A stretch of DNA of 52,650 bases from Candidatus Hydrogenedentota bacterium (GTDB lineage: Bacteria; Hydrogenedentota; Hydrogenedentia; Hydrogenedentales; SLHB01), in the NCBI GenBank assembly GCA_019695095.1, contig JAIBAQ010000019.1, positions 1 through 52,650 on the forward strand, given 5' to 3'. The notes under the pieces were generated by a model. That model saw nothing but the letters and a program-made list of their open reading frames with translations, had not been told where the DNA came from and searched no databases. The number at the start of each line of letters is the position of its first letter. The stretch's first letter is position 1. Of this stretch, positions 1-52,650 are shown one piece after another. A program made the translations under genes and the position numbers.

Positions 1-2
1 GA

Positions 3-407
3 ATCGGGGTGCTGGCTCTGGGACGGGCCATGTCGGGGGAAATATCCGCCAAGCATTGTATCAAGCGGGTTTGGCGCTTTCTGAGAAATGAGCAATTGGA
101 GACCGAAGCGGTATTCAGGGCGATGTTCCGGGACCTCAAGAATCGGGACTGGGGACTTGGACTAGACCACGTACGGCTGACACAACCTCAACGACACGAC
201 CGCCACTTCGCGGTCATCGCGTTGGCATACGTACTGTTAGCCGCCTTTGGCGCGATTGCCGAAAAACTAAAAATAGACCGCCAACTGAAGGCAAACACAC
301 GCAAAGACCGGGTCATGAACCTGGCTCGAATCGGAAATTACTTCCTGCAAATCTACTATTGCCCTCTCGAGAATGCATTTTACGCCCTCCTGCAACTACC
401 TACGTGA
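3..407 (+). pseudogene. IS4-like transposase remnant with internal deletion
   Basis: The frame is open from the left edge; a GTG at 9 is the first possible start. The first ~40 residues contain AKHCIKRVWRFLRN, which resembles the N-terminal region of IS4-type DDE transposases. Within about 15 residues the sequence passes to FRDLKNRDWGLGLDHVR and a hydrophobic ALAYVLLAAFGA, which resemble the C-terminal end of the same proteins (usually ~350-400 residues). The ~200-250 residue middle, which would carry the first two catalytic Asp residues, is missing. It is therefore probably an internally deleted, inactive copy. The family assignment rests on remembered motifs; the element's left end lies outside the window. 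Confidence 0.7.
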
Positions 408-695
408 AACTGGGGAACACTGAGGACATGCGGTGTTGCGACGCGCACAAACCGGGATTGCCGGAAATCGTCGAGGGCCGCGAATGATTCTGTTTGACGC
501 TTTCAGCGCGACCGACGCTAGAGACTGGCTACCTAGGGCGGCGTTCGAGAGTGTACATTGCTTGCCCGCAACGTACACCCTCAAACTTTGCCCTAGGCTT
601 TCAGGACCGGCACCATCGGTGCCGAATGCAAAGTACTGTTCGGTGCAAAATGTCCAGCGCCATCTATCTTCGCAGCAATGCCTCTACACCCGCCT
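408..695. other. Non-coding gap with two dyads
   Basis: I see no convincing gene here. Besides the large inverted repeat there is a perfect 6-bp hairpin, GGCACC (609-614) and GGTGCC (618-623), that could fold at the 3' end of the minus-strand ligase transcript. It lacks a T-run, so a Rho-independent terminator is not supported. Confidence 0.5.
530..600. repeat. Large imperfect inverted repeat (about 30-bp arms)
   Basis: CCTAGGGC near 532 is mirrored by GCCCTAGG at 592-599, and the inner arms GTGTACATTGC (551-561) and GCAACGTACAC (568-578) pair with one mismatch around a 6-nt loop. Along roughly 30 bp per arm I count about six mismatches. It lies between the transposase remnant and the 3' end of the acyl-CoA ligase gene. 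It could be a small palindromic mobile element, a transposon end or a terminator-like structure. Confidence 0.6.
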
Positions 696-2231
696 TCATC
701 TCGGGGCGAAGCTGCGGAGTTCGCGTTTGAGGATCTTTCCAGTCGGGCCTTTGGGCAGGGTGGTCAGGATTTCCACCTCTTTCGGGCATTTGTATTTCGC
801 GAGCCGCTCCAGACAATAATTGCGAATCTCGTCGGGCGTGACCGTACAACCGTCACGCAGTGAAATGTAGGCCTTGACTTCCTCACCGCGCGCTTCATCG
901 GGGATGCCTACTACTGAAGCTTCGAGAACGGCGGGGTGCGAATAGAGGGTCTCTTCGATTTCGCGCGGATAGATGTTCATACCACCCCGAATGATCAAAT
1001 CCTTGAGACGGTCCACGATGTAGAAGTAGCCATCTTCGTCGACACGTCCGAGGTCGCCGCTGTGAAACCAGCCGCTCAGTATGGCCTCTTCCGTGGCCAC
1101 AGGTTTCTTGTAGTAGCCTTTCATCACGTTGTGACCGCGAATAACAATCTCTCCCACTTCGCCGACATCCGCAAAGCTGCCATCGTCTCGCATGATGCGC
1201 ATCTCGCAACCCCAGATCGGGAGGCCGATGGAGCCGGGCTTACAGGGCTTGTCGGTGACATTGAAGGAGGCGACCGGGCTGGTTTCGGAAAGGCCATAGC
1301 CTTCCAGGATCTGTACGCCGAAGGTCTGCTTGAACCGGTTAATGATTTCAACGGGAAGCGAGGAAGCTCCACTGACGGCCATTCGCACGCTGGAAAGATC
1401 GAAGGATGCGAGGTTCGGGGCATTGAGCATGAAGAAATACATCGTGGGTACCATCGCCATGATGGTGACGCGATCGCGCTGAATGACTTCAAGCACCTTC
1501 TCGGTGTGGAATGCAGGAACCATGGTAATGCAGGCGCCCGCCATGAGCGAAGCGTTCATGATGCAGGTCTGCCCAAACGAGTGGAACAGCGGAAGAACGG
1601 CCAACGCCACGTCGTTGGGCTTGGCCTGAATAATCTTGTCCTTCGAATAGTAGGCGTTAAAAAACATGTTGAAATGCGTCAGTTCAGCGCCCTTGGGATG
1701 GCCGGTGGTGCCGGAAGTGTAGAGGATGACGGCCGTATCGTCGGGCATCGTGTCCACGTGGTCGAATTCGTGGAACGCTTCCATAAGTAAAGTAATGAAG
1801 AGCTCGCCCGTATCCGGCGGTTCAAGGTCATCCATCGTGCTTGCAAAGATCAGATGATGGCACGTGTCCGTTTCGATGAAGGCATGGACAGCATCGTCGT
1901 GAAACCCTCGCCATGCGAAGAAGACCTTTGCATCGGAATCTTCCAGGCAATATTGAATTTCGTGCGCCTTCAGCAAGCAATTGATGGGAACCACGGTGGC
2001 GCCAACGTTGAGAATGCCGTAATAGATGATGGGAAAGTAGGGCGTGTTGGGAATCATCATGGCGACCTTGTCGCCCTTCTGCACGCCCCGGTCGACAAGA
2101 ATGTTGGCGACACGCTTGGCGTAACCGTTCAATTCGGCATACGTGAGCCGCAGACCGTCGTAGACGACGGCGGTGTTGTTTGCATAGGATTGTGCAGAAA
2201 TTTCCAGGAAATGCGCGAGGTTGAGACTCAT
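696..2231 (-). CDS. Long-chain fatty acid--CoA ligase (AMP-dependent synthetase)
   Basis: 511 residues, a normal length for the ANL adenylating superfamily. It would activate a carboxylic acid, probably a fatty acid, to acyl-AMP and then acyl-CoA in the cytoplasm or at the membrane face. Visible motifs: the P-loop YTSGTTGHPKGAELTH (171-186), YGLSETSP (312-319), SGDLG (391-395), the hinge DRLKDLI (407-413) and PKGPTGKILK (493-502), whose Lys499 is the expected catalytic lysine. The ATG at 2231 is preferred because GGAG lies 8 nt upstream; an in-frame TTG at 2261 has no such support. The exact substrate cannot be read from the sequence. It is divergent from mgtE. Confidence 0.9.
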   Translation of the reverse strand: MSLNLAHFLEISAQSYANNTAVVYDGLRLTYAELNGYAKRVANILVDRGVQKGDKVAMMIPNTPYFPIIYYGILNVGATVVPINCLLKAHEIQYCLEDSDAKVFFAWRGFHDDAVHAFIETDTCHHLIFASTMDDLEPPDTGELFITLLMEAFHEFDHVDTMPDDTAVILYTSGTTGHPKGAELTHFNMFFNAYYSKDKIIQAKPNDVALAVLPLFHSFGQTCIMNASLMAGACITMVPAFHTEKVLEVIQRDRVTIMAMVPTMYFFMLNAPNLASFDLSSVRMAVSGASSLPVEIINRFKQTFGVQILEGYGLSETSPVASFNVTDKPCKPGSIGLPIWGCEMRIMRDDGSFADVGEVGEIVIRGHNVMKGYYKKPVATEEAILSGWFHSGDLGRVDEDGYFYIVDRLKDLIIRGGMNIYPREIEETLYSHPAVLEASVVGIPDEARGEEVKAYISLRDGCTVTPDEIRNYCLERLAKYKCPKEVEILTTLPKGPTGKILKRELRSFAPR

Positions 2232-2446
2232 AATCGAAACTCCCGGATTGCTTGCCACCAATCAGAACTAAGCCATACAGGCATTATAGTGACGAGTACC
2301 GAGAGAGTCTAGCGTGAAGAACAAAAGAATGGCCATTGCCTGACACCCTCTGATACACTCGCGCACGTTCATGCAAGGCACATACGCCGGTCCGCCGCCG
2401 CATCCGGTTTCACGAGCAGTCATTTCCGCGTCAGGAGCATTGTCCA

Positions 2447-3814
2447 ATGGCAGAATACCCCGATCACGAGTCTTGGGAGCAGCTTGAGTTCATCATTGAA
2501 CGCAAGGATTCGGAAGAACTCACGCAGTTCCTGGATTCGCTTCCGCCGTCGGAAGTCGCGCGGGCGATGTCGCGGCTTGACGATGACGATCAGACGAGCG
2601 TGTTGCGCATGCTCGCGCCGGAAGATGCGGCCGACCTGATCGAGGAGTTGCCAGAGTCTCAGGGCGCGGATTTGCTGGAAGATCTCTCTGCCCACGACGC
2701 CGCGAAAATTGTCGACGAGATGGACAGCGACATCCGCGCGGACGTGTTGAGCGAGTTGGACCAGCACGACGCCGAGGCCATCCTTCAGCAGATGTCTCCG
2801 GAAGAGGCTGAAGACGCGCGGGACCTGCTCCGCCATGCTCACAACACGGCGGGTGGTCTCATGATCACGGAGTACCTGGCGTATAGCGAGGAACTGCGGG
2901 TGCAGGACGTGTTGGCCGATTTGCGGGCCAATGCCGAAACGTATTCGGATTATGCCGTTCAGTATGTGTATGTGACCGCGAGCGACGAGAAATTGGTGGG
3001 GGTCATTCAGCTTCGAGATTTGGTGCTCTCGCCGGGTACAACCCCCTTGAAGACCATTGCGATTCCCAATCCATTGAGCGTCCCTGTCGAGGCGTCGTTA
3101 AGGGAACTCGAGGAGTTCTTTGACCGGCATGCCTACTTTGGAGTCCCGGTAGTGGATGCGAACGGTGCGATGGCCGGCGTGGTACAACGGGCGGATGTGG
3201 AAGAGGCTCAAGGCGAGGCGGCACAGCGCGCGTTCCTGCGATTCAGCGGTATCGTCGGGGGTGAGGAGCTACGCAGCATGTCGTTACCGTCGCGTGCGTT
3301 TCGACGGTTGTCGTTTCTGACGATCAATATCTTCCTGAACGTCATCGCGGCGAGTGTGATTGTGTTGTTCGAGAGCACGTTGGCGCAGGTCATCGCTCTC
3401 GCGGCGTTTCTGCCGATTATCTCGGACATGAGCGGTTGTTCAGGCAGCCAGGCAATTGCGGTGAGTATCCGGGAATTGTCATTGGGTCTGATCAAGCCAC
3501 GGGATTTTATGCGGGTATGTGTCCAGGAGATTCTGGTCGGCCTGCCGAACGGAATCGTGCTGGGCGGCGTACTGGGGACGATGGCATACCTATGGAAAGG
3601 CGACCCGTATCTCGGACTCGTAGTCGGAACGGCATTGGCTGTCAATACCGTCGTGGGCGTGACGCTTGGCGGAGCGATTCCACTGGTGTTGAACCGATTG
3701 CGTATGGATCCGGCGTTGGCTGCGGCGCCCATCCTGACGACCGTGACAGACATGTGCGGGTTCTTCTTGAGCCTGAGCCTGGCGGCGCTTGCGTTGAGTT
3801 TTGGGAAGCTGTAG
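2447..3814 (+). CDS. mgtE: Magnesium transporter MgtE
   Basis: 455 residues with the full MgtE architecture. An acidic helical-repeat N domain (about 1-130, rich in LLEDLS/IVDEM-like repeats) is followed by the linker motif TAGGLMITEYLA (~134-145), two CBS domains (to ~255) that sense Mg2+, and a C-terminal five-helix membrane domain (~285-455). ILTTVTDMCG near the C-terminus contains the conserved pore aspartate. The usual GGNxGxQ segment reads SGCSGSQ, which I believe marks a subfamily. It is an inner-membrane Mg2+ channel or importer. A TGn-extended -10-like TACACT at 2354-2359 may drive it; I see no M-box riboswitch in the short leader. Confidence 0.95.
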   Translation: MAEYPDHESWEQLEFIIERKDSEELTQFLDSLPPSEVARAMSRLDDDDQTSVLRMLAPEDAADLIEELPESQGADLLEDLSAHDAAKIVDEMDSDIRADVLSELDQHDAEAILQQMSPEEAEDARDLLRHAHNTAGGLMITEYLAYSEELRVQDVLADLRANAETYSDYAVQYVYVTASDEKLVGVIQLRDLVLSPGTTPLKTIAIPNPLSVPVEASLRELEEFFDRHAYFGVPVVDANGAMAGVVQRADVEEAQGEAAQRAFLRFSGIVGGEELRSMSLPSRAFRRLSFLTINIFLNVIAASVIVLFESTLAQVIALAAFLPIISDMSGCSGSQAIAVSIRELSLGLIKPRDFMRVCVQEILVGLPNGIVLGGVLGTMAYLWKGDPYLGLVVGTALAVNTVVGVTLGGAIPLVLNRLRMDPALAAAPILTTVTDMCGFFLSLSLAALALSFGKL

Positions 3815-3924
3815 GGAGAGAAATGCGCCTGCGCAAAGGGTATGCAGGTGAGGCAATTCAGGTGGTGCCAAACAGCATTGGCGCAGTACGGTAAAGTCTA
3901 ATCCCTAAAGAGTCAGTTCCTTCA

Positions 3925-3954
3925 ATTTCAAATCTCAGATTCGAGATTTCAAAT
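3925..3954. repeat. AT-rich hairpin repeat, copy 1
   Basis: AAATCTC (3930-3936) and GAGATTT (3943-3949) form a 7-bp stem with a 6-nt loop, flanked on both sides by TTTCAAAT. It sits between the converging 3' ends of mgtE and the protease gene. A near-identical copy is at 23306-23337, also between converging genes. Confidence 0.75.
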
Positions 3955-3981
3955 TCTGGAAGTAGTCACTCCTTCGACACT

Positions 3982-6174
3982 TCAATCCTGAAACATGGGA
4001 ACCGAAATCGTCTTCACCGCAGGCGTATCTGAGCCGTTCGTGGGGCTCGTGCCCAACGAGATTTCGACGCCGTCATACACCCCGTCGCCATCGCTATCGG
4101 GACTATTCGGATTGGTGATGTAACCGTAAGTTCCGTTAGTCTCTTCGTAATCCGAGAGGCCGTCGTTGTCGGCGTCAGGATCGTTGTCCGTGAGCTTTAC
4201 GGTCGCGGGCGCATAGGAACCCGCCAACTGACACGTAACGGGGTTGCTGAGCAAAACCTTGAAGTTTCGGCTTCCTGTTGGACGCGTGTTTCCGATCAAG
4301 TTGACGGTGATCGTCTTAAGCGTATCGGCGGCGCCGAAGTTTACGACACCGGAATTGGCTACGTAGTCCGATCCTGCTCTTGCGGTGCCGTCTTGCGTGG
4401 CAAACGATACTGAAGCAGAGCCCAAATCACCGGGCGCTTGGTTCAATTGCACATTGATGGTCGCGGTGCCTTGGTCTTCATCCACAGACACCGTCGCCGA
4501 TACAAACGACACACTAGGCTGCACAGCCAGCAGATAGGACGTCATAAGCGGGAAACTGACATCGAATCGCCCATAGTAATCCAGCTTCGTCGAGGATGGG
4601 CTGCACGAGGAGGGCCCTCCCCACAACTGACCTATCACCTGCTCGCTGTCGTTGAATAGCGGGCTGCCCGACGATCCGGGTTCAGTCACGCCATTGCTCC
4701 AACTGGATTGATAGTATCGGTTCGCTGGACGCGACGAACGAGAGGATTCCGCAACATCTGTAACGGTGCCAAACGAAATGCGCTTGTAGTCGCCGCTCGG
4801 ATGATGGATGGCGGTTGTGTTCGCGCCAAGTGGCGTCGCTGACGAATTCCAGCCGGCAAAGGTCGTGCCGGAAGACGCAGGATTGTTCAGGCGCAGCAAA
4901 CAGAAATCTGTGCCGGAGTCGACGTTGGTGGTGGCAAGCAAAGCCGCGCCTCCCGTAGTACGCGGGACGCTCGCGGGGCTGGGCGCCGTACCGTTGCACG
5001 AGGGTGTCTGATAGAGCCAGTAAATTTCGACGCTCGCAGCTTGCCCGGACGTGGAGATACAGTGATTGGCCGTCAGGAAATAGGGAATGTCGGAACCCTC
5101 GACATTGTCTGCAAGCAAGGTGCCCGTGCAGAAAAGTGACCCCGTGACGCCAACGCTTCCGATTCCACCAACGGATTTGGAAGTGGCCAGCCAATCGCTG
5201 TAGCACGTCACGTCGAGATTGCACGTGCCCGCGGCTTTCGCCCACGAGAGTTCTCCGAAGGGGACGTAGTTGTGCACGATGCGGTCAATGGTCAATTCAA
5301 CCTGGCCGGTGTCCGCGCCGCTGGGAACGTAGCATTCAATACCAACGGTCTCTGAAAAACAGGTCGCGCTCCACAATTCTGAGCGACCTTGCGGAAGTTC
5401 GGTGTAGGGTCCGTAGGATTCATCGGGATTGTCGTAGTTGTACACAACCACGCGCGCGCCAAGCGGCAATGTCAGTTGCGTAAAATGGATTCGCATGCCG
5501 AGCGCCCCCGGTGAAACGAGGACGGCAGACCATACGCGTCCGCCGTCTCCGAGAGTCTGCCAAAAGCCTTCGGAGGGGGTTCCGTCCGTAATACGGAGGG
5601 GCTCATCCAAATCCACGAATACACCAATGCGCCTTGGGCCTTTTCCTTGCGTTGCGGCACGCTCGGCGTCTTCCTGTAACGCTTTGTTAATGTCCACGTC
5701 GGGCAGCACAATTCCCGCGCTCTCTTGGAGCCCGCGTGTCCGCGTCTGCACATCGGGCTTTGGGGGAAGGGCTTTTTTCAGGTCGGCGGGAAGAGACGCC
5801 GCTTGCTCAACAGGAGGAAGATCCCATCGTTTCGGCGAAATTCCCAGCGCCTTCAATTCAGAATCATCCAAGAGACGTGTTGCGCCGTCGCTGTAGATGT
5901 CAAACGGCTCCTCGCCGCTCTGCTTCACACGGTATCCGGTAACGTACTTCTCACTGCCATCACGAGCCTTCTCGCTCCAGGACAACAAGACGGTGTACTG
6001 CGAGGACGGATACCCCAGCGTTTCCAGGAATGCCGACTCCGCCGGGAATCGCGGTTCGTCGCCACATGTGGCGCAGGTTTCGTCGGAAGATGCCGGCAAA
6101 ATGGCAATCGAGGACACGAACAATAGAGCGACCAGTCCAAAGAGGGGAAGGACACTTCGGCGTGGAGTCTGCAT
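3982..6174 (-). CDS. Secreted lysyl-endopeptidase-like serine protease with Calx-beta and Ca-binding repeats
   Basis: 730 residues from the ATG at 6174, with a GAGAGG 11 nt upstream. Starts farther upstream would place 75 charged residues before an otherwise clear signal peptide (residues 1-30: basic start, hydrophobic LFGLVALLFVSSIAIL). The trypsin-fold domain spans about 310-550. TCNLDVTC resembles the mature N-terminus of lysyl endopeptidases, and the triad is His371 (LTANHC), Asp423 (GTDFCLL) and Ser504 (GSSGSP). A Calx-beta domain follows (~553-666), then Asp-rich DxDxDG repeats (664-710) of the thrombospondin type 3 / EF-hand kind. The product is probably exported and calcium-stabilised. 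Residues 31-310 are probably a propeptide or accessory beta domain. Confidence 0.85.
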   Translation of the reverse strand: MQTPRRSVLPLFGLVALLFVSSIAILPASSDETCATCGDEPRFPAESAFLETLGYPSSQYTVLLSWSEKARDGSEKYVTGYRVKQSGEEPFDIYSDGATRLLDDSELKALGISPKRWDLPPVEQAASLPADLKKALPPKPDVQTRTRGLQESAGIVLPDVDINKALQEDAERAATQGKGPRRIGVFVDLDEPLRITDGTPSEGFWQTLGDGGRVWSAVLVSPGALGMRIHFTQLTLPLGARVVVYNYDNPDESYGPYTELPQGRSELWSATCFSETVGIECYVPSGADTGQVELTIDRIVHNYVPFGELSWAKAAGTCNLDVTCYSDWLATSKSVGGIGSVGVTGSLFCTGTLLADNVEGSDIPYFLTANHCISTSGQAASVEIYWLYQTPSCNGTAPSPASVPRTTGGAALLATTNVDSGTDFCLLRLNNPASSGTTFAGWNSSATPLGANTTAIHHPSGDYKRISFGTVTDVAESSRSSRPANRYYQSSWSNGVTEPGSSGSPLFNDSEQVIGQLWGGPSSCSPSSTKLDYYGRFDVSFPLMTSYLLAVQPSVSFVSATVSVDEDQGTATINVQLNQAPGDLGSASVSFATQDGTARAGSDYVANSGVVNFGAADTLKTITVNLIGNTRPTGSRNFKVLLSNPVTCQLAGSYAPATVKLTDNDPDADNDGLSDYEETNGTYGYITNPNSPDSDGDGVYDGVEISLGTSPTNGSDTPAVKTISVPMFQD

Positions 6175-6539
6175 TCGGGACAGAGCCTCTCTTGTGAGTT
6201 CTCGCGATACACAAATAGAATTTGGACAGGACCGTCTATTTATACCATCCAGTCGGCGAAAACACACATCGCACGCGCCGCGCGAGACAGAAGCGCTTAG
6301 TCTGCCGAGCAGCACAGCGCTTGGGCGCAGTCGCGATAACCCCTTTGAGCACACGAGGTTGCCCACGAGCCAGCTTCGACGAATTGAATCAAATGTCAAC
6401 GTCTGCTAATCTACGAGACCTCGATATATCGCGGCTGAGCGCGACCCTCAAGGAATGCGCATGACGGATGCCCGCTGTGTCTGGCATCAACGTTTGTCGT
6501 GGGTTCATACCTGAGTTCACCGGGGGAAAGGAGTCTATT

Positions 6540-7373
6540 TTGTCTGAAGGTAACACCACTTTCGACTTGACCGGCAAAGTTGCCGTGGTCTCCGGGGGCG
6601 GCGGCGTGCTTGGCAGCGCAATCACGTGCGGACTTGCCCGCGCGGGGGCGCAATGCGCCGTCACCGACATCTCGTTGAGCAACGCGGAACAAGTCGCGAG
6701 TCAGATTACGGCCATGGGCGGACGCGCGAAGGGCTACGAATTGAACGTCATGGCGGATGGCGCCACCGAGGCGTTCTGTGACCAGGTCTACGCGGAGTTC
6801 GGCAAGGTCGATATCCTCGTCAACTGCGTTGGCGGAAACATGAAAGAGGCGACCACGTCGCCCGAGATGTCGTTCTTCGACGTGCCGTTGGATGCCATCC
6901 GCAAGGTAATGGAACTGAACTTCACGTCGGGCGTGGTGCGTCCGTGCCAGGTGTTCTGCAGGAAAATGAAGGACAATCCGGACGGTGGCTCAATCATCAA
7001 CGTGTCGTCGATGTCGTCGATGCGTCCGTTGACGCGCATCCTCGGATACAGCGCGGCGAAGGCCGCGGTGAGCAACTTCACGCAGTGGCTCGCCGTGCAT
7101 CTGGCGAAGGAACACAGCACGAAGCTGCGCGTCAACGCGCTCGCGCCGGGTTTCTTTCTGACGGCACAGAACCGTTACCTCCTGACCGACGAGCGCACCG
7201 GCGAGTTGACCGAGCGCGGCAACCTTATCATCCAACACACGCCGATGGGCGATTTCGGAGTCAGCGAAGACCTCGTGGGCGCGACCATCTGGCTGGCGTC
7301 TGACGCGTCGCGTTTCGTGAACGGTATCGTGCTGCCGATCGACGGCGGGTTCTCCGCGTTCTCCGGTGTGTAA
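6540..7373 (+). CDS. SDR-family oxidoreductase, D-mannonate oxidoreductase-like
   Basis: 277 residues. A Rossmann NAD(P)-binding motif (SGGGGVLGSA) follows an LTGKVAVV strand. NCVGG, the catalytic Ser in INVSSMSS, and YSAAKAA (Tyr and Lys) complete an intact classical SDR active site; the C-terminus ends in the typical PIDGGFSAFSGV. The length and NCVGGNMKEAT segment resemble SDR-type fructuronate/mannonate reductases of uronate catabolism, but that substrate is an inference. The start is the TTG at 6540, preceded by a strong GGGGGAAAGGAG; the upstream ATG at 6468 has no ribosome-binding site. The HAD hydrolase follows on the same strand after 78 bp. Confidence 0.85.
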   Translation: MSEGNTTFDLTGKVAVVSGGGGVLGSAITCGLARAGAQCAVTDISLSNAEQVASQITAMGGRAKGYELNVMADGATEAFCDQVYAEFGKVDILVNCVGGNMKEATTSPEMSFFDVPLDAIRKVMELNFTSGVVRPCQVFCRKMKDNPDGGSIINVSSMSSMRPLTRILGYSAAKAAVSNFTQWLAVHLAKEHSTKLRVNALAPGFFLTAQNRYLLTDERTGELTERGNLIIQHTPMGDFGVSEDLVGATIWLASDASRFVNGIVLPIDGGFSAFSGV

Positions 7374-7451
7374 TGTGCATTGTCTTCGAAGCGTGAATGG
7401 AATCTGTAGCGTCCGCTGTTCGTTGCGGGCGTATTTTGGGGAGATAGCATC

Positions 7452-8342
7452 ATGTCCGATCCGGTTGCCGCTCTGAAAAACCACAAGCCGTCGCACGAGT
7501 TTCTGATCGCCATCGACTCGGACGGTTGCGCCTTCGACACGATGGAAGTGAAGCACAAGGAATGCTTCATTCCGAACATCATCAAGTATTGGGATTTGCA
7601 ACCGATTTCGAAGTTTGCGCGCGCCGCGGCGGAATTCGTCAACCTGTACTCGAAATGGCGCGGGATCAACCGGTTTCCGGCATTGACGGTGACATTCGAC
7701 TTGTTGTCGCAGTGGGACAAGGTGCAACAGCGCGGCTGGAAGGCGCCGGACGTGCCGAATCTGCGCAAGTGGATCGAAACGGAGACGAAGCTCGGCAATC
7801 CCACGTTGAAAGCGTATTGCGAGACGCACAACGAGCCCGATATGCAGCGGACCTTCGAATGGAGCAAAGCCGTCAACGTGACGGTCGCGGATATCGTAAA
7901 GGAGGGACTTCCCCCCTTCCCGTTCGTGCGCGAATGCCTCGAAAAGGCGCAGTCACGCGCGGACATGCTCGTGTGTTCGCAGACGCCCACCGAAGCGCTG
8001 CAGCGCGAATGGGAAGAACAGGGGATCTCGAAATACGTGTTCGCCATCGCCGGCCAGGAAATGGGCACGAAGACCGAACACATCCGGTTCTCGTCGGAAG
8101 GCCGCTACGAAAAGACGAAGATGCTCATGATCGGCGACGCGCCCGGCGACATGAAGGCCGCGCGCGGCAACGGGGCGCTCTTCTTCCCGATCAACCCCGG
8201 CGAGGAAGAAACCTCCTGGAAGCGGTTGTTCGAGGAAGGCCTCGACAAGTTCTTCAACGGCACCTACGCGGGCGCATACGAAGAATCGCTCATCAAGGAA
8301 TTCGACAAGTTCCTCCCGGATACGCCTCCCTGGAAGAAGTAG
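7452..8342 (+). CDS. HAD-family hydrolase
   Basis: 296 residues. Motif I is IAIDSDGCAFD (nucleophile Asp22, acid/base Asp24), and motif IV is MIGDAPGDMKAA near residue 230. A large helical insertion between ~35 and ~165 is the cap domain that sets specificity. The enzyme would remove phosphate from a small phosphorylated metabolite in the cytoplasm; I cannot name the substrate. GGGGAG precedes the ATG by 8 nt. Proximity to the SDR gene suggests a shared sugar or sugar-acid pathway. Confidence 0.85.
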   Translation: MSDPVAALKNHKPSHEFLIAIDSDGCAFDTMEVKHKECFIPNIIKYWDLQPISKFARAAAEFVNLYSKWRGINRFPALTVTFDLLSQWDKVQQRGWKAPDVPNLRKWIETETKLGNPTLKAYCETHNEPDMQRTFEWSKAVNVTVADIVKEGLPPFPFVRECLEKAQSRADMLVCSQTPTEALQREWEEQGISKYVFAIAGQEMGTKTEHIRFSSEGRYEKTKMLMIGDAPGDMKAARGNGALFFPINPGEEETSWKRLFEEGLDKFFNGTYAGAYEESLIKEFDKFLPDTPPWKK

Positions 8343-8541
8343 GAGTCCTGGGTTAACGCAATTGAGCTTTCAAGTCTGCTCGAACAAAGACGACTCCAAG
8401 GTGTCTGAGGTTATGAGAGAAATGACCATAGTCTCGTAACATTGTGGGGAGTTGCGGATGCGGCGCGTTCGTGTTCCAGGCCGTAATCGTGTTGGGGGAC
8501 CTCAGTCATTCACATGGCGTTTCACACTCGGGAGGTGAAAC

Positions 8542-9948
8542 ATGTCTCTACTTCGTCTGAGTTTACGAGTGTCTGCAATCACGCTTGTGCTTATCATTCA
8601 AGCATTCTCAACATTCATAGAACCAGACGAGACGGTACCGCTGGAGCGATTGGTGAAGAACTACCAGCAGTACGTCAGTGAACACCCGGACGACATCAGA
8701 GGGTACTACTGGGTGGCCAGAGCGTACAGCCTCGGTTTTGCTCTAGCACAGCAGGAGTTTGGGATCTGGAACAACGAACGGCCCGACGAAGAGCCTACGA
8801 TGTTCATGGACCCTTATCAGGGGGAACGTAAAACCTTCGCCGACGGCCCTGCAAGTCAGTTGTCCCAACGAAAGGACTGCCTGGTCCAAGCTTTGCGGTG
8901 GTTCCGAAAAGGGATCACGCACATTTCGTCTTCAAGTGACACGTGGTATGTTGCAGGGCTTTGGCTAGGATTGGGGTGGATGTACGAAGAGGGTGCGCAG
9001 TTTGCCGGGGACGTGGCGTGCCCAATTGAGGTAGATGTCAGTGTGAGCGATCAGCGTGAGATACTGCGGCTGATAAGCGAGATTCAGTCTCCGGATGAGG
9101 GAATGGCCGAACATGCTAAAGAAGCATTGTTCGCGCACGCATCGAGTGGCCTTCTGTTGTTGCAGCGGGCATATGAAAATGCTCCGACGGAAGTCAGTAA
9201 AGATCGGTTACGGGCCGTTCTTCGGCGCGGATGGGAAGACCGGGCCATCGAGGCATACAAGAGCGCCTACAAGCCCGCTCGCACAGACAGCCTGAAGTAC
9301 AAATCCTACAGTCAAACCGCGATAGAATCGGCAAAAGGGATTCGAACGATACTTGAATCCAGAGGAAAACTGACCGCGGAAGAGAAGCAGCTCGTGAAGA
9401 AACTTGGAGACGAAATGGGCGAGATGGGTGCTTTCTCTCGCAGCGTGACGCCTATAGTCTTCTCGCTTTCGCGCGTGTCCTGCCTCCCTGATCTCATCGA
9501 TTCGCGTGCACACGTTTCGTTTGACCTGGACGGATTTGGCGGTGACGTGGAATGGCCGTGGGTAAAACCCGACACCCTGTTGCTTGTCTGGGACCCGAAG
9601 AATACGGGGCAAATCGATTCAGGCAGAAGACTTATCGGCACAGCCACGTGGTGGATGTTCTGGCGGGACGGATTCGATGCGTTGCGAGCGCTCGACGACA
9701 ACAATGACGGTTGGCTCGAAGGCGACGAAATGCACGGATTGGGGACTTGGCAAGACCGAAACGGTAACGCGAAATCTGACGAGGGAGAAGTCGTGCCGAT
9801 CGAAGCAACGTCCATCGCGAGACTTGCTGTATTCGCCACAGAGACAGAAGTTGGAGGTATTGGCAATCCGCACGGTCTGGCACTGAAGAATGGGAACGTC
9901 TTGCCGCTCTACGACTGGATACCCCAATCAAAAAGTCGAAAGAACTGA
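8542..9948 (+). CDS. Secreted protein of unknown function with C-terminal EF-hand-like repeats
   Basis: 468 residues. An N-terminal hydrophobic stretch (LRLSLRVSAITLVLIIQAFS) looks like a signal peptide or anchor. The middle, about 35-270, is helical with TPR-like features (LVKNYQQYVSEHPDDIRGYYWVARAY). The last ~150 residues form a Trp/Asp-rich module: FDLDGFGG, WDPKNTGQI, LDDNNDGWLEGDE and WQDRNGNAKSDEGE. These are calcium-loop-like repeats as in secreted planctomycete-type proteins. GGGAGG lies 6 nt before the ATG, and a clear terminator follows at 10017-10048, so it is probably monocistronic. I do not recognise a function. Confidence 0.7.
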   Translation: MSLLRLSLRVSAITLVLIIQAFSTFIEPDETVPLERLVKNYQQYVSEHPDDIRGYYWVARAYSLGFALAQQEFGIWNNERPDEEPTMFMDPYQGERKTFADGPASQLSQRKDCLVQALRWFRKGITHISSSSDTWYVAGLWLGLGWMYEEGAQFAGDVACPIEVDVSVSDQREILRLISEIQSPDEGMAEHAKEALFAHASSGLLLLQRAYENAPTEVSKDRLRAVLRRGWEDRAIEAYKSAYKPARTDSLKYKSYSQTAIESAKGIRTILESRGKLTAEEKQLVKKLGDEMGEMGAFSRSVTPIVFSLSRVSCLPDLIDSRAHVSFDLDGFGGDVEWPWVKPDTLLLVWDPKNTGQIDSGRRLIGTATWWMFWRDGFDALRALDDNNDGWLEGDEMHGLGTWQDRNGNAKSDEGEVVPIEATSIARLAVFATETEVGGIGNPHGLALKNGNVLPLYDWIPQSKSRKN

Positions 9949-10016
9949 GAACGTTTTGGGAAGTCTGGATACTACTGAATAGAGCAGCAGCAGACATCTC
10001 CACACCAACGAAACAC

Positions 10017-10048
10017 GGCGGAGATCCTACCGGATCTCCGCCCTTTCT
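10017..10048 (+). terminator. Rho-independent terminator
   Basis: GGCGGAGATCC (10017-10027) and GGATCTCCGCC (10032-10042) pair perfectly over 11 bp with a TACC loop, followed by CTTTCT. It ends the gene that stops at 9948. Confidence 0.8.
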
Positions 10049-10073
10049 GTCTTCCTTCGCCAAAGAACGCGGA

Positions 10074-10238
10074 TTAGCCGTACAACGCCTGCATCAGGTT
10101 GCCAAAGAGGGCATTGACGGGGTAGTCGTTGTTTTGTTTGTATTTGATGAATGAGACGTGGCCGTCCATGTAGAGGGTGTTGGTGCCGCCGGGAACCTGG
10201 TTGCAGGAAACCGCCATTGGCGCAAAAAGATGCGGTAG
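10074..10238 (-). pseudogene. Fragment of prepilin-like protein (H-X9-DG / DUF1559 C-terminus)
   Basis: Reading the minus strand from about 10238 to the TAA at 10074-10076 gives a short frame with NQVPGGTNTLYMDGHVSF followed by FGNLMQALYG. This is the C-terminal H-X9-DG block of the prepilin-like pseudopilins that are abundant in Planctomycetota, Lentisphaerota and Hydrogenedentota. The N-terminal methylated helix and the rest of the protein are absent, and an in-frame stop (10239-10241) closes the frame upstream. It appears to be a decayed gene end. Confidence 0.65.
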
Positions 10239-10453
10239 TCAGGGAACCGGCGCTCCGGCTACGGGATACTATCTAGCGCGAGACCGCGGGCGTTCGGAAT
10301 ATGCGTCGGAGTCTCCTCACGCTCATTTGCGGGGATTGTGTGACTGCTCACTCGTTGCTCAACGCCCATAGTTTACTCTTGCAACACTGTTGCATGGTGA
10401 AAAGACAGTGCTCTGGGCCGTGTCCGTCCGAACAAGGCGAAGGGAGCGTAGTC

Positions 10454-11038
10454 ATGGCGAAGCGAATCCTGTTTAGCGTCTGCGTACTCATTGCCGCTGC
10501 AGGCTGTCCCGTCGTTTCGTTGCAGCCGCTCTACAATTCAACGGAAGAGCTAGTATTCAAACCCGAACTGGTCGGACGTTGGGCCGGAGATGATGCGGGC
10601 CTTGAGTACATGGAATTCTCCCAAGACAGCAGCAAAATGTACACCATGACACTGCATGAAAAGGATAACGAGATTAGGTTCGCTGTCGGGATGGTCGAGG
10701 TGAAAGGGAGACTGTTTCTTGATCTCCTGCCGGAAGAGCCTAAGGGTGACTCAGCGATGTGGCTGCAACAGATGCATGAGTTCTGGTCGATTGACTTGAA
10801 CAAAGACACTTTAGCCGTGAAGCGCATGAGCGGAGATTGGACCGGCGACCGCTCCGAGAAAGGGCGGTTGTGGGTACGTCATGAGATCATCGACGACAAG
10901 ACAATCTTGACCGCCAAACCGGATCGGTTGAAGCGATTTGTCCGTAAATGGGTGGACGATCCGGATGCATTCGCTGAGGCATTCACGTTGCACCGGGTAC
11001 CGTCCCCGCCAGACGACGCCAAACCATCGCAACAGTAG
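10454..11038 (+). CDS. Putative lipoprotein of unknown function
   Basis: 194 residues. The first 18 form a lipoprotein signal ending in the lipobox-like AAGC (Cys18). The mature part begins PVVSLQPLYNS, continues with LVGRWAGDDAGLEYMEF and TMTLHEKDNEIRFAVGMVEVKGRLFLDL, and looks like a lipocalin-like beta domain (GxW near its start). GGGAG lies 7 nt before the ATG at 10454; the longer upstream frame has no supporting ribosome-binding site. It is probably anchored in an outer or inner membrane leaflet. Its 3' end converges closely (10 bp) on the small minus-strand gene. Confidence 0.7.
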   Translation: MAKRILFSVCVLIAAAGCPVVSLQPLYNSTEELVFKPELVGRWAGDDAGLEYMEFSQDSSKMYTMTLHEKDNEIRFAVGMVEVKGRLFLDLLPEEPKGDSAMWLQQMHEFWSIDLNKDTLAVKRMSGDWTGDRSEKGRLWVRHEIIDDKTILTAKPDRLKRFVRKWVDDPDAFAEAFTLHRVPSPPDDAKPSQQ

Positions 11039-11048
11039 CGGCGCGGTG

Positions 11049-11225
11049 TCAGGCGCTTAAGCGCTTAAGCAAGTCGTCGCGTTCACTTTCGGGCAGAGAA
11101 CCGAGGTACTTTTTCCAGCCGGGGCACCAGCCGGTATGCCATTTCCAGAGGCGACCGAGGAGAGATTTCGGGTTTCTGTCATAGCGAGCGCGAATCTTGC
11201 ACGTAGCGCATCCGGGTTGAGCCAT
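11049..11225 (-). CDS. Small Cys/Trp-rich protein with CCHC-like metal site
   Basis: 58 residues, easily missed because the longest open frame starts farther upstream. The ATG at 11225 has an excellent GGGGGAGGA 7 nt before it. The sequence has Cys6-x2-Cys9, then RLWKWHTGWCPGWKKY giving His30-x3-Cys34. Together these form a plausible C-x2-C-x20-H-x3-C zinc or Fe-S site embedded in conserved-looking aromatic residues. A charged helical tail (LPESERDDLLKRL) follows. It resembles small uncharacterised proteins I recall from anaerobic bacteria. It is divergent from pdxB and convergent with the lipoprotein gene. The function is unknown. Confidence 0.75.
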   Translation of the reverse strand: MAQPGCATCKIRARYDRNPKSLLGRLWKWHTGWCPGWKKYLGSLPESERDDLLKRLSA

Positions 11226-11384
11226 GTCGCAATCCTCCCCCACCTCGCACCGGGCGCGTTGCAGCGCTCCCATTTTAGCACGTTTGCGGAGTGTACATTG
11301 CGTGCGCGTATCTGCCAAAATTGGGGCCTTCGCTGCCCGCACTTGGCACGAATTTGGGGAAAATCAACCGCACGTGGAGAATTC

Positions 11385-12527
11385 ATGCGAATTGTAGTTG
11401 ATGAGAACATTCCGTATGGCAAGGAAGCCTTCGAGACGCTTGGCGACGTCGTACTCAGGCCTGGACGGGGCATCAGCAAAGACGATCTGAAGGACGCCGA
11501 GTTGTTGTTGGTGCGTTCAATTACCAAGGTGAACGCCGATCTACTCGAAGGCACCAAGGTGCGTTTCGTCGCGACGGCCACCATCGGCGAAGACCATGTT
11601 GACAAAGAGTACTTGCATAAAAAGGGCATTGCCTTTTCCAGCGCGCCGGGATGCAACGCAAACAGCGTGGCGGATTACATCGTCGCGACTTTACTGCACC
11701 TCGCTGAAGTCCGCGGTTTCAAGCTGACGGACCGCAAACTGGGGATCGTCGGGCATGGCAACGTGGGCTCGAAGGTTGCTCGAAGAGCGCGTGCCCTGGG
11801 CATGCAATGCGTGGTCAATGACCCGCCGCTTGCCAGGAAAACGGGAGACGCGACGTTTCGACCGCTGGACGAGATATTCGACTGCAACATCATCACGTTT
11901 CATGTGCCGTTAACGAAAACAGGACCAGATGCGACCTATCATCTCGTCGATGATGCGTTTCTCCGCAAAATCAGGACCGGTACACTCATAATCAACACGT
12001 CGCGTGGTTCCGTCATTGACGGCAAGGCGCTGCAGGCGGCGCTGGAAGATGGCCGAGTGGGCGCTAGCGCATTGGATGTGTGGGAGGGCGAGCCCAACAT
12101 CGACCTCGACTTGTTTGCCAATCTCGCTTTGGGAACGCCGCACATCGCGGGATATTCGTTTGATGGAAAGGTGAATGGCACACGGCAAGTCTACGAAGCC
12201 GCATGTGCCTATCTTGGAGTGAATCCGAATTGGGACCCCTCCCTCCTGTTGCCCGCGCCGGAGACGCCGGTCGTGGAGGTAGATGGATCCGTCGAGAACG
12301 CTCAAGCGGAACTGCGGCGAGTCGTGCGCTGCGTGTATGACATTCTTCGCGATGACGAGGCGCTTCGGGCTATAATCAAGATGCCTGCCGAGGAGCGCGG
12401 CCCGCACTTCGATCGCCTGCGCAAGGAATATCCGCGACGACGCGAATTCTTCAATACGAAGGCCGTTGTGACGCCCTCCAATCCGGCACTGGAACAGGCG
12501 CTCGCGGGCATAGGGTTCACGCTTTAA
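11385..12527 (+). CDS. pdxB: 4-phosphoerythronate dehydrogenase (PdxB-like)
   Basis: 380 residues, matching PdxB length. Within the D-2-hydroxyacid dehydrogenase fold it opens MRIVVDENIPYGKEAFETLG, typical of PdxB. GIVGHGNVGSKVARRARALG binds NAD. The catalytic region includes INTSRGSVIDG (Arg), a Glu in WEGEP and GTPHIAGYSFDGK (His). A C-terminal dimerisation segment (to 380) separates it from simple glycerate dehydrogenases. It would oxidise 4-phosphoerythronate in the DXP-dependent pyridoxal phosphate pathway, which fits the dxs gene farther along. The ATG at 11385 is preceded by GGAGA; the frame extends farther upstream through sequence that overlaps the small minus-strand gene and is unlikely to be coding. 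Confidence 0.87.
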   Translation: MRIVVDENIPYGKEAFETLGDVVLRPGRGISKDDLKDAELLLVRSITKVNADLLEGTKVRFVATATIGEDHVDKEYLHKKGIAFSSAPGCNANSVADYIVATLLHLAEVRGFKLTDRKLGIVGHGNVGSKVARRARALGMQCVVNDPPLARKTGDATFRPLDEIFDCNIITFHVPLTKTGPDATYHLVDDAFLRKIRTGTLIINTSRGSVIDGKALQAALEDGRVGASALDVWEGEPNIDLDLFANLALGTPHIAGYSFDGKVNGTRQVYEAACAYLGVNPNWDPSLLLPAPETPVVEVDGSVENAQAELRRVVRCVYDILRDDEALRAIIKMPAEERGPHFDRLRKEYPRRREFFNTKAVVTPSNPALEQALAGIGFTL

Positions 12528-12574
12528 GCCGGGTCCCTTAGGCGCAATTACCAGAACCACAGGGAGAATACGGG

Positions 12575-12943
12575 ATGCCGCGAGTAGTGCATTTTGAAAT
12601 GGGCGTGCAGGACACCGCCCGCGCGGCAGCCTTCTATCATCATGTGTTCGGATGGGGCGCGTATCAGGTGGATGGACCCGAAGACTATTGGATACTGACA
12701 ACGGGCCCGGACGGCGAACCCGGTATCGACGGTGGCTTGATTCGCAGACAAGATGGTCTGCCCCGAACAATCAACTCTATCGATGTCGAATCGGTAGATC
12801 TGTATCTGGAGCGCGTGCTAAGCAACGGAGGAACGGTATCCACGCCGAAGAAGGCCATTCCGGGTGTCGGATATCTGGCCTATTGCACGGACACAGAAGG
12901 CAATCTGTTCTGTATTTTTGAAACTAACCCGTCGGCCGAGTAA
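12575..12943 (+). CDS. VOC (glyoxalase / bleomycin resistance-like) family protein
   Basis: 122 residues, the length of a single two-module VOC domain. It begins VVHFEMGVQDTARAAAFYHHVFGW, the usual first beta-alpha unit with a metal-ligand His, and ends YCTDTEGNLFCIFE with the final Glu ligand. Such proteins bind a divalent metal and act on small ligands as isomerases, dioxygenases or binding proteins; specificity is not visible. It follows pdxB by 47 bp and precedes the LarA-like gene by 37 bp, so co-transcription is likely. Confidence 0.85.
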   Translation: MPRVVHFEMGVQDTARAAAFYHHVFGWGAYQVDGPEDYWILTTGPDGEPGIDGGLIRRQDGLPRTINSIDVESVDLYLERVLSNGGTVSTPKKAIPGVGYLAYCTDTEGNLFCIFETNPSAE

Positions 12944-12980
12944 TCGCTCCCAGCCGACACCGCGATAGTCGAGGGAATCC

Positions 12981-14258
12981 ATGAAGCAACGTGTATCGGA
13001 GACTGGCTACTTAACCAATGACGAATTGCGGTCCTTCGTGGCCGAAGCATTTGAGCATGAGAACGTGGACGGCAAGCGCCTTTTATTCATCGTGCCGGAC
13101 TCGACGCGAAGCATGCCAATGCCGACCGTGTTCCGGGCGCTGTTCGATACGCTGGGCAAGCGCGTGGCGAAGTTGGACTACCTGATCGCGCTGGGCACGC
13201 ACCCGCCGATGCCGGACGATGCGATTCACGCGTTCTTCGGAATCTCTGACGCGGAACGGCATGGCGCCTTCAAGTCTGTCGGAATCTTCAACCACGAATG
13301 GAAGAATCCGGCGGCCCTCGCAAAGATCGGCACAATTACTTCACAAGTACTCGCCGATATCTCCGATGGCATGATGCACGAATCCGTGGACGTTACGGTG
13401 AATCGGCGCGTCCTGGATTACGACCTCGTGTGCATCGTGGGACCGGTGTTCCCGCATGAGGTCGTGGGCTTCAGCGGTGGCAACAAGTACTTCTTCCCCG
13501 GAGTCGCGGGCGAAGAGATACTTAATGTGTTTCATTGGTTGGGTGCGCTGATCTCGAATCCCGTCATTAACGGGACCAAGATGACACCGGTGCGTCGCGT
13601 GGTGGATACCGCTGCCGCGATGATCCCCGTCGAAAAGCGGTGCTTCTGCTTGAACGTGATGGGCAAGCAGACGAAGGGGATCTTCTTTGGGTCGCCGCAG
13701 GAAGCGTGGAGCGCGGCTGCGGATCTTTCGTCGCAGACGCACATCGTCTACAAGGACAAGCCCTTCAAGAGCGTGCTTGCGATGGCCCCGCCCATGTACG
13801 ACGAAATCTGGGTGGCGGGCAAGTGCATGTACAAGTTGGAGCCCGTGGTCGCGGACGGCGGCGAGCTCATCATCTATGGCGCGCACATCCATGAAGTAAG
13901 TGTGACGCACGGGCACTACATCAAGCGCATCGGCTACCACACGCGCGACTACTTTCTCGCGCAGATGGAGAAGTTCAAAGACATCCCCGGAGGCATTCTC
14001 GCCCACTCCACGCACGTGCGCGGAATCGGCGTGTTTGAAGATGGCGTGGAAAAGTGTCGCGTCCAGGTGACGTTGGCAACATCCATTCCCAAGGAAGAAT
14101 GCCTGTCCATCAACCTTGGCTACCGCGACATCGCGAGCATCAACCCCGAGGAATGGCGCAATCGCGAAGACGAAGGCTACCTGCTGGTGGAAAACGCCGG
14201 CGAGGTGCTTTATCGGCTGAAAGAGGGGAATCCAGCTCCGAAAAAGGTGTTGAGGTAG
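12981..14258 (+). CDS. LarA-family nickel-pincer racemase/epimerase (DUF2088)
   Basis: 425 residues. LarA enzymes racemise or epimerise 2-hydroxy acids with a nickel-pincer nucleotide. DSTR (40-43), GTH (72-74), PHEVVGFSGGNK (158-169) and NVFHW (182-186) are present. His159, Lys169 and His185 show the same 10- and 16-residue spacings as His174, Lys184 and His200 of Lactobacillus plantarum LarA. Arg43 and His74 fit its Arg75 and His108. So the site that tethers the cofactor and binds nickel appears intact. The substrate may differ from lactate; sugar-acid or hydroxyacid neighbours suggest a polyhydroxy acid. No larB, larC or larE is in the window. GAGGG precedes the ATG. Confidence 0.85.
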   Translation: MKQRVSETGYLTNDELRSFVAEAFEHENVDGKRLLFIVPDSTRSMPMPTVFRALFDTLGKRVAKLDYLIALGTHPPMPDDAIHAFFGISDAERHGAFKSVGIFNHEWKNPAALAKIGTITSQVLADISDGMMHESVDVTVNRRVLDYDLVCIVGPVFPHEVVGFSGGNKYFFPGVAGEEILNVFHWLGALISNPVINGTKMTPVRRVVDTAAAMIPVEKRCFCLNVMGKQTKGIFFGSPQEAWSAAADLSSQTHIVYKDKPFKSVLAMAPPMYDEIWVAGKCMYKLEPVVADGGELIIYGAHIHEVSVTHGHYIKRIGYHTRDYFLAQMEKFKDIPGGILAHSTHVRGIGVFEDGVEKCRVQVTLATSIPKEECLSINLGYRDIASINPEEWRNREDEGYLLVENAGEVLYRLKEGNPAPKKVLR

Positions 14259-14302
14259 CGAGAAAACAGCAGCCGGGGGCGTGAGAGAACGGGGCGGCGA
14301 TT

Positions 14303-14332
14303 TTGTCACCGGACTCAGCATCGCGCTATAAT
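14303..14332 (+). promoter_or_regulatory. Sigma-70-type promoter for pfp
   Basis: TTGTCA (14303-14308), an 18-bp spacer and TATAAT (14327-14332) form a near-consensus promoter. The predicted start is near 14339, giving a ~65-nt leader for the phosphofructokinase gene. Confidence 0.75.
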
Positions 14333-14402
14333 TACGCCCTATTCATGTCATCACACACCGCGCTCCCAGTCCGCGGAGTTGTGCACAGCCAAGGGGGTTA
14401 TG

Positions 14403-15692
14403 ATGCCTAAGAATGTGATTGTCGCCCAGTCGGGAGGGCCAAGCCCGGTAATCAACAGTTCGCTGCGCGGGGTCATCGAAACCTGCAAGATGTTTCCGGA
14501 AACGTTTGGGACGGTCTATGCGGGTTGGCATGGCATTGAGGGCGTACTGAAGGAAGAGTTGCTGAACCTATCCGCGCAGACCGACGAAGAAATCGCCCTG
14601 TTGCGATACACGCCGGCGGCGGGTTCGATTGGCACATGCCGGTACAAGCTCAAGAAGAATCAGACCGAAGACTTCGAGCGCGTTGTTGACGTGATGAAGG
14701 CGCACAACGTCGGCTACTTCTTCTATACGGGCGGCAATGATTCGATGGACACGGCGCACAAGGTCAGCGTTATCGCAAATGAGCGCGGACTGGACTTGGT
14801 GGCCGTCGGCGTGCCGAAGACTATCGATAACGACGTCGGCGATTCGGAGTTCAAGTTGATCGACCACACGCCGGGGTATGGCAGCGTGGCGCGGTATTGG
14901 ATGAGCGTCGTGCAGAATGCCAACGAAGAAAACGGTGGGTCGTGCCCCGCCGATCCGGTACTGGTGTTGCAGGCGATGGGCCGCAAGATTGGCTATATCC
15001 CCGCCGCGGCGCGCCTGGCCGACCCAAAGCGCGAATTGCCGCTGCAGATCTACTTGGCCGAATCGGGCGTGACTGCGGAGGCGATGTGCGACTTTATCAA
15101 CGACCAGCTAAAGAAGGATGGCCGCTGCATCGTGGTCGTCAGCGAAGGATTTGAGGTCGGCATGGAAGGCGGCGAAGCGCGCGACAGCTTCGGGCACAAG
15201 AACTACGGTTCGGCGAAGATGAGCGTGCAGGCGCAGGTCGTGGCAATGCTAAATGCAAAGGGACTCCCAGTGCCTGGCGCGGCACGCGGACAGGTTTCCG
15301 GCACGGACCAGCGCATGACGGCGGTCTATGCGTCTATCGTGGACTTGGACGAAGCGTACAAGGTGGGGCAGCAGGCGGCGCTCATCGCGCAGTCGGGCGA
15401 GAATGGCTGGATGGCGACGATTCTGCGCACACCGGGCACGATCTACAACGTGACCTTCGACAAAGTGCCGCTGGAAAAGGTCGCGAATTCGGAGCGGACC
15501 TTCCCGAAAGAATGGATCGCTTCGAACGGAATCGACGTGACAGACGATTTCGTACGCTACGCGAAGCCGCTGGTGGGCGAGGACTGGGCCAGCGTACCGG
15601 TTATCAACGGCAAACAGCGGTTCACACAGTTCAAGCCCATCTTCGCAGAGAAAAAGTTGCCGGCGTATACGCTGCAGGGACTGCGAAAGTAG
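14403..15692 (+). CDS. pfp: Pyrophosphate-dependent 6-phosphofructokinase
   Basis: 429 residues. VIVAQSGGPSPVINSS is the phosphofructokinase N-terminus. GGNDSMDT (110-117) carries Asp113, where ATP enzymes have Gly, and PKTIDND (138-144) carries Lys139, where ATP enzymes have Gly; both changes are hallmarks of PPi-dependent enzymes. It interconverts fructose 6-phosphate and fructose 1,6-bisphosphate reversibly using PPi, saving ATP in glycolysis or serving gluconeogenesis. Two adjacent ATGs occur; 14403 gives the better spacing from GGGGG. It has its own promoter and is followed by hicBA and gnd. Confidence 0.92.
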   Translation: MPKNVIVAQSGGPSPVINSSLRGVIETCKMFPETFGTVYAGWHGIEGVLKEELLNLSAQTDEEIALLRYTPAAGSIGTCRYKLKKNQTEDFERVVDVMKAHNVGYFFYTGGNDSMDTAHKVSVIANERGLDLVAVGVPKTIDNDVGDSEFKLIDHTPGYGSVARYWMSVVQNANEENGGSCPADPVLVLQAMGRKIGYIPAAARLADPKRELPLQIYLAESGVTAEAMCDFINDQLKKDGRCIVVVSEGFEVGMEGGEARDSFGHKNYGSAKMSVQAQVVAMLNAKGLPVPGAARGQVSGTDQRMTAVYASIVDLDEAYKVGQQAALIAQSGENGWMATILRTPGTIYNVTFDKVPLEKVANSERTFPKEWIASNGIDVTDDFVRYAKPLVGEDWASVPVINGKQRFTQFKPIFAEKKLPAYTLQGLRK

Positions 15693-15749
15693 GGAACAAA
15701 CTGCGTAGAGACCGTCCTGAATGGTATCATTCCTGAGGAGGATCGGTGC

Positions 15750-15950
15750 ATGAATTGGCGTGTGATTGTTGAGTATGACAAGGAAACGGGAGACTATGCT
15801 GCATGGTGTCCCGAATTGCCCGGGTGTACATCCGCAGGTACTACGGAACACGAGGCACTTGATGGCATACGCGAAGCGATTGCCCTCTATCTCACGCCTG
15901 ACCCTGTGGATTTACCGCCGCAAGCAATTGTGCGTGAAGTGGCTGTCTAG
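15750..15950 (+). CDS. hicB: HicB-like antitoxin
   Basis: 66 residues. The pattern YDKETGDYAAWCPELPGCTSAGTTEHEALDGIREAIALYL is the HicB fold that blocks the HicA RNase. It has no C-terminal ribbon-helix-helix or HTH DNA-binding domain, so classical autorepression by HicB may be absent. GAGGAGG precedes the ATG. Its stop codon shares one base with the hicA start (TAGTG), indicating translational coupling. A TATCAT at 15725-15730 may be a -10 box. Confidence 0.88.
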   Translation: MNWRVIVEYDKETGDYAAWCPELPGCTSAGTTEHEALDGIREAIALYLTPDPVDLPPQAIVREVAV

Positions 15951-16174
15951 TGTCGCCGCGCGTGCGGCAAATGACGGCGCGAGACGTGGAGATACTATTA
16001 AAAACCCATGGATTTGTGCTTGTCTCTCAGGTAGGCAGTCACCGAAAGTGGCGCCATCTCAAATCGCGTTTGCAGGTGATTGTTCCTGAACACCGGGGAC
16101 GCACTCTTCCCATAGGGACCCTGCTAAACATACTTACAAATGCGTCGATTCCGGAAAAGGAATGGCGGGATTAG
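15950..16174 (+). CDS. hicA: HicA-like mRNA interferase toxin
   Basis: 74 residues from a GTG at 15950, overlapping the hicB stop. It contains the double-stranded RNA-binding-like core with GSHRKWRH, whose His is the expected catalytic residue, and IVPEHRGRTLPIGTLLNIL. Free HicA cleaves mRNA and stops growth until HicB neutralises it. An internal ATG at residue 8 is an alternative start. It ends 15 bp before gnd, whose ribosome-binding site starts at the hicA stop, so read-through into gnd is likely. Confidence 0.88.
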   Translation: MSPRVRQMTARDVEILLKTHGFVLVSQVGSHRKWRHLKSRLQVIVPEHRGRTLPIGTLLNILTNASIPEKEWRD

Positions 16175-16189
16175 GAAAGGAGTAGATTC

Positions 16190-17638
16190 GTGTCGCAAGC
16201 AGATATCGGCCTGATTGGCCTGGCAGTGATGGGCGAGAACCTGGTGCTCAACATGGAGAGCAAGGGGTTCACGGTAGCGGTGTTCAATCGCACGACCTCC
16301 AAGGTCGACGATTTCGTCAATGGGCGTGGCAAAGGCAAGAACTTCGTGGGTTGCCACAGCGTAAAGGAACTGTGCGCAAACCTGAAGCGGCCGCGCAAAG
16401 TCATGATGCTGGTCAAAGCCGGTCAAGCTGTAGACGACTTCATCGAGCAGATCATCCCTCACCTGGAGCCGGGCGACATCATTATCGACGGAGGCAACTC
16501 GCACTTCCCCGATACAATTCGCCGCGTGAAGCACGTCGAGAGCAAAGGCTTGCTTTACATCGGCACGGGCGTCTCCGGCGGTGAAGAGGGCGCGTTGAAG
16601 GGGCCCTCGATCATGCCGGGCGGCTCCCCCGCCGCGTGGGAACACGTGAAGCCCATATTCCAGGCCGTCTCCGCGAAGACCGACAAGGGTGAGCCGTGCT
16701 GCGACTGGGTCGGCGAAGGCGGCGCGGGCCACTTCGTGAAAATGGTGCACAACGGCATCGAATACGGTGACATGCAGATGATCTGCGAGACGTATCAGCT
16801 CATGAAGGAAGCCGTTGGCCTTTCCAACGAAGAAATGCACGCGGCATTCGCGGAGTGGAACAAGGGCGAACTGGACTCGTACCTCATCGAGATTACGCGA
16901 GACATTCTTGGCTATACGGAAGACGGCAAGCATACAGTCGACCTTATCCTCGACACGGCCGGTCAGAAGGGCACCGGCAAGTGGACGGTTATCGAGGCGC
17001 TCAACCAGGGTCAACCGCTCACGCTAATCTCCGAGGCCGTGTTCGCGCGTTGCTTGTCCGCAATCAAGGACGAACGCGTGGCGGCGTCCAAGGTGCTCAA
17101 GGGTGTGACCGAGAAGGTGCAATTAGACAAGAAGGCATTTGTAGACGACCTTCGCCAAGCACTGTACGCCTCGAAGATTGTAAGCTATGCGCAGGGCTAT
17201 CAACTCATGCGCGCGGCGGCCAAGGAATACGGCTGGAACCTCAACTTCGGCGGCATCGCCCTGATGTGGCGAGGCGGGTGCATCATCCGCTCGGCATTCC
17301 TCGGAAAAATCAAGGAAGCCTTTGACAAGAATCCAGGCTTGGTGAATCTGCTGCTCGATCCATTCTTCGCGGATGCAGTCAGCAAAGCGCAAGCTTCGTG
17401 GCGTCGCGTCATCGGCACGGCCGTCAGCCTGGGCATCCCGGCGCCTGCGCTAAGCAGTGCGTTGGCGTATTTTGACGGTTACCGTTGCGAATCGTTGCCC
17501 GCAAATCTGCTCCAAGCGCAACGCGATTACTTCGGCGCGCACACCTACGAGCGCGTCGATAAGCCGCGCGGCGAATTCTTCCACACGAACTGGACCGGCC
17601 GCGGCGGCGCGACGTCCGCATCGACTTATGTTGTGTAA
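16190..17638 (+). CDS. gnd: 6-phosphogluconate dehydrogenase, decarboxylating
   Basis: 482 residues, the long (~470-480) form that forms dimers. [18 protein letters not shown] binds NADP+, FNRTTSK follows, and GGNSHFPDT and SGGEEGA mark the substrate loop. [19 protein letters not shown] carries the catalytic Lys and Glu. The C-terminal tail (NWTGRGG) is normal. It oxidatively decarboxylates 6-phosphogluconate to ribulose 5-phosphate in the pentose phosphate pathway. The GTG start at 16190 has GGAAAGGAG 7 nt upstream. Confidence 0.96.
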
Positions 17639-17662
17639 GCATACCTAAGCACGGTATATAAG

Positions 17663-17705
17663 GGGCGGAGACCTTGCTGGCCAGGCGGCCGGAAGGACTC
17701 CGCCC
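17663..17705 (+). terminator. GC-rich hairpin after gnd
   Basis: GGGCGGAG (17663-17670) pairs with CTCCGCCC (17698-17705), and an inner GGCC/GGCC dyad may extend the structure. It lies just after gnd and before the next gene. No T-run follows, so it is only a possible terminator or processing site. Confidence 0.45.
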
Positions 17706-17771
17706 TCTGCGGTTTCGGCTCCTTCAGCAATTTCCCCGGGGGTTGCACGCAAACAAGAAGGTGAGCACGGC

Positions 17772-18692
17772 ATGTTGGATTCACTTCACGATTACATGCG
17801 GGTCGGTATCGTTCATTTCATGGCCTTTCCTCAATGCGCAGGCGGCGTAGGGCCCATCGTCAAAACGATCTCGGCCATCGCGTTCGATCCCTTTTTCGAC
17901 GTGATTGAGATCTCGCATACGAAGAGCGAGGCCCACCGGAAAGAAATCCGGGCGCTCGCGGAACAATCGCGCATAGAGATCTGCTTTGGAGCCCAGCCTA
18001 TACTGCTCGGAGGGGGACTCGACCTGAATCACCCCGATAACGGCGAACGCGCGCGGGCCATTGAGGCCGTCATGAATGCCATCGACGAGGCGTTCGAGGT
18101 GGGCTCAAAGACCGTTGCCGTTTTGAGTGGCAAAGTGACCGACGACAAATCCGCTGCCATGTCGCGCCTGACCGAATCGCTCATGGAACTCTGCGAATAC
18201 GCGAAGACCAAAGCAATGAGCGTCACGCTGGAAACCTTCGATCAAGTGCCCTTCGGTAAGAACTGCCTCATCGGGCCCACCAAGGACGCCGTGGCGGTCT
18301 CTGAGGCGGTTCGGAAGCACTACTCCAACTTCGGAATCATGCTTGATCTCAGTCATTTACCCCTGCAGGAAGAGTCTCCGAAGCATGCCATTCGCATGGC
18401 GCGCGAACACCTTGTGCATGCGCACATCGGTAACTGCGCGATGGATTACCCGCACCATCCCGCATATGGAGATATGCATCCGCGCTTCGGCATGCCAGGC
18501 ACTCGAAACGACGTACATGAGTTGGCCGAGTACCTTAAATGCCTCGTGGAAGTTGGATACCTTTCGAAGGAGAAGCCGCGGGTGGTCAGTTTCGAAGTGA
18601 AGCCGATGCCCGAAGAAAACCCCGAAGCCGTGCTCGCCGGATGCAAACGCACACTGGAGGCTGCGTGGCGCAGATTGCGCGCGCGCCAATAA
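17772..18692 (+). CDS. Sugar phosphate isomerase/epimerase-like TIM barrel protein
   Basis: 306 residues of the xylose-isomerase-like TIM barrel superfamily. Metal-ligand candidates appear in order: Glu in VTLETFD, Asp in MLDLSHLP, His in LVHAHIGN and Glu in VVSFEVKP. These match the Glu-Asp-His-Glu divalent-metal site of epimerases. It probably isomerises a sugar, ketose or inosose derivative in the cytoplasm; the exact substrate is not evident. AAGAAGGTGA precedes the ATG. Its stop codon abuts the GGAGG of the glycerate dehydrogenase gene, so the two form an operon and probably a shared pathway. Confidence 0.82.
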   Translation: MLDSLHDYMRVGIVHFMAFPQCAGGVGPIVKTISAIAFDPFFDVIEISHTKSEAHRKEIRALAEQSRIEICFGAQPILLGGGLDLNHPDNGERARAIEAVMNAIDEAFEVGSKTVAVLSGKVTDDKSAAMSRLTESLMELCEYAKTKAMSVTLETFDQVPFGKNCLIGPTKDAVAVSEAVRKHYSNFGIMLDLSHLPLQEESPKHAIRMAREHLVHAHIGNCAMDYPHHPAYGDMHPRFGMPGTRNDVHELAEYLKCLVEVGYLSKEKPRVVSFEVKPMPEENPEAVLAGCKRTLEAAWRRLRARQ

Positions 18693-18705
18693 TGGAGGCC
18701 TGACG

Positions 18706-19686
18706 ATGCCGCGAATTTTTGTCTCCCGCCAAATTCCCGACGCGGGACTTAACCTGTTGTACGATGCGTTCGGCCGCGACAGTGTCGACGTGTTTCCGCA
18801 CGACCGTATTATCGGGCGCGATGAGTTTCTGGCAGGCGTGAAGGGAGCGGACGCCATCCTCCCTATTCTCACGGAGCGAGTGGATGCGGAAGTCATGGAC
18901 GCGGCAGGCCCGCAACTGCAAATCATCGCCAATTTCGCTGTCGGGTATAACAACATCGAAGTAGCCGCCGCCACGCAACGGCGCATCCCCGTCACCAACA
19001 CGCCCGGCGTGTTGACCGAGACTACGGCGGATCTGACATGGGCGCTTATACTCGCGGTGGCACGGCGTATCGGTGAAGGCGAACGCATCGTGCGCGCGCA
19101 GCAATGGCCGGGCTGGGGGCCGATGCAGCTTATGGGTTCCGATGTGTTTGGCAAGACGCTGGGCATTTTCGGGTTCGGACGTATTGGCAAGGCCGTTGCC
19201 CGCCGTGCGCGCGCATTCGACATGAATGTCCTTTACACGTCTCGCGATACAGTTGACCCCGAAATCGACCACGAGTACCACGCACGTGCCGTCGACAAGG
19301 ACACCCTCCTGGCAGAATCGGATTTCGTGAGCATTCACTGCCCGCTGATGCCGGAGACAACCCATGCGTTCGGCCAGGCCGAGTTCAAAGCCATGAAGAA
19401 ATCCGCGTATCTGATCAATACGTCGCGGGGTCCTGTCGTCGATGAGGCAGCACTTGCCGCAGCTTTGAAGGCCGGCGACATCGCGGGCGCCGGTCTGGAC
19501 GTGTACGAAAACGAACCTTCGGTCCACCCAGGGTTATTCGAGTGCGAGAATGCCGTGATCATCCCCCACCTCGGGAGCGCAACTCTTGAGACGCGCGGCA
19601 AAATGGCCTTCATCGCGGCCACGAACATCGTCGCTCGCCTGCGAGGAGAACGGCCGCCGAACTGCGTGAACCCCGAAGTGCTCTGA
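18706..19686 (+). CDS. gyaR: Glycerate dehydrogenase / hydroxypyruvate (glyoxylate) reductase
   Basis: 326 residues, typical of GyaR. NFAVGYNNIEV and NTPGVLTETTADLTWALILAVARRI are characteristic. GIFGFGRIGKAVARRARAF binds NAD(P). The catalytic trio is Arg in INTSRGPVVDE, Glu in YENEP and His in IIPHLGSAT. It reduces hydroxypyruvate or glyoxylate with D-specificity. Its operon partner is the TIM-barrel isomerase; together they could process a sugar or hydroxyacid intermediate toward glycerate, which is an inference. GGAGG lies 7 nt before the ATG. Confidence 0.92.
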   Translation: MPRIFVSRQIPDAGLNLLYDAFGRDSVDVFPHDRIIGRDEFLAGVKGADAILPILTERVDAEVMDAAGPQLQIIANFAVGYNNIEVAAATQRRIPVTNTPGVLTETTADLTWALILAVARRIGEGERIVRAQQWPGWGPMQLMGSDVFGKTLGIFGFGRIGKAVARRARAFDMNVLYTSRDTVDPEIDHEYHARAVDKDTLLAESDFVSIHCPLMPETTHAFGQAEFKAMKKSAYLINTSRGPVVDEAALAAALKAGDIAGAGLDVYENEPSVHPGLFECENAVIIPHLGSATLETRGKMAFIAATNIVARLRGERPPNCVNPEVL

Positions 19687-19818
19687 AAAGGGAATCCGGC
19701 TAACCTGTTTGATGAATTGTCTGGCGCGTGCGCGGGAACGGATCGGTGGTCATCGCCCATCCCGAACGCTTGCACCGCTTCGTCGCCCGCACACAAAAAT
19801 GCATCCTAACCCCGACTT

Positions 19819-19827
19819 TGGTATACT
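19819..19827 (+). promoter_or_regulatory. Extended -10 promoter element upstream of dxs
   Basis: TGGTATACT matches the TGn extended -10 pattern plus TATACT. I see no good -35. Transcription would start near 19834, which would leave out part of the 5' arm of the leader structure, so either the promoter or the structure may be mis-assigned. Confidence 0.4.
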
Positions 19828-19879
19828 CTTAGCCAACGTCTTGGGAACAAGCTGCCTTTTTAGGCTAAGAGGCTGTTCC
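19826..19879 (+). ncRNA. Possible pseudoknot leader upstream of dxs
   Basis: CTCTTAGCC (19826-19834) pairs perfectly with GGCTAAGAG (19863-19871). The loop contains GGAACA (19844-19849), which is complementary to TGTTCC (19874-19879) just outside the stem. That order is the topology of an H-type pseudoknot. It lies 115 nt before dxs. It matches no riboswitch class that I recognise; in particular the TPP consensus is absent. It could be regulatory RNA, an operator or chance. Confidence 0.4.
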
Positions 19880-19994
19880 TAGCTGTAACGTATTGTCATT
19901 TGGCTGGTTCGGCTTGCAGGGGCCACCAGAAACACGCATCCGGGGAACCAAAGTGGTCTCCGTATGTATGGATAAGCCCAGAGGATAGGAATTA

Positions 19995-21920
19995 ATGACT
20001 TCCAATCATGACGAGTCGGCGACGCCGCAGGAAAACCCCGGCACCCCGATCCTGGATACCATTAACTCGCCCGCAGACCTTAAGCGGCTCTCCATTGACG
20101 AGTTGAAGACTCTCGCGGAGGAGATCCGGCGCACCATCATTGCAACGGCGGCCGCATACGGTGGTCACTTGGCCCCGCACCTTGGCGTTGTCGAGTTGAC
20201 CCTCGCCGTCCACTACGTGTTTGACACCGAAGAAGATATGCTGGTCTGGGACGTCGGCCACCAATGCTACGCCCACAAATTGGTTACCGGCCGCCGTGAA
20301 CAGATTGGCACCATCCGGCGCAAAGGCGGTTTGAGCGGGTATCCGAAACGCTGCGAAAGTCCCTATGACACCTTTGGGGTTGGCCACAGTTCCACCTCAA
20401 TTTCCGCGGCGCTCGGCATGTCCGTTGCCCGCAAACAATTGGGCCAGTCCGAACGGGCGATTGCCATCATCGGCGACGGCGCCATGACCGCCGGAATGGC
20501 CTTTGAAGCGCTCGGCCACGCCGGCCACCTGGGTTCTGACCTGCTCGTTATCCTCAACGACAACGACATGTCGATTTCCAAGAATGTTACGGCGCTTTCG
20601 GCGTACTTCAATCGCCTCATCACGCACGGCCTCTACACACGAGCGCGCGGCGACCTCCATACCTTCATGGAGCGCATGCTCGGCCAGAGCTTGACCCGCG
20701 CCGCCGAACGGCTTGAGCACTCCGTCAAAGGCTTTCTCATGCCGGGCACGCTCTTCGAGGAACTCGGGTTCCGTTACCTCGGGCCTGTCGACGGCCACGA
20801 CCTTGACGTGCTGGTCGAGTGTCTCAGCAATCTCCGCAACTCTCACGGCCCCGTGTTTTTCCACGTGGTCACGAAGAAGGGCAAAGGCTACAGCTACGCC
20901 GAGGATGACCCCCTCACGTACCACGGCGTTCGTGCCTTCGATATCAAAACGGGCCGATTCCAGCCCGCATCGGCATCTGTCCCAACCTTCACGGACGTGT
21001 TCGCCGACGCGCTGATCGAAGCCGCCCGCGAAGACTCCCGCGTTGTCGGTATCACCGCTGCCATGCCCACTGGCACTGGTCTCAGTAAGTTCGAGAAGGA
21101 ATTCCCTTCCCGCATGTTCGACGTCGGCATCTGCGAACAACACGCGGTGACGTTCTCGGCCGGGTTGGCGACGCAAGGCCTTAAGCCGGTCTGCGCCATT
21201 TACTCCACATTCCTCCAGCGCGGGTACGACCAGCTCATACACGACGTGTGTCTCCAGAATCTGCCCGTCGTGTTCGCCATCGACCGCGCGGGAGCCGTCG
21301 GTGAAGACAGCCCCACGCAGCAGGGAGCGTTCGACATATCCTTCTTGCGTCTAGTTCCGAATCTGGACATCCTCGTCCCGCGTGATGACGTGGATCTTCG
21401 CGCCATGCTCCTGTGGTCGTTGAAGCAGGACCGCGCCGTGGCTATTCGTTACGCGCGCGGAAAAGCGCCGACACTCGGGCCTGTCGAAGGTCGCGATATT
21501 ACCCGGGGCGAAGTGCTGCGCGAAGGCACCGATGCCATGATCCTCGGAGTCGGACCGATCCTTGGCGCTTGTCTCGACGCCGCTCAGGCCCTGCAAGCCG
21601 AAGGTCTTTCCATCGGCGTGGCCGACCCGCGCCACGTTAAGCCACTCGATACCGATTTGCTCGATCGCTTCAAAGGCATGCCCTTGATTACCGTCGAAGA
21701 GAACACCCTTCCCGGCGGATTCGGCGCTGCTGTGCTCGAGTACTTTGAACACAAGGGCTGTCTCGACGAAGTTCGCGTTCGCCGCGTTGGTTTCCCCGAC
21801 GCGTTCATCGATCACGCCACGCGCGAGGAGCAATTGGCCGACATTGGCCTCGATGTGCATGGGATTACCGCCAGCGTCCGTGAGTTTGTCACGCAACGCG
21901 AAGCACAGCCGGTCAGGTAA
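19995..21920 (+). CDS. dxs: 1-deoxy-D-xylulose-5-phosphate synthase
   Basis: 641 residues, full length. The thiamine diphosphate domain has WDVGHQCYAHKLVTGR, GDGAMTAGMAFEALGHAG and NDNDMSIS. The pyrimidine and C-terminal transketolase domains follow (VVTKKGKGY, GICEQHAVTFSAGLATQG, YSTFLQRGYDQ, VGEDSPTQQGAFD). It condenses pyruvate and glyceraldehyde 3-phosphate to DXP, the entry to the MEP isoprenoid pathway and a precursor for pyridoxal and thiamine. It therefore links to pdxB in this window. The start at 19995 is supported by AGGATAGGA. The epimerase gene follows 35 bp later. Confidence 0.97.
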   Translation: MTSNHDESATPQENPGTPILDTINSPADLKRLSIDELKTLAEEIRRTIIATAAAYGGHLAPHLGVVELTLAVHYVFDTEEDMLVWDVGHQCYAHKLVTGRREQIGTIRRKGGLSGYPKRCESPYDTFGVGHSSTSISAALGMSVARKQLGQSERAIAIIGDGAMTAGMAFEALGHAGHLGSDLLVILNDNDMSISKNVTALSAYFNRLITHGLYTRARGDLHTFMERMLGQSLTRAAERLEHSVKGFLMPGTLFEELGFRYLGPVDGHDLDVLVECLSNLRNSHGPVFFHVVTKKGKGYSYAEDDPLTYHGVRAFDIKTGRFQPASASVPTFTDVFADALIEAAREDSRVVGITAAMPTGTGLSKFEKEFPSRMFDVGICEQHAVTFSAGLATQGLKPVCAIYSTFLQRGYDQLIHDVCLQNLPVVFAIDRAGAVGEDSPTQQGAFDISFLRLVPNLDILVPRDDVDLRAMLLWSLKQDRAVAIRYARGKAPTLGPVEGRDITRGEVLREGTDAMILGVGPILGACLDAAQALQAEGLSIGVADPRHVKPLDTDLLDRFKGMPLITVEENTLPGGFGAAVLEYFEHKGCLDEVRVRRVGFPDAFIDHATREEQLADIGLDVHGITASVREFVTQREAQPVR

Positions 21921-21955
21921 CGCCACGTGAAGAGTCACACCGCGGACACGAAATC

Positions 21956-22945
21956 ATGATTGCCGTCACAGGGGCGTCAGGCCACATCGGCGCTAATCTG
22001 GTTCGGGCCTTGCTTGAACGTGGTGAAAAGGTCCGCGTCCTCGTCCGAAAGGATGTCCGCGCCATCGAAGGCCTCGACGTCGAACGCGTCGAAGGCGACG
22101 TGCTTGATGTGCCCTCTCTGGACAACCTCATTGCGGGGGCTGACTGTGTCTATCATCTGGCCGCCCGTATTACGCTTGTGCCCGACCGCGACGGCTCCGT
22201 GCAGCGCATCAACGTCGAAGGCCCCAAGAACGTCGCCGAAGCGTGTATGCGACACCGCATACCGCGTCTCGTCCATTTCAGTTCTATCCACGCCTTCTCC
22301 GAATTTCCGCGTGACGGCGTTGTCGATGAAACGCGCCCGCTAACCGACGACTCGAACATCTTCGTCTACGATCGTTCGAAGGCCGCCGGTGAACGCGCCA
22401 TTCAAGAAGCCGTGAAACGTGGTCTCAACGCGGTCATCGTGAATCCGACTGCCGTTATCGGACCCTACGACTTCAAACCATCGGCGCTTGGCAGCGCCCT
22501 GCTTGATCTGTACGAGGGCCGCATGCCCGCGCTGGTCAAAGGCGGTTTCGACTGGGTCGACGTGCGCGATATCTGCGCCGGAGCGATGGCCGCCGCCGAA
22601 AAGGGCGGAGTGGGGGAGAAGTACCTGCTCACCGGCCACCATCTCCCGTTTCCCCAATTGGCCCGGATTGTCGAAGCCGAGACCGGACTCAAAATGCCCC
22701 GCTTGTCGCTTCCGATGTGGATGGCCTACATGGGCGTACCCTTCGCCGCGTTTGCGTCGCGTATTACCGGCAAGCCGCCCAAGTTCACCCGTGCCTCATT
22801 GCACGCCCTCTGGAACCACCAACAGATTTCCCACGCGAAAGCCACCCGCGAACTCGGTTATTCACCCCGCCCCATCAATGAAACAATCCGCGACACCTAC
22901 GCCTGGTTCGAAAAGAACGGTTACGCGAGAAGAAAGACCCGCTGA
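21956..22945 (+). CDS. NAD-dependent epimerase/dehydratase (dihydroflavonol-reductase/HpnA-like)
   Basis: 329 residues of the extended SDR family. MIAVTGASGHIGANLVRALLERG is the NAD(P)-binding Rossmann start. LVHFSSIHAF carries the catalytic Ser and VYDRSKAAGE the YxxxK pair. The C-terminal half (WVDVRDICAG, NPTAVIGPYDF) fits the dihydroflavonol-4-reductase or hopanoid-associated HpnA subgroup. Its position directly after dxs would suit a role in isoprenoid or hopanoid lipid modification, but this is only context. No strong ribosome-binding site is visible; translation may depend on the upstream gene. Confidence 0.75.
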   Translation: MIAVTGASGHIGANLVRALLERGEKVRVLVRKDVRAIEGLDVERVEGDVLDVPSLDNLIAGADCVYHLAARITLVPDRDGSVQRINVEGPKNVAEACMRHRIPRLVHFSSIHAFSEFPRDGVVDETRPLTDDSNIFVYDRSKAAGERAIQEAVKRGLNAVIVNPTAVIGPYDFKPSALGSALLDLYEGRMPALVKGGFDWVDVRDICAGAMAAAEKGGVGEKYLLTGHHLPFPQLARIVEAETGLKMPRLSLPMWMAYMGVPFAAFASRITGKPPKFTRASLHALWNHQQISHAKATRELGYSPRPINETIRDTYAWFEKNGYARRKTR

Positions 22946-23037
22946 GCCTCAGCTAAGTAGGATCTTAATGACAGGTGGAGTGCCATCCTGTGCCTCACGG
23001 CGCATCCCTGAATCTGCGTTGTGCTTGCCGGCCAGAC

Positions 23038-23130
23038 TGTCATCCCGAGTCCGCGTAATGCGGACGAGGGATCTGGCCTAAAAACGGCATAGTTCTTTTT
23101 ACCAGATTCCTCGCTGCGCTCGGAATGACA
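23038..23130. repeat. Composite palindromic intergenic repeat
   Basis: Outer arms TGTCATCCCGAG (23038-23049) and CTCGGAATGACA (23119-23130) pair with one mismatch. Inner arms CGAGGGATCTGG and CCAGATTCCTCG (23102-23113) pair with one mismatch. The left half also has its own hairpin, TCCGC/GCGGA. This is the widespread 'cctcgc...ctcggaatgaca' type of intergenic palindrome seen in many phyla. It may act as a bidirectional terminator or be a non-autonomous element. Confidence 0.75.
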
Positions 23131-23305
23131 AATGGACTCCGGTTCCAGAAGTTGTCGTGAATGAACTGTTCATCACGAGCTACAGTGAAGGACAAGGCTT
23201 CAAATCGATTAGGTACCAAAGTGGCATGCCCCTGTAAGGCACACAACCTTTAGCCGTTCCGGTTTTACCCTGACGAAACGAAACCTTCGACTCTCTGTAT
23301 CCGGG

Positions 23306-23337
23306 ATTTCAAATCTCAAATCTGAGATTTCAAATTC
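23306..23337. repeat. AT-rich hairpin repeat, copy 2
   Basis: The stem AAATCTC (23311-23317) / GAGATTT (23324-23330), with a 6-nt loop, is flanked by TTTCAAAT-like sequence. It is nearly identical to 3925-3954 and again lies between two converging genes. Confidence 0.75.
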
Positions 23338-23341
23338 CTCT

Positions 23342-24877
23342 TCACCAATGCGCGGGCACTTGCTGATTGCCTACTCCAATTCCCGCCAAATCCAAACTCA
23401 TGTCGACGTGATGACGGTTCTTACGCGCCGGGTCGAATTCCTGAGGTGTCTTCGTCGGATAATTGTTGTTGAAACAGGCGAGGCAGAATTGATCCATCGT
23501 GTATCCGGCTGCCGAAACCAGATCCTCAATCGTCTGGAACTTCAGCGAGTCCACCCCCAAGTAGTCCCGCATCTCGTCAACGCCCATGTTCGCGCCGATG
23601 AGTTTCTCGCGCTGCGGCGTGTCGATGCCGTAATAGCACGAATTGACGATTGGCGGGCAACTGATCCGGAAATGAATCTCCTTCACGCCGCTTCGACGCA
23701 GCATCTTCACGATCTTTCTCGACGTCGTCCCGCGCACGATGCTGTCATCAACCAGCACTATGCGCTTCCCTTCGACCGCTGTGCGCGAAGGATTCAGTTT
23801 GATCTTCACACCGAAATCGCGAATCTGCTGATCGGGTTCGATAAACGTGCGCCCCACGTAGTGGTTGCGAATGAAGCCCATATCGAACGGAATGCCCGAT
23901 TCGTGCGAATACCCCAGCGCAACCTGATTCGACGAGTCCGGTACCGCCATCACCAAATCGGCTTCGACTTTGTCGTTCTTGGCCAGGTTTCGTCCAAGCT
24001 GCTTGCGCACCTCGTCCACACTTCGACCGAACACGACACTGTCGGGACGCGCCACATAGACGAATTCGAAAATGCACGGGCGCAACGGCGCTTTGGCAAA
24101 TGGCTTGAACGAGCGCATGCCTTCCCGATTAATGACAATCACTTCGCCCGGTTCCACTTCGCGAACCGGCTCGGCATCAATGATGTCCAGCGCGCAACTT
24201 TCGCTCGCAAAAACCGTCGCATCACCCAGTCGGCCTATCCACAACGGACGGAACCCATGCGGATCGCGAACCGCCACGATGTCCTCGCCGTTGGTGGCCA
24301 GTATGCAGTACGCCCCAACAACTCGGTTGAGTGCGTCCACGATGCTGTCGACAAACTGCGTTTCCTGCGACTTCGCTACCAAGTGGATGACCACTTCGGT
24401 GTCCGTGGAAGACTGAAAAATGCGTCCCTCGTTCTCAAGCTCCTCGCGTAACTGAGCCGCATTCGTCAGGTTTCCATTGTGTGCAAGGGCGATCGAACCC
24501 CCTTTGTAGTCCCGCATCAACGGCTGCACGTTCTTCAACACGCTCGTTCCGAATGTGCTGTACCGGACGTGACCGATCGCAATATCTCCCTGCAAAGGAC
24601 GCAGACGGTGGGGTTTGAATACATCCGCAACCAAACCGACGCCTCGGTGGCCCCGCAGTTGGCCGCCATCAGACACAACGATCCCCGCGCCTTCCTGGCC
24701 GCGGTGCTGCAAGGCATACAACCCCAGATACGTGAGAGTTGCCGCGTCCGGGTGACCGAACACGCCGAATACGCCACACTCCTCGCGCAACCGGTCGCCA
24801 TCAAGCGGATGCTCGTCGTTCCCCGAATTCTCGTCTGAGTCCTGCATACTGTTCTCCGAATCGTTCTGGTTCATCAT
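23342..24877 (-). CDS. purF: Amidophosphoribosyltransferase
   Basis: 511 residues. It transfers glutamine amide to PRPP, the committed step of purine synthesis. The Ntn glutaminase nucleophile is Cys34 in REECGVFGVFG. Before it is an acidic N-terminal extension, longer than the short propeptide of Bacillus PurF; Met11 is an alternative start. The PRTase loop is VLVDDSIVRGTTS. Cysteines in PCIFEFVYVARPD, RISCPPIVNSC and FCLACF match the [4Fe-4S] ligand positions of the Bacillus-type enzyme. It overlaps purC by 4 bp (ATGA), so it is translationally coupled. Confidence 0.96.
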   Translation of the reverse strand: MMNQNDSENSMQDSDENSGNDEHPLDGDRLREECGVFGVFGHPDAATLTYLGLYALQHRGQEGAGIVVSDGGQLRGHRGVGLVADVFKPHRLRPLQGDIAIGHVRYSTFGTSVLKNVQPLMRDYKGGSIALAHNGNLTNAAQLREELENEGRIFQSSTDTEVVIHLVAKSQETQFVDSIVDALNRVVGAYCILATNGEDIVAVRDPHGFRPLWIGRLGDATVFASESCALDIIDAEPVREVEPGEVIVINREGMRSFKPFAKAPLRPCIFEFVYVARPDSVVFGRSVDEVRKQLGRNLAKNDKVEADLVMAVPDSSNQVALGYSHESGIPFDMGFIRNHYVGRTFIEPDQQIRDFGVKIKLNPSRTAVEGKRIVLVDDSIVRGTTSRKIVKMLRRSGVKEIHFRISCPPIVNSCYYGIDTPQREKLIGANMGVDEMRDYLGVDSLKFQTIEDLVSAAGYTMDQFCLACFNNNYPTKTPQEFDPARKNRHHVDMSLDLAGIGVGNQQVPAHW

Positions 24878-25773
24878 AGCGAGATGTCCGTACGCCCCGT
24901 CAGTTTGCGATACGCCTCCACATACTTCTCACGAGTCTTTGTCACAACTTCGTCCGGCAACATCGGAGGCGGCGAATTCTTGTCCCAACCCGTCGTCTCC
25001 AACCAATCCCGCACGAATTGCTTATCGTAACTGGGCTGACCCTTGCCCGGCTGATACTGGTCCGCCGGCCAGAAACGCGATGAGTCCGGTGTCAACACTT
25101 CGTCCGCGAGCACCAGCGCACCCTCGCGCACGCCGAACTCAAACTTCGTGTCGCACAGAATTATACCCTTCTCCAACGCAAAATCACGTCCCCGCTCGTA
25201 CACCCGGATCGCCGCCGTCGAAGCCCATTCGCACCAGTCATCCCCAATAATCCCCGCGGCTTCCTCCGGCGAAATATTGATGTCGTGTCCATCCGTCGCC
25301 TTGGTCGCCGGAGTAAACAACGGCTGAGGCAGGCGATCCGACTCTTTGAGACCTGCCGGAAGCGCAATCTTACACACCGTCTGGCTGGTCTTGTATTCCT
25401 TCCAACCGCTGCCCGCCAAATACCCCCGGACAACAAACTCCACCGGAAACATCTCGCACTTGTGAACCAACATGGAGCGCCCGTCGAACTGATCCGCGTG
25501 CTCCTGAAATACCTTCGGAAAATCGGCAATGTTGACCGATATCAGATGGTTCTTGACGAGATCGCCCATCATCTCAAACCAAAACAGGGACATCTTCGTC
25601 AGGATCTTCCCCTTGTCGGGAATCCCTACCGGCATTACCCAGTCGAATGCCGAGATGCGGTCGGTTGCCACAATCAGAAGGCGGTCGCCGAGATCGTAGA
25701 TGTCGCGGACTTTCCCGCGCGCTGTAGGTTGAAGGGCGGGAATGTTCGTTTCACAAAGCGCTTGACTGCTCAT
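24874..25773 (-). CDS. purC: Phosphoribosylaminoimidazole-succinocarboxamide synthase
   Basis: 299 residues, the longer SAICAR synthase form. GKVRDIYDLGDRLLIVATDRISAFDWVMP is the signature N-terminus. EFVVRGYLAGSGWKEY and LCDTKFEFG (the metal-binding acidic motif) follow, and LTPDSSRFW is the substrate loop. It joins CAIR and aspartate using ATP in de novo purine synthesis. It starts 36 bp after the GH4 gene on the same strand, so a GH4-purC-purF transcript is likely. Confidence 0.96.
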   Translation of the reverse strand: MSSQALCETNIPALQPTARGKVRDIYDLGDRLLIVATDRISAFDWVMPVGIPDKGKILTKMSLFWFEMMGDLVKNHLISVNIADFPKVFQEHADQFDGRSMLVHKCEMFPVEFVVRGYLAGSGWKEYKTSQTVCKIALPAGLKESDRLPQPLFTPATKATDGHDINISPEEAAGIIGDDWCEWASTAAIRVYERGRDFALEKGIILCDTKFEFGVREGALVLADEVLTPDSSRFWPADQYQPGKGQPSYDKQFVRDWLETTGWDKNSPPPMLPDEVVTKTREKYVEAYRKLTGRTDISL

Positions 25774-25809
25774 GATCGCTCACCTGGTTGTTCCTGTGGA
25801 CTCATCGTT

Positions 25810-27096
25810 CTATTCGAAGAAGGTACCTTGGAGATGTTCCTTATTGATCTCCAGAAGTTCCTCCAGCAACGCCTTGCTCGCCTTGGCGCCCGGCATGAGC
25901 GGGTGAGTCAACATCGCCTCAAACGCCGCCTCCCGGTCACCATCGACTGCCGCCTTTACCGTCAAAGTCTCGTACGCCTTGATGTTCTGCATCAAGCCGC
26001 GAATGATCGGCGCGGGCGCCTCTTGCGGGATGGCCGCTGCGCCATCTTTGCCGATAATAGCGGCGACTTCCACCGACGCGTCCTTGTCGAAGGTCGGCAC
26101 CGCCCCGTTGTTCCTGCAACAAATCACCTGACGGTTCTTGCGATCGTTCTCGATCGCATCGATCAAGTGAAAGGCCGCCGTAGAGTAATGCGCGCCGCCG
26201 CGCTTCGACAACTCTTCAGGCTTCTCCTTCAATTCTTCCTTGCTGTACTTGTCGAACAAAGACTGCTCGATTTCGACCACTTCCTCGCCGCGGGTCTTTC
26301 CCTTTCGCTGAATCTTTGCCAGGGCCGCGTCGGTCGCGTAGTAATACTGAAGATACCCGTTCAGGAACATCCGAAGGCTCTTTATGGACTCCACCATGTT
26401 CGCGCAAATGGTCTCGTCGTCCCATTCTTCGCTGGCGTGCTCAATAAACTTCGCCAACACCGCGTCGGTCACGTCTTTGCCTTTGATCTTGAACCCGCGA
26501 ATCCACGCCAGGTGGTTCAGTCCCACGTAATCCAGCTCGACGTCCTCCATCGCGCACCCCATGTGCTTGACCACTTCCATGGTGATACCGATGGGTATGT
26601 TGCAGAGTCCGAAACTCGTCACGCTGCTGTGCCTGAGCAAGGCTTCCGTGATAATGCCGGACGGATTCGTGAAGTTTACGAGATACCCCCCCGGAGACAG
26701 GTTCTCCATGGTCAACGCAATCTCGAGAATACGCGGGATGGTTCGCAACGCGCAGGCAAATCCACCGACCCCAGTCGTCTCCTGGCCGATGATGCCGTGG
26801 CGCATGCCAAGCTTCTCGTCGTTGATACGCGCCTGGATTCCGCCCACCCGCAACTGCGTCACCACATACTTGGCATCCTTCACCGCGTCCCGCAGGTCCG
26901 TCGTGTGATGCACCGTGAACGGATTCCCGTTCTTCTCCGACATGCGCCGCGCCAACCCGGCGGTTATCTCCAGGCGATCCAGCACCGGGTCCATCATCCA
27001 CACTTCCGAGACTGGTATACGGTCCAATCGCGAGAAAAGACCATCCACAAGCTCCGGGCTATAAGAGCTACCGCCCCCGATTACAGCAATTTTCAT
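25810..27096 (-). CDS. Glycoside hydrolase family 4, 6-phospho-beta-glucosidase-like
   Basis: 428 residues. MKIAVIGGGSSYSPELVDGL binds NAD, as GH4 enzymes use an NAD- and Mn2+-dependent redox elimination mechanism. Expected metal and catalytic motifs are present: NFTNPSGI, LCNIPIG (Cys ligand), YVGLNHLAW (His ligand) and GGAHYSTAA. The CNxP motif favours phosphorylated beta- or alpha-glucosides over galacturonides. It would split a phosphorylated disaccharide in the cytoplasm, but no PTS genes are visible here. It heads the purC-purF operon and has its own strong promoter and a palindrome in the leader. AAGGAG is 12 nt upstream. Confidence 0.9.
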   Translation of the reverse strand: MKIAVIGGGSSYSPELVDGLFSRLDRIPVSEVWMMDPVLDRLEITAGLARRMSEKNGNPFTVHHTTDLRDAVKDAKYVVTQLRVGGIQARINDEKLGMRHGIIGQETTGVGGFACALRTIPRILEIALTMENLSPGGYLVNFTNPSGIITEALLRHSSVTSFGLCNIPIGITMEVVKHMGCAMEDVELDYVGLNHLAWIRGFKIKGKDVTDAVLAKFIEHASEEWDDETICANMVESIKSLRMFLNGYLQYYYATDAALAKIQRKGKTRGEEVVEIEQSLFDKYSKEELKEKPEELSKRGGAHYSTAAFHLIDAIENDRKNRQVICCRNNGAVPTFDKDASVEVAAIIGKDGAAAIPQEAPAPIIRGLMQNIKAYETLTVKAAVDGDREAAFEAMLTHPLMPGAKASKALLEELLEINKEHLQGTFFE

Positions 27097-27150
27097 GAAG
27101 AGATCGCGCTCCTTAAAGAATGAATCGAGTTCTTGAATCGACTTCGAGGT

Positions 27151-27168
27151 GCGCCCGAATTAGGGCGC
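27151..27168 (-). promoter_or_regulatory. Palindrome in the GH4 leader, possible operator
   Basis: GCGCCC (27151-27156) and GGGCGC (27163-27168) flank GAATTA. It is 40 nt downstream of the predicted GH4 -10 box and 55 bp before the start codon, so it could bind a repressor or form an RNA hairpin in the leader. Confidence 0.45.
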
Positions 27169-27207
27169 TTGTGAAGAGTCCCGCACGTGCTCTTTGTGAC
27201 GACGACG

Positions 27208-27236
27208 ATGATAAGGTGGACTCGCTTGGAAGTCAA
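27208..27236 (-). promoter_or_regulatory. Sigma-70-type promoter for GH4-purC-purF
   Basis: On the minus strand, TTGACT (27236-27231), a 17-bp spacer and TATCAT (27213-27208) form a near-consensus promoter. The leader would be about 105 nt. Confidence 0.75.
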
Positions 27237-27255
27237 ACTCGTCTACACTTCGGCA

Positions 27256-27284
27256 TTGGCATGTCATGACGTATCGGGTACAAT
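27256..27284 (+). promoter_or_regulatory. Sigma-70-type promoter, plus strand
   Basis: TTGGCA (27256-27261), a 17-bp spacer and TACAAT (27279-27284). The first plausible gene on this strand starts only at 27566, so the transcript would have a leader of about 275 nt. Confidence 0.55.
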
Positions 27285-27565
27285 CGATTCCGCTGAATTT
27301 TGTGCATTTTGATGTCGCAACGGGCAATTGAACATGCGATCTGCTATTTGCCAGAATTTCACTGTTCTTCGAGGGAACAAATGCGTGACCAAATTGCGCC
27401 ACAGGTCGATTGTGACTTTCCCGGGTTTCAATCCAAAATCGAAAATCCAGATCTCTGAATTCCATACTATGGTTAGGTTTATCCAGCTACTTCGTTTCAA
27501 AACCGCATGCGGCTCACAAAGGAGGGTTCCACTCTGCTTGCGGCCCTGATACATGGTGATATGCG

Positions 27566-28303
27566 ATGGTAGGATTCGACCTGGCATGGGTGCTTTCGGG
27601 TCTTCTGTTGATCCCTTACTTACTCTGGGGGTTCTACCTCCTGCGCGAACGTCTCGTGCACCGAGTCGAACTCGACCGCGCGGTTGAAACCTTCACCGTA
27701 ACCGCTCTCTTCTTCTTCTTCATCTTCGAATTCACGTTGCTCAAAAAATGGCTCGGACACAATCACCTCAAGCTCGTCTTCTCCGTTCTTGGACTTACCG
27801 TCTCTGCTGCCGCACTGTACGGCCCCCTGCTGGTCTCGTTCATTTCGCACTTCATTGTCGACTTGATTATGCCCACGCGCCGCTACGGCGTCAGCGTGCC
27901 CCAATACGGCACTGCCGAGGCCTGCGAATTGCGCGGCGATTTCGAAGGCGCCGCACGCGAATTCGTCGCCGTGTCCCGCATGTTCCCCAAAGAAACCAAA
28001 GCCGCTATTCGAGCCGCCGACAACTATATGAAAGTGGACCGCCCTGCGGACGCTGTGCCGTGGTTCGAACTCGCATTGAAGTCCTCCGCCTCACCGGAGG
28101 AAACGCTCTCTATTGCAAATCGGCTTCATGACATCTACCTCCGCAGGCTCGACAACCGAGATGCCGCCAGGAAGGCCCTTGAAACCTATCTCGCCCGCTT
28201 CCCCGATTCTGAATTCGCCGGCTCCGTCTCCCAACGATTGGCCCGCCTCGATACCGGCTCAACCCCCGTTCCCCGCAATCCCTTCGGCGAAAACCATACT
28301 TAA
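27566..28303 (+). CDS. Membrane protein with TPR-like cytoplasmic domain
   Basis: 245 residues. Three hydrophobic helices are visible: LAWVLSGLLLIPYLLWGFYL (~6-26), FTVTALFFFFIFEF (~43-57) and LVFSVLGLTVSAAALYGPLLVSFISHFIV (~70-98). After ~110 comes a soluble helical-repeat region (ELRGDFEGAAREF, AADNYMKVDRPADAVPWFELAL, AARKALETYLARFPDSEFA) of TPR type. It may be a scaffold at the membrane. The ATG at 27566 is the first in-frame start after a stop at 27557, but its ribosome-binding site is weak. I do not recognise the family. Confidence 0.7.
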   Translation: MVGFDLAWVLSGLLLIPYLLWGFYLLRERLVHRVELDRAVETFTVTALFFFFIFEFTLLKKWLGHNHLKLVFSVLGLTVSAAALYGPLLVSFISHFIVDLIMPTRRYGVSVPQYGTAEACELRGDFEGAAREFVAVSRMFPKETKAAIRAADNYMKVDRPADAVPWFELALKSSASPEETLSIANRLHDIYLRRLDNRDAARKALETYLARFPDSEFAGSVSQRLARLDTGSTPVPRNPFGENHT

Positions 28304-28475
28304 TCCGGCGCGTATATACGCACTTCCCTAGACATGTCGTGGGGCGTCCTCCTCTTTTGAATCGGCATCGTATTGCCGTCTGGACCGGGCGCGCGTGCAA
28401 TGCGCACGAACTACACCAGAATGAGACATCGTATCTGCAAACACTAGCTATTGCGTGCTAATCACCTGCGACAAC

Positions 28476-28505
28476 TTGCGTATTTTGTCGCACTTCGGGT
28501 AAACT
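28476..28505 (+). promoter_or_regulatory. Possible promoter for the response regulator
   Basis: TTGCGT (28476-28481), an 18-bp spacer and TAAACT (28500-28505), about 50 nt before the GTG start. Confidence 0.4.
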
Positions 28506-28557
28506 CTATTGAGATAGTTTTCATTTGGGCTAATGACTACCAGGGGAGTGGGCAATC

Positions 28558-29484
28558 GTGCAGCAGTTTCGCGTGTGCGTCGCCGACGACGACGAACCCG
28601 CAGCAACAGTACTCTGCGAAGGTCTCAAGTTAAATAACTATGACGCTTTTGCCGTGTACACGGGTGCCGATGCCCTTGATGCGTGTCGTAAGGGGGGCGT
28701 CGATCTTTTACTGTTGGATGTCTGTTTCCCGGACATCAGCGGTTTTGAGGTCATCAAGAGTCTGAAAGAGTCTTCGCTTACTCGCGATATCGCGGTAATA
28801 TTCGTGAGCGCGAAAGGTTCTGAAGCCGATATTCTGACCGGCTACCAATTGGGCGCCGTCGACTACATCACCAAGCCGTACAACCTGCCCATGGTGATGG
28901 TGCGCGTTGAGGCGGCGATTCGCGCGCGCAACGTTACTCAGCGCCTTACGCCTGCCGACGAGATCCTCTGCGATTCCGCGTATACCGATCACCTCACCGG
29001 TCTGCGCAACAGGCGTTTCCTTCTGGAGCGCCTTCAGGAAGAAGTCGAAGAAGCCCACCGCTACGACTATCCCGTATCGTGTGTTGTTTTCGACGTGGAC
29101 GAAGTCCGCGCCGTCGACGAAGAGCTTGGACCCGTCTCGCTGGACGATCTACTCGTCGAATTGGCCATGTCGTTGCGCAACCACTCGCGCACCTTCGACG
29201 TGCTCGCTCGCTACGATGGCACCCTGTTTGCCGTCGTGCTGCCGCACACGCCAATGGAACAGGCCGTGAGCTACGCCTCGAAGATTCTCCATGAAATGGA
29301 CAGCACGACCTTCTCGGATCCGAGTTTTCCCACCGAAGTGCGCATGAGCGCGGGTATTGTCTCCTGCCAGAACGGAAGCGCACTGAGCGCGGACCGTGTC
29401 CTGGGGCAAGCTATGCGCGGACTGCTTGAAGCCAAGGGCAAGCGTAGCGATAGACTGGTCGCCTGCAACCTCTCTCAAGAGTAG
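28558..29484 (+). CDS. Response regulator with degenerate GGDEF domain
   Basis: 308 residues from a GTG. The receiver domain (1-122) has the acidic pocket Asp10-12, phospho-acceptor Asp54 (LLLDVCFPD), Ser84 and Lys106 (ITKPYN), so it should be phosphorylatable. A GGDEF-fold domain follows (DHLTGLRNRRFLLERL to about 300). The GGDEF signature reads DGTLF within RYDGTLFAVVLP, and the metal-binding segment is DVDEVRAVDEELG, so diguanylate cyclase activity is unlikely. It may bind c-di-GMP or GTP or act as a protein switch. No partner kinase is adjacent; the orphan PAS kinase at 37309 is one candidate. Confidence 0.87.
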   Translation: MQQFRVCVADDDEPAATVLCEGLKLNNYDAFAVYTGADALDACRKGGVDLLLLDVCFPDISGFEVIKSLKESSLTRDIAVIFVSAKGSEADILTGYQLGAVDYITKPYNLPMVMVRVEAAIRARNVTQRLTPADEILCDSAYTDHLTGLRNRRFLLERLQEEVEEAHRYDYPVSCVVFDVDEVRAVDEELGPVSLDDLLVELAMSLRNHSRTFDVLARYDGTLFAVVLPHTPMEQAVSYASKILHEMDSTTFSDPSFPTEVRMSAGIVSCQNGSALSADRVLGQAMRGLLEAKGKRSDRLVACNLSQE

Positions 29485-29511
29485 CGCGGCAATTCGCACA
29501 ACGTCTCGATC

Positions 29512-30789
29512 TCAAATCCCCAACCGCTTGAGTGCTTTCTTGCCGATGTCCGTGCGCCAATGAGCGTTCTCGAATTGAATGCGCTTTACGGCCTCATACG
29601 CCTTGCCGATCGCAGCAGGTATGCCCGATCCCACCGCCGTAATGTTCAGCACGCGGCCGCCGTTGGTTGTCACTCCGGCCTCGGTCTGTTTCGTCCCGGC
29701 ATGGAAAACCAGTGCGCCGCCGCGCTCCGCATCGTCGATGCCGCTTATCACGAATCCCTTTTGAAACGAACCGGGATAGCCACCAGAAGCCATCACCACG
29801 CTCACGCACGCATCGTCGTTCCATGCCAATTGCTGTTTGTGAAGCGTACCGTCGATGCACGCGCCGAAGATTGGAACGATATCACCCACCATGCGCGGCA
29901 AAACTACTTGGGTCTCAGGATCGCCAAAGCGGCAATTGAACTCGATGACCTTCGGGCCTTGCTCCGTGATAATCAAGCCCGCATACAACACGCCCTTGTA
30001 CGGCGTGCCTTCTTTCGCCATCCCCTCCACCGTCGGGCGCAGGATGCTTGAATGAATTACTTCCAGCAGTCTCTCATCGACAACGGGGGCAGGGGAGTAG
30101 GCGCCCATTCCCCCCGTGTTCGGCCCCGTGTCGCCGTCGAACACGGCCTTGTGATCCTGGCTGGGGACCATCGGAACAACCGTCTTGCCATCACAGAATG
30201 CCAGTATCGACGCTTCTTCGCCGATTAGGCACTCCTCGATAACAACCTTCGCGCCCGCGTCGCCAAACACCCGTTCGGTCATCGCAGAGTTGATCGCTTC
30301 GACCGCCTCGTCCACCGTGCGCGCCACGGTTACGCCCTTGCCCGCCGCAAGGCCGTCTGCCTTCACGACAATGGGCGCCCCCTTTTCTTTCACGTACTCA
30401 ATGGCCTTCCACGCCACGTCGAATTCGGCGTACTCGGCTGTGGGAATGCCGTACTTGCACATGATCCGTTTCGCGAATGCCTTGCTCGCCTCCAATTGGG
30501 CGGCCGCCTGAACCGGGCCAAACGCGCGCAATCCACGCTCTTCCAGGCGATCCACCAGCCCCCGCGACAGCGGATCCTCGGGACCCACCACAGTCAGGTC
30601 GCACTGCTTCTCAGCCGCAAAACGGACCAATCCATCCACGTCGCTCGCGGCAATGTCAACACACTCCGCCAATCGCGAGATACCAGGATTGCCCGGTGCG
30701 CAATACAATGTCTTGACCAATGGGCTCTGCGCGATTTTCCACACCAACGCGTGTTCGCGGCCCCCACCCCCTACTACGAGTACCTTCAC
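29512..30789 (-). CDS. purD: Phosphoribosylamine--glycine ligase
   Basis: 425 residues, full length. MKVLVVGGGGREHALVWK is the N-domain signature. The ATP-grasp region includes PIVVKADGLAAGKGV and VIEECLIGEEAS, and the metal site is IEFNCRFGDPETQ. It joins phosphoribosylamine and glycine to GAR, step 2 of purine synthesis. The start is a GTG at 30789 with GAGGAG 6 nt upstream, inside the end of purH; only 3 bp separate the two genes. Confidence 0.96.
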   Translation of the reverse strand: MKVLVVGGGGREHALVWKIAQSPLVKTLYCAPGNPGISRLAECVDIAASDVDGLVRFAAEKQCDLTVVGPEDPLSRGLVDRLEERGLRAFGPVQAAAQLEASKAFAKRIMCKYGIPTAEYAEFDVAWKAIEYVKEKGAPIVVKADGLAAGKGVTVARTVDEAVEAINSAMTERVFGDAGAKVVIEECLIGEEASILAFCDGKTVVPMVPSQDHKAVFDGDTGPNTGGMGAYSPAPVVDERLLEVIHSSILRPTVEGMAKEGTPYKGVLYAGLIITEQGPKVIEFNCRFGDPETQVVLPRMVGDIVPIFGACIDGTLHKQQLAWNDDACVSVVMASGGYPGSFQKGFVISGIDDAERGGALVFHAGTKQTEAGVTTNGGRVLNITAVGSGIPAAIGKAYEAVKRIQFENAHWRTDIGKKALKRLGI

Positions 30790-30792
30790 GGA

Positions 30793-31398
30793 CTACTCCT
30801 CGTTCAGTTGAACACTCTTCAAATACTCGGCAATGACCGTATCGTATTGGGCCGTACACTCGAACGCTTCCTGCGCCAACCGAAAACGCGTCTTAAACGT
30901 CACGTTCCCGTCGTGGGCACGCAGCTCATGCATGACGCCCTTGTACCGCTCCGGATTCACGACTACCGTCACATACCGGAAATTCTTCGCCGCCGATCGA
31001 ATCATCGACATACCGCCGATATCGACTTGATCGATGACCTCTTCTACCGTCACCCCCTGACGCTGAATCACGTCTTCGACGGGGTGCAGATTCACAATAC
31101 AGAAATCGATCCAATGGAAGTTGGCCGCGCACAACTGCTCTTCGTGTAGCTTTCGCTCCCGAATCCCAAGCAATCCTGCGTGCACCTTCGTGTGCAACGT
31201 CTTGACGCGCCCGTCCATCATTTCCTGAACGCCCGTATAGTCTCCGATGCTCACCGCGTCGATTCCCGCGTCCCGCAAGACTTGTAGCGTTCCCGCCGTG
31301 CTGATAATTTCCACGTTGAATTCACGCAAGAGCTGGGCAAGCTCCACAATTCCCGTCTTGTCGTGACAACTCAGAATTGCCCGTCTGACTTTCTGCAT
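30793..31398 (-). CDS. purH: Stand-alone IMP cyclohydrolase domain of PurH
   Basis: 201 residues, covering only the N-terminal IMP cyclohydrolase (MGS-like) half of bifunctional PurH (~520 residues). RRAILSCHDKTGIVELAQLL, ISTAGT, MDGRVKTLHTKVHAGLLGIR and VDIGGMSMIRSAAKNF are all present. The AICAR transformylase half is absent and the gene ends cleanly before purD, so it does not look like a frameshift. It would close the ring of FAICAR to IMP. The transformylase must be encoded elsewhere as a separate protein (a PurH C-domain or a PurP type). GGAGG precedes the ATG by 8 nt. Confidence 0.9.
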   Translation of the reverse strand: MQKVRRAILSCHDKTGIVELAQLLREFNVEIISTAGTLQVLRDAGIDAVSIGDYTGVQEMMDGRVKTLHTKVHAGLLGIRERKLHEEQLCAANFHWIDFCIVNLHPVEDVIQRQGVTVEEVIDQVDIGGMSMIRSAAKNFRYVTVVVNPERYKGVMHELRAHDGNVTFKTRFRLAQEAFECTAQYDTVIAEYLKSVQLNEE

Positions 31399-31584
31399 CG
31401 TCCCTACCTCCGTGCCCTACGGCGAAAATTCCCATCCTCCGCGCGCATGAGCGGAAAAGGGGGATTTATGATACCGGACCCACCACAAGAATTCGAAATT
31501 CACCGAAGCGTGTCTGCCATTCTGCACCGTCCCCTCCGTCTTGGTCCCTTTCGCCCCTACATGAATGTCCGTTGTCCAGGTTGT

Positions 31585-31598
31585 CCCATAGGTCCCAT
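31585..31598. repeat. CCCATAGGTCCCAT repeat, copy 1
   Basis: The identical 14-mer recurs at 42793-42806, and a longer palindromic relative is at 48308-48348. All lie in intergenic sequence. Confidence 0.65.
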
Positions 31599-31629
31599 GT
31601 TCAAGCGCCTCTTTGTGCCATCCACCGCG

Positions 31630-31658
31630 TTGACCCATCCCCAATCCCCGACTATACT
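31630..31658 (+). promoter_or_regulatory. Sigma-70-type promoter for the C45 hydrolase
   Basis: TTGACC (31630-31635), a 17-bp spacer and TATACT (31653-31658), with a predicted leader of ~35 nt before the ATG at 31700. Confidence 0.75.
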
Positions 31659-31699
31659 TCCCCGCGCCAAGAGTTCGCGGCCTCTGAAAGGCATTCACG

Positions 31700-33157
31700 A
31701 TGGCTGTCGTGTACGAAAAACCATACTCGAAGATCCTAGTCCGCCAGGCAGGCAAGGGACGCCTGTTTCAACTTGTATCCAATTTCGGAACCTTGCCGCT
31801 CTTGCACCTTCGAGGGTCGCGCGCCGAAATGGCAAACCAGTATGGTCATCTGGCAGGAGACAAGATCCTCACTTCCGCCGCCCGCGCCATAGGCATCGTG
31901 TCGGCTGGCCTTCCGAGCACCGACCTTGCTACGTGTATTCTCGACAGCGCTTGGCGGATGCTTTGTCCTCACACTCCCGAACGCTACCTGGAAGAAATCG
32001 AGGCTATCGTGGAGGGAGCGCGCTCGGCCCACATTGCCATTACCGCCCAAGATCTCGAGCGTCTGCTGGCCGTAGCCAACCTCGACCTCTACAAACGCGA
32101 AGAACGCCTGAACGAGTTCGTCGACGCCGAGATCCTACAGGCCTTGGCAGGCTTTCGGCCCATGTCGTGCACCATGTTTGCGGTGTGGGGCAACCGGACT
32201 GTCGATGGAAAGCTCTATGCTCTGCGCAATCTCGACTGGATATCCCAAGTCGGCTTTCACGAAGACCGCCAAATCACGCTCTACGAACCCGATAATGCCC
32301 CCGCGTACGTCGCAATAGGCTATGGCGGCATTATTGGCGCCTTGGCGGGCATGAACGAAGAAGGCATTACGCTCTCCGAAGTGGGGGCCTTCAGCGTCAG
32401 CGAAGAATTGGATGGCACTCCTTGGACCCTCATGGCGCGCCAGGTATTGGAAGATTCCCGCTCGTTGGATGACGCCGTTGGCATTATCAACAACACTCGC
32501 CACACCATCGGCTACAACTACCTCGTCGCACACGGCGACCCAAGACACTTCGGGACCGAAGCCTTTGCGCCGCGAGCTGCCGCGTTCGAGACCAACTACG
32601 ACTGTTGCGAGCTTTTCTACGATGACGATCCCAAAGAGCGCGCCGCGCGTTGGGTAAGCCCTTCCGGCGAAGAATTGAAATATGGCCTGCCTCTCAAAGA
32701 GGCCGTATTTCGCGCCGACACCGCATTTGGCGAAAAGACGCGCGCACTTCAGGCCGCCGACAACGGACCCGGCGAACCGGCCAATGACGGCGACCCCCGG
32801 AAAGGCAGTTCTTACGTGTCCTGTCATGTTCCCATGCACGACATGATCAAGGCCTACGAGACAGGTTCGGAGTATGTTTTCCCAATACGCGATACAAAAG
32901 TGATCGAAGCAGGCAGTCCCCGTAAAATCGGGCCTGACGAGGCCCTCAATATTGCGGCGACCGTTGCGCACAACACCGAGAAACTGCACCTCAACGATTG
33001 GAACGTGATGAGCGTCGTGTATGGCGCAACGGACCTGGACTTCTGGGTCGCCTACGAATCGCGCGACGAACAGGGAAACTGGAAAAATGCTCCCGATTCG
33101 GGATATTGGAAGTTGAACCTTCGCGAACTGTTAAACGATGGGTTGAAACAAGGATAG
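31700..33157 (+). CDS. C45-family Ntn hydrolase (acyltransferase/amidase-like)
   Basis: 485 residues. PMSCTMFAVWGNRTVDGKLYALRNLDW places the likely autoproteolytic nucleophile at Cys157. Cleavage before it would free a catalytic beta chain, as in isopenicillin N acyltransferase-like C45 proteins and choloylglycine-type Ntn hydrolases. IGYGGIIGALAGMNEEGITLSEVGAFS is typical of the active-site beta sheet. The ~156-residue N-terminal part would be the alpha chain. No signal peptide is visible, so a cytoplasmic role in N-acyl amide hydrolysis or transfer is likely; the substrate is unknown. It has its own promoter and is followed by a small membrane-protein gene after 11 bp. Confidence 0.8.
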   Translation: MAVVYEKPYSKILVRQAGKGRLFQLVSNFGTLPLLHLRGSRAEMANQYGHLAGDKILTSAARAIGIVSAGLPSTDLATCILDSAWRMLCPHTPERYLEEIEAIVEGARSAHIAITAQDLERLLAVANLDLYKREERLNEFVDAEILQALAGFRPMSCTMFAVWGNRTVDGKLYALRNLDWISQVGFHEDRQITLYEPDNAPAYVAIGYGGIIGALAGMNEEGITLSEVGAFSVSEELDGTPWTLMARQVLEDSRSLDDAVGIINNTRHTIGYNYLVAHGDPRHFGTEAFAPRAAAFETNYDCCELFYDDDPKERAARWVSPSGEELKYGLPLKEAVFRADTAFGEKTRALQAADNGPGEPANDGDPRKGSSYVSCHVPMHDMIKAYETGSEYVFPIRDTKVIEAGSPRKIGPDEALNIAATVAHNTEKLHLNDWNVMSVVYGATDLDFWVAYESRDEQGNWKNAPDSGYWKLNLRELLNDGLKQG

Positions 33158-33168
33158 AGGATGCGGGT

Positions 33169-33336
33169 ATGACACTCCTTGGTATTCTGTTGGCTATTGC
33201 TGGTGTGCTTGGGGTTGTTGGAGTCTTTATGGGAATCATACAGTCCACGGGGTTGATTGGCGACCCACGCCTTTGGGGCGGCGTCGCAGCCGCCGGAATC
33301 ATACTCGCCATCTTTACGCGCCGTCCGCGCGATTGA
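33169..33336 (+). CDS. Small two-helix membrane protein
   Basis: 55 residues. Two hydrophobic segments (LLGILLAIAGVLGVVGVFMGII and LWGGVAAAGIILAIF) are joined by a short loop, and the C-terminus is basic (TRRPRD). The ATG follows the C45 gene stop by 11 bp with GAGG 8 nt upstream, suggesting coupling. No family is recognised. Confidence 0.6.
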   Translation: MTLLGILLAIAGVLGVVGVFMGIIQSTGLIGDPRLWGGVAAAGIILAIFTRRPRD

Positions 33337-33404
33337 GCGCAATGCCGCGCGACCGAGAGAAGTCGGAATATTTGTCCGCATAGAAAGCAGGGGGGAGTCT
33401 AATT

Positions 33405-35534
33405 ATGGCTTGGATACTCGTGGCCGCGTCGTTGCTGGTCGCAGACGCCGATTTTTCCGCTCGCGTAGACACTGTCAGACAGTATGTCGCAACGCTTGAT
33501 TCCATCGCCGTGCCGGCCGATCTTCAAGCCCAGCGCGATGCCAAAGTGGGGGAACTCAAAGCGCTCCTCGAAAAGGGCGCAAAGACAGAAGAGGAGTTTA
33601 ATCAGCTCTATCTCAAGTTCGACGAAGTCCTCCTCTGGCTGTGGAAGAACGCCTCCGATGGGCCAACCAAAGCCCCCGGAACCTACACGGAATCCGCCGA
33701 TTCCTGGACGGTGGACAACGGCGCCCTCGTGCTTACCGTTTCGCGAGCCGACCTCGGGATGACCGTAAAGACCCCCGCGACTCAGTGGCGGTTCCTCCCT
33801 TGTGATGCCAAGGATCTCCAGGTCAACGGAACCACCTTGAGCCTCAATGCCGCGGCTTCGAAGACGATGGCCGAATTCCGTACCGGCTACAGCCTCGGTA
33901 TGCTGCTTACTCTCGCGGAATTCCCCGACGTCCCCGGTCTGGAACTCCGGCTGACCTTCAATCTTATTGGCAACGAAATCGTCTTTGAACTGACCGCCGT
34001 CGAAAACGGCATAAACGTCGGCTCCATCCGCTGGCCCAAAGCCATCGAAACGGGCAATACCCCCAACGATTTCGCCGTTATCCCTCACATGCAAGGCATG
34101 CTGCTCCCCGGTGACTGGAAACAGGATATCCATCAAGGCGACCTCGTGAATTCACGTTCCCTCTACATGCCCTGGTGGGGACAAATCCGCGATGGTCACG
34201 GCGTCCAGACTATCCTCGAGACCAGCGACGACGCCGGCGCCTTCTACAATCACCCGTCCGGTGGCCCCACGACAGTGGAGCCGCAATGGTATGCCAGTCT
34301 GGGCAAAGTCGCATATCTGCGCACGATTCGTTACGTGTTCGACGACGCCGCGACCTACGTTACCATGGCGAAACGCTATCGCCGCTACGCCATCGAAACC
34401 GGGAACTTCGTTTCGCTGAACGAAAAACGTACGCGCACGCCCAACGTGAACGAAGTCATCGGTCGCCCGGTGATTCACATCGGCTCGCTCTACCACTTCG
34501 TGCCCCAGGCTTCCCTCTTCAACAAAGGGAAGTACGAGCAAAACCACCAATACCAGTCATTTGATGCCCTCGCTAAAGGTCTGAAAGAACTCCACGATCG
34601 CGGCGTAACCGATGCCTACGTCCATCTCGACGGCTGGGGATGCTACGGCTATGACAGCGGCCATCCCGACACGACGCCCGTTGGCGCGCTGCAAGGAGGC
34701 CCGGAAGGTCTAAAACGGTTCGCGAACACCTGCGATACCATCGGGTACCTCTTTGCCGTCCACGATCAATACCGCGACTTCTATTTTAACGCGGCCTCGT
34801 TCGATGACCGCCTCGCGGCATATCGCGTCGACGGTTCCCGTGAGGAGGGTTCCACGTGGCCCGGCGGACCACAGACGATCCTCAGCGCCCGATTCGCCCC
34901 CGAATACGTCCGCCACAATCACGATTACTTCGTCGATCACGGCATCAAGGTGAAAGGCGCATATCTCGACGTATTCTCGGTGGTCCCCCTTGAGGAAAGC
35001 TCGGAGAAGGCCCATCCCATGACCCGCTCCGAATGCGCTCGATACCGCCGCATGTGTTTCGACCTCTTGCGCGCTCGCGGCTACGTCGTCAGCTCCGAAG
35101 AGCCGACCGACTATCTCGCAAAGAGCCTCGACCTCGTCCACCACGGCCCCTATGCCACGTTTCCCGGAATCGGCGGCGGCGGACCATCAGGCATCCCGAT
35201 TCCCTTGTGGAACCTCGTTTACCACGACTCCGTTTTGCTTCCTTGGGACATGGGCGAAGATGGGGGATGGGGGATTCCCAAAGGGGACGCCGGACGTCTT
35301 CATTGCCTGCTGAATACCGGCTTGCCCTATCTTGGCTTGGGAGCAACCGACGAAGAGATTGCCCGCATGAAAGAAGCCTGCGAACTAAATACGAAATGCG
35401 CCACCCTGGAGATGACCAACCACGAATTCCTGGATGCTTCCTACCGGAAACAGCGCACCACCTTCGCTGATGGAACGTCCGTGACTGTCGACTTTGATGC
35501 CAAAACCTACTCCATCGAGTATCCAAACAAATGA
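33405..35534 (+). CDS. Large glycosidase-like protein (DUF5696/GH101-like fold suspected)
   Basis: 709 residues. A short hydrophobic start may be a weak signal peptide. A helical segment (~20-80) and a beta-sandwich-like region (SWTVDNGALVLTV to ~240, with LYMPWWGQIRDGHGVQTILETSDDAGAFYN) are followed by a TIM-barrel-like catalytic part (~300-650). Acidic candidates are Asp in YVHLDGWG and Asp in GAYLDVFSVVPLEE. The pattern suits proteins grouped near GH101 or DUF5696, but the specificity is unknown. GGGGGAG precedes the ATG. Its last 4 bp overlap the hemE start (ATGA), so the two are translationally coupled. Confidence 0.65.
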   Translation: MAWILVAASLLVADADFSARVDTVRQYVATLDSIAVPADLQAQRDAKVGELKALLEKGAKTEEEFNQLYLKFDEVLLWLWKNASDGPTKAPGTYTESADSWTVDNGALVLTVSRADLGMTVKTPATQWRFLPCDAKDLQVNGTTLSLNAAASKTMAEFRTGYSLGMLLTLAEFPDVPGLELRLTFNLIGNEIVFELTAVENGINVGSIRWPKAIETGNTPNDFAVIPHMQGMLLPGDWKQDIHQGDLVNSRSLYMPWWGQIRDGHGVQTILETSDDAGAFYNHPSGGPTTVEPQWYASLGKVAYLRTIRYVFDDAATYVTMAKRYRRYAIETGNFVSLNEKRTRTPNVNEVIGRPVIHIGSLYHFVPQASLFNKGKYEQNHQYQSFDALAKGLKELHDRGVTDAYVHLDGWGCYGYDSGHPDTTPVGALQGGPEGLKRFANTCDTIGYLFAVHDQYRDFYFNAASFDDRLAAYRVDGSREEGSTWPGGPQTILSARFAPEYVRHNHDYFVDHGIKVKGAYLDVFSVVPLEESSEKAHPMTRSECARYRRMCFDLLRARGYVVSSEEPTDYLAKSLDLVHHGPYATFPGIGGGGPSGIPIPLWNLVYHDSVLLPWDMGEDGGWGIPKGDAGRLHCLLNTGLPYLGLGATDEEIARMKEACELNTKCATLEMTNHEFLDASYRKQRTTFADGTSVTVDFDAKTYSIEYPNK

Positions 35535-36577
35535 GCCTTACCTACACCAATGACCTGATCCTGCGCGCCGCACGTGGAGAAAAGACACCCAGAACGCCCA
35601 TTTGGATGATGCGGCAAGCGGGGCGCAGCGACCCCGAATACAACCGCCTCAAACGCGAATGCGGCATGGCTCTCGGCGAGATGTTCCGTCATCCGGAGCT
35701 TGCCGCGCGCGTCTCGCTTCTTCCAAAACGCATTGGCGTCGATGCGATCATCTACTTCCAGGATATCTTGACCCCGCTCGGCCCCATGGGGCGCGAGTTT
35801 GTCTTCGCCCCTGGGCCTCGAATCGACGCGCCTATCCGCGACGAAGCCGCCGTCGATAGCCTCCGCCTCTACGACGTTGTCCAGGAACTTCCGTTTATCC
35901 CTGAGACATTCAGGCTGATTCACGAGGAACTGCGCGGTGAACTGCCCGTTTTGGGCTTTGCCGGTGCACCCTTCACGCTCGCCGCGTTCCTTATCGAAGG
36001 AAAGAGCTTCGGCGCCAAAGCCGAGAATACCCACGCGTTCATGCGCGACAACGCTTCATGCATGCACAAGCTGCTCGACAAGCTGACCGTCATGACCATC
36101 GACTATCTGCGCATGCAGATTGACGCTCAAGCTGCCGCCGTCCAGCTCTTTGAATCAGGCGCCTACTTGCTGAACCAGGTCGAATACCGGGAATTCGCGT
36201 TACCCTATCAGCAACGCATCTTTGAGGCCTTGCGAGGCACCGTCCCCACCATCGCGTTCGCCCGCGAGTGGAACGATCTGAATACCCTCGCCGCCTCTGG
36301 CGCGGATATCATCAGCCTTCCCTCAAGCATTGGTATCGCGGAAGCGCGCGCCGCGCTTGGTCCATCACGTCCTATTCAAGGTAACGTCAGCAACCAACTC
36401 GTCGCCAAAGGTCCCAAAGACGCCATAACCGAGGCCGCTCAGTCCTGCGTGCTCGCGGGAAACCATCAAGGCCACATCTTCAACCTGGACCACGGTCTGC
36501 TCAGCGAGACTCCTTTTGAACACGTGACTCACCTCGTTGATGTTGTCAAAGCGACACGATGCGACAGCGCAGGGTAA
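35531..36577 (+). CDS. hemE: Uroporphyrinogen decarboxylase
   Basis: 348 residues. TPIWMMRQAGR carries the substrate-binding arginines, YFQDILTPLGPMG the key Asp, FESGAYLL the Ser and GHIFNLDHGLL the C-terminal His. In the segment usually reading APFTLxxYxxEG the tyrosine is Phe (APFTLAAFLIEG), and the usual GRYxPEY reads GRSDPEY. It decarboxylates uroporphyrinogen III to coproporphyrinogen III in heme synthesis. A corrinoid-methyltransferase-type homologue is unlikely because the RQAGR motif is intact. Its start overlaps the glycosidase-like gene; no other heme genes are nearby. Confidence 0.9.
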   Translation: MSLTYTNDLILRAARGEKTPRTPIWMMRQAGRSDPEYNRLKRECGMALGEMFRHPELAARVSLLPKRIGVDAIIYFQDILTPLGPMGREFVFAPGPRIDAPIRDEAAVDSLRLYDVVQELPFIPETFRLIHEELRGELPVLGFAGAPFTLAAFLIEGKSFGAKAENTHAFMRDNASCMHKLLDKLTVMTIDYLRMQIDAQAAAVQLFESGAYLLNQVEYREFALPYQQRIFEALRGTVPTIAFAREWNDLNTLAASGADIISLPSSIGIAEARAALGPSRPIQGNVSNQLVAKGPKDAITEAAQSCVLAGNHQGHIFNLDHGLLSETPFEHVTHLVDVVKATRCDSAG

Positions 36578-36800
36578 ACCGTAGCCCATGAGACTCTGTT
36601 GTGGCTGGGTCTCCTCTGTTGTGGCAGGGTCTCCTCTGCTGTGGCGGGGTCTCCTGACCCAGCCACTCTTAGCGACCGAAGGTCTCCCTTCGGTAGCACC
36701 GCGATCGCCGAACGCGGCGCAAGATAAACCGCAGACCGTGCGACCTGTTGTGGCAGGGTCTCCTGCCCCAGCCACTCTTAACGACTGAAAGGTCTCCCTT
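36574..36800. repeat. Tandem and direct repeat block with hairpins
   Basis: A 20-bp unit (CTGTTGTGGCTGGGTCTCCT and variants) occurs three times in exact tandem at 36596-36655 and once more at 36745-36764. Each array is followed by a shared CAGCCACTCTTA-GCGACCGAAGGTCTCCC segment and preceded by similar TAAACCG sequence, so a larger unit is duplicated. ACCGAAGG and CCTTCGGT form a perfect hairpin with a TCTC loop around 36675-36694. It lies between hemE and the entericidin gene. Confidence 0.8.
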
Positions 36801-36978
36801 ATCCCATGAAGTGTTCGCCCCGTACTTCAGCCAACCAATTGCAGTCGAGGCAGGCGCTGTCTACCAAGAACTGCTCACCCTACACCCCAAGTTGACCGCC
36901 GCGTCACCGGTTGATACGCTGATGTTTCAGTCCAACAACCCAAGCAAGGCGTTAGAACGATATTGGGAGCTCAAAACG
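36578..36978. other. Gap between hemE and the entericidin-like gene
   Basis: Apart from the repeat block, 36801-36978 shows no clear gene; an open frame upstream of 36979 continues into it but has no ribosome-binding site or recognisable protein content. Confidence 0.5.
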
Positions 36979-37122
36979 ATGAAACGGATCATTGCAACCC
37001 TGTCACTCATTCTGGCTGTGGCGATTCTCGGCGCGTGTCTCAATGGATGCAACACGTTTCGCGGAATCGGGAAAGACATTCAAGCCGGCGGGCGTGCCAT
37101 TGAGCGTGCCGCGAACAAGTAA
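36979..37122 (+). CDS. Entericidin A/B-like lipoprotein
   Basis: 47 residues. A basic start and hydrophobic stretch (MKRIIATLSLILAVAIL) precede CNTFRGIGKDIQAGGRAIERAA, the entericidin signature. Two lipobox cysteines are possible: LGAC (Cys20) and NGC (Cys24); by family comparison, Cys24 just before NTFRG is the likely lipidated residue. In enterobacteria, entericidins are small membrane lipoproteins of a toxin/antidote pair linked to stationary-phase lysis; here it is single. GGGAG lies 9 nt before the ATG, and a strong terminator follows. Confidence 0.82.
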   Translation: MKRIIATLSLILAVAILGACLNGCNTFRGIGKDIQAGGRAIERAANK

Positions 37123-37195
37123 TCCTGCTTCGTTTTACCGGAGCAAATCGGAATCCGCCTGAGCGCGTGATTCCTCGAACGGTTCAGTACGGACT

Positions 37196-37227
37196 GGGCA
37201 GCCGTGCGCGGCTGCCCAGGCGTTTTT
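37196..37227 (+). terminator. Rho-independent terminator
   Basis: GGGCAGCCG (37196-37204) pairs perfectly with CGGCTGCCC (37209-37217) with a TGCG loop, followed shortly by TTTTT. It ends the entericidin-like transcript and insulates the kinase gene. Confidence 0.88.
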
Positions 37228-37308
37228 GTCCGGTTTATGTTGGCCGCGCCTGATTTGCGTGTCTTTGGTACTTTGGGATAGCGTAGAAACAACACAAGAG
37301 ACTGCCGG

Positions 37309-39141
37309 ATGGGACACGGATATACACAGATAATACAGTCTGCTGCCCTGCGCATTGTTGAAGCTGCTATTGAATATACCGACGTCGACGATTTTGAGCA
37401 GCCGCTGCACTCTCTTGTCGCGGAACTTCCCTCAAGCATTGCCAACGAAACCGGCGTGGATGTCGCCAGTCTCAGGGACCACGGCGCCGACCCCGCAACG
37501 ACCAGCCGGCTCTTACGGGCCGTCGAGGCCGAGACCATCAATGTCCTTCGCGAGAACTACGGAGAGGAAGATTTCCACGAGATCGTTCTCGCTCTCCGGC
37601 GGTGCATCCGCAAGTCTTTACCTGAGCGCCCCCTCAATCCTGAAGGCGTTCGCCTCTATCAAGGGTTGGTCGGCGCATCCGTAGAAGAGACAAAGCCCGA
37701 GACCCGTCGCCTTTACAGCCTCTTGAAGGGCATCCTTCGAAGCATCCGCGACATGGTCTATGTCCACGACACCCTCGGCAACTTCCTGTACGTCAATGAC
37801 CGGGGTCTCGAAATGACCCGCTACACCCGCGACGACCTCGTCAATGGCATGTCCGTTTTCGATATGGTCGCTCCCGAGTACCTCGATTTGGTCGAGGAGC
37901 GCATGGCGTCCTCCCCCGGACGCTCGTCACCCTATTCCATCGAAATCTTCACCAAAGACGGCGACCGTGTCCCGATCGAAATTGACACCCGAGTTATGTT
38001 CGGCGAACGCGGCCGGCCAGATGCCGTCGTGGGCGTTGCTCGCGACCTCAGGCTGGAAAGACGTCTGCAGGAAGACATCGTTCGGACGAATCGATACTTC
38101 GAGCACCTCATGGGCAACACGTCGCACGGCGTGATCGTCATCGACCTCCAGGGCAACATCAGAGACGTGAATGCCTGCGCGTTGGCCCAGAGCGGCGCAA
38201 CGTCAGCCACCTCGCTGATTGGTCATAACATTCGCAACGTGTGCGAGCAAGACGAAGAGAAGATATCTCAGGTCATTCAATCCGTTTGCGAACAGCGCAA
38301 AATCCTCAAGTCCCCGCTCGCCGTAAGGACCCGGTTCGGCGGCGAAATCAAGGGCGAAGTCACAGTCGTGCCCATCGAGGGAGAGAAGGCTTCGCCGGAC
38401 AGCCTTATGCTGATCGTCCACGATACCGCGCGGCAACGCGCCCTCGAAGAAAACCTGATCCAGGCGGCCAAGCTCTCCGCCCTCGGAGAGATCGTCGCGC
38501 GTGCCGCCCACGAATTAAACAATCCGATCACCGCCATCCTCGGCTATGGCGAATTGCTGAAAGGGACAGCGACCGACGATTCCCAGCGCCAGCGATTCGA
38601 TCGAATGTTGGAAGAGACGCACCGCTGCCGTCGCATCGTCGAGAATCTTCTTACGTTTTCTCGCCGCGCCGAACACAGTCGCAGGCCCGTGGACATCAAC
38701 GGCCTTGTCGGCGAGGCTTTGTCGCTGTATGAATACGCGCTTCGTCTCGACGAAATCGAGGTCGATGTGAAGCTTGATCCGGATTTGCCGCAACTCAAAG
38801 TGAGCGCGCAGGACATTCAACGCGCCTTTCTCAACATTCTCAATAACGCCCACCAGGCACTGCTCGAGGTTGGTGATCGCCCCCGGCGCTTGAGCATATC
38901 CACCTCATTGAGCGGTCCCAATGTGCGCATTGGGTTTCGCGACAATGGCCCCGGTATCTCCGAGGAAGCAAGGACCCGTTTGTTCGACCCATTCTTCACA
39001 ACGAAGCCCTTAGGCCAAGGAATAGGGCTCGGGCTGAGCATCGCCCACGGGATCGTGGCCGATCACTGTGGCCGCATCGAAGTGGAATCGGCGCCAGGTC
39101 ATGGCGCGACCTTCACGATACTACTTCCTGTGACGCCGTAG
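37309..39141 (+). CDS. PAS-domain sensor histidine kinase
   Basis: 610 residues, with no membrane helix, so it is cytoplasmic. The N-terminal ~130 residues are helical and unassigned. Two PAS domains follow (about 138-250 with MVYVHDTLGNFLYVNDRGLEMTRY, and 255-375 with GVIVIDLQGNIRDVNACAL). The HisKA phospho-acceptor is in ARAAHELNNPITAILGYGELL. The HATPase carries FLNILNNAHQAL (N box), DNGPGI (G1), FDPFFTTK (F) and GIGLGLSIAHGI (G2). All catalytic motifs are intact. No receiver domain or response-regulator gene is adjacent, so it is an orphan kinase. The ribosome-binding site is weak. Confidence 0.92.
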   Translation: MGHGYTQIIQSAALRIVEAAIEYTDVDDFEQPLHSLVAELPSSIANETGVDVASLRDHGADPATTSRLLRAVEAETINVLRENYGEEDFHEIVLALRRCIRKSLPERPLNPEGVRLYQGLVGASVEETKPETRRLYSLLKGILRSIRDMVYVHDTLGNFLYVNDRGLEMTRYTRDDLVNGMSVFDMVAPEYLDLVEERMASSPGRSSPYSIEIFTKDGDRVPIEIDTRVMFGERGRPDAVVGVARDLRLERRLQEDIVRTNRYFEHLMGNTSHGVIVIDLQGNIRDVNACALAQSGATSATSLIGHNIRNVCEQDEEKISQVIQSVCEQRKILKSPLAVRTRFGGEIKGEVTVVPIEGEKASPDSLMLIVHDTARQRALEENLIQAAKLSALGEIVARAAHELNNPITAILGYGELLKGTATDDSQRQRFDRMLEETHRCRRIVENLLTFSRRAEHSRRPVDINGLVGEALSLYEYALRLDEIEVDVKLDPDLPQLKVSAQDIQRAFLNILNNAHQALLEVGDRPRRLSISTSLSGPNVRIGFRDNGPGISEEARTRLFDPFFTTKPLGQGIGLGLSIAHGIVADHCGRIEVESAPGHGATFTILLPVTP

Positions 39142-39149
39142 CGCAGTTG

Positions 39150-40514
39150 TTAGTGCTCGATGTCGTTGCCGGGATTCTGTCGGCTACGCATTGCGTAGTG
39201 CGCAAGCACCACAACGCTGAACACCACATAAACCAACGCGGCAGACGGCGCTTCGCTTATCACGATGAGCATGAACCCCAGTGATGTCGCCACAGCCACG
39301 ACGGCAGTCACCTTCAACAATGCCGGAGGAATCTGAAGATACGCCGCGCCGTACTCTGCCGGCATTCTTCGCGGCAGTCGCACGCTCGCGATGCTCAGCA
39401 TCACCGTCATCAGCAAGATGCCCACCGCGGCCATAATCCCGTAGTAATCGATGGATGCGTTGAAGCCCAGCAGCACAAACACCAGCACGAAGAACGCCGT
39501 CTCGGCATGCAACGGACTCCGCGTACGTCCGTTTACGACTCCCAGCCAGGCGGGAAGCACCCCTTCGCGCGCTTGCGCGAACACCTCTCGCGGCAACGCG
39601 ATCGCTGCTGCATTCAGTGAGGTCAGGCCCGCGCTCAGCGCCCCGATGCCCAAAAAGAATACCAACGGCGCGGGCATGAACAGGGCCGCCGATTCTGACA
39701 GCGGTGCCTTCATCGCGCGGATATGCTCCGGGTCATACGGAATGGAGTTCACGAACGTCGCGCCCACCGCAACGTAGAGAACCAGAACGATCACGCCGCC
39801 GATGCCCAGCGACAACGGAATGTTCCGCTTCGCATGTTGCATCTCTTCGCCCATTTCCGCGATCACTTGAAACCCCATGCACACGGAATAACAAAGTATC
39901 GTCCCCATGGCAAAACCGCCCGCACCCTTGGGAAAATCCAGCGCAAACGATATCGGAACCTTCACGGCGCCAAGGGCTGCATAGGACGTCAAGGCCAGGA
40001 ACAACTGCACGACCATGGCGATCTGCAGCCACATCGCCAGCTTCAAACCAAATTGGTACATCGCAAAAAATACCGCGAGGATCGCAAAGCTTATGGCCAT
40101 GTCAGGTACGCCGCCGGGGATGTGCTGACTAATGTACTTCGCCAGACCCACCGTTACGACGCACGTCGAGCATGCGCCACCCAGTATCGCCCACGACGAC
40201 GTGAGCGCGCCCATCGCCGGCGACATCAAGTGCGCAGCATAGTAGTATCCGCCCCCCGCCTTGGGCATGGCGCTCGAAAGCTGCATCAGGGGGGTGACGC
40301 CCACCATCGAAATGGCTATCGCGATCAGAAACGCAAGCCACTGCGAAGTGCCCGCCGCGATCGAAATCTGGGCGATAAGCGCATAGATCCCAATCCCTAT
40401 CACCCCGCCAACAACCAACGCGACACCACCCAGTAGTGTCACGGGTTTTGCCAGCTCTTGCTCAATCGGCGTTGCTGCAGAAATGGATGACGCGTTCTCC
40501 GGCGAAACAGTCAC
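39150..40514 (-). CDS. APC-family amino acid permease
   Basis: 454 residues from the GTG at 40514, preceded by GGGAGA at 6 nt; a GTG 27 nt farther upstream is inside the hairpin and less likely. About 12 hydrophobic segments span the protein. VTLLGGVALVVGGVIGIGIYALI is the glycine-rich helix 1 of APC transporters, and PKAGGGYYYAAHLMSPAMG follows. It probably imports an amino acid or amine across the inner membrane. It is downstream of the DUF2851 gene, and a hairpin spans that junction. Confidence 0.9.
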   Translation of the reverse strand: MTVSPENASSISAATPIEQELAKPVTLLGGVALVVGGVIGIGIYALIAQISIAAGTSQWLAFLIAIAISMVGVTPLMQLSSAMPKAGGGYYYAAHLMSPAMGALTSSWAILGGACSTCVVTVGLAKYISQHIPGGVPDMAISFAILAVFFAMYQFGLKLAMWLQIAMVVQLFLALTSYAALGAVKVPISFALDFPKGAGGFAMGTILCYSVCMGFQVIAEMGEEMQHAKRNIPLSLGIGGVIVLVLYVAVGATFVNSIPYDPEHIRAMKAPLSESAALFMPAPLVFFLGIGALSAGLTSLNAAAIALPREVFAQAREGVLPAWLGVVNGRTRSPLHAETAFFVLVFVLLGFNASIDYYGIMAAVGILLMTVMLSIASVRLPRRMPAEYGAAYLQIPPALLKVTAVVAVATSLGFMLIVISEAPSAALVYVVFSVVVLAHYAMRSRQNPGNDIEH

Positions 40515-40523
40515 GGTAGCTCT

Positions 40524-40549
40524 CCCTGATTGTTCGTGCACAATCAGGG
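40524..40549 (-). promoter_or_regulatory. Hairpin at the DUF2851 stop / permease ribosome-binding site
   Basis: CCCTGATTG (40524-40532) and CAATCAGGG (40541-40549) are perfectly complementary over 9 bp with an 8-nt loop. In the minus-strand mRNA the stem overlaps the stop codon of the upstream gene (40544-40546) and ends against the GGGAGA ribosome-binding site of the permease. Ribosomes finishing the first gene could open it, which would couple the two. Confidence 0.55.
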
Positions 40550-41986
40550 CGAAGGGTAGGGCACCCGCGAATCCTTGTCAAGATGTGGGACGAGAAAGCA
40601 GTTGCGGCAAGACGGGTTGGACCTGCACCAATCCTGATAGACCTGCAGGAGTCCTTGTTGCGCGCGAAAATCGATTCGCAGGGGGATCGCTTTTCCAAAC
40701 AAGCGCGGCAACATGATTTTCACGATGTGATTGTCTGGTTCTTTCGGAAGCGCCGCGAACAACGCATGCACGCCTTCTTCCGCGGTCCGGTCCTGCCTCT
40801 GGCGCGCCATGGCCAACGCGGCAGGTACGAAAACGTTGCCGATGATTGAGCGTACCCGCCCTGCCCCCAACAACGCGACAGGTTTGGCGAGCCGCTCGCT
40901 CGTCCACGAGTAATGCTCCGCCCAAAACCCCATCGGACGTGGAAACAACGCCTCAAGCGCCCTGCGCCGCTGAAGTGGGGGAGAGGCATCCTTCCAGATC
41001 GATGCCAGTGTGCTCGCGATACCGTCTTTGCTGGTCCTTGCCAGAAACCTCGCCGCTCCCGCCAGCCTGCGCTCTGGATAGTTGCACGGACGCACACCGC
41101 TGCGTGACCACCCAAGCGGCAGGCTGCGCAATCCGGAAAGATGCGCTTCCCTTAGCTCAGAGAGACGAACATGGTGCGGGTGCGCGTCTTCCTGCAAGGA
41201 AGGCAACAGTCCCCCGAGTTGTAGAAACGCCGTTTCCACTAGCATCGGATCGAGTCGCGCCAGTTGCACCACGCGTTCGTAAGGCAATTGCCGCGCCAAC
41301 GCATGAAAGTGATTCTTGTACCGGACGAACCCGCAGGCCGTCATGAACATCTCGTAGATTGCCTGGTCCGCGCCCACCCGCGATATCCGTTCGCCCATCG
41401 CGCGCGCCTTGTTTAGCAGCCGCCATTCGCCGGCGAGCCTCAGAAACTCCAGAAGGTGCGCCGCGCCGTACGCGCCGCAGATCTCCGCACACTTTCCCTG
41501 TGCCATGGGCGTGTCATACGGAAAATCGTCGGGGACTACCGTGTCGGCAAGCAACGCAACCGGCAACTCAAGGAACTTGCCCAGCAGCAGGCACGGAATC
41601 GCCCGCCCCGATGAAGTGACTGGCGGCGACGAGGGCGGTCGGGTATCCAGCACGACCACGAGGATAACGTCGTCGTACCGCGGATCGACGTGATGCCCGT
41701 GCTGTTTCCACGCGGCGTGATCGAGATGGATTTCGATGTCACCCGAATGCAGCGTCCCGGCAATCTCAATTTGCGCGCCGCGAAAGTCCGGCCCTTCCCC
41801 CTGATTCCACCAGCCAGGCGACAAAACCCGCACAGCTTTCCCGCTTGCGGTCTGAAGCCCACTTCCGCGATACAACCGATCGAACCATAGACACTGAACA
41901 ACTTCTTCCGACACCACCGGCGCGCCTTCGCGCGCCACCGTGTGAAATCGCGCGTAGTCGCTCGAAAACGCCGCCCCCTCTTTCAT
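40544..41986 (-). CDS. DUF2851 family protein
   Basis: 480 residues from the ATG at 41986, with GAGGA 6 nt upstream; earlier starts lack support. The N-terminal part has VVQCLWFDRLYRGSGLQTASG and PGWWNQGEGPDFRGAQIEI, then GDIEIHLDHAAWKQHGHHVDPRYDDVILVVVLD. This is the DUF2851 signature, with a cluster of His, Asp and Glu residues that looks like a metal-dependent nuclease core. The C-terminal ~30 residues carry CRSNPSCRNC, a possible Cys metal site. The function is not established for the family; a nucleic-acid role is an inference. Confidence 0.82.
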   Translation of the reverse strand: MKEGAAFSSDYARFHTVAREGAPVVSEEVVQCLWFDRLYRGSGLQTASGKAVRVLSPGWWNQGEGPDFRGAQIEIAGTLHSGDIEIHLDHAAWKQHGHHVDPRYDDVILVVVLDTRPPSSPPVTSSGRAIPCLLLGKFLELPVALLADTVVPDDFPYDTPMAQGKCAEICGAYGAAHLLEFLRLAGEWRLLNKARAMGERISRVGADQAIYEMFMTACGFVRYKNHFHALARQLPYERVVQLARLDPMLVETAFLQLGGLLPSLQEDAHPHHVRLSELREAHLSGLRSLPLGWSRSGVRPCNYPERRLAGAARFLARTSKDGIASTLASIWKDASPPLQRRRALEALFPRPMGFWAEHYSWTSERLAKPVALLGAGRVRSIIGNVFVPAALAMARQRQDRTAEEGVHALFAALPKEPDNHIVKIMLPRLFGKAIPLRIDFRAQQGLLQVYQDWCRSNPSCRNCFLVPHLDKDSRVPYPSP

Positions 41987-42097
41987 GATTGGTCCTCGTG
42001 CCAACGCTTCAGATCCGAGACGCGAACTAGGCAACCCCCACAAATGATACTAACCACACACCCAATTCCCAAATTCTCTACCAACTCCAATCTCGCA

Positions 42098-42106
42098 TGG
42101 TATAAT
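42098..42106 (+). promoter_or_regulatory. Extended -10 promoter
   Basis: TGGTATAAT is a perfect -10 with the TGn extension, 40 nt before the ATG at 42146. The -35 region is poor, as is common for extended -10 promoters. Confidence 0.65.
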
Positions 42107-42145
42107 TACTTGACAAAATGACCTCTGCTCTTGAGGAGGAGAAAC

Positions 42146-42772
42146 ATGGGTTCTTGGCTCGGACGATGGACTACGCTGTTTGCCTGCGTGTTGGTAGCTT
42201 ATCCGGCGCTCAGTGAGAGTGCCTCCACGGACCTGGTCGGCAGAAAAGGCAAAGTTCAAGTCATCGAACGCGACGGCACCGTCGAGAACATTGATCCCAA
42301 CGACTTGCGCATAAACACCGTGCGCGAAAAATCCGCCGCGCCGTCCCCATCGAAAGCGACCCCCGCGGACGAAGAAGCAAAGTCTGAAGCTCAACCCGCC
42401 GAGGGTGAGTCCAAGGATGCGCAGGACAGCACTAAGCAGACGGACGGAAAGCAGAAGGACGCCAAGCAAGCAGATCCCAAACAGGCAACCCCAAAAAAGA
42501 AAGAGCTAACTCCGGAGCAAATCGCCGCACAGAAGAAAGACGCCGAAGCCGTGCGCAAGATGCTCGACACCGGCGGCGCCTACTTCTACAAGAATGACAA
42601 CACGCCCTTATCATACGATGAAGTGAAGAAGATGGTGGATTCAAACAACGTCGAAGGCATCAAGGCGCTGGACCTGTGGCAACAGCCCTGGAAACCCTCC
42701 TTCACCTCCGGCACCGAAGACACAAAAACAGCAACTTCGGGATCCAATCCCTCACCCAAAGAGCAGAAATAG
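42146..42772 (+). CDS. Exported low-complexity protein of unknown function
   Basis: 208 residues. A signal peptide (MGSWLGRWTTLFACVLVAYPALSESA) is followed by a small beta-like segment (DLVGRKGKVQVIERDGTVENIDPNDLRI). Residues ~75-150 are rich in Lys, Asp, Gln and Ala and should be disordered. The C-terminal ~50 residues (RKMLDTGGAYFYKNDNTPLSYDEVKKMV) look folded. GAGGAGGAG precedes the ATG. It probably resides in the periplasm; no family is recognised. Confidence 0.65.
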   Translation: MGSWLGRWTTLFACVLVAYPALSESASTDLVGRKGKVQVIERDGTVENIDPNDLRINTVREKSAAPSPSKATPADEEAKSEAQPAEGESKDAQDSTKQTDGKQKDAKQADPKQATPKKKELTPEQIAAQKKDAEAVRKMLDTGGAYFYKNDNTPLSYDEVKKMVDSNNVEGIKALDLWQQPWKPSFTSGTEDTKTATSGSNPSPKEQK

Positions 42773-42792
42773 GTCATATTTGTCGCACTAGA

Positions 42793-42806
42793 CCCATAGG
42801 TCCCAT
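42793..42806. repeat. CCCATAGGTCCCAT repeat, copy 2
   Basis: Identical 14-mer to 31585-31598, located just after the gene ending at 42772. Confidence 0.65.
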
Positions 42807-42957
42807 TTCGGAATTCGGATACCAGGGCCATGTGTGATATCGTGCGTCATCGCTCATTATCATGCCCAATACTTCGCAATGAAGGACCCATTGCGCAGTG
42901 TCCTCGCGCGCTGATGCATTTCGAAGAATGGTCGACTGTATCCATGTCATGCTCTCG

Positions 42958-42966
42958 TGGTATTAT
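42958..42966 (+). promoter_or_regulatory. Possible extended -10 promoter
   Basis: TGGTATTAT lies about 97 bp before the small membrane-protein gene. No convincing -35 is visible. Confidence 0.35.
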
Positions 42967-43062
42967 GTCGACTATCGGCGAGATTGACGGGGCTTGCCGT
43001 GATTAGGATTGGAGGCTGTTCCGTCGAACGGCGGTTGGAGCGGATGGAGAGGAGACCCTGCT

Positions 43063-43353
43063 ATGCGCCATGCTATCGATGGTTCCAATGAGCAGCGACT
43101 CAAACGCCTTGAGCGAGACCTTTCCCAGACTAGGAATCTCCTGCTTGTCGTGCTTGCCGTCCTTATTCTGGGGGTATTCGGTCCGCCTGCGATGTTTGTT
43201 CTCGGTGTGGGAGGGTGCATAGTCTACGGTTCCGTTCTGGTCTTTGATGTGATCTCAAAGCGGAAGCTTGAGTCGTATAAGCAAGCTATAAGCCTTCCCG
43301 AAGTCGAGGCGTTCGATTCGCGCCGTGCCTGTGAGGACGACGAGAACATGTAG
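43063..43353 (+). CDS. Small membrane protein with coiled-coil start
   Basis: 96 residues. A short charged helix (NEQRLKRLERDLSQTRN) precedes two close hydrophobic helices (LLLVVLAVLILGVFGPPAMFVLGVGGCIVYGSVLVF), then a charged tail ending EDDENM. The ATG at 43063 has a purine-rich GGAGAGGAG 8 nt upstream; the longer frame lacks a site. No family is recognised. The sialidase-like gene starts 162 bp downstream. Confidence 0.6.
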   Translation: MRHAIDGSNEQRLKRLERDLSQTRNLLLVVLAVLILGVFGPPAMFVLGVGGCIVYGSVLVFDVISKRKLESYKQAISLPEVEAFDSRRACEDDENM

Positions 43354-43515
43354 AAGTGCGGTGTCCGTGCTCTTTGGGGCGTTTTCGGTACGGTTTCCTT
43401 CGTCAATCACAACCATCGTCACTTCTCCCTTCCCCGCAACCTTGCACAAGCACTCAATCGACACTACAATTCGCTCGGGCCAGATTCGACGTGCTTTTCG
43501 CAAGGAGACTCCGCT

Positions 43516-44721
43516 ATGACCAGCTTTCTCACCGCACTTTTCCTGTGCGCCGCCGCCAACGCCCCGCTGTACGAACAGCAACTGGTCTTTGAACCCGATC
43601 CCAAACACAACCACAGTTCCAGCATCGTCGAAACGCCGAACGGCGATTTGCTCGTCTGCTGGTTCCACGGCTCCGGTGAGCGCTCTTCCGACGATGTGCT
43701 TGTCGCGGGCGCGCGCAAACGTAAAGGCGACGACAAATGGTCGGCCCCATTTATCATGGCAGACACGCCCAACCTGCCGGACTGCAATCCGGTCATGTTC
43801 GTCGATCCACGCGGTACGCTGTGGCTCTTTTGGGTGACCATCCAGAACAACGAGTGGGGGGGAGCGCTGCTCAAATACCGGACCTCCACCGACTATGCGC
43901 AAGATGGTCCACCCAAATGGCAATGGCAGGATGTCGTTCATTGCCGCCCCCTCGACCTCGAAGACGATTTCCTCGAAGCCGTAAAACAAGCCGAAATCCA
44001 GTACGCACCCCAATTGAAAGCGGACGAAAAGATGGCCAAGGGCCTCAACGAATGGAAGACTAAAGCGAAGGACAAACTCGCCCAGCGTCTTGGTTGGATG
44101 CCCCGCATTCATCCCATACTTCTCGGCGAAAATCGGATTATGCTTGGACTCTACTCCGACGTGTTCAATTGCTCAATCGCCGCCTTCACCGAAGATTGGG
44201 GCGAGAACTGGACCTTCAGCCAGCCCATCATCAGTTACGAGCTAGGCAACATCCAGCCCGCATTTGTCACCAAAAAGAACGGCGACATTGTTGCTTTCAT
44301 GCGCGACAACGGTATCCCCAAGTGCATCCGCACGTCCGTTTCCGCCGACCACGGCATTAACTGGACGCCTACCGCGACAACTGCGTTACCCAATCCCGGT
44401 TCCAGCGTCGATTGCGTGGGACTCAAGAGCGGTAGTTGGGTACTGATTTGCAACGACACTCAAGACGGACGCCACATCCTCTCGGCCTACCTCTCCGAAG
44501 ACGAAGGGGCAACTTGGATACGCCGCCGCCGCTTCGAGAGTTTCATCAAAGACCAAGGCTCCGGGTCCTACCCGTCGCTAATCCAAGCCGCTGACGGCAC
44601 GCTCCATCTGACCTATTCCTATGTCAGCCAAGAGTTCAAGGGATCGGCCATCAAACACGTCCACTTCGACGAGGCCTGGCTCCGCGACGGCGAACAGATT
44701 TCTCAACCCACGACAAAGTGA
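43516..44721 (+). CDS. Exported sialidase-like (BNR/Asp-box) protein
   Basis: 401 residues. It begins with a short signal peptide (MTSFLTALFLCAAANA). Three Asp-box-like turns are seen: TEDWGENWTF, SADHGINWTP and SEDEGATWIR. With HNHSSSIVETPNGDLLVCWFHG and a six-bladed propeller length, this fits the sialidase/exo-alpha-sialidase-like family (BNR repeats). Many family members act on other glycans, so sialidase activity is not certain; the RIP motif of true sialidases is not evident. GGAG lies 8 nt before the ATG. It converges on the RfbD-like gene. Confidence 0.8.
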   Translation: MTSFLTALFLCAAANAPLYEQQLVFEPDPKHNHSSSIVETPNGDLLVCWFHGSGERSSDDVLVAGARKRKGDDKWSAPFIMADTPNLPDCNPVMFVDPRGTLWLFWVTIQNNEWGGALLKYRTSTDYAQDGPPKWQWQDVVHCRPLDLEDDFLEAVKQAEIQYAPQLKADEKMAKGLNEWKTKAKDKLAQRLGWMPRIHPILLGENRIMLGLYSDVFNCSIAAFTEDWGENWTFSQPIISYELGNIQPAFVTKKNGDIVAFMRDNGIPKCIRTSVSADHGINWTPTATTALPNPGSSVDCVGLKSGSWVLICNDTQDGRHILSAYLSEDEGATWIRRRRFESFIKDQGSGSYPSLIQAADGTLHLTYSYVSQEFKGSAIKHVHFDEAWLRDGEQISQPTTK

Positions 44722-44781
44722 TCGGAGCGGGAATCGCGCAAATCTGAGACTGAACATACCGGAGACTTACGCAGGACTGAT

Positions 44782-44833
44782 CAAATTGGGGACTGACGCA
44801 AGCGAGCGCAGCGAGACGTCTGTCCCCAATTTG
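44782..44833. repeat. Palindromic intergenic repeat, copy 1
   Basis: CAAATTGGGGACTGAC pairs with GTCTGTCCCCAATTTG with one mismatch. The loop is rich in GCGAGCGCAGCGA. It lies between converging genes and belongs to the same family as 51108-51157. Confidence 0.75.
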
Positions 44834-44974
44834 CGCCCATACCGCGGAACGCGAAATTGTCCCCGACTACGGCCTTCAAATTTCAAATCACTCCCGCGCT
44901 GCGGCATGGTCTCCCGATCCGCCGCGGCGGACCACTCCGCCGACACACTTGTCGGCATGCGACCGAAGGTATCC

Positions 44975-45003
44975 AAAATCCAAAATCCAAAATCTAAAAT
45001 CCC
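44975..45003. repeat. 7-bp TCCAAAA tandem repeat
   Basis: Four slightly varied TCCAAAA units in a row run into the 3' end of the RfbD-like gene. Related CCAAAATC sequence occurs at about 27431. Confidence 0.6.
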
Positions 45004-45890
45004 CTCGCCCCCAGCATCAACTCCATGCCCCGCTCCAAATCCACCATCGGCGTCTTCAGCCGTGCGCGCGCCTTCATATTGCGAAGCGACACGTCACGCG
45101 GCCGTTCCGCCCTGCCCGGTATCGACGCCGGGTCATGCGCAACAATTTTCGACTCGCTGTATCCCAACCTGCGCGCGATCCGGCGCATCATTTCCAGCCT
45201 GCTCAATCGATCACTCCCGCTGAGGTGCATACACCCCGTCCAATCGTTCCCCGCAAGCTCCAGCAAGGCCTGTCCCAGCGTCACGACATCCACCGGCGAC
45301 CGAATCTCATTTGCCGGCGCGGTCACATCGCGTCCCGCCTCCAACGTCGCGACCATCCGCGAGACAAACGAATTGCCCGCGCCAATCATCGGCAGCCCCA
45401 TGACCAACGCCACGCGCCCAACGACGGCCCTGCAACGTGACGCCGAAACGGCCCATTCTGACCGAACCTTCGTCTCTCCGTAGAAGTTCACGGGATTAAC
45501 CGGGTCGCTCTCGTCGTAATTGCCCTTCTCGCCATCAAACACGTTATCCGTCGACAGGTGCACCATCTTCGCATCGTGATCGCAACACAACGTCGACAGT
45601 ATCCGCGTATAATCCACATTGACCGCCACGGCTTCATCCTGGTTTGCCTGGCAATAGTCGATGTCCGCGAGCGCTGCCGTATGAATCACGGCATCCGGTT
45701 CCACATCGTGAAACAAGTCATGAAGCGACTCCTCGTCAAACGACGAAACCGTGTGCCATCGGAGGTTTTCCCGCTCGAACGCCGCTGGTCCGCGCGATAC
45801 CGCGTGCAGTTCCCACGACGCATCCGCCTGCTTCACAATACTGCCCGCCACAAAACCATTCGCGCCGGTTATCAAAAGTCGCTTTGCCAT
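44994..45890 (-). CDS. dTDP-4-dehydrorhamnose reductase-like SDR (RfbD family)
   Basis: 298 residues. MAKRLLITGANGFVAGSIV is the NAD(P)-binding start. VIHTAALADIDYCQANQDEAVAVN and MVHLSTDNVFDGEKGNYDE are typical of RfbD. NFYGETK holds the catalytic Tyr-xxx-Lys. It would reduce a nucleotide-linked 4-keto sugar for surface polysaccharide. No other rhamnose genes are adjacent, so a different reductase role is possible. GGAG lies 8 nt before the ATG. Confidence 0.82.
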   Translation of the reverse strand: MAKRLLITGANGFVAGSIVKQADASWELHAVSRGPAAFERENLRWHTVSSFDEESLHDLFHDVEPDAVIHTAALADIDYCQANQDEAVAVNVDYTRILSTLCCDHDAKMVHLSTDNVFDGEKGNYDESDPVNPVNFYGETKVRSEWAVSASRCRAVVGRVALVMGLPMIGAGNSFVSRMVATLEAGRDVTAPANEIRSPVDVVTLGQALLELAGNDWTGCMHLSGSDRLSRLEMMRRIARRLGYSESKIVAHDPASIPGRAERPRDVSLRNMKARARLKTPMVDLERGMELMLGARGF

Positions 45891-46231
45891 TCTTTCAACT
45901 CCAGTTGAAATCTTCCGCTAGTACGTTAAGAGCGTAGCAGCGGCGCGTCTCTTCGTCAAAAGCGGTAATCCGATGCTCTCAACGGCCATCCCAAAATTTG
46001 ACTTATCGTCAAATCTTTCCGAGAATGATCCCATGCCAATGGCATCGTTGTGGCAACTGCAAGGCCCAAACGCCAAATTCGAATAAACCCCACGAGCTTT
46101 GCCTGCATCCCAATACCGAGCAAGGCCCTGTGGTGTCCAATATCGTAACCACGTGCGTTGAGTGTAACGGAAGCCTCTCACGGCCCCGTGCGCAACCTAT
46201 AAGTCTGCCTGGTGATTCTGGAGTGTGTGCA
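45891..46231. other. Divergent intergenic region
   Basis: No gene is convincing. There are two palindromes, ATTTGAC-TTATC-GTCAAAT (45996-46014) and a near-perfect ATGCCA/TGGCAT (46033-46045), either of which could bind a regulator. Confidence 0.45.
45996..46014. promoter_or_regulatory. Palindrome, possible operator
   Basis: ATTTGAC (45996-46002) and GTCAAAT (46008-46014) are perfect inverted 7-mers with a 5-bp spacer, 106 bp from the RfbD-like gene start. Confidence 0.4.
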
Positions 46232-48247
46232 ATGCGTTACTCTGCCCTGTTTGCCCTGATCGTGGGTGCCCTCGTTTTCCCCTTTGCTGCAACCCCTGAA
46301 CAAGCCCAAGACCCGACGCCGCTTCCTGCCGTTGCCAAGAACTTCCGCCTCGATGACCACCTGGGGAAATCCCATGAACTGTCGCGTTTTCGCGACGCCA
46401 AGGCCATCGTACTCTTCTTCGCGGGAAACGGTTGTCCCATCGTTCGCAAGTCCATCCCCGCGTTGAAAGAAATCCGCGATGCCTACGCCCCTAAGGGCGT
46501 GGTCTTCCTCATGATTAACGGCAATCCCAATGACGACCGGGCCAGTGTCGCAAAAGAAGCTCAAGAGTTCGCAGTCGATATGCCCGTTCTACTCGACAGC
46601 GCCCAACTGGTCACCAAGACGCTCGGCGTGACTCGAACGGCTGAGTGCCTCGTCATCGACATGAAAAACTGGTCCATCGCATACCGAGGCGCGCTCGACG
46701 ACCGCCTAGATTACGGTGCCGAGAAGCCAGCAGCGGGACATGCGTGGCTCAAATCGGCGCTCGACTCTGTTCTGGCCGGCACCCCCGTCGAGACTCCACG
46801 CACCGAAACCAAGGGCTGCATCATCGACATGCTCCCCGAACCCAAGCACCTCTCCTATTCAAACAACGTCGCCCCAATTCTCAAAAAGAAATGTGTCCAG
46901 TGCCATTCCGAAGGCGAAATCGGCCCCTTCTCCATGGACAGTTACGACGACATCGCCGGACGCAAACGCATGATGCGCGAAGTCCTTCTGACGAGACGGA
47001 TGCCTCCTTGGCACGCCGATCCCCATTTCGGCGTCTTCGGCAATGACAACTCCCTCAAACAGGACGAGCTGCGCACACTAGTCGCATGGCTTGACGCCGG
47101 AGCCCCTCGCGGCGAGGGCGACGACCCCTTACTCGACGCGCCCAAACCCCGGCTGACGGAATGGCCGCTCGGCCAACCCGATATCGTCTTGCCCATGCCG
47201 CAGGAAATGCAGATACCCGCTTCCGGAGTCGTTGAGTACCAGTACTTCGAAGTACCCTTCCCCGGCCAGGAGGATATCTACGTCCGCGCCGCGGACGTGC
47301 TCCCCGGCAATCGCCAGGTACTGCACCATGTTCTCGTGTTCATCCAATACCCCGATCGCCTCGCAGCGCAACAGCCTGAGTTTGAAGGCGGACTCGAAGG
47401 GTATTTCGCGGGTTACGTACCCGGACAGGCCCCCGTCGAATTTCCCAAAGGCACGGCGAAATTCGTCCCCGCCGGTTCGACCTTTGTTTTCCAGGTCCAC
47501 TACAGCCCAATTGGAAAACCCGTAACCGACCTTTCCAAGCTCGGTCTTTACCTCTACAAAGGGAAACAGCCCCAGGAACTCCTCACTAAAGCCGCGTACA
47601 ACACCGATTTCGCGATACCCCCCAACGATGCGGCTTACGCTACAACAGCCACGCATCGGATCCTAAGAGACACGCTGCTATACGAACTCGCTCCGCACAT
47701 GCACTACCGCGGCAAGGATTTCCAATACCAGGCCATCTATCCCGACGGTTCCTCCGAAATCCTGCTGTCGGTTCCCAAATACGACTTCAATTGGCAGACG
47801 CTCTATCGCTTTAAGGAGCCGAAGCTCCTGCCCGCGGGCACGCGCATCGTCTGCACCGGCGCCTTCGACAACTCATCCGCCAACCCAAGCAATCCCGACC
47901 CCAACACGTGGGTCGGATTCGGTGAACAGACTTTCGAAGAGATGTTCATCGGTTATATGGGCTATTCCTATGTTCCCGGCGGCAACGAGACCAGCCTGCC
48001 AACCGGCCTCGGTGCGGGCAAGCTCATCACGCAAGAAACGCTCACCAACACCGAATGGCAGTGGGGGAGATACCGTATCCGCTTTCTGGAAGGCGGTGTC
48101 ATGGCCGCTGGCGAACGCGCTCGCGGCTCGTGGGAGATTCAGGACGGACACGTCCTGATAAAGGCAGGCGACCGCGAATTCAAACTCACGATCAAAGATG
48201 ATTCGCTGCTTACCCGCGATGGAAAGCCACTGCAATGCCTGTCGTGA
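46232..48247 (+). CDS. Redoxin / cytochrome c / copper type II monooxygenase-like fusion
   Basis: 671 residues, exported (signal 1-25). Residues ~33-185 are a thioredoxin-like domain with AGNGCPIVRKSIPAL (Cys68, only one cysteine). Residues ~205-290 are a c-type heme domain: CVQCH (221-225), with Met257 in TRRMPPWHADP as the likely axial ligand. Residues ~310-600 match the PHM/DBH copper fold: His365-His366 (LHHVLVF), His423 (FQVHYSP), His489/His491 (APHMHYRG) and Met571 (EEMFIGYMGY). These correspond in order to the six Cu ligands of peptidylglycine monooxygenase. It is probably a periplasmic or surface oxidase/hydroxylase; the substrate is unknown. GGAG precedes the ATG at 46232. Confidence 0.85.
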   Translation: MRYSALFALIVGALVFPFAATPEQAQDPTPLPAVAKNFRLDDHLGKSHELSRFRDAKAIVLFFAGNGCPIVRKSIPALKEIRDAYAPKGVVFLMINGNPNDDRASVAKEAQEFAVDMPVLLDSAQLVTKTLGVTRTAECLVIDMKNWSIAYRGALDDRLDYGAEKPAAGHAWLKSALDSVLAGTPVETPRTETKGCIIDMLPEPKHLSYSNNVAPILKKKCVQCHSEGEIGPFSMDSYDDIAGRKRMMREVLLTRRMPPWHADPHFGVFGNDNSLKQDELRTLVAWLDAGAPRGEGDDPLLDAPKPRLTEWPLGQPDIVLPMPQEMQIPASGVVEYQYFEVPFPGQEDIYVRAADVLPGNRQVLHHVLVFIQYPDRLAAQQPEFEGGLEGYFAGYVPGQAPVEFPKGTAKFVPAGSTFVFQVHYSPIGKPVTDLSKLGLYLYKGKQPQELLTKAAYNTDFAIPPNDAAYATTATHRILRDTLLYELAPHMHYRGKDFQYQAIYPDGSSEILLSVPKYDFNWQTLYRFKEPKLLPAGTRIVCTGAFDNSSANPSNPDPNTWVGFGEQTFEEMFIGYMGYSYVPGGNETSLPTGLGAGKLITQETLTNTEWQWGRYRIRFLEGGVMAAGERARGSWEIQDGHVLIKAGDREFKLTIKDDSLLTRDGKPLQCLS

Positions 48248-48307
48248 CCTAGGGAATCCTCACCACAGCGCATTGGTCCAACCAGTTCTTGGGGCTTGCT
48301 GTCTCGG

Positions 48308-48348
48308 CCCATGGGTCCCATAAGACCTATGGGTCCCGTAGGTCCTAT
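48308..48348. repeat. Palindromic GGTCCCATA-type repeat, copy 3
   Basis: A run of CCCATGGGTCCCATAAGACC and CTATGGGTCCCGTAGGTCC-type units forms overlapping dyads. It touches the 3' end of the Gfo/Idh gene and lies between converging genes. It shares the CCCATAGGTCCC core with 31585 and 42793. Confidence 0.7.
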
Positions 48349-49634
48349 CTGTGCCTCGGCTCCACATGCGGCTTCCCGTCATAGACGATATTCACCACAT
48401 CCCCATCGCTGAGAATCGACATGCGCGCCGCTTCCGTTACCAGTTCATTGATGCTCGAATTCGCCGGCGTCGCGATGATCCCCTTCTCGTCAACTTCCTT
48501 GATGATCGCCTGCCTGCACTTGAGACTCTCCGCTTCGCTCAAGCCGGCGGCCTCGCGCTCGATGCGCTGCATCGTGCTGATGTTGGCAGCAACCGATCGG
48601 AAACCATAGCCCACCGGTTCATACCCAGGTCCTTCCCAAGGCACAAGCTGATAGAAGTCGGGGCTGACGTAATTGAATTTCGTGCCGCCGCAGCCGATTC
48701 CGTCGAGGTAACAGTGACTGACCCCTCGGAATTGATCGTTGTGATGAATCATGCCTGTCTTGTCTTCGCCTTCGAAGAACATGATCAGGAACTGGTCGTT
48801 ACTCCCGGCTCCATCGTCCGGATACCCCAGGCCGTTGGCCACTGACAGGCATGCGCCGTTTTCGAAGATGACCCGGCCATGCGCCCACATGAAGCACTCA
48901 TTGCCGTTGGGGAACTTCCCCTTCACGCCGTGTACCGAAACCGACGTCGGACGCAGCCCCGTTATGAAATAGACCTGGTCCACGTAATGGCACCCGATGT
49001 ACACAAACGGGTCCGTGTTCTGACATGTAAACCAGTTCTGAAAATTCGAATGCCGATACAGGTATGGCTCGTGCAACCGTGCCTCGCCCATCACGAATTC
49101 ACCGTAATGACCTAGCGCGTAATGCCGTTTCGCCATGAGCGCGCGCGTATCGAACCGCTTGTGATACTCGACGCCCACAAACAGCCCCTTCTCGTACGCT
49201 TCATGCTCGATTTCAACCGCCTGCTCATGCTTCAACACGAGCGGCTTCACACACAGCACATGCTGGTTGTTCTTCAGTGCCTCTTTTACCACCGCGTAAT
49301 GCAACTGATCGGGCATTGCCACAACGACCGCATTGCGCGGCGGCATGGCTGCAATGACCTCCTTGAACAACTCGGGATAGTTCTTCGTGGGCGGCTCGCT
49401 CAATGACGGATGAGCAACAAAGCTCTGTCCAGGAAACGCCTGCGTCAAATCCGGACTCTCCTGCAACGCTTTGAGCGGCGGAGTATTGAGCGCGCAGACC
49501 TGAATCTTGCCAACTACACCCGTGCGTTGAAGGTGATACACCGACGGCAGCAGCAGATCGTGCGTGATCATGCCTCCACCCACAATGGTTACGTCAATGC
49601 GTTCGGTCGAAGCGTGCGTCTTATTCGTCGTCAT
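48345..49634 (-). CDS. Gfo/Idh/MocA family oxidoreductase (large form)
   Basis: 429 residues. An N-terminal NAD(P) Rossmann domain (IDVTIVGGGMITHDLLLP) is followed by VAMPDQLHYAVVKEALKNNQHVLCVKPLVL, where the usual EKP reads VKP with the catalytic Lys kept. GVEYHKRFD begins the second domain; GCHYVDQVYFITG supplies the His/Asp pair. It probably oxidises or reduces a sugar, inositol or amino sugar derivative. The C-terminal ~60 residues form an extra helical tail. A weak GGAAGCAGGTAG precedes the ATG. Confidence 0.87.
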   Translation of the reverse strand: MTTNKTHASTERIDVTIVGGGMITHDLLLPSVYHLQRTGVVGKIQVCALNTPPLKALQESPDLTQAFPGQSFVAHPSLSEPPTKNYPELFKEVIAAMPPRNAVVVAMPDQLHYAVVKEALKNNQHVLCVKPLVLKHEQAVEIEHEAYEKGLFVGVEYHKRFDTRALMAKRHYALGHYGEFVMGEARLHEPYLYRHSNFQNWFTCQNTDPFVYIGCHYVDQVYFITGLRPTSVSVHGVKGKFPNGNECFMWAHGRVIFENGACLSVANGLGYPDDGAGSNDQFLIMFFEGEDKTGMIHHNDQFRGVSHCYLDGIGCGGTKFNYVSPDFYQLVPWEGPGYEPVGYGFRSVAANISTMQRIEREAAGLSEAESLKCRQAIIKEVDEKGIIATPANSSINELVTEAARMSILSDGDVVNIVYDGKPHVEPRHR

Positions 49635-49795
49635 CTACCTGCTTCCCTTTTCTCTGAACAAATACACCCGTGAGGCGGGAATCTCCGCGTTACTACCGAT
49701 GGCATCGCGTCGAAGTAGGCCCTGTTTTTCCAAATGGACCTGCTTAAGTCGACGTTCCCGGCCTTTCCCCCAAACCAGTAATGTCCAAATGCGGA

Positions 49796-50899
49796 CTAGA
49801 TCGCCTTGTCGAGCAGCTTCCCGGCATCGCTCTCAGGCGTCGCCGGTGCAGCGCCTTCCGCGGGCATCGTGATCTGAATGTTCATCTTGCTCCGCGCTTC
49901 ATCGACGATCTTCTTCATCGCCTCCTGCTTCTTCGCGCGAAGCATGATCATCTTGAGATTCTCGCTCGCCTTCTCCTGCGCTATCGCACCCCGCGCGTTT
50001 ACTTTGACCAGGTGCCAGCCCGACGCGCTCTTGAATGGCTCTGCCACTTCGCCAACTTTCGTTGAAAAAAGCACCTTGTCCAACTCCGGACGCCTCGGAT
50101 TGTGTGGCACCCCGGTATACACACCGCCCTTGTCCTTCGTTTCCGCGTCCTGCGACACTTCCGCCGCTACTTTCGCAAAATCCTCGCCATCCTTGATCCG
50201 CTTATACGCGGCGTCAATTGCCTCTTTCCCTTTTGCCCACGCGGCGTCGTCCGTCCCTTCGACACGAATCAATATGTGCTGGAAATCGACCGCGTCGAAC
50301 ACACCGCGCTCAGACGCGCGCTTGTATTCGTCCGCAAGTTCCTGATCCGGCACCGTCACGTCCTTTGTCTGCTGATCCGTATACCGCTGAAGGAGGATCC
50401 GTCTTCTCACATTCTCCTTCACGGTATCCAAGTTCAATCCTTGCTTGGTCAAGTAGTCCTCGAACGTCATCCCCTGAGGCAGCCGCGCCTTGTTCTGCTC
50501 GATGTCCGCATTCACGTCTTCATCCGAAATCACGATCCCAGACTGCTTCGCAAGCAAATACATCACCCGCGTTGAAATCATGTCATCGAGCAACTGCATC
50601 TTCTGGGCCTGCGTCGGTTCAGGAATAGTGGGCGCGGCCATGCCCCTCGCACGCGCCTGAATCATCTGATTTTGCCGAATCGCCGCAATGCTCCGGTCCA
50701 ATTCAGCCTTCGTGATGACCTCGCTATCGCCTATCTTCGCAATTACCGGACTATCCTCTTTCGCCGCTTCGGGAGCCGGAACCGGCGCCGGCGTCTCGCC
50801 AGGCGCCTGACCTTCCGCCGCATACGAGGCGTACAGCCCCAAGGCGCCCGCGGTCAGGATCCCAAACACAAAAACGCGCCAAGCACGTCGCTGAAACAT
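49796..50899 (-). CDS. Periplasmic peptidyl-prolyl cis-trans isomerase (SurA/PpiC parvulin type)
   Basis: 367 residues. A signal peptide (VFVFGILTAGALGLYASYAA) is followed by a Pro/Ala/Glu linker (to ~50). A SurA N-like helical chaperone region follows (~52-205; VIAKIGDSEVITKAELDRSI). A parvulin domain (~206-320) has FQHILIRV, AAEVSQDAETKDKGG and SASGWHLVKVN, the family signature. It should assist folding of exported outer-membrane or periplasmic proteins, such as the many secreted proteins nearby. GGAG lies 8 nt before the ATG. Confidence 0.9.
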   Translation of the reverse strand: MFQRRAWRVFVFGILTAGALGLYASYAAEGQAPGETPAPVPAPEAAKEDSPVIAKIGDSEVITKAELDRSIAAIRQNQMIQARARGMAAPTIPEPTQAQKMQLLDDMISTRVMYLLAKQSGIVISDEDVNADIEQNKARLPQGMTFEDYLTKQGLNLDTVKENVRRRILLQRYTDQQTKDVTVPDQELADEYKRASERGVFDAVDFQHILIRVEGTDDAAWAKGKEAIDAAYKRIKDGEDFAKVAAEVSQDAETKDKGGVYTGVPHNPRRPELDKVLFSTKVGEVAEPFKSASGWHLVKVNARGAIAQEKASENLKMIMLRAKKQEAMKKIVDEARSKMNIQITMPAEGAAPATPESDAGKLLDKAI

Positions 50900-51107
50900 A
50901 CACGGATCTCCAAAGAGGGTGATGGACAGCCTGACCGGTTCAGCCGTTTACACTCGGGATCGGTCAGGCAGAACAGACTCAAACGAGGATAACAGAAACG
51001 ATTTCCCAATGAAAAACGGGGACATTGCTACGTACAACGCGCGTCCCCAAAGAATCCTAATTGGGACAAAACGTGGAAGACTCAAGGAAGAGTGAAAAGC
51101 AGCGAAA

Positions 51108-51157
51108 AACAGGGACTGACCCAAGCGCAGCGAAGCGGAGACGGGTCTGTCCCTGTT
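51108..51157. repeat. Palindromic intergenic repeat, copy 2
   Basis: AACAGGGACTGACCC (51108-51122) pairs with GGGTCTGTCCCTGTT (51143-51157) with one mismatch around a 20-nt loop rich in GCGCAGCGAAGCGG. It lies just downstream of the 3' end of the Gfo/Idh gene at 51168 and is the same family as 44782-44833. Confidence 0.78.
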
Positions 51158-51167
51158 CTTTCAATTC

Positions 51168-52214
51168 CTACAACTGCACCGGTTTCCCGGATTCCGCCGA
51201 CCGGTAGATTGCTTCAATCACTTCCACCGACTTTCGCCCGTCTCGGCCATCAATCAGCGGCATACGGTCCTCAAGGATTGCATGCACAAAATCGTCGATC
51301 TGCCTCCGATGACCTTCATGCTTCAAACTCGCCAACGGGTCTGCCGCCCCCGACCCCAACGCCGATTCCTGACCGATCTGCGCGCGGATCTGCTCATCTT
51401 CCGGCCGCTCGTCCTTGAACTTCCAGACCACCAATTTCCCGTCTTCAAGCACCGCGCTGCCGTCCGTGCCATAAATTTCCACACGCGCCGCATGTCCCGG
51501 CCACGTCGCGGTGGAGCCTTCAATCACGCCCATCGCGCCGTTCTCGAACGTGAGCATTGCGCACGCCAAGTCCTCGACTTCCAGCCCTGTGTGGCCCACC
51601 AGCGCGGTTTGCGCGACGACCGACTTCACGCCGCCCATGAACCATACAAGCAGATCGATCTGATGGATGCCTTGGTTCATCAACACGCCGCCGCCATCCA
51701 ACTTACGCGTGCCGCGCCACGCGCCGCTGTCGTAATACTCCTGCGAGCGGAACCACTTGATGTACGCGTCCCCCATGACCAGCTTCCCAAACCGTCCCTC
51801 ATCCAGCGCCCTGCGGATGGCTAACGCTCCTTCCGCGAACCGGTACTGGAAGATGCATCCCAACTTCACGCCCGATTCGTCCACGGCCTTAATCAAGCGG
51901 TTGATGCGTTCCGAATTCACTTCCAGCGGCTTCTCCGCCAGAATATGCTTGCCTGCCTTTGCGCACTCCTCGGCAATCTCCGCCCGCATGCCGCTCGGCA
52001 CACACAAACTCACCGCATGCAGATCATCGCGCCGGAGCATGGCCTTATAGTCGGTATACGCCTCAGCGCCATACTTGTCCGCAAGCGCCTTCGCATTCTT
52101 TTCGACTACATCCGACACCGCGACCAGTCGCGCATCCGGAATTTCCGAAATGGCCTGCGCATGAACAGGACCGATGTTGCCGCAACCAATGATTCCCAAT
52201 CCAACTACTTTCAT
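51168..52214 (-). CDS. Gfo/Idh/MocA family oxidoreductase
   Basis: 348 residues from the ATG at 52214, with GGGAG close upstream; a start at 52268 would add 18 residues without support. KVVGLGIIGCGNIGPVHAQAI binds NAD(P). HILAEKPLEV has the canonical EKP catalytic lysine, and MNQGIHQIDLLVWFMGG gives the His and Asp pair. It probably acts on a sugar or cyclitol. It is a paralogue of the gene at 48345 but shorter and with the standard EKP motif. Confidence 0.92.
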   Translation of the reverse strand: MKVVGLGIIGCGNIGPVHAQAISEIPDARLVAVSDVVEKNAKALADKYGAEAYTDYKAMLRRDDLHAVSLCVPSGMRAEIAEECAKAGKHILAEKPLEVNSERINRLIKAVDESGVKLGCIFQYRFAEGALAIRRALDEGRFGKLVMGDAYIKWFRSQEYYDSGAWRGTRKLDGGGVLMNQGIHQIDLLVWFMGGVKSVVAQTALVGHTGLEVEDLACAMLTFENGAMGVIEGSTATWPGHAARVEIYGTDGSAVLEDGKLVVWKFKDERPEDEQIRAQIGQESALGSGAADPLASLKHEGHRRQIDDFVHAILEDRMPLIDGRDGRKSVEVIEAIYRSAESGKPVQL

Positions 52215-52650
52215 GACGCTCCCTTTGTGCCCCCGTGCCGGGTGTGTTGTGCATCGTGCAACGACCAACGCATTGCAGGCCTGATCCTTCCGCCCGGCGC
52301 CGGTATTCTTCCGTCGCGCCTGGCCCTTGCTCTCATTGGCCTGTCGCGCTAGTTACTATTGCATCATGCGATTTGATCACCCAAATTTCAAGCACCCACC
52401 TAACCCACTTGGCCTCACTCCGTTTTTGCTGTCCTTGCTGTCCTTGCTGTCCTTGCCGTCCTTGTTGTCCTTGCTGTCCTTGCCGTCGTTGTTGTTGTCC
52501 TTGTTGTCCTTGCTGTCCTTGCTGTCCTTGTCGTCCTTGTCGTCCTTGTCGTCCTTGTCGTCCTTGTCGTCCTTGTCGGCCTTGTCGTCCTTGTCGGCCC
52601 TTACCTTCGATTCTGCCTGTTGACTTCCCCTTCACCGCATTGCTACATTC
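52215..52650. other. Right-end non-coding region
   Basis: After the promoter region of the Gfo/Idh gene, 52427-52600 is a 9-bp minisatellite. I see no gene that I can support; the simple repeats create long open frames in two frames. Confidence 0.55.
52427..52600. repeat. 9-bp minisatellite (TCCTTGCTG / TCCTTGTCG)
   Basis: About 19 units of a 9-bp motif, first mostly TCCTTGCTG and then mostly TCCTTGTCG, with point variants. On the minus strand each unit would encode Gly-Arg-Gln or Gly-Gln-Gln, so it resembles a collagen-type triplet, but no start signal supports translation. Such arrays vary in unit number by slippage. Confidence 0.85.

Follow-up and report, generated by a model that had tools for sequence, protein, structure and literature searches.

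What does a single exported protein do that joins a redoxin, a c-type heme and a copper core resembling that of peptidylglycine alpha-hydroxylating monooxygenase (PHM), and which of these parts would supply the copper with electrons? The gene in question lies at positions 46232-48247 of the window, by which we mean the whole stretch of 52,650 nucleotides that was analysed, located on contig C19 of a genome of 6.77 Mb. We favour, with a probability of roughly 0.68, an exported and self-sufficient copper monooxygenase with a PHM/DBH-type core that is fed by its own cytochrome c, wherein the redoxin is an accessory.

Gene architecture and the copper core

The open reading frame begins with an ATG codon, is preceded 8 nucleotides upstream by the sequence GGAG, contains no internal stops and encodes 671 amino acids on the plus strand, as do all the features given below. 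Residues 1-27 (46232-46312) read directly as a hydrophobic export signal, MRYSALFALIVGALVFPFAA, of which residues 3-15 are modelled by AlphaFold2 as a helix at low confidence. The hydrophobic N-terminus and the uninterrupted reading frame support the single exported chain proposed in a preliminary description of this DNA and, judged from sequence, the protein is exported and probably periplasmic. The order of redoxin, CxxCH heme and PHM/DBH-like domains claimed there is likewise borne out by Pfam, a family profile and the predicted fold, and its residue numbers for the CVQCH motif and the six copper ligands are exact.

A redoxin domain occupies residues 35-200 (46334-46831), includes Cys68 and Cys196, and scores 54 bits (2.1e-14) with Pfam Redoxin PF08534, whose cut-off is 26.6. 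It is followed by a mono-heme c domain at residues 207-290 (46850-47101), in which C221-V-Q-C224-H225 forms a CxxCH heme attachment motif and Met257, within MPPW, is the likely sixth, distal ligand. The Pfam cytochrome models remain below their cut-offs for this protein (best 23.1 versus 27), with Haem_bd and Cytochrome_CBB3 as sub-threshold matches. Next come the dicopper domain (residues 310-580; 47159-47971) and a small extra beta domain (residues 601-671; 48032-48244) that has no Pfam match. Among relatives, this C-terminal domain of about 70 residues is seen in Hydrogenedentota members only. A paralogue of it with weak DUF5640/META similarity forms the end of a small lipoprotein-like open reading frame elsewhere in the same genome (L005:1237-1743).

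The copper domain is not confidently identified by plain Pfam and NCBIfam scans, and therefore a family profile and the fold are needed to recognize it. The Pfam model PF03712 (Cu2_monooxygen / Cu2_monoox_C) gives the window protein 17.2-19.4 bits, which is below a cut-off of 23 that is a detection threshold rather than a biochemical criterion, so the domain search once proposed as a check would not by itself confirm the assignment. In contrast, a profile of residues 306-582 from 38 relatives has human DBH (4zel) as its sole match in the PDB, with an E-value of 3.6e-6. In this alignment, H365, H366, H423, H489 and H491 fall on H262, H263, H333, H412 and H414 when residues are counted along the HMM alignment with a chain offset of 39 residues, and these are the five copper histidines of DBH (PMC4846438).

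The CuH ligands would thus be His365-His366 (47324-47329; PHM H107/H108) and His423 (47498-47500; PHM H172), and the CuM ligands would include the two histidines of His489-Met490-His491 (47696-47704; PHM H242/H244). The remaining CuM ligand, Met571 (47942-47944; DBH M487, PHM M314), lies outside the alignment to DBH. It is assigned because methionine is present in all 159 sequences that cover this position and because of its spacing from the HxH motif, which is 80 residues compared with 73 in DBH and 70 in PHM. The proposal that six ligands match the order and approximate spacing of those of PHM therefore stands on profile alignment for the five histidines, and on invariance and spacing for the methionine.

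An AlphaFold2 model of the complete protein, computed with 59 window and locus sequences, has a pLDDT of 91.2 and a pTM of 0.84. When it was compared with known folds by Foldseek, the first matches in the PDB were PHM (1.3e-12; 1phm, 1opm and 8dsl) and then DBH (5.6e-12), and the model includes the double jelly-roll core of this superfamily. The fold is held in common with the PHM catalytic core at a TM-score of about 0.6 on the PHM length, despite only 15-18% sequence identity. In addition, Gln421, located two residues before the third CuH histidine, corresponds to PHM Gln170 and is glutamine in 117 of 163 family sequences. On the profile match and the predicted fold, we judge the copper domain to be of the PHM/DBH type, as had been claimed.

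The window protein differs from PHM in being bacterial and in its fused heme c and redoxin. DBH also carries an extra N-terminal domain, termed DOMON, which has been superposed on the cytochrome domain of cellobiose dehydrogenase (PMC4846438). However, the DOMON domain has no c-type heme, and DBH uses ascorbate, is rich in disulfides and is a tetramer.

A large family with invariant heme and copper ligands

A pattern search of genome contigs gave at least 593 matches to the fusion architecture, so the gene belongs to a large family. In about 160 relatives, some with as little as roughly 30% identity, the heme CxxCH motif, Met257 and all six copper ligands never vary where the sequence covers them, a degree of conservation that is far beyond chance. 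C221, C224, H225 and Met257, as well as H365, H366 and H423, are found in all of 163 sequences, and H489, H491 and M571 in every sequence that covers them. This count leaves out L167_16655, an aberrant relative of 913 amino acids in which the copper ligands fail to align. Function could have changed in a minority of the family.

The nearest named relatives of the window protein are from Candidatus Hydrogenedentota, and so the host does not belong to a planctomycete-type phylum. The architecture had been tied to such genomes; relatives are found in Planctomycetota, and others in Verrucomicrobiota, Bacteroidota, Gammaproteobacteria and Omnitrophota. The family is under-annotated, and the window protein itself is below the Pfam cut-off for both its heme and its copper domains. 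We found no published account of the redoxin-heme-copper fusion and no biochemistry for any member in the open-access literature. This large bacterial family is apparently unstudied, and the earlier remark that no substrate is defined agrees with the lack of a characterised member there.

Within Hydrogenedentota, the heme travels with the copper domain. PF03712 exceeds its cut-off for relatives in 13 of 68 Hydrogenedentota genomes, and all 48 matches (two of them cut by contig ends) are members of the heme-fused family. Among these bacteria are also short cytochrome c-PHM proteins (e.g. L023-L027) that have the heme, the dicopper core and identical ligands but no redoxin. In family f4 and in genome G018, this short form has multiplied, reaching about 20 paralogues in a genome.

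An optional redoxin and the source of electrons

The redoxin fits neither the CxxC thioredoxins nor the canonical peroxiredoxins. The site expected of thioredoxins or of ResA-TlpA proteins is replaced by C68-P-I-V, with a single cysteine at the active-site position, and the peroxiredoxin motif Px3(T/S)xxC is absent, since AGNGC68 places a glycine three residues before Cys68. The Foldseek matches of this part are instead 3u5r, 2ywi and 2cvb/2ywo (TM about 0.8), which carry a cysteine in a (N/G)xCPxV-type motif and a second cysteine in a C-terminal GCxI motif, as does the window redoxin. Those proteins stand alone and have no assigned function, whereas the window redoxin is fused to heme and copper domains.

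The 164 homologues that combine heme and copper domains fall into three classes: a redoxin that carries Cys68 is present in 98, a redoxin fold lacking this cysteine in 17, and no redoxin in 49. These classes were set by domain HMM, since the apparent Cys-less redoxins of loci L056 and L057 are artefacts of upstream read-through, and at least one of the 49, locus L022, seems to have its redoxin in a broken frame of its own. Of the 98 redoxins that carry Cys68, 96 also have Cys196, which is missing from all 17 that lack Cys68 (Fisher 2e-18). A FastTree phylogeny built from only the heme-copper part yields six independent contrasts, in every one of which Cys196 is lost together with Cys68 (sign test p 0.031). 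All 17 homologues without Cys68 keep every heme and copper ligand. These observations suggest that the two cysteines act as a pair that is dispensable to the heme-copper core, and we read them as a candidate redox pair that would serve something other than an obligate supply of electrons to copper.

Two loci are worth describing with respect to the redoxin. At L022 (G031:C311:3667-5456), the separate redoxin frame has an internal TGA and precedes an intact heme-copper part, which reflects either disruption of the gene or a mistake in assembly. At L043 (2550-7812; G042:C85), there are three redoxin-heme-copper genes in tandem, of which the first and third have lost the redoxin cysteine and the middle one retains it.

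To our knowledge, PHM-type coppers have been studied almost exclusively in the animal enzymes, which draw their electrons from ascorbate. For the window protein, the electrons are probably delivered by the heme rather than by vitamin C or the redoxin thiols. In the mechanism that we propose, a His/Met-ligated c-type heme (C221/C224/H225 and M257) would take single electrons from the respiratory chain and hand them to the coppers, in the place that ascorbate has in the animal enzymes. The host genome encodes a heme-copper oxidase and cytochrome c assembly proteins, which fits an aerobic donor that is linked to respiration. H365, H366 and H423 would hold the electron-transfer copper and H489, H491 and M571 the oxygen-activating copper, where a C-H bond of the substrate may be hydroxylated. 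Perhaps the redoxin carries out thiol or peroxide chemistry with Cys68 and Cys196 off the obligate electron path; it might guard against hydrogen peroxide from uncoupled turnover, or maintain the assembly of the heme or copper site. In vivo, the coppers could still receive their electrons from ascorbate or some other reductant.

Another possibility is that the protein is no hydroxylase, and that the PHM scaffold serves a copper- or heme-dependent oxidase or peroxidase, a protein that handles nitric oxide or nitrite, or a sensor. According to PDB titles, azide, nitrite and CO all bind to the coppers of PHM; the paralogue families are large, and neither a substrate nor a catabolic partner has come to light, all of which would suit such a role. 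However, all six ligands of the two sites, including the soft methionine of the oxygen site, are kept wherever the stretch is present, and we consider a function of this kind unlikely.

The preliminary description also envisaged an electron route to copper from a thiol or heme domain, and of these the heme is the better supported. A thiol-driven enzyme would admit electrons at the Cys68/Cys196 dithiol and pass them through the heme to copper. The redoxin is fused immediately N-terminal to the heme domain, and the conservation of both cysteines in nearly every redoxin that has Cys68 indicates that the pair is probably active. As a necessary route, though, it conflicts with the 49 of 164 members that have no redoxin and with the loss of both cysteines at least six independent times, in 17 members, with the heme and copper ligands intact. 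Moreover, the reduction of a heme in one-electron steps by a dithiol is not typical of the redoxin fold. Entry of electrons through the thiols is therefore decidedly improbable, and the heme-fed monooxygenase is preferred.

The wider proposal stands at about even odds. Under it, there would be a large uncharacterised class of bacterial PHM/DBH-type copper hydroxylases that are linked to respiration through a c-type heme of their own, self-sufficient in electrons without ascorbate, and in which a redoxin has on several occasions been gained, or lost and disarmed. PHM itself is widespread in eukaryotes (PMC8812541). If the proposal is true, the fused heme donor would offer a bacterial test system for electron delivery to two separated coppers, and possibly biocatalysts that work without added ascorbate. 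It would also point to a new kind of oxidation chemistry in the periplasm of Hydrogenedentota, planctomycetes and verrucomicrobia.

Substrate and gene neighbourhood

The substrate is probably something other than the C-terminal glycine of a peptide. In PHM, Arg240 binds the peptide carboxylate, and its position, which we take to be the one two before the first histidine of the HxH motif, is A487 in the window protein. Across the family this position is F, S, M, T or A, with arginine in 3 of 161 sequences. There is no PAL lyase domain within the 671 amino acids and no general lyase neighbour. Given the missing arginine and the lack of a conserved lyase partner, peptide amidation is unlikely and the window protein probably has no such activity. 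A true amidating PHM that acts with a separate lyase would account for the common fold and copper ligands, and for the lyase-like propellers near the gene in two neighbourhoods, but it is very nearly excluded by the rarity of arginine at the Arg240 position, the absence of a general lyase neighbour, and the single cysteine of the window copper domain, owing to which the PHM disulfides are absent.

Those two propellers are NHL-type and six-bladed, reminiscent of the PAM lyase, and are found at L084:4357-5466 and L150:1335-5267. As they occur in 2 of 88 loci, we rejected them as a general PAL partner. A cluster that is sulfatase-like, as named from sequence, is present at 12 of the 88 loci and probably reflects the genomic background of these phyla. 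Neither the 88 neighbourhoods nor about 40 further loci revealed a conserved gene partner. A BNR-repeat (sialidase-like) protein is encoded near the gene in the window (43516-44721) and on a Limisphaerales contig (L090:494-1840), which, at 2 of 88 loci, is probably due to chance.

The locus L167:1-20000 (G052:C134) has four heme-copper paralogues within 20 kb, together with the aberrant 913-amino-acid relative, which retains its CxxCH motif. The paralogues adjoin genes for COX1, a cytochrome c that is matched in two stretches, a PQQ dehydrogenase, a TPP enzyme and DUF2911 proteins. At this one locus, the cluster suggests a periplasmic oxidative metabolism.
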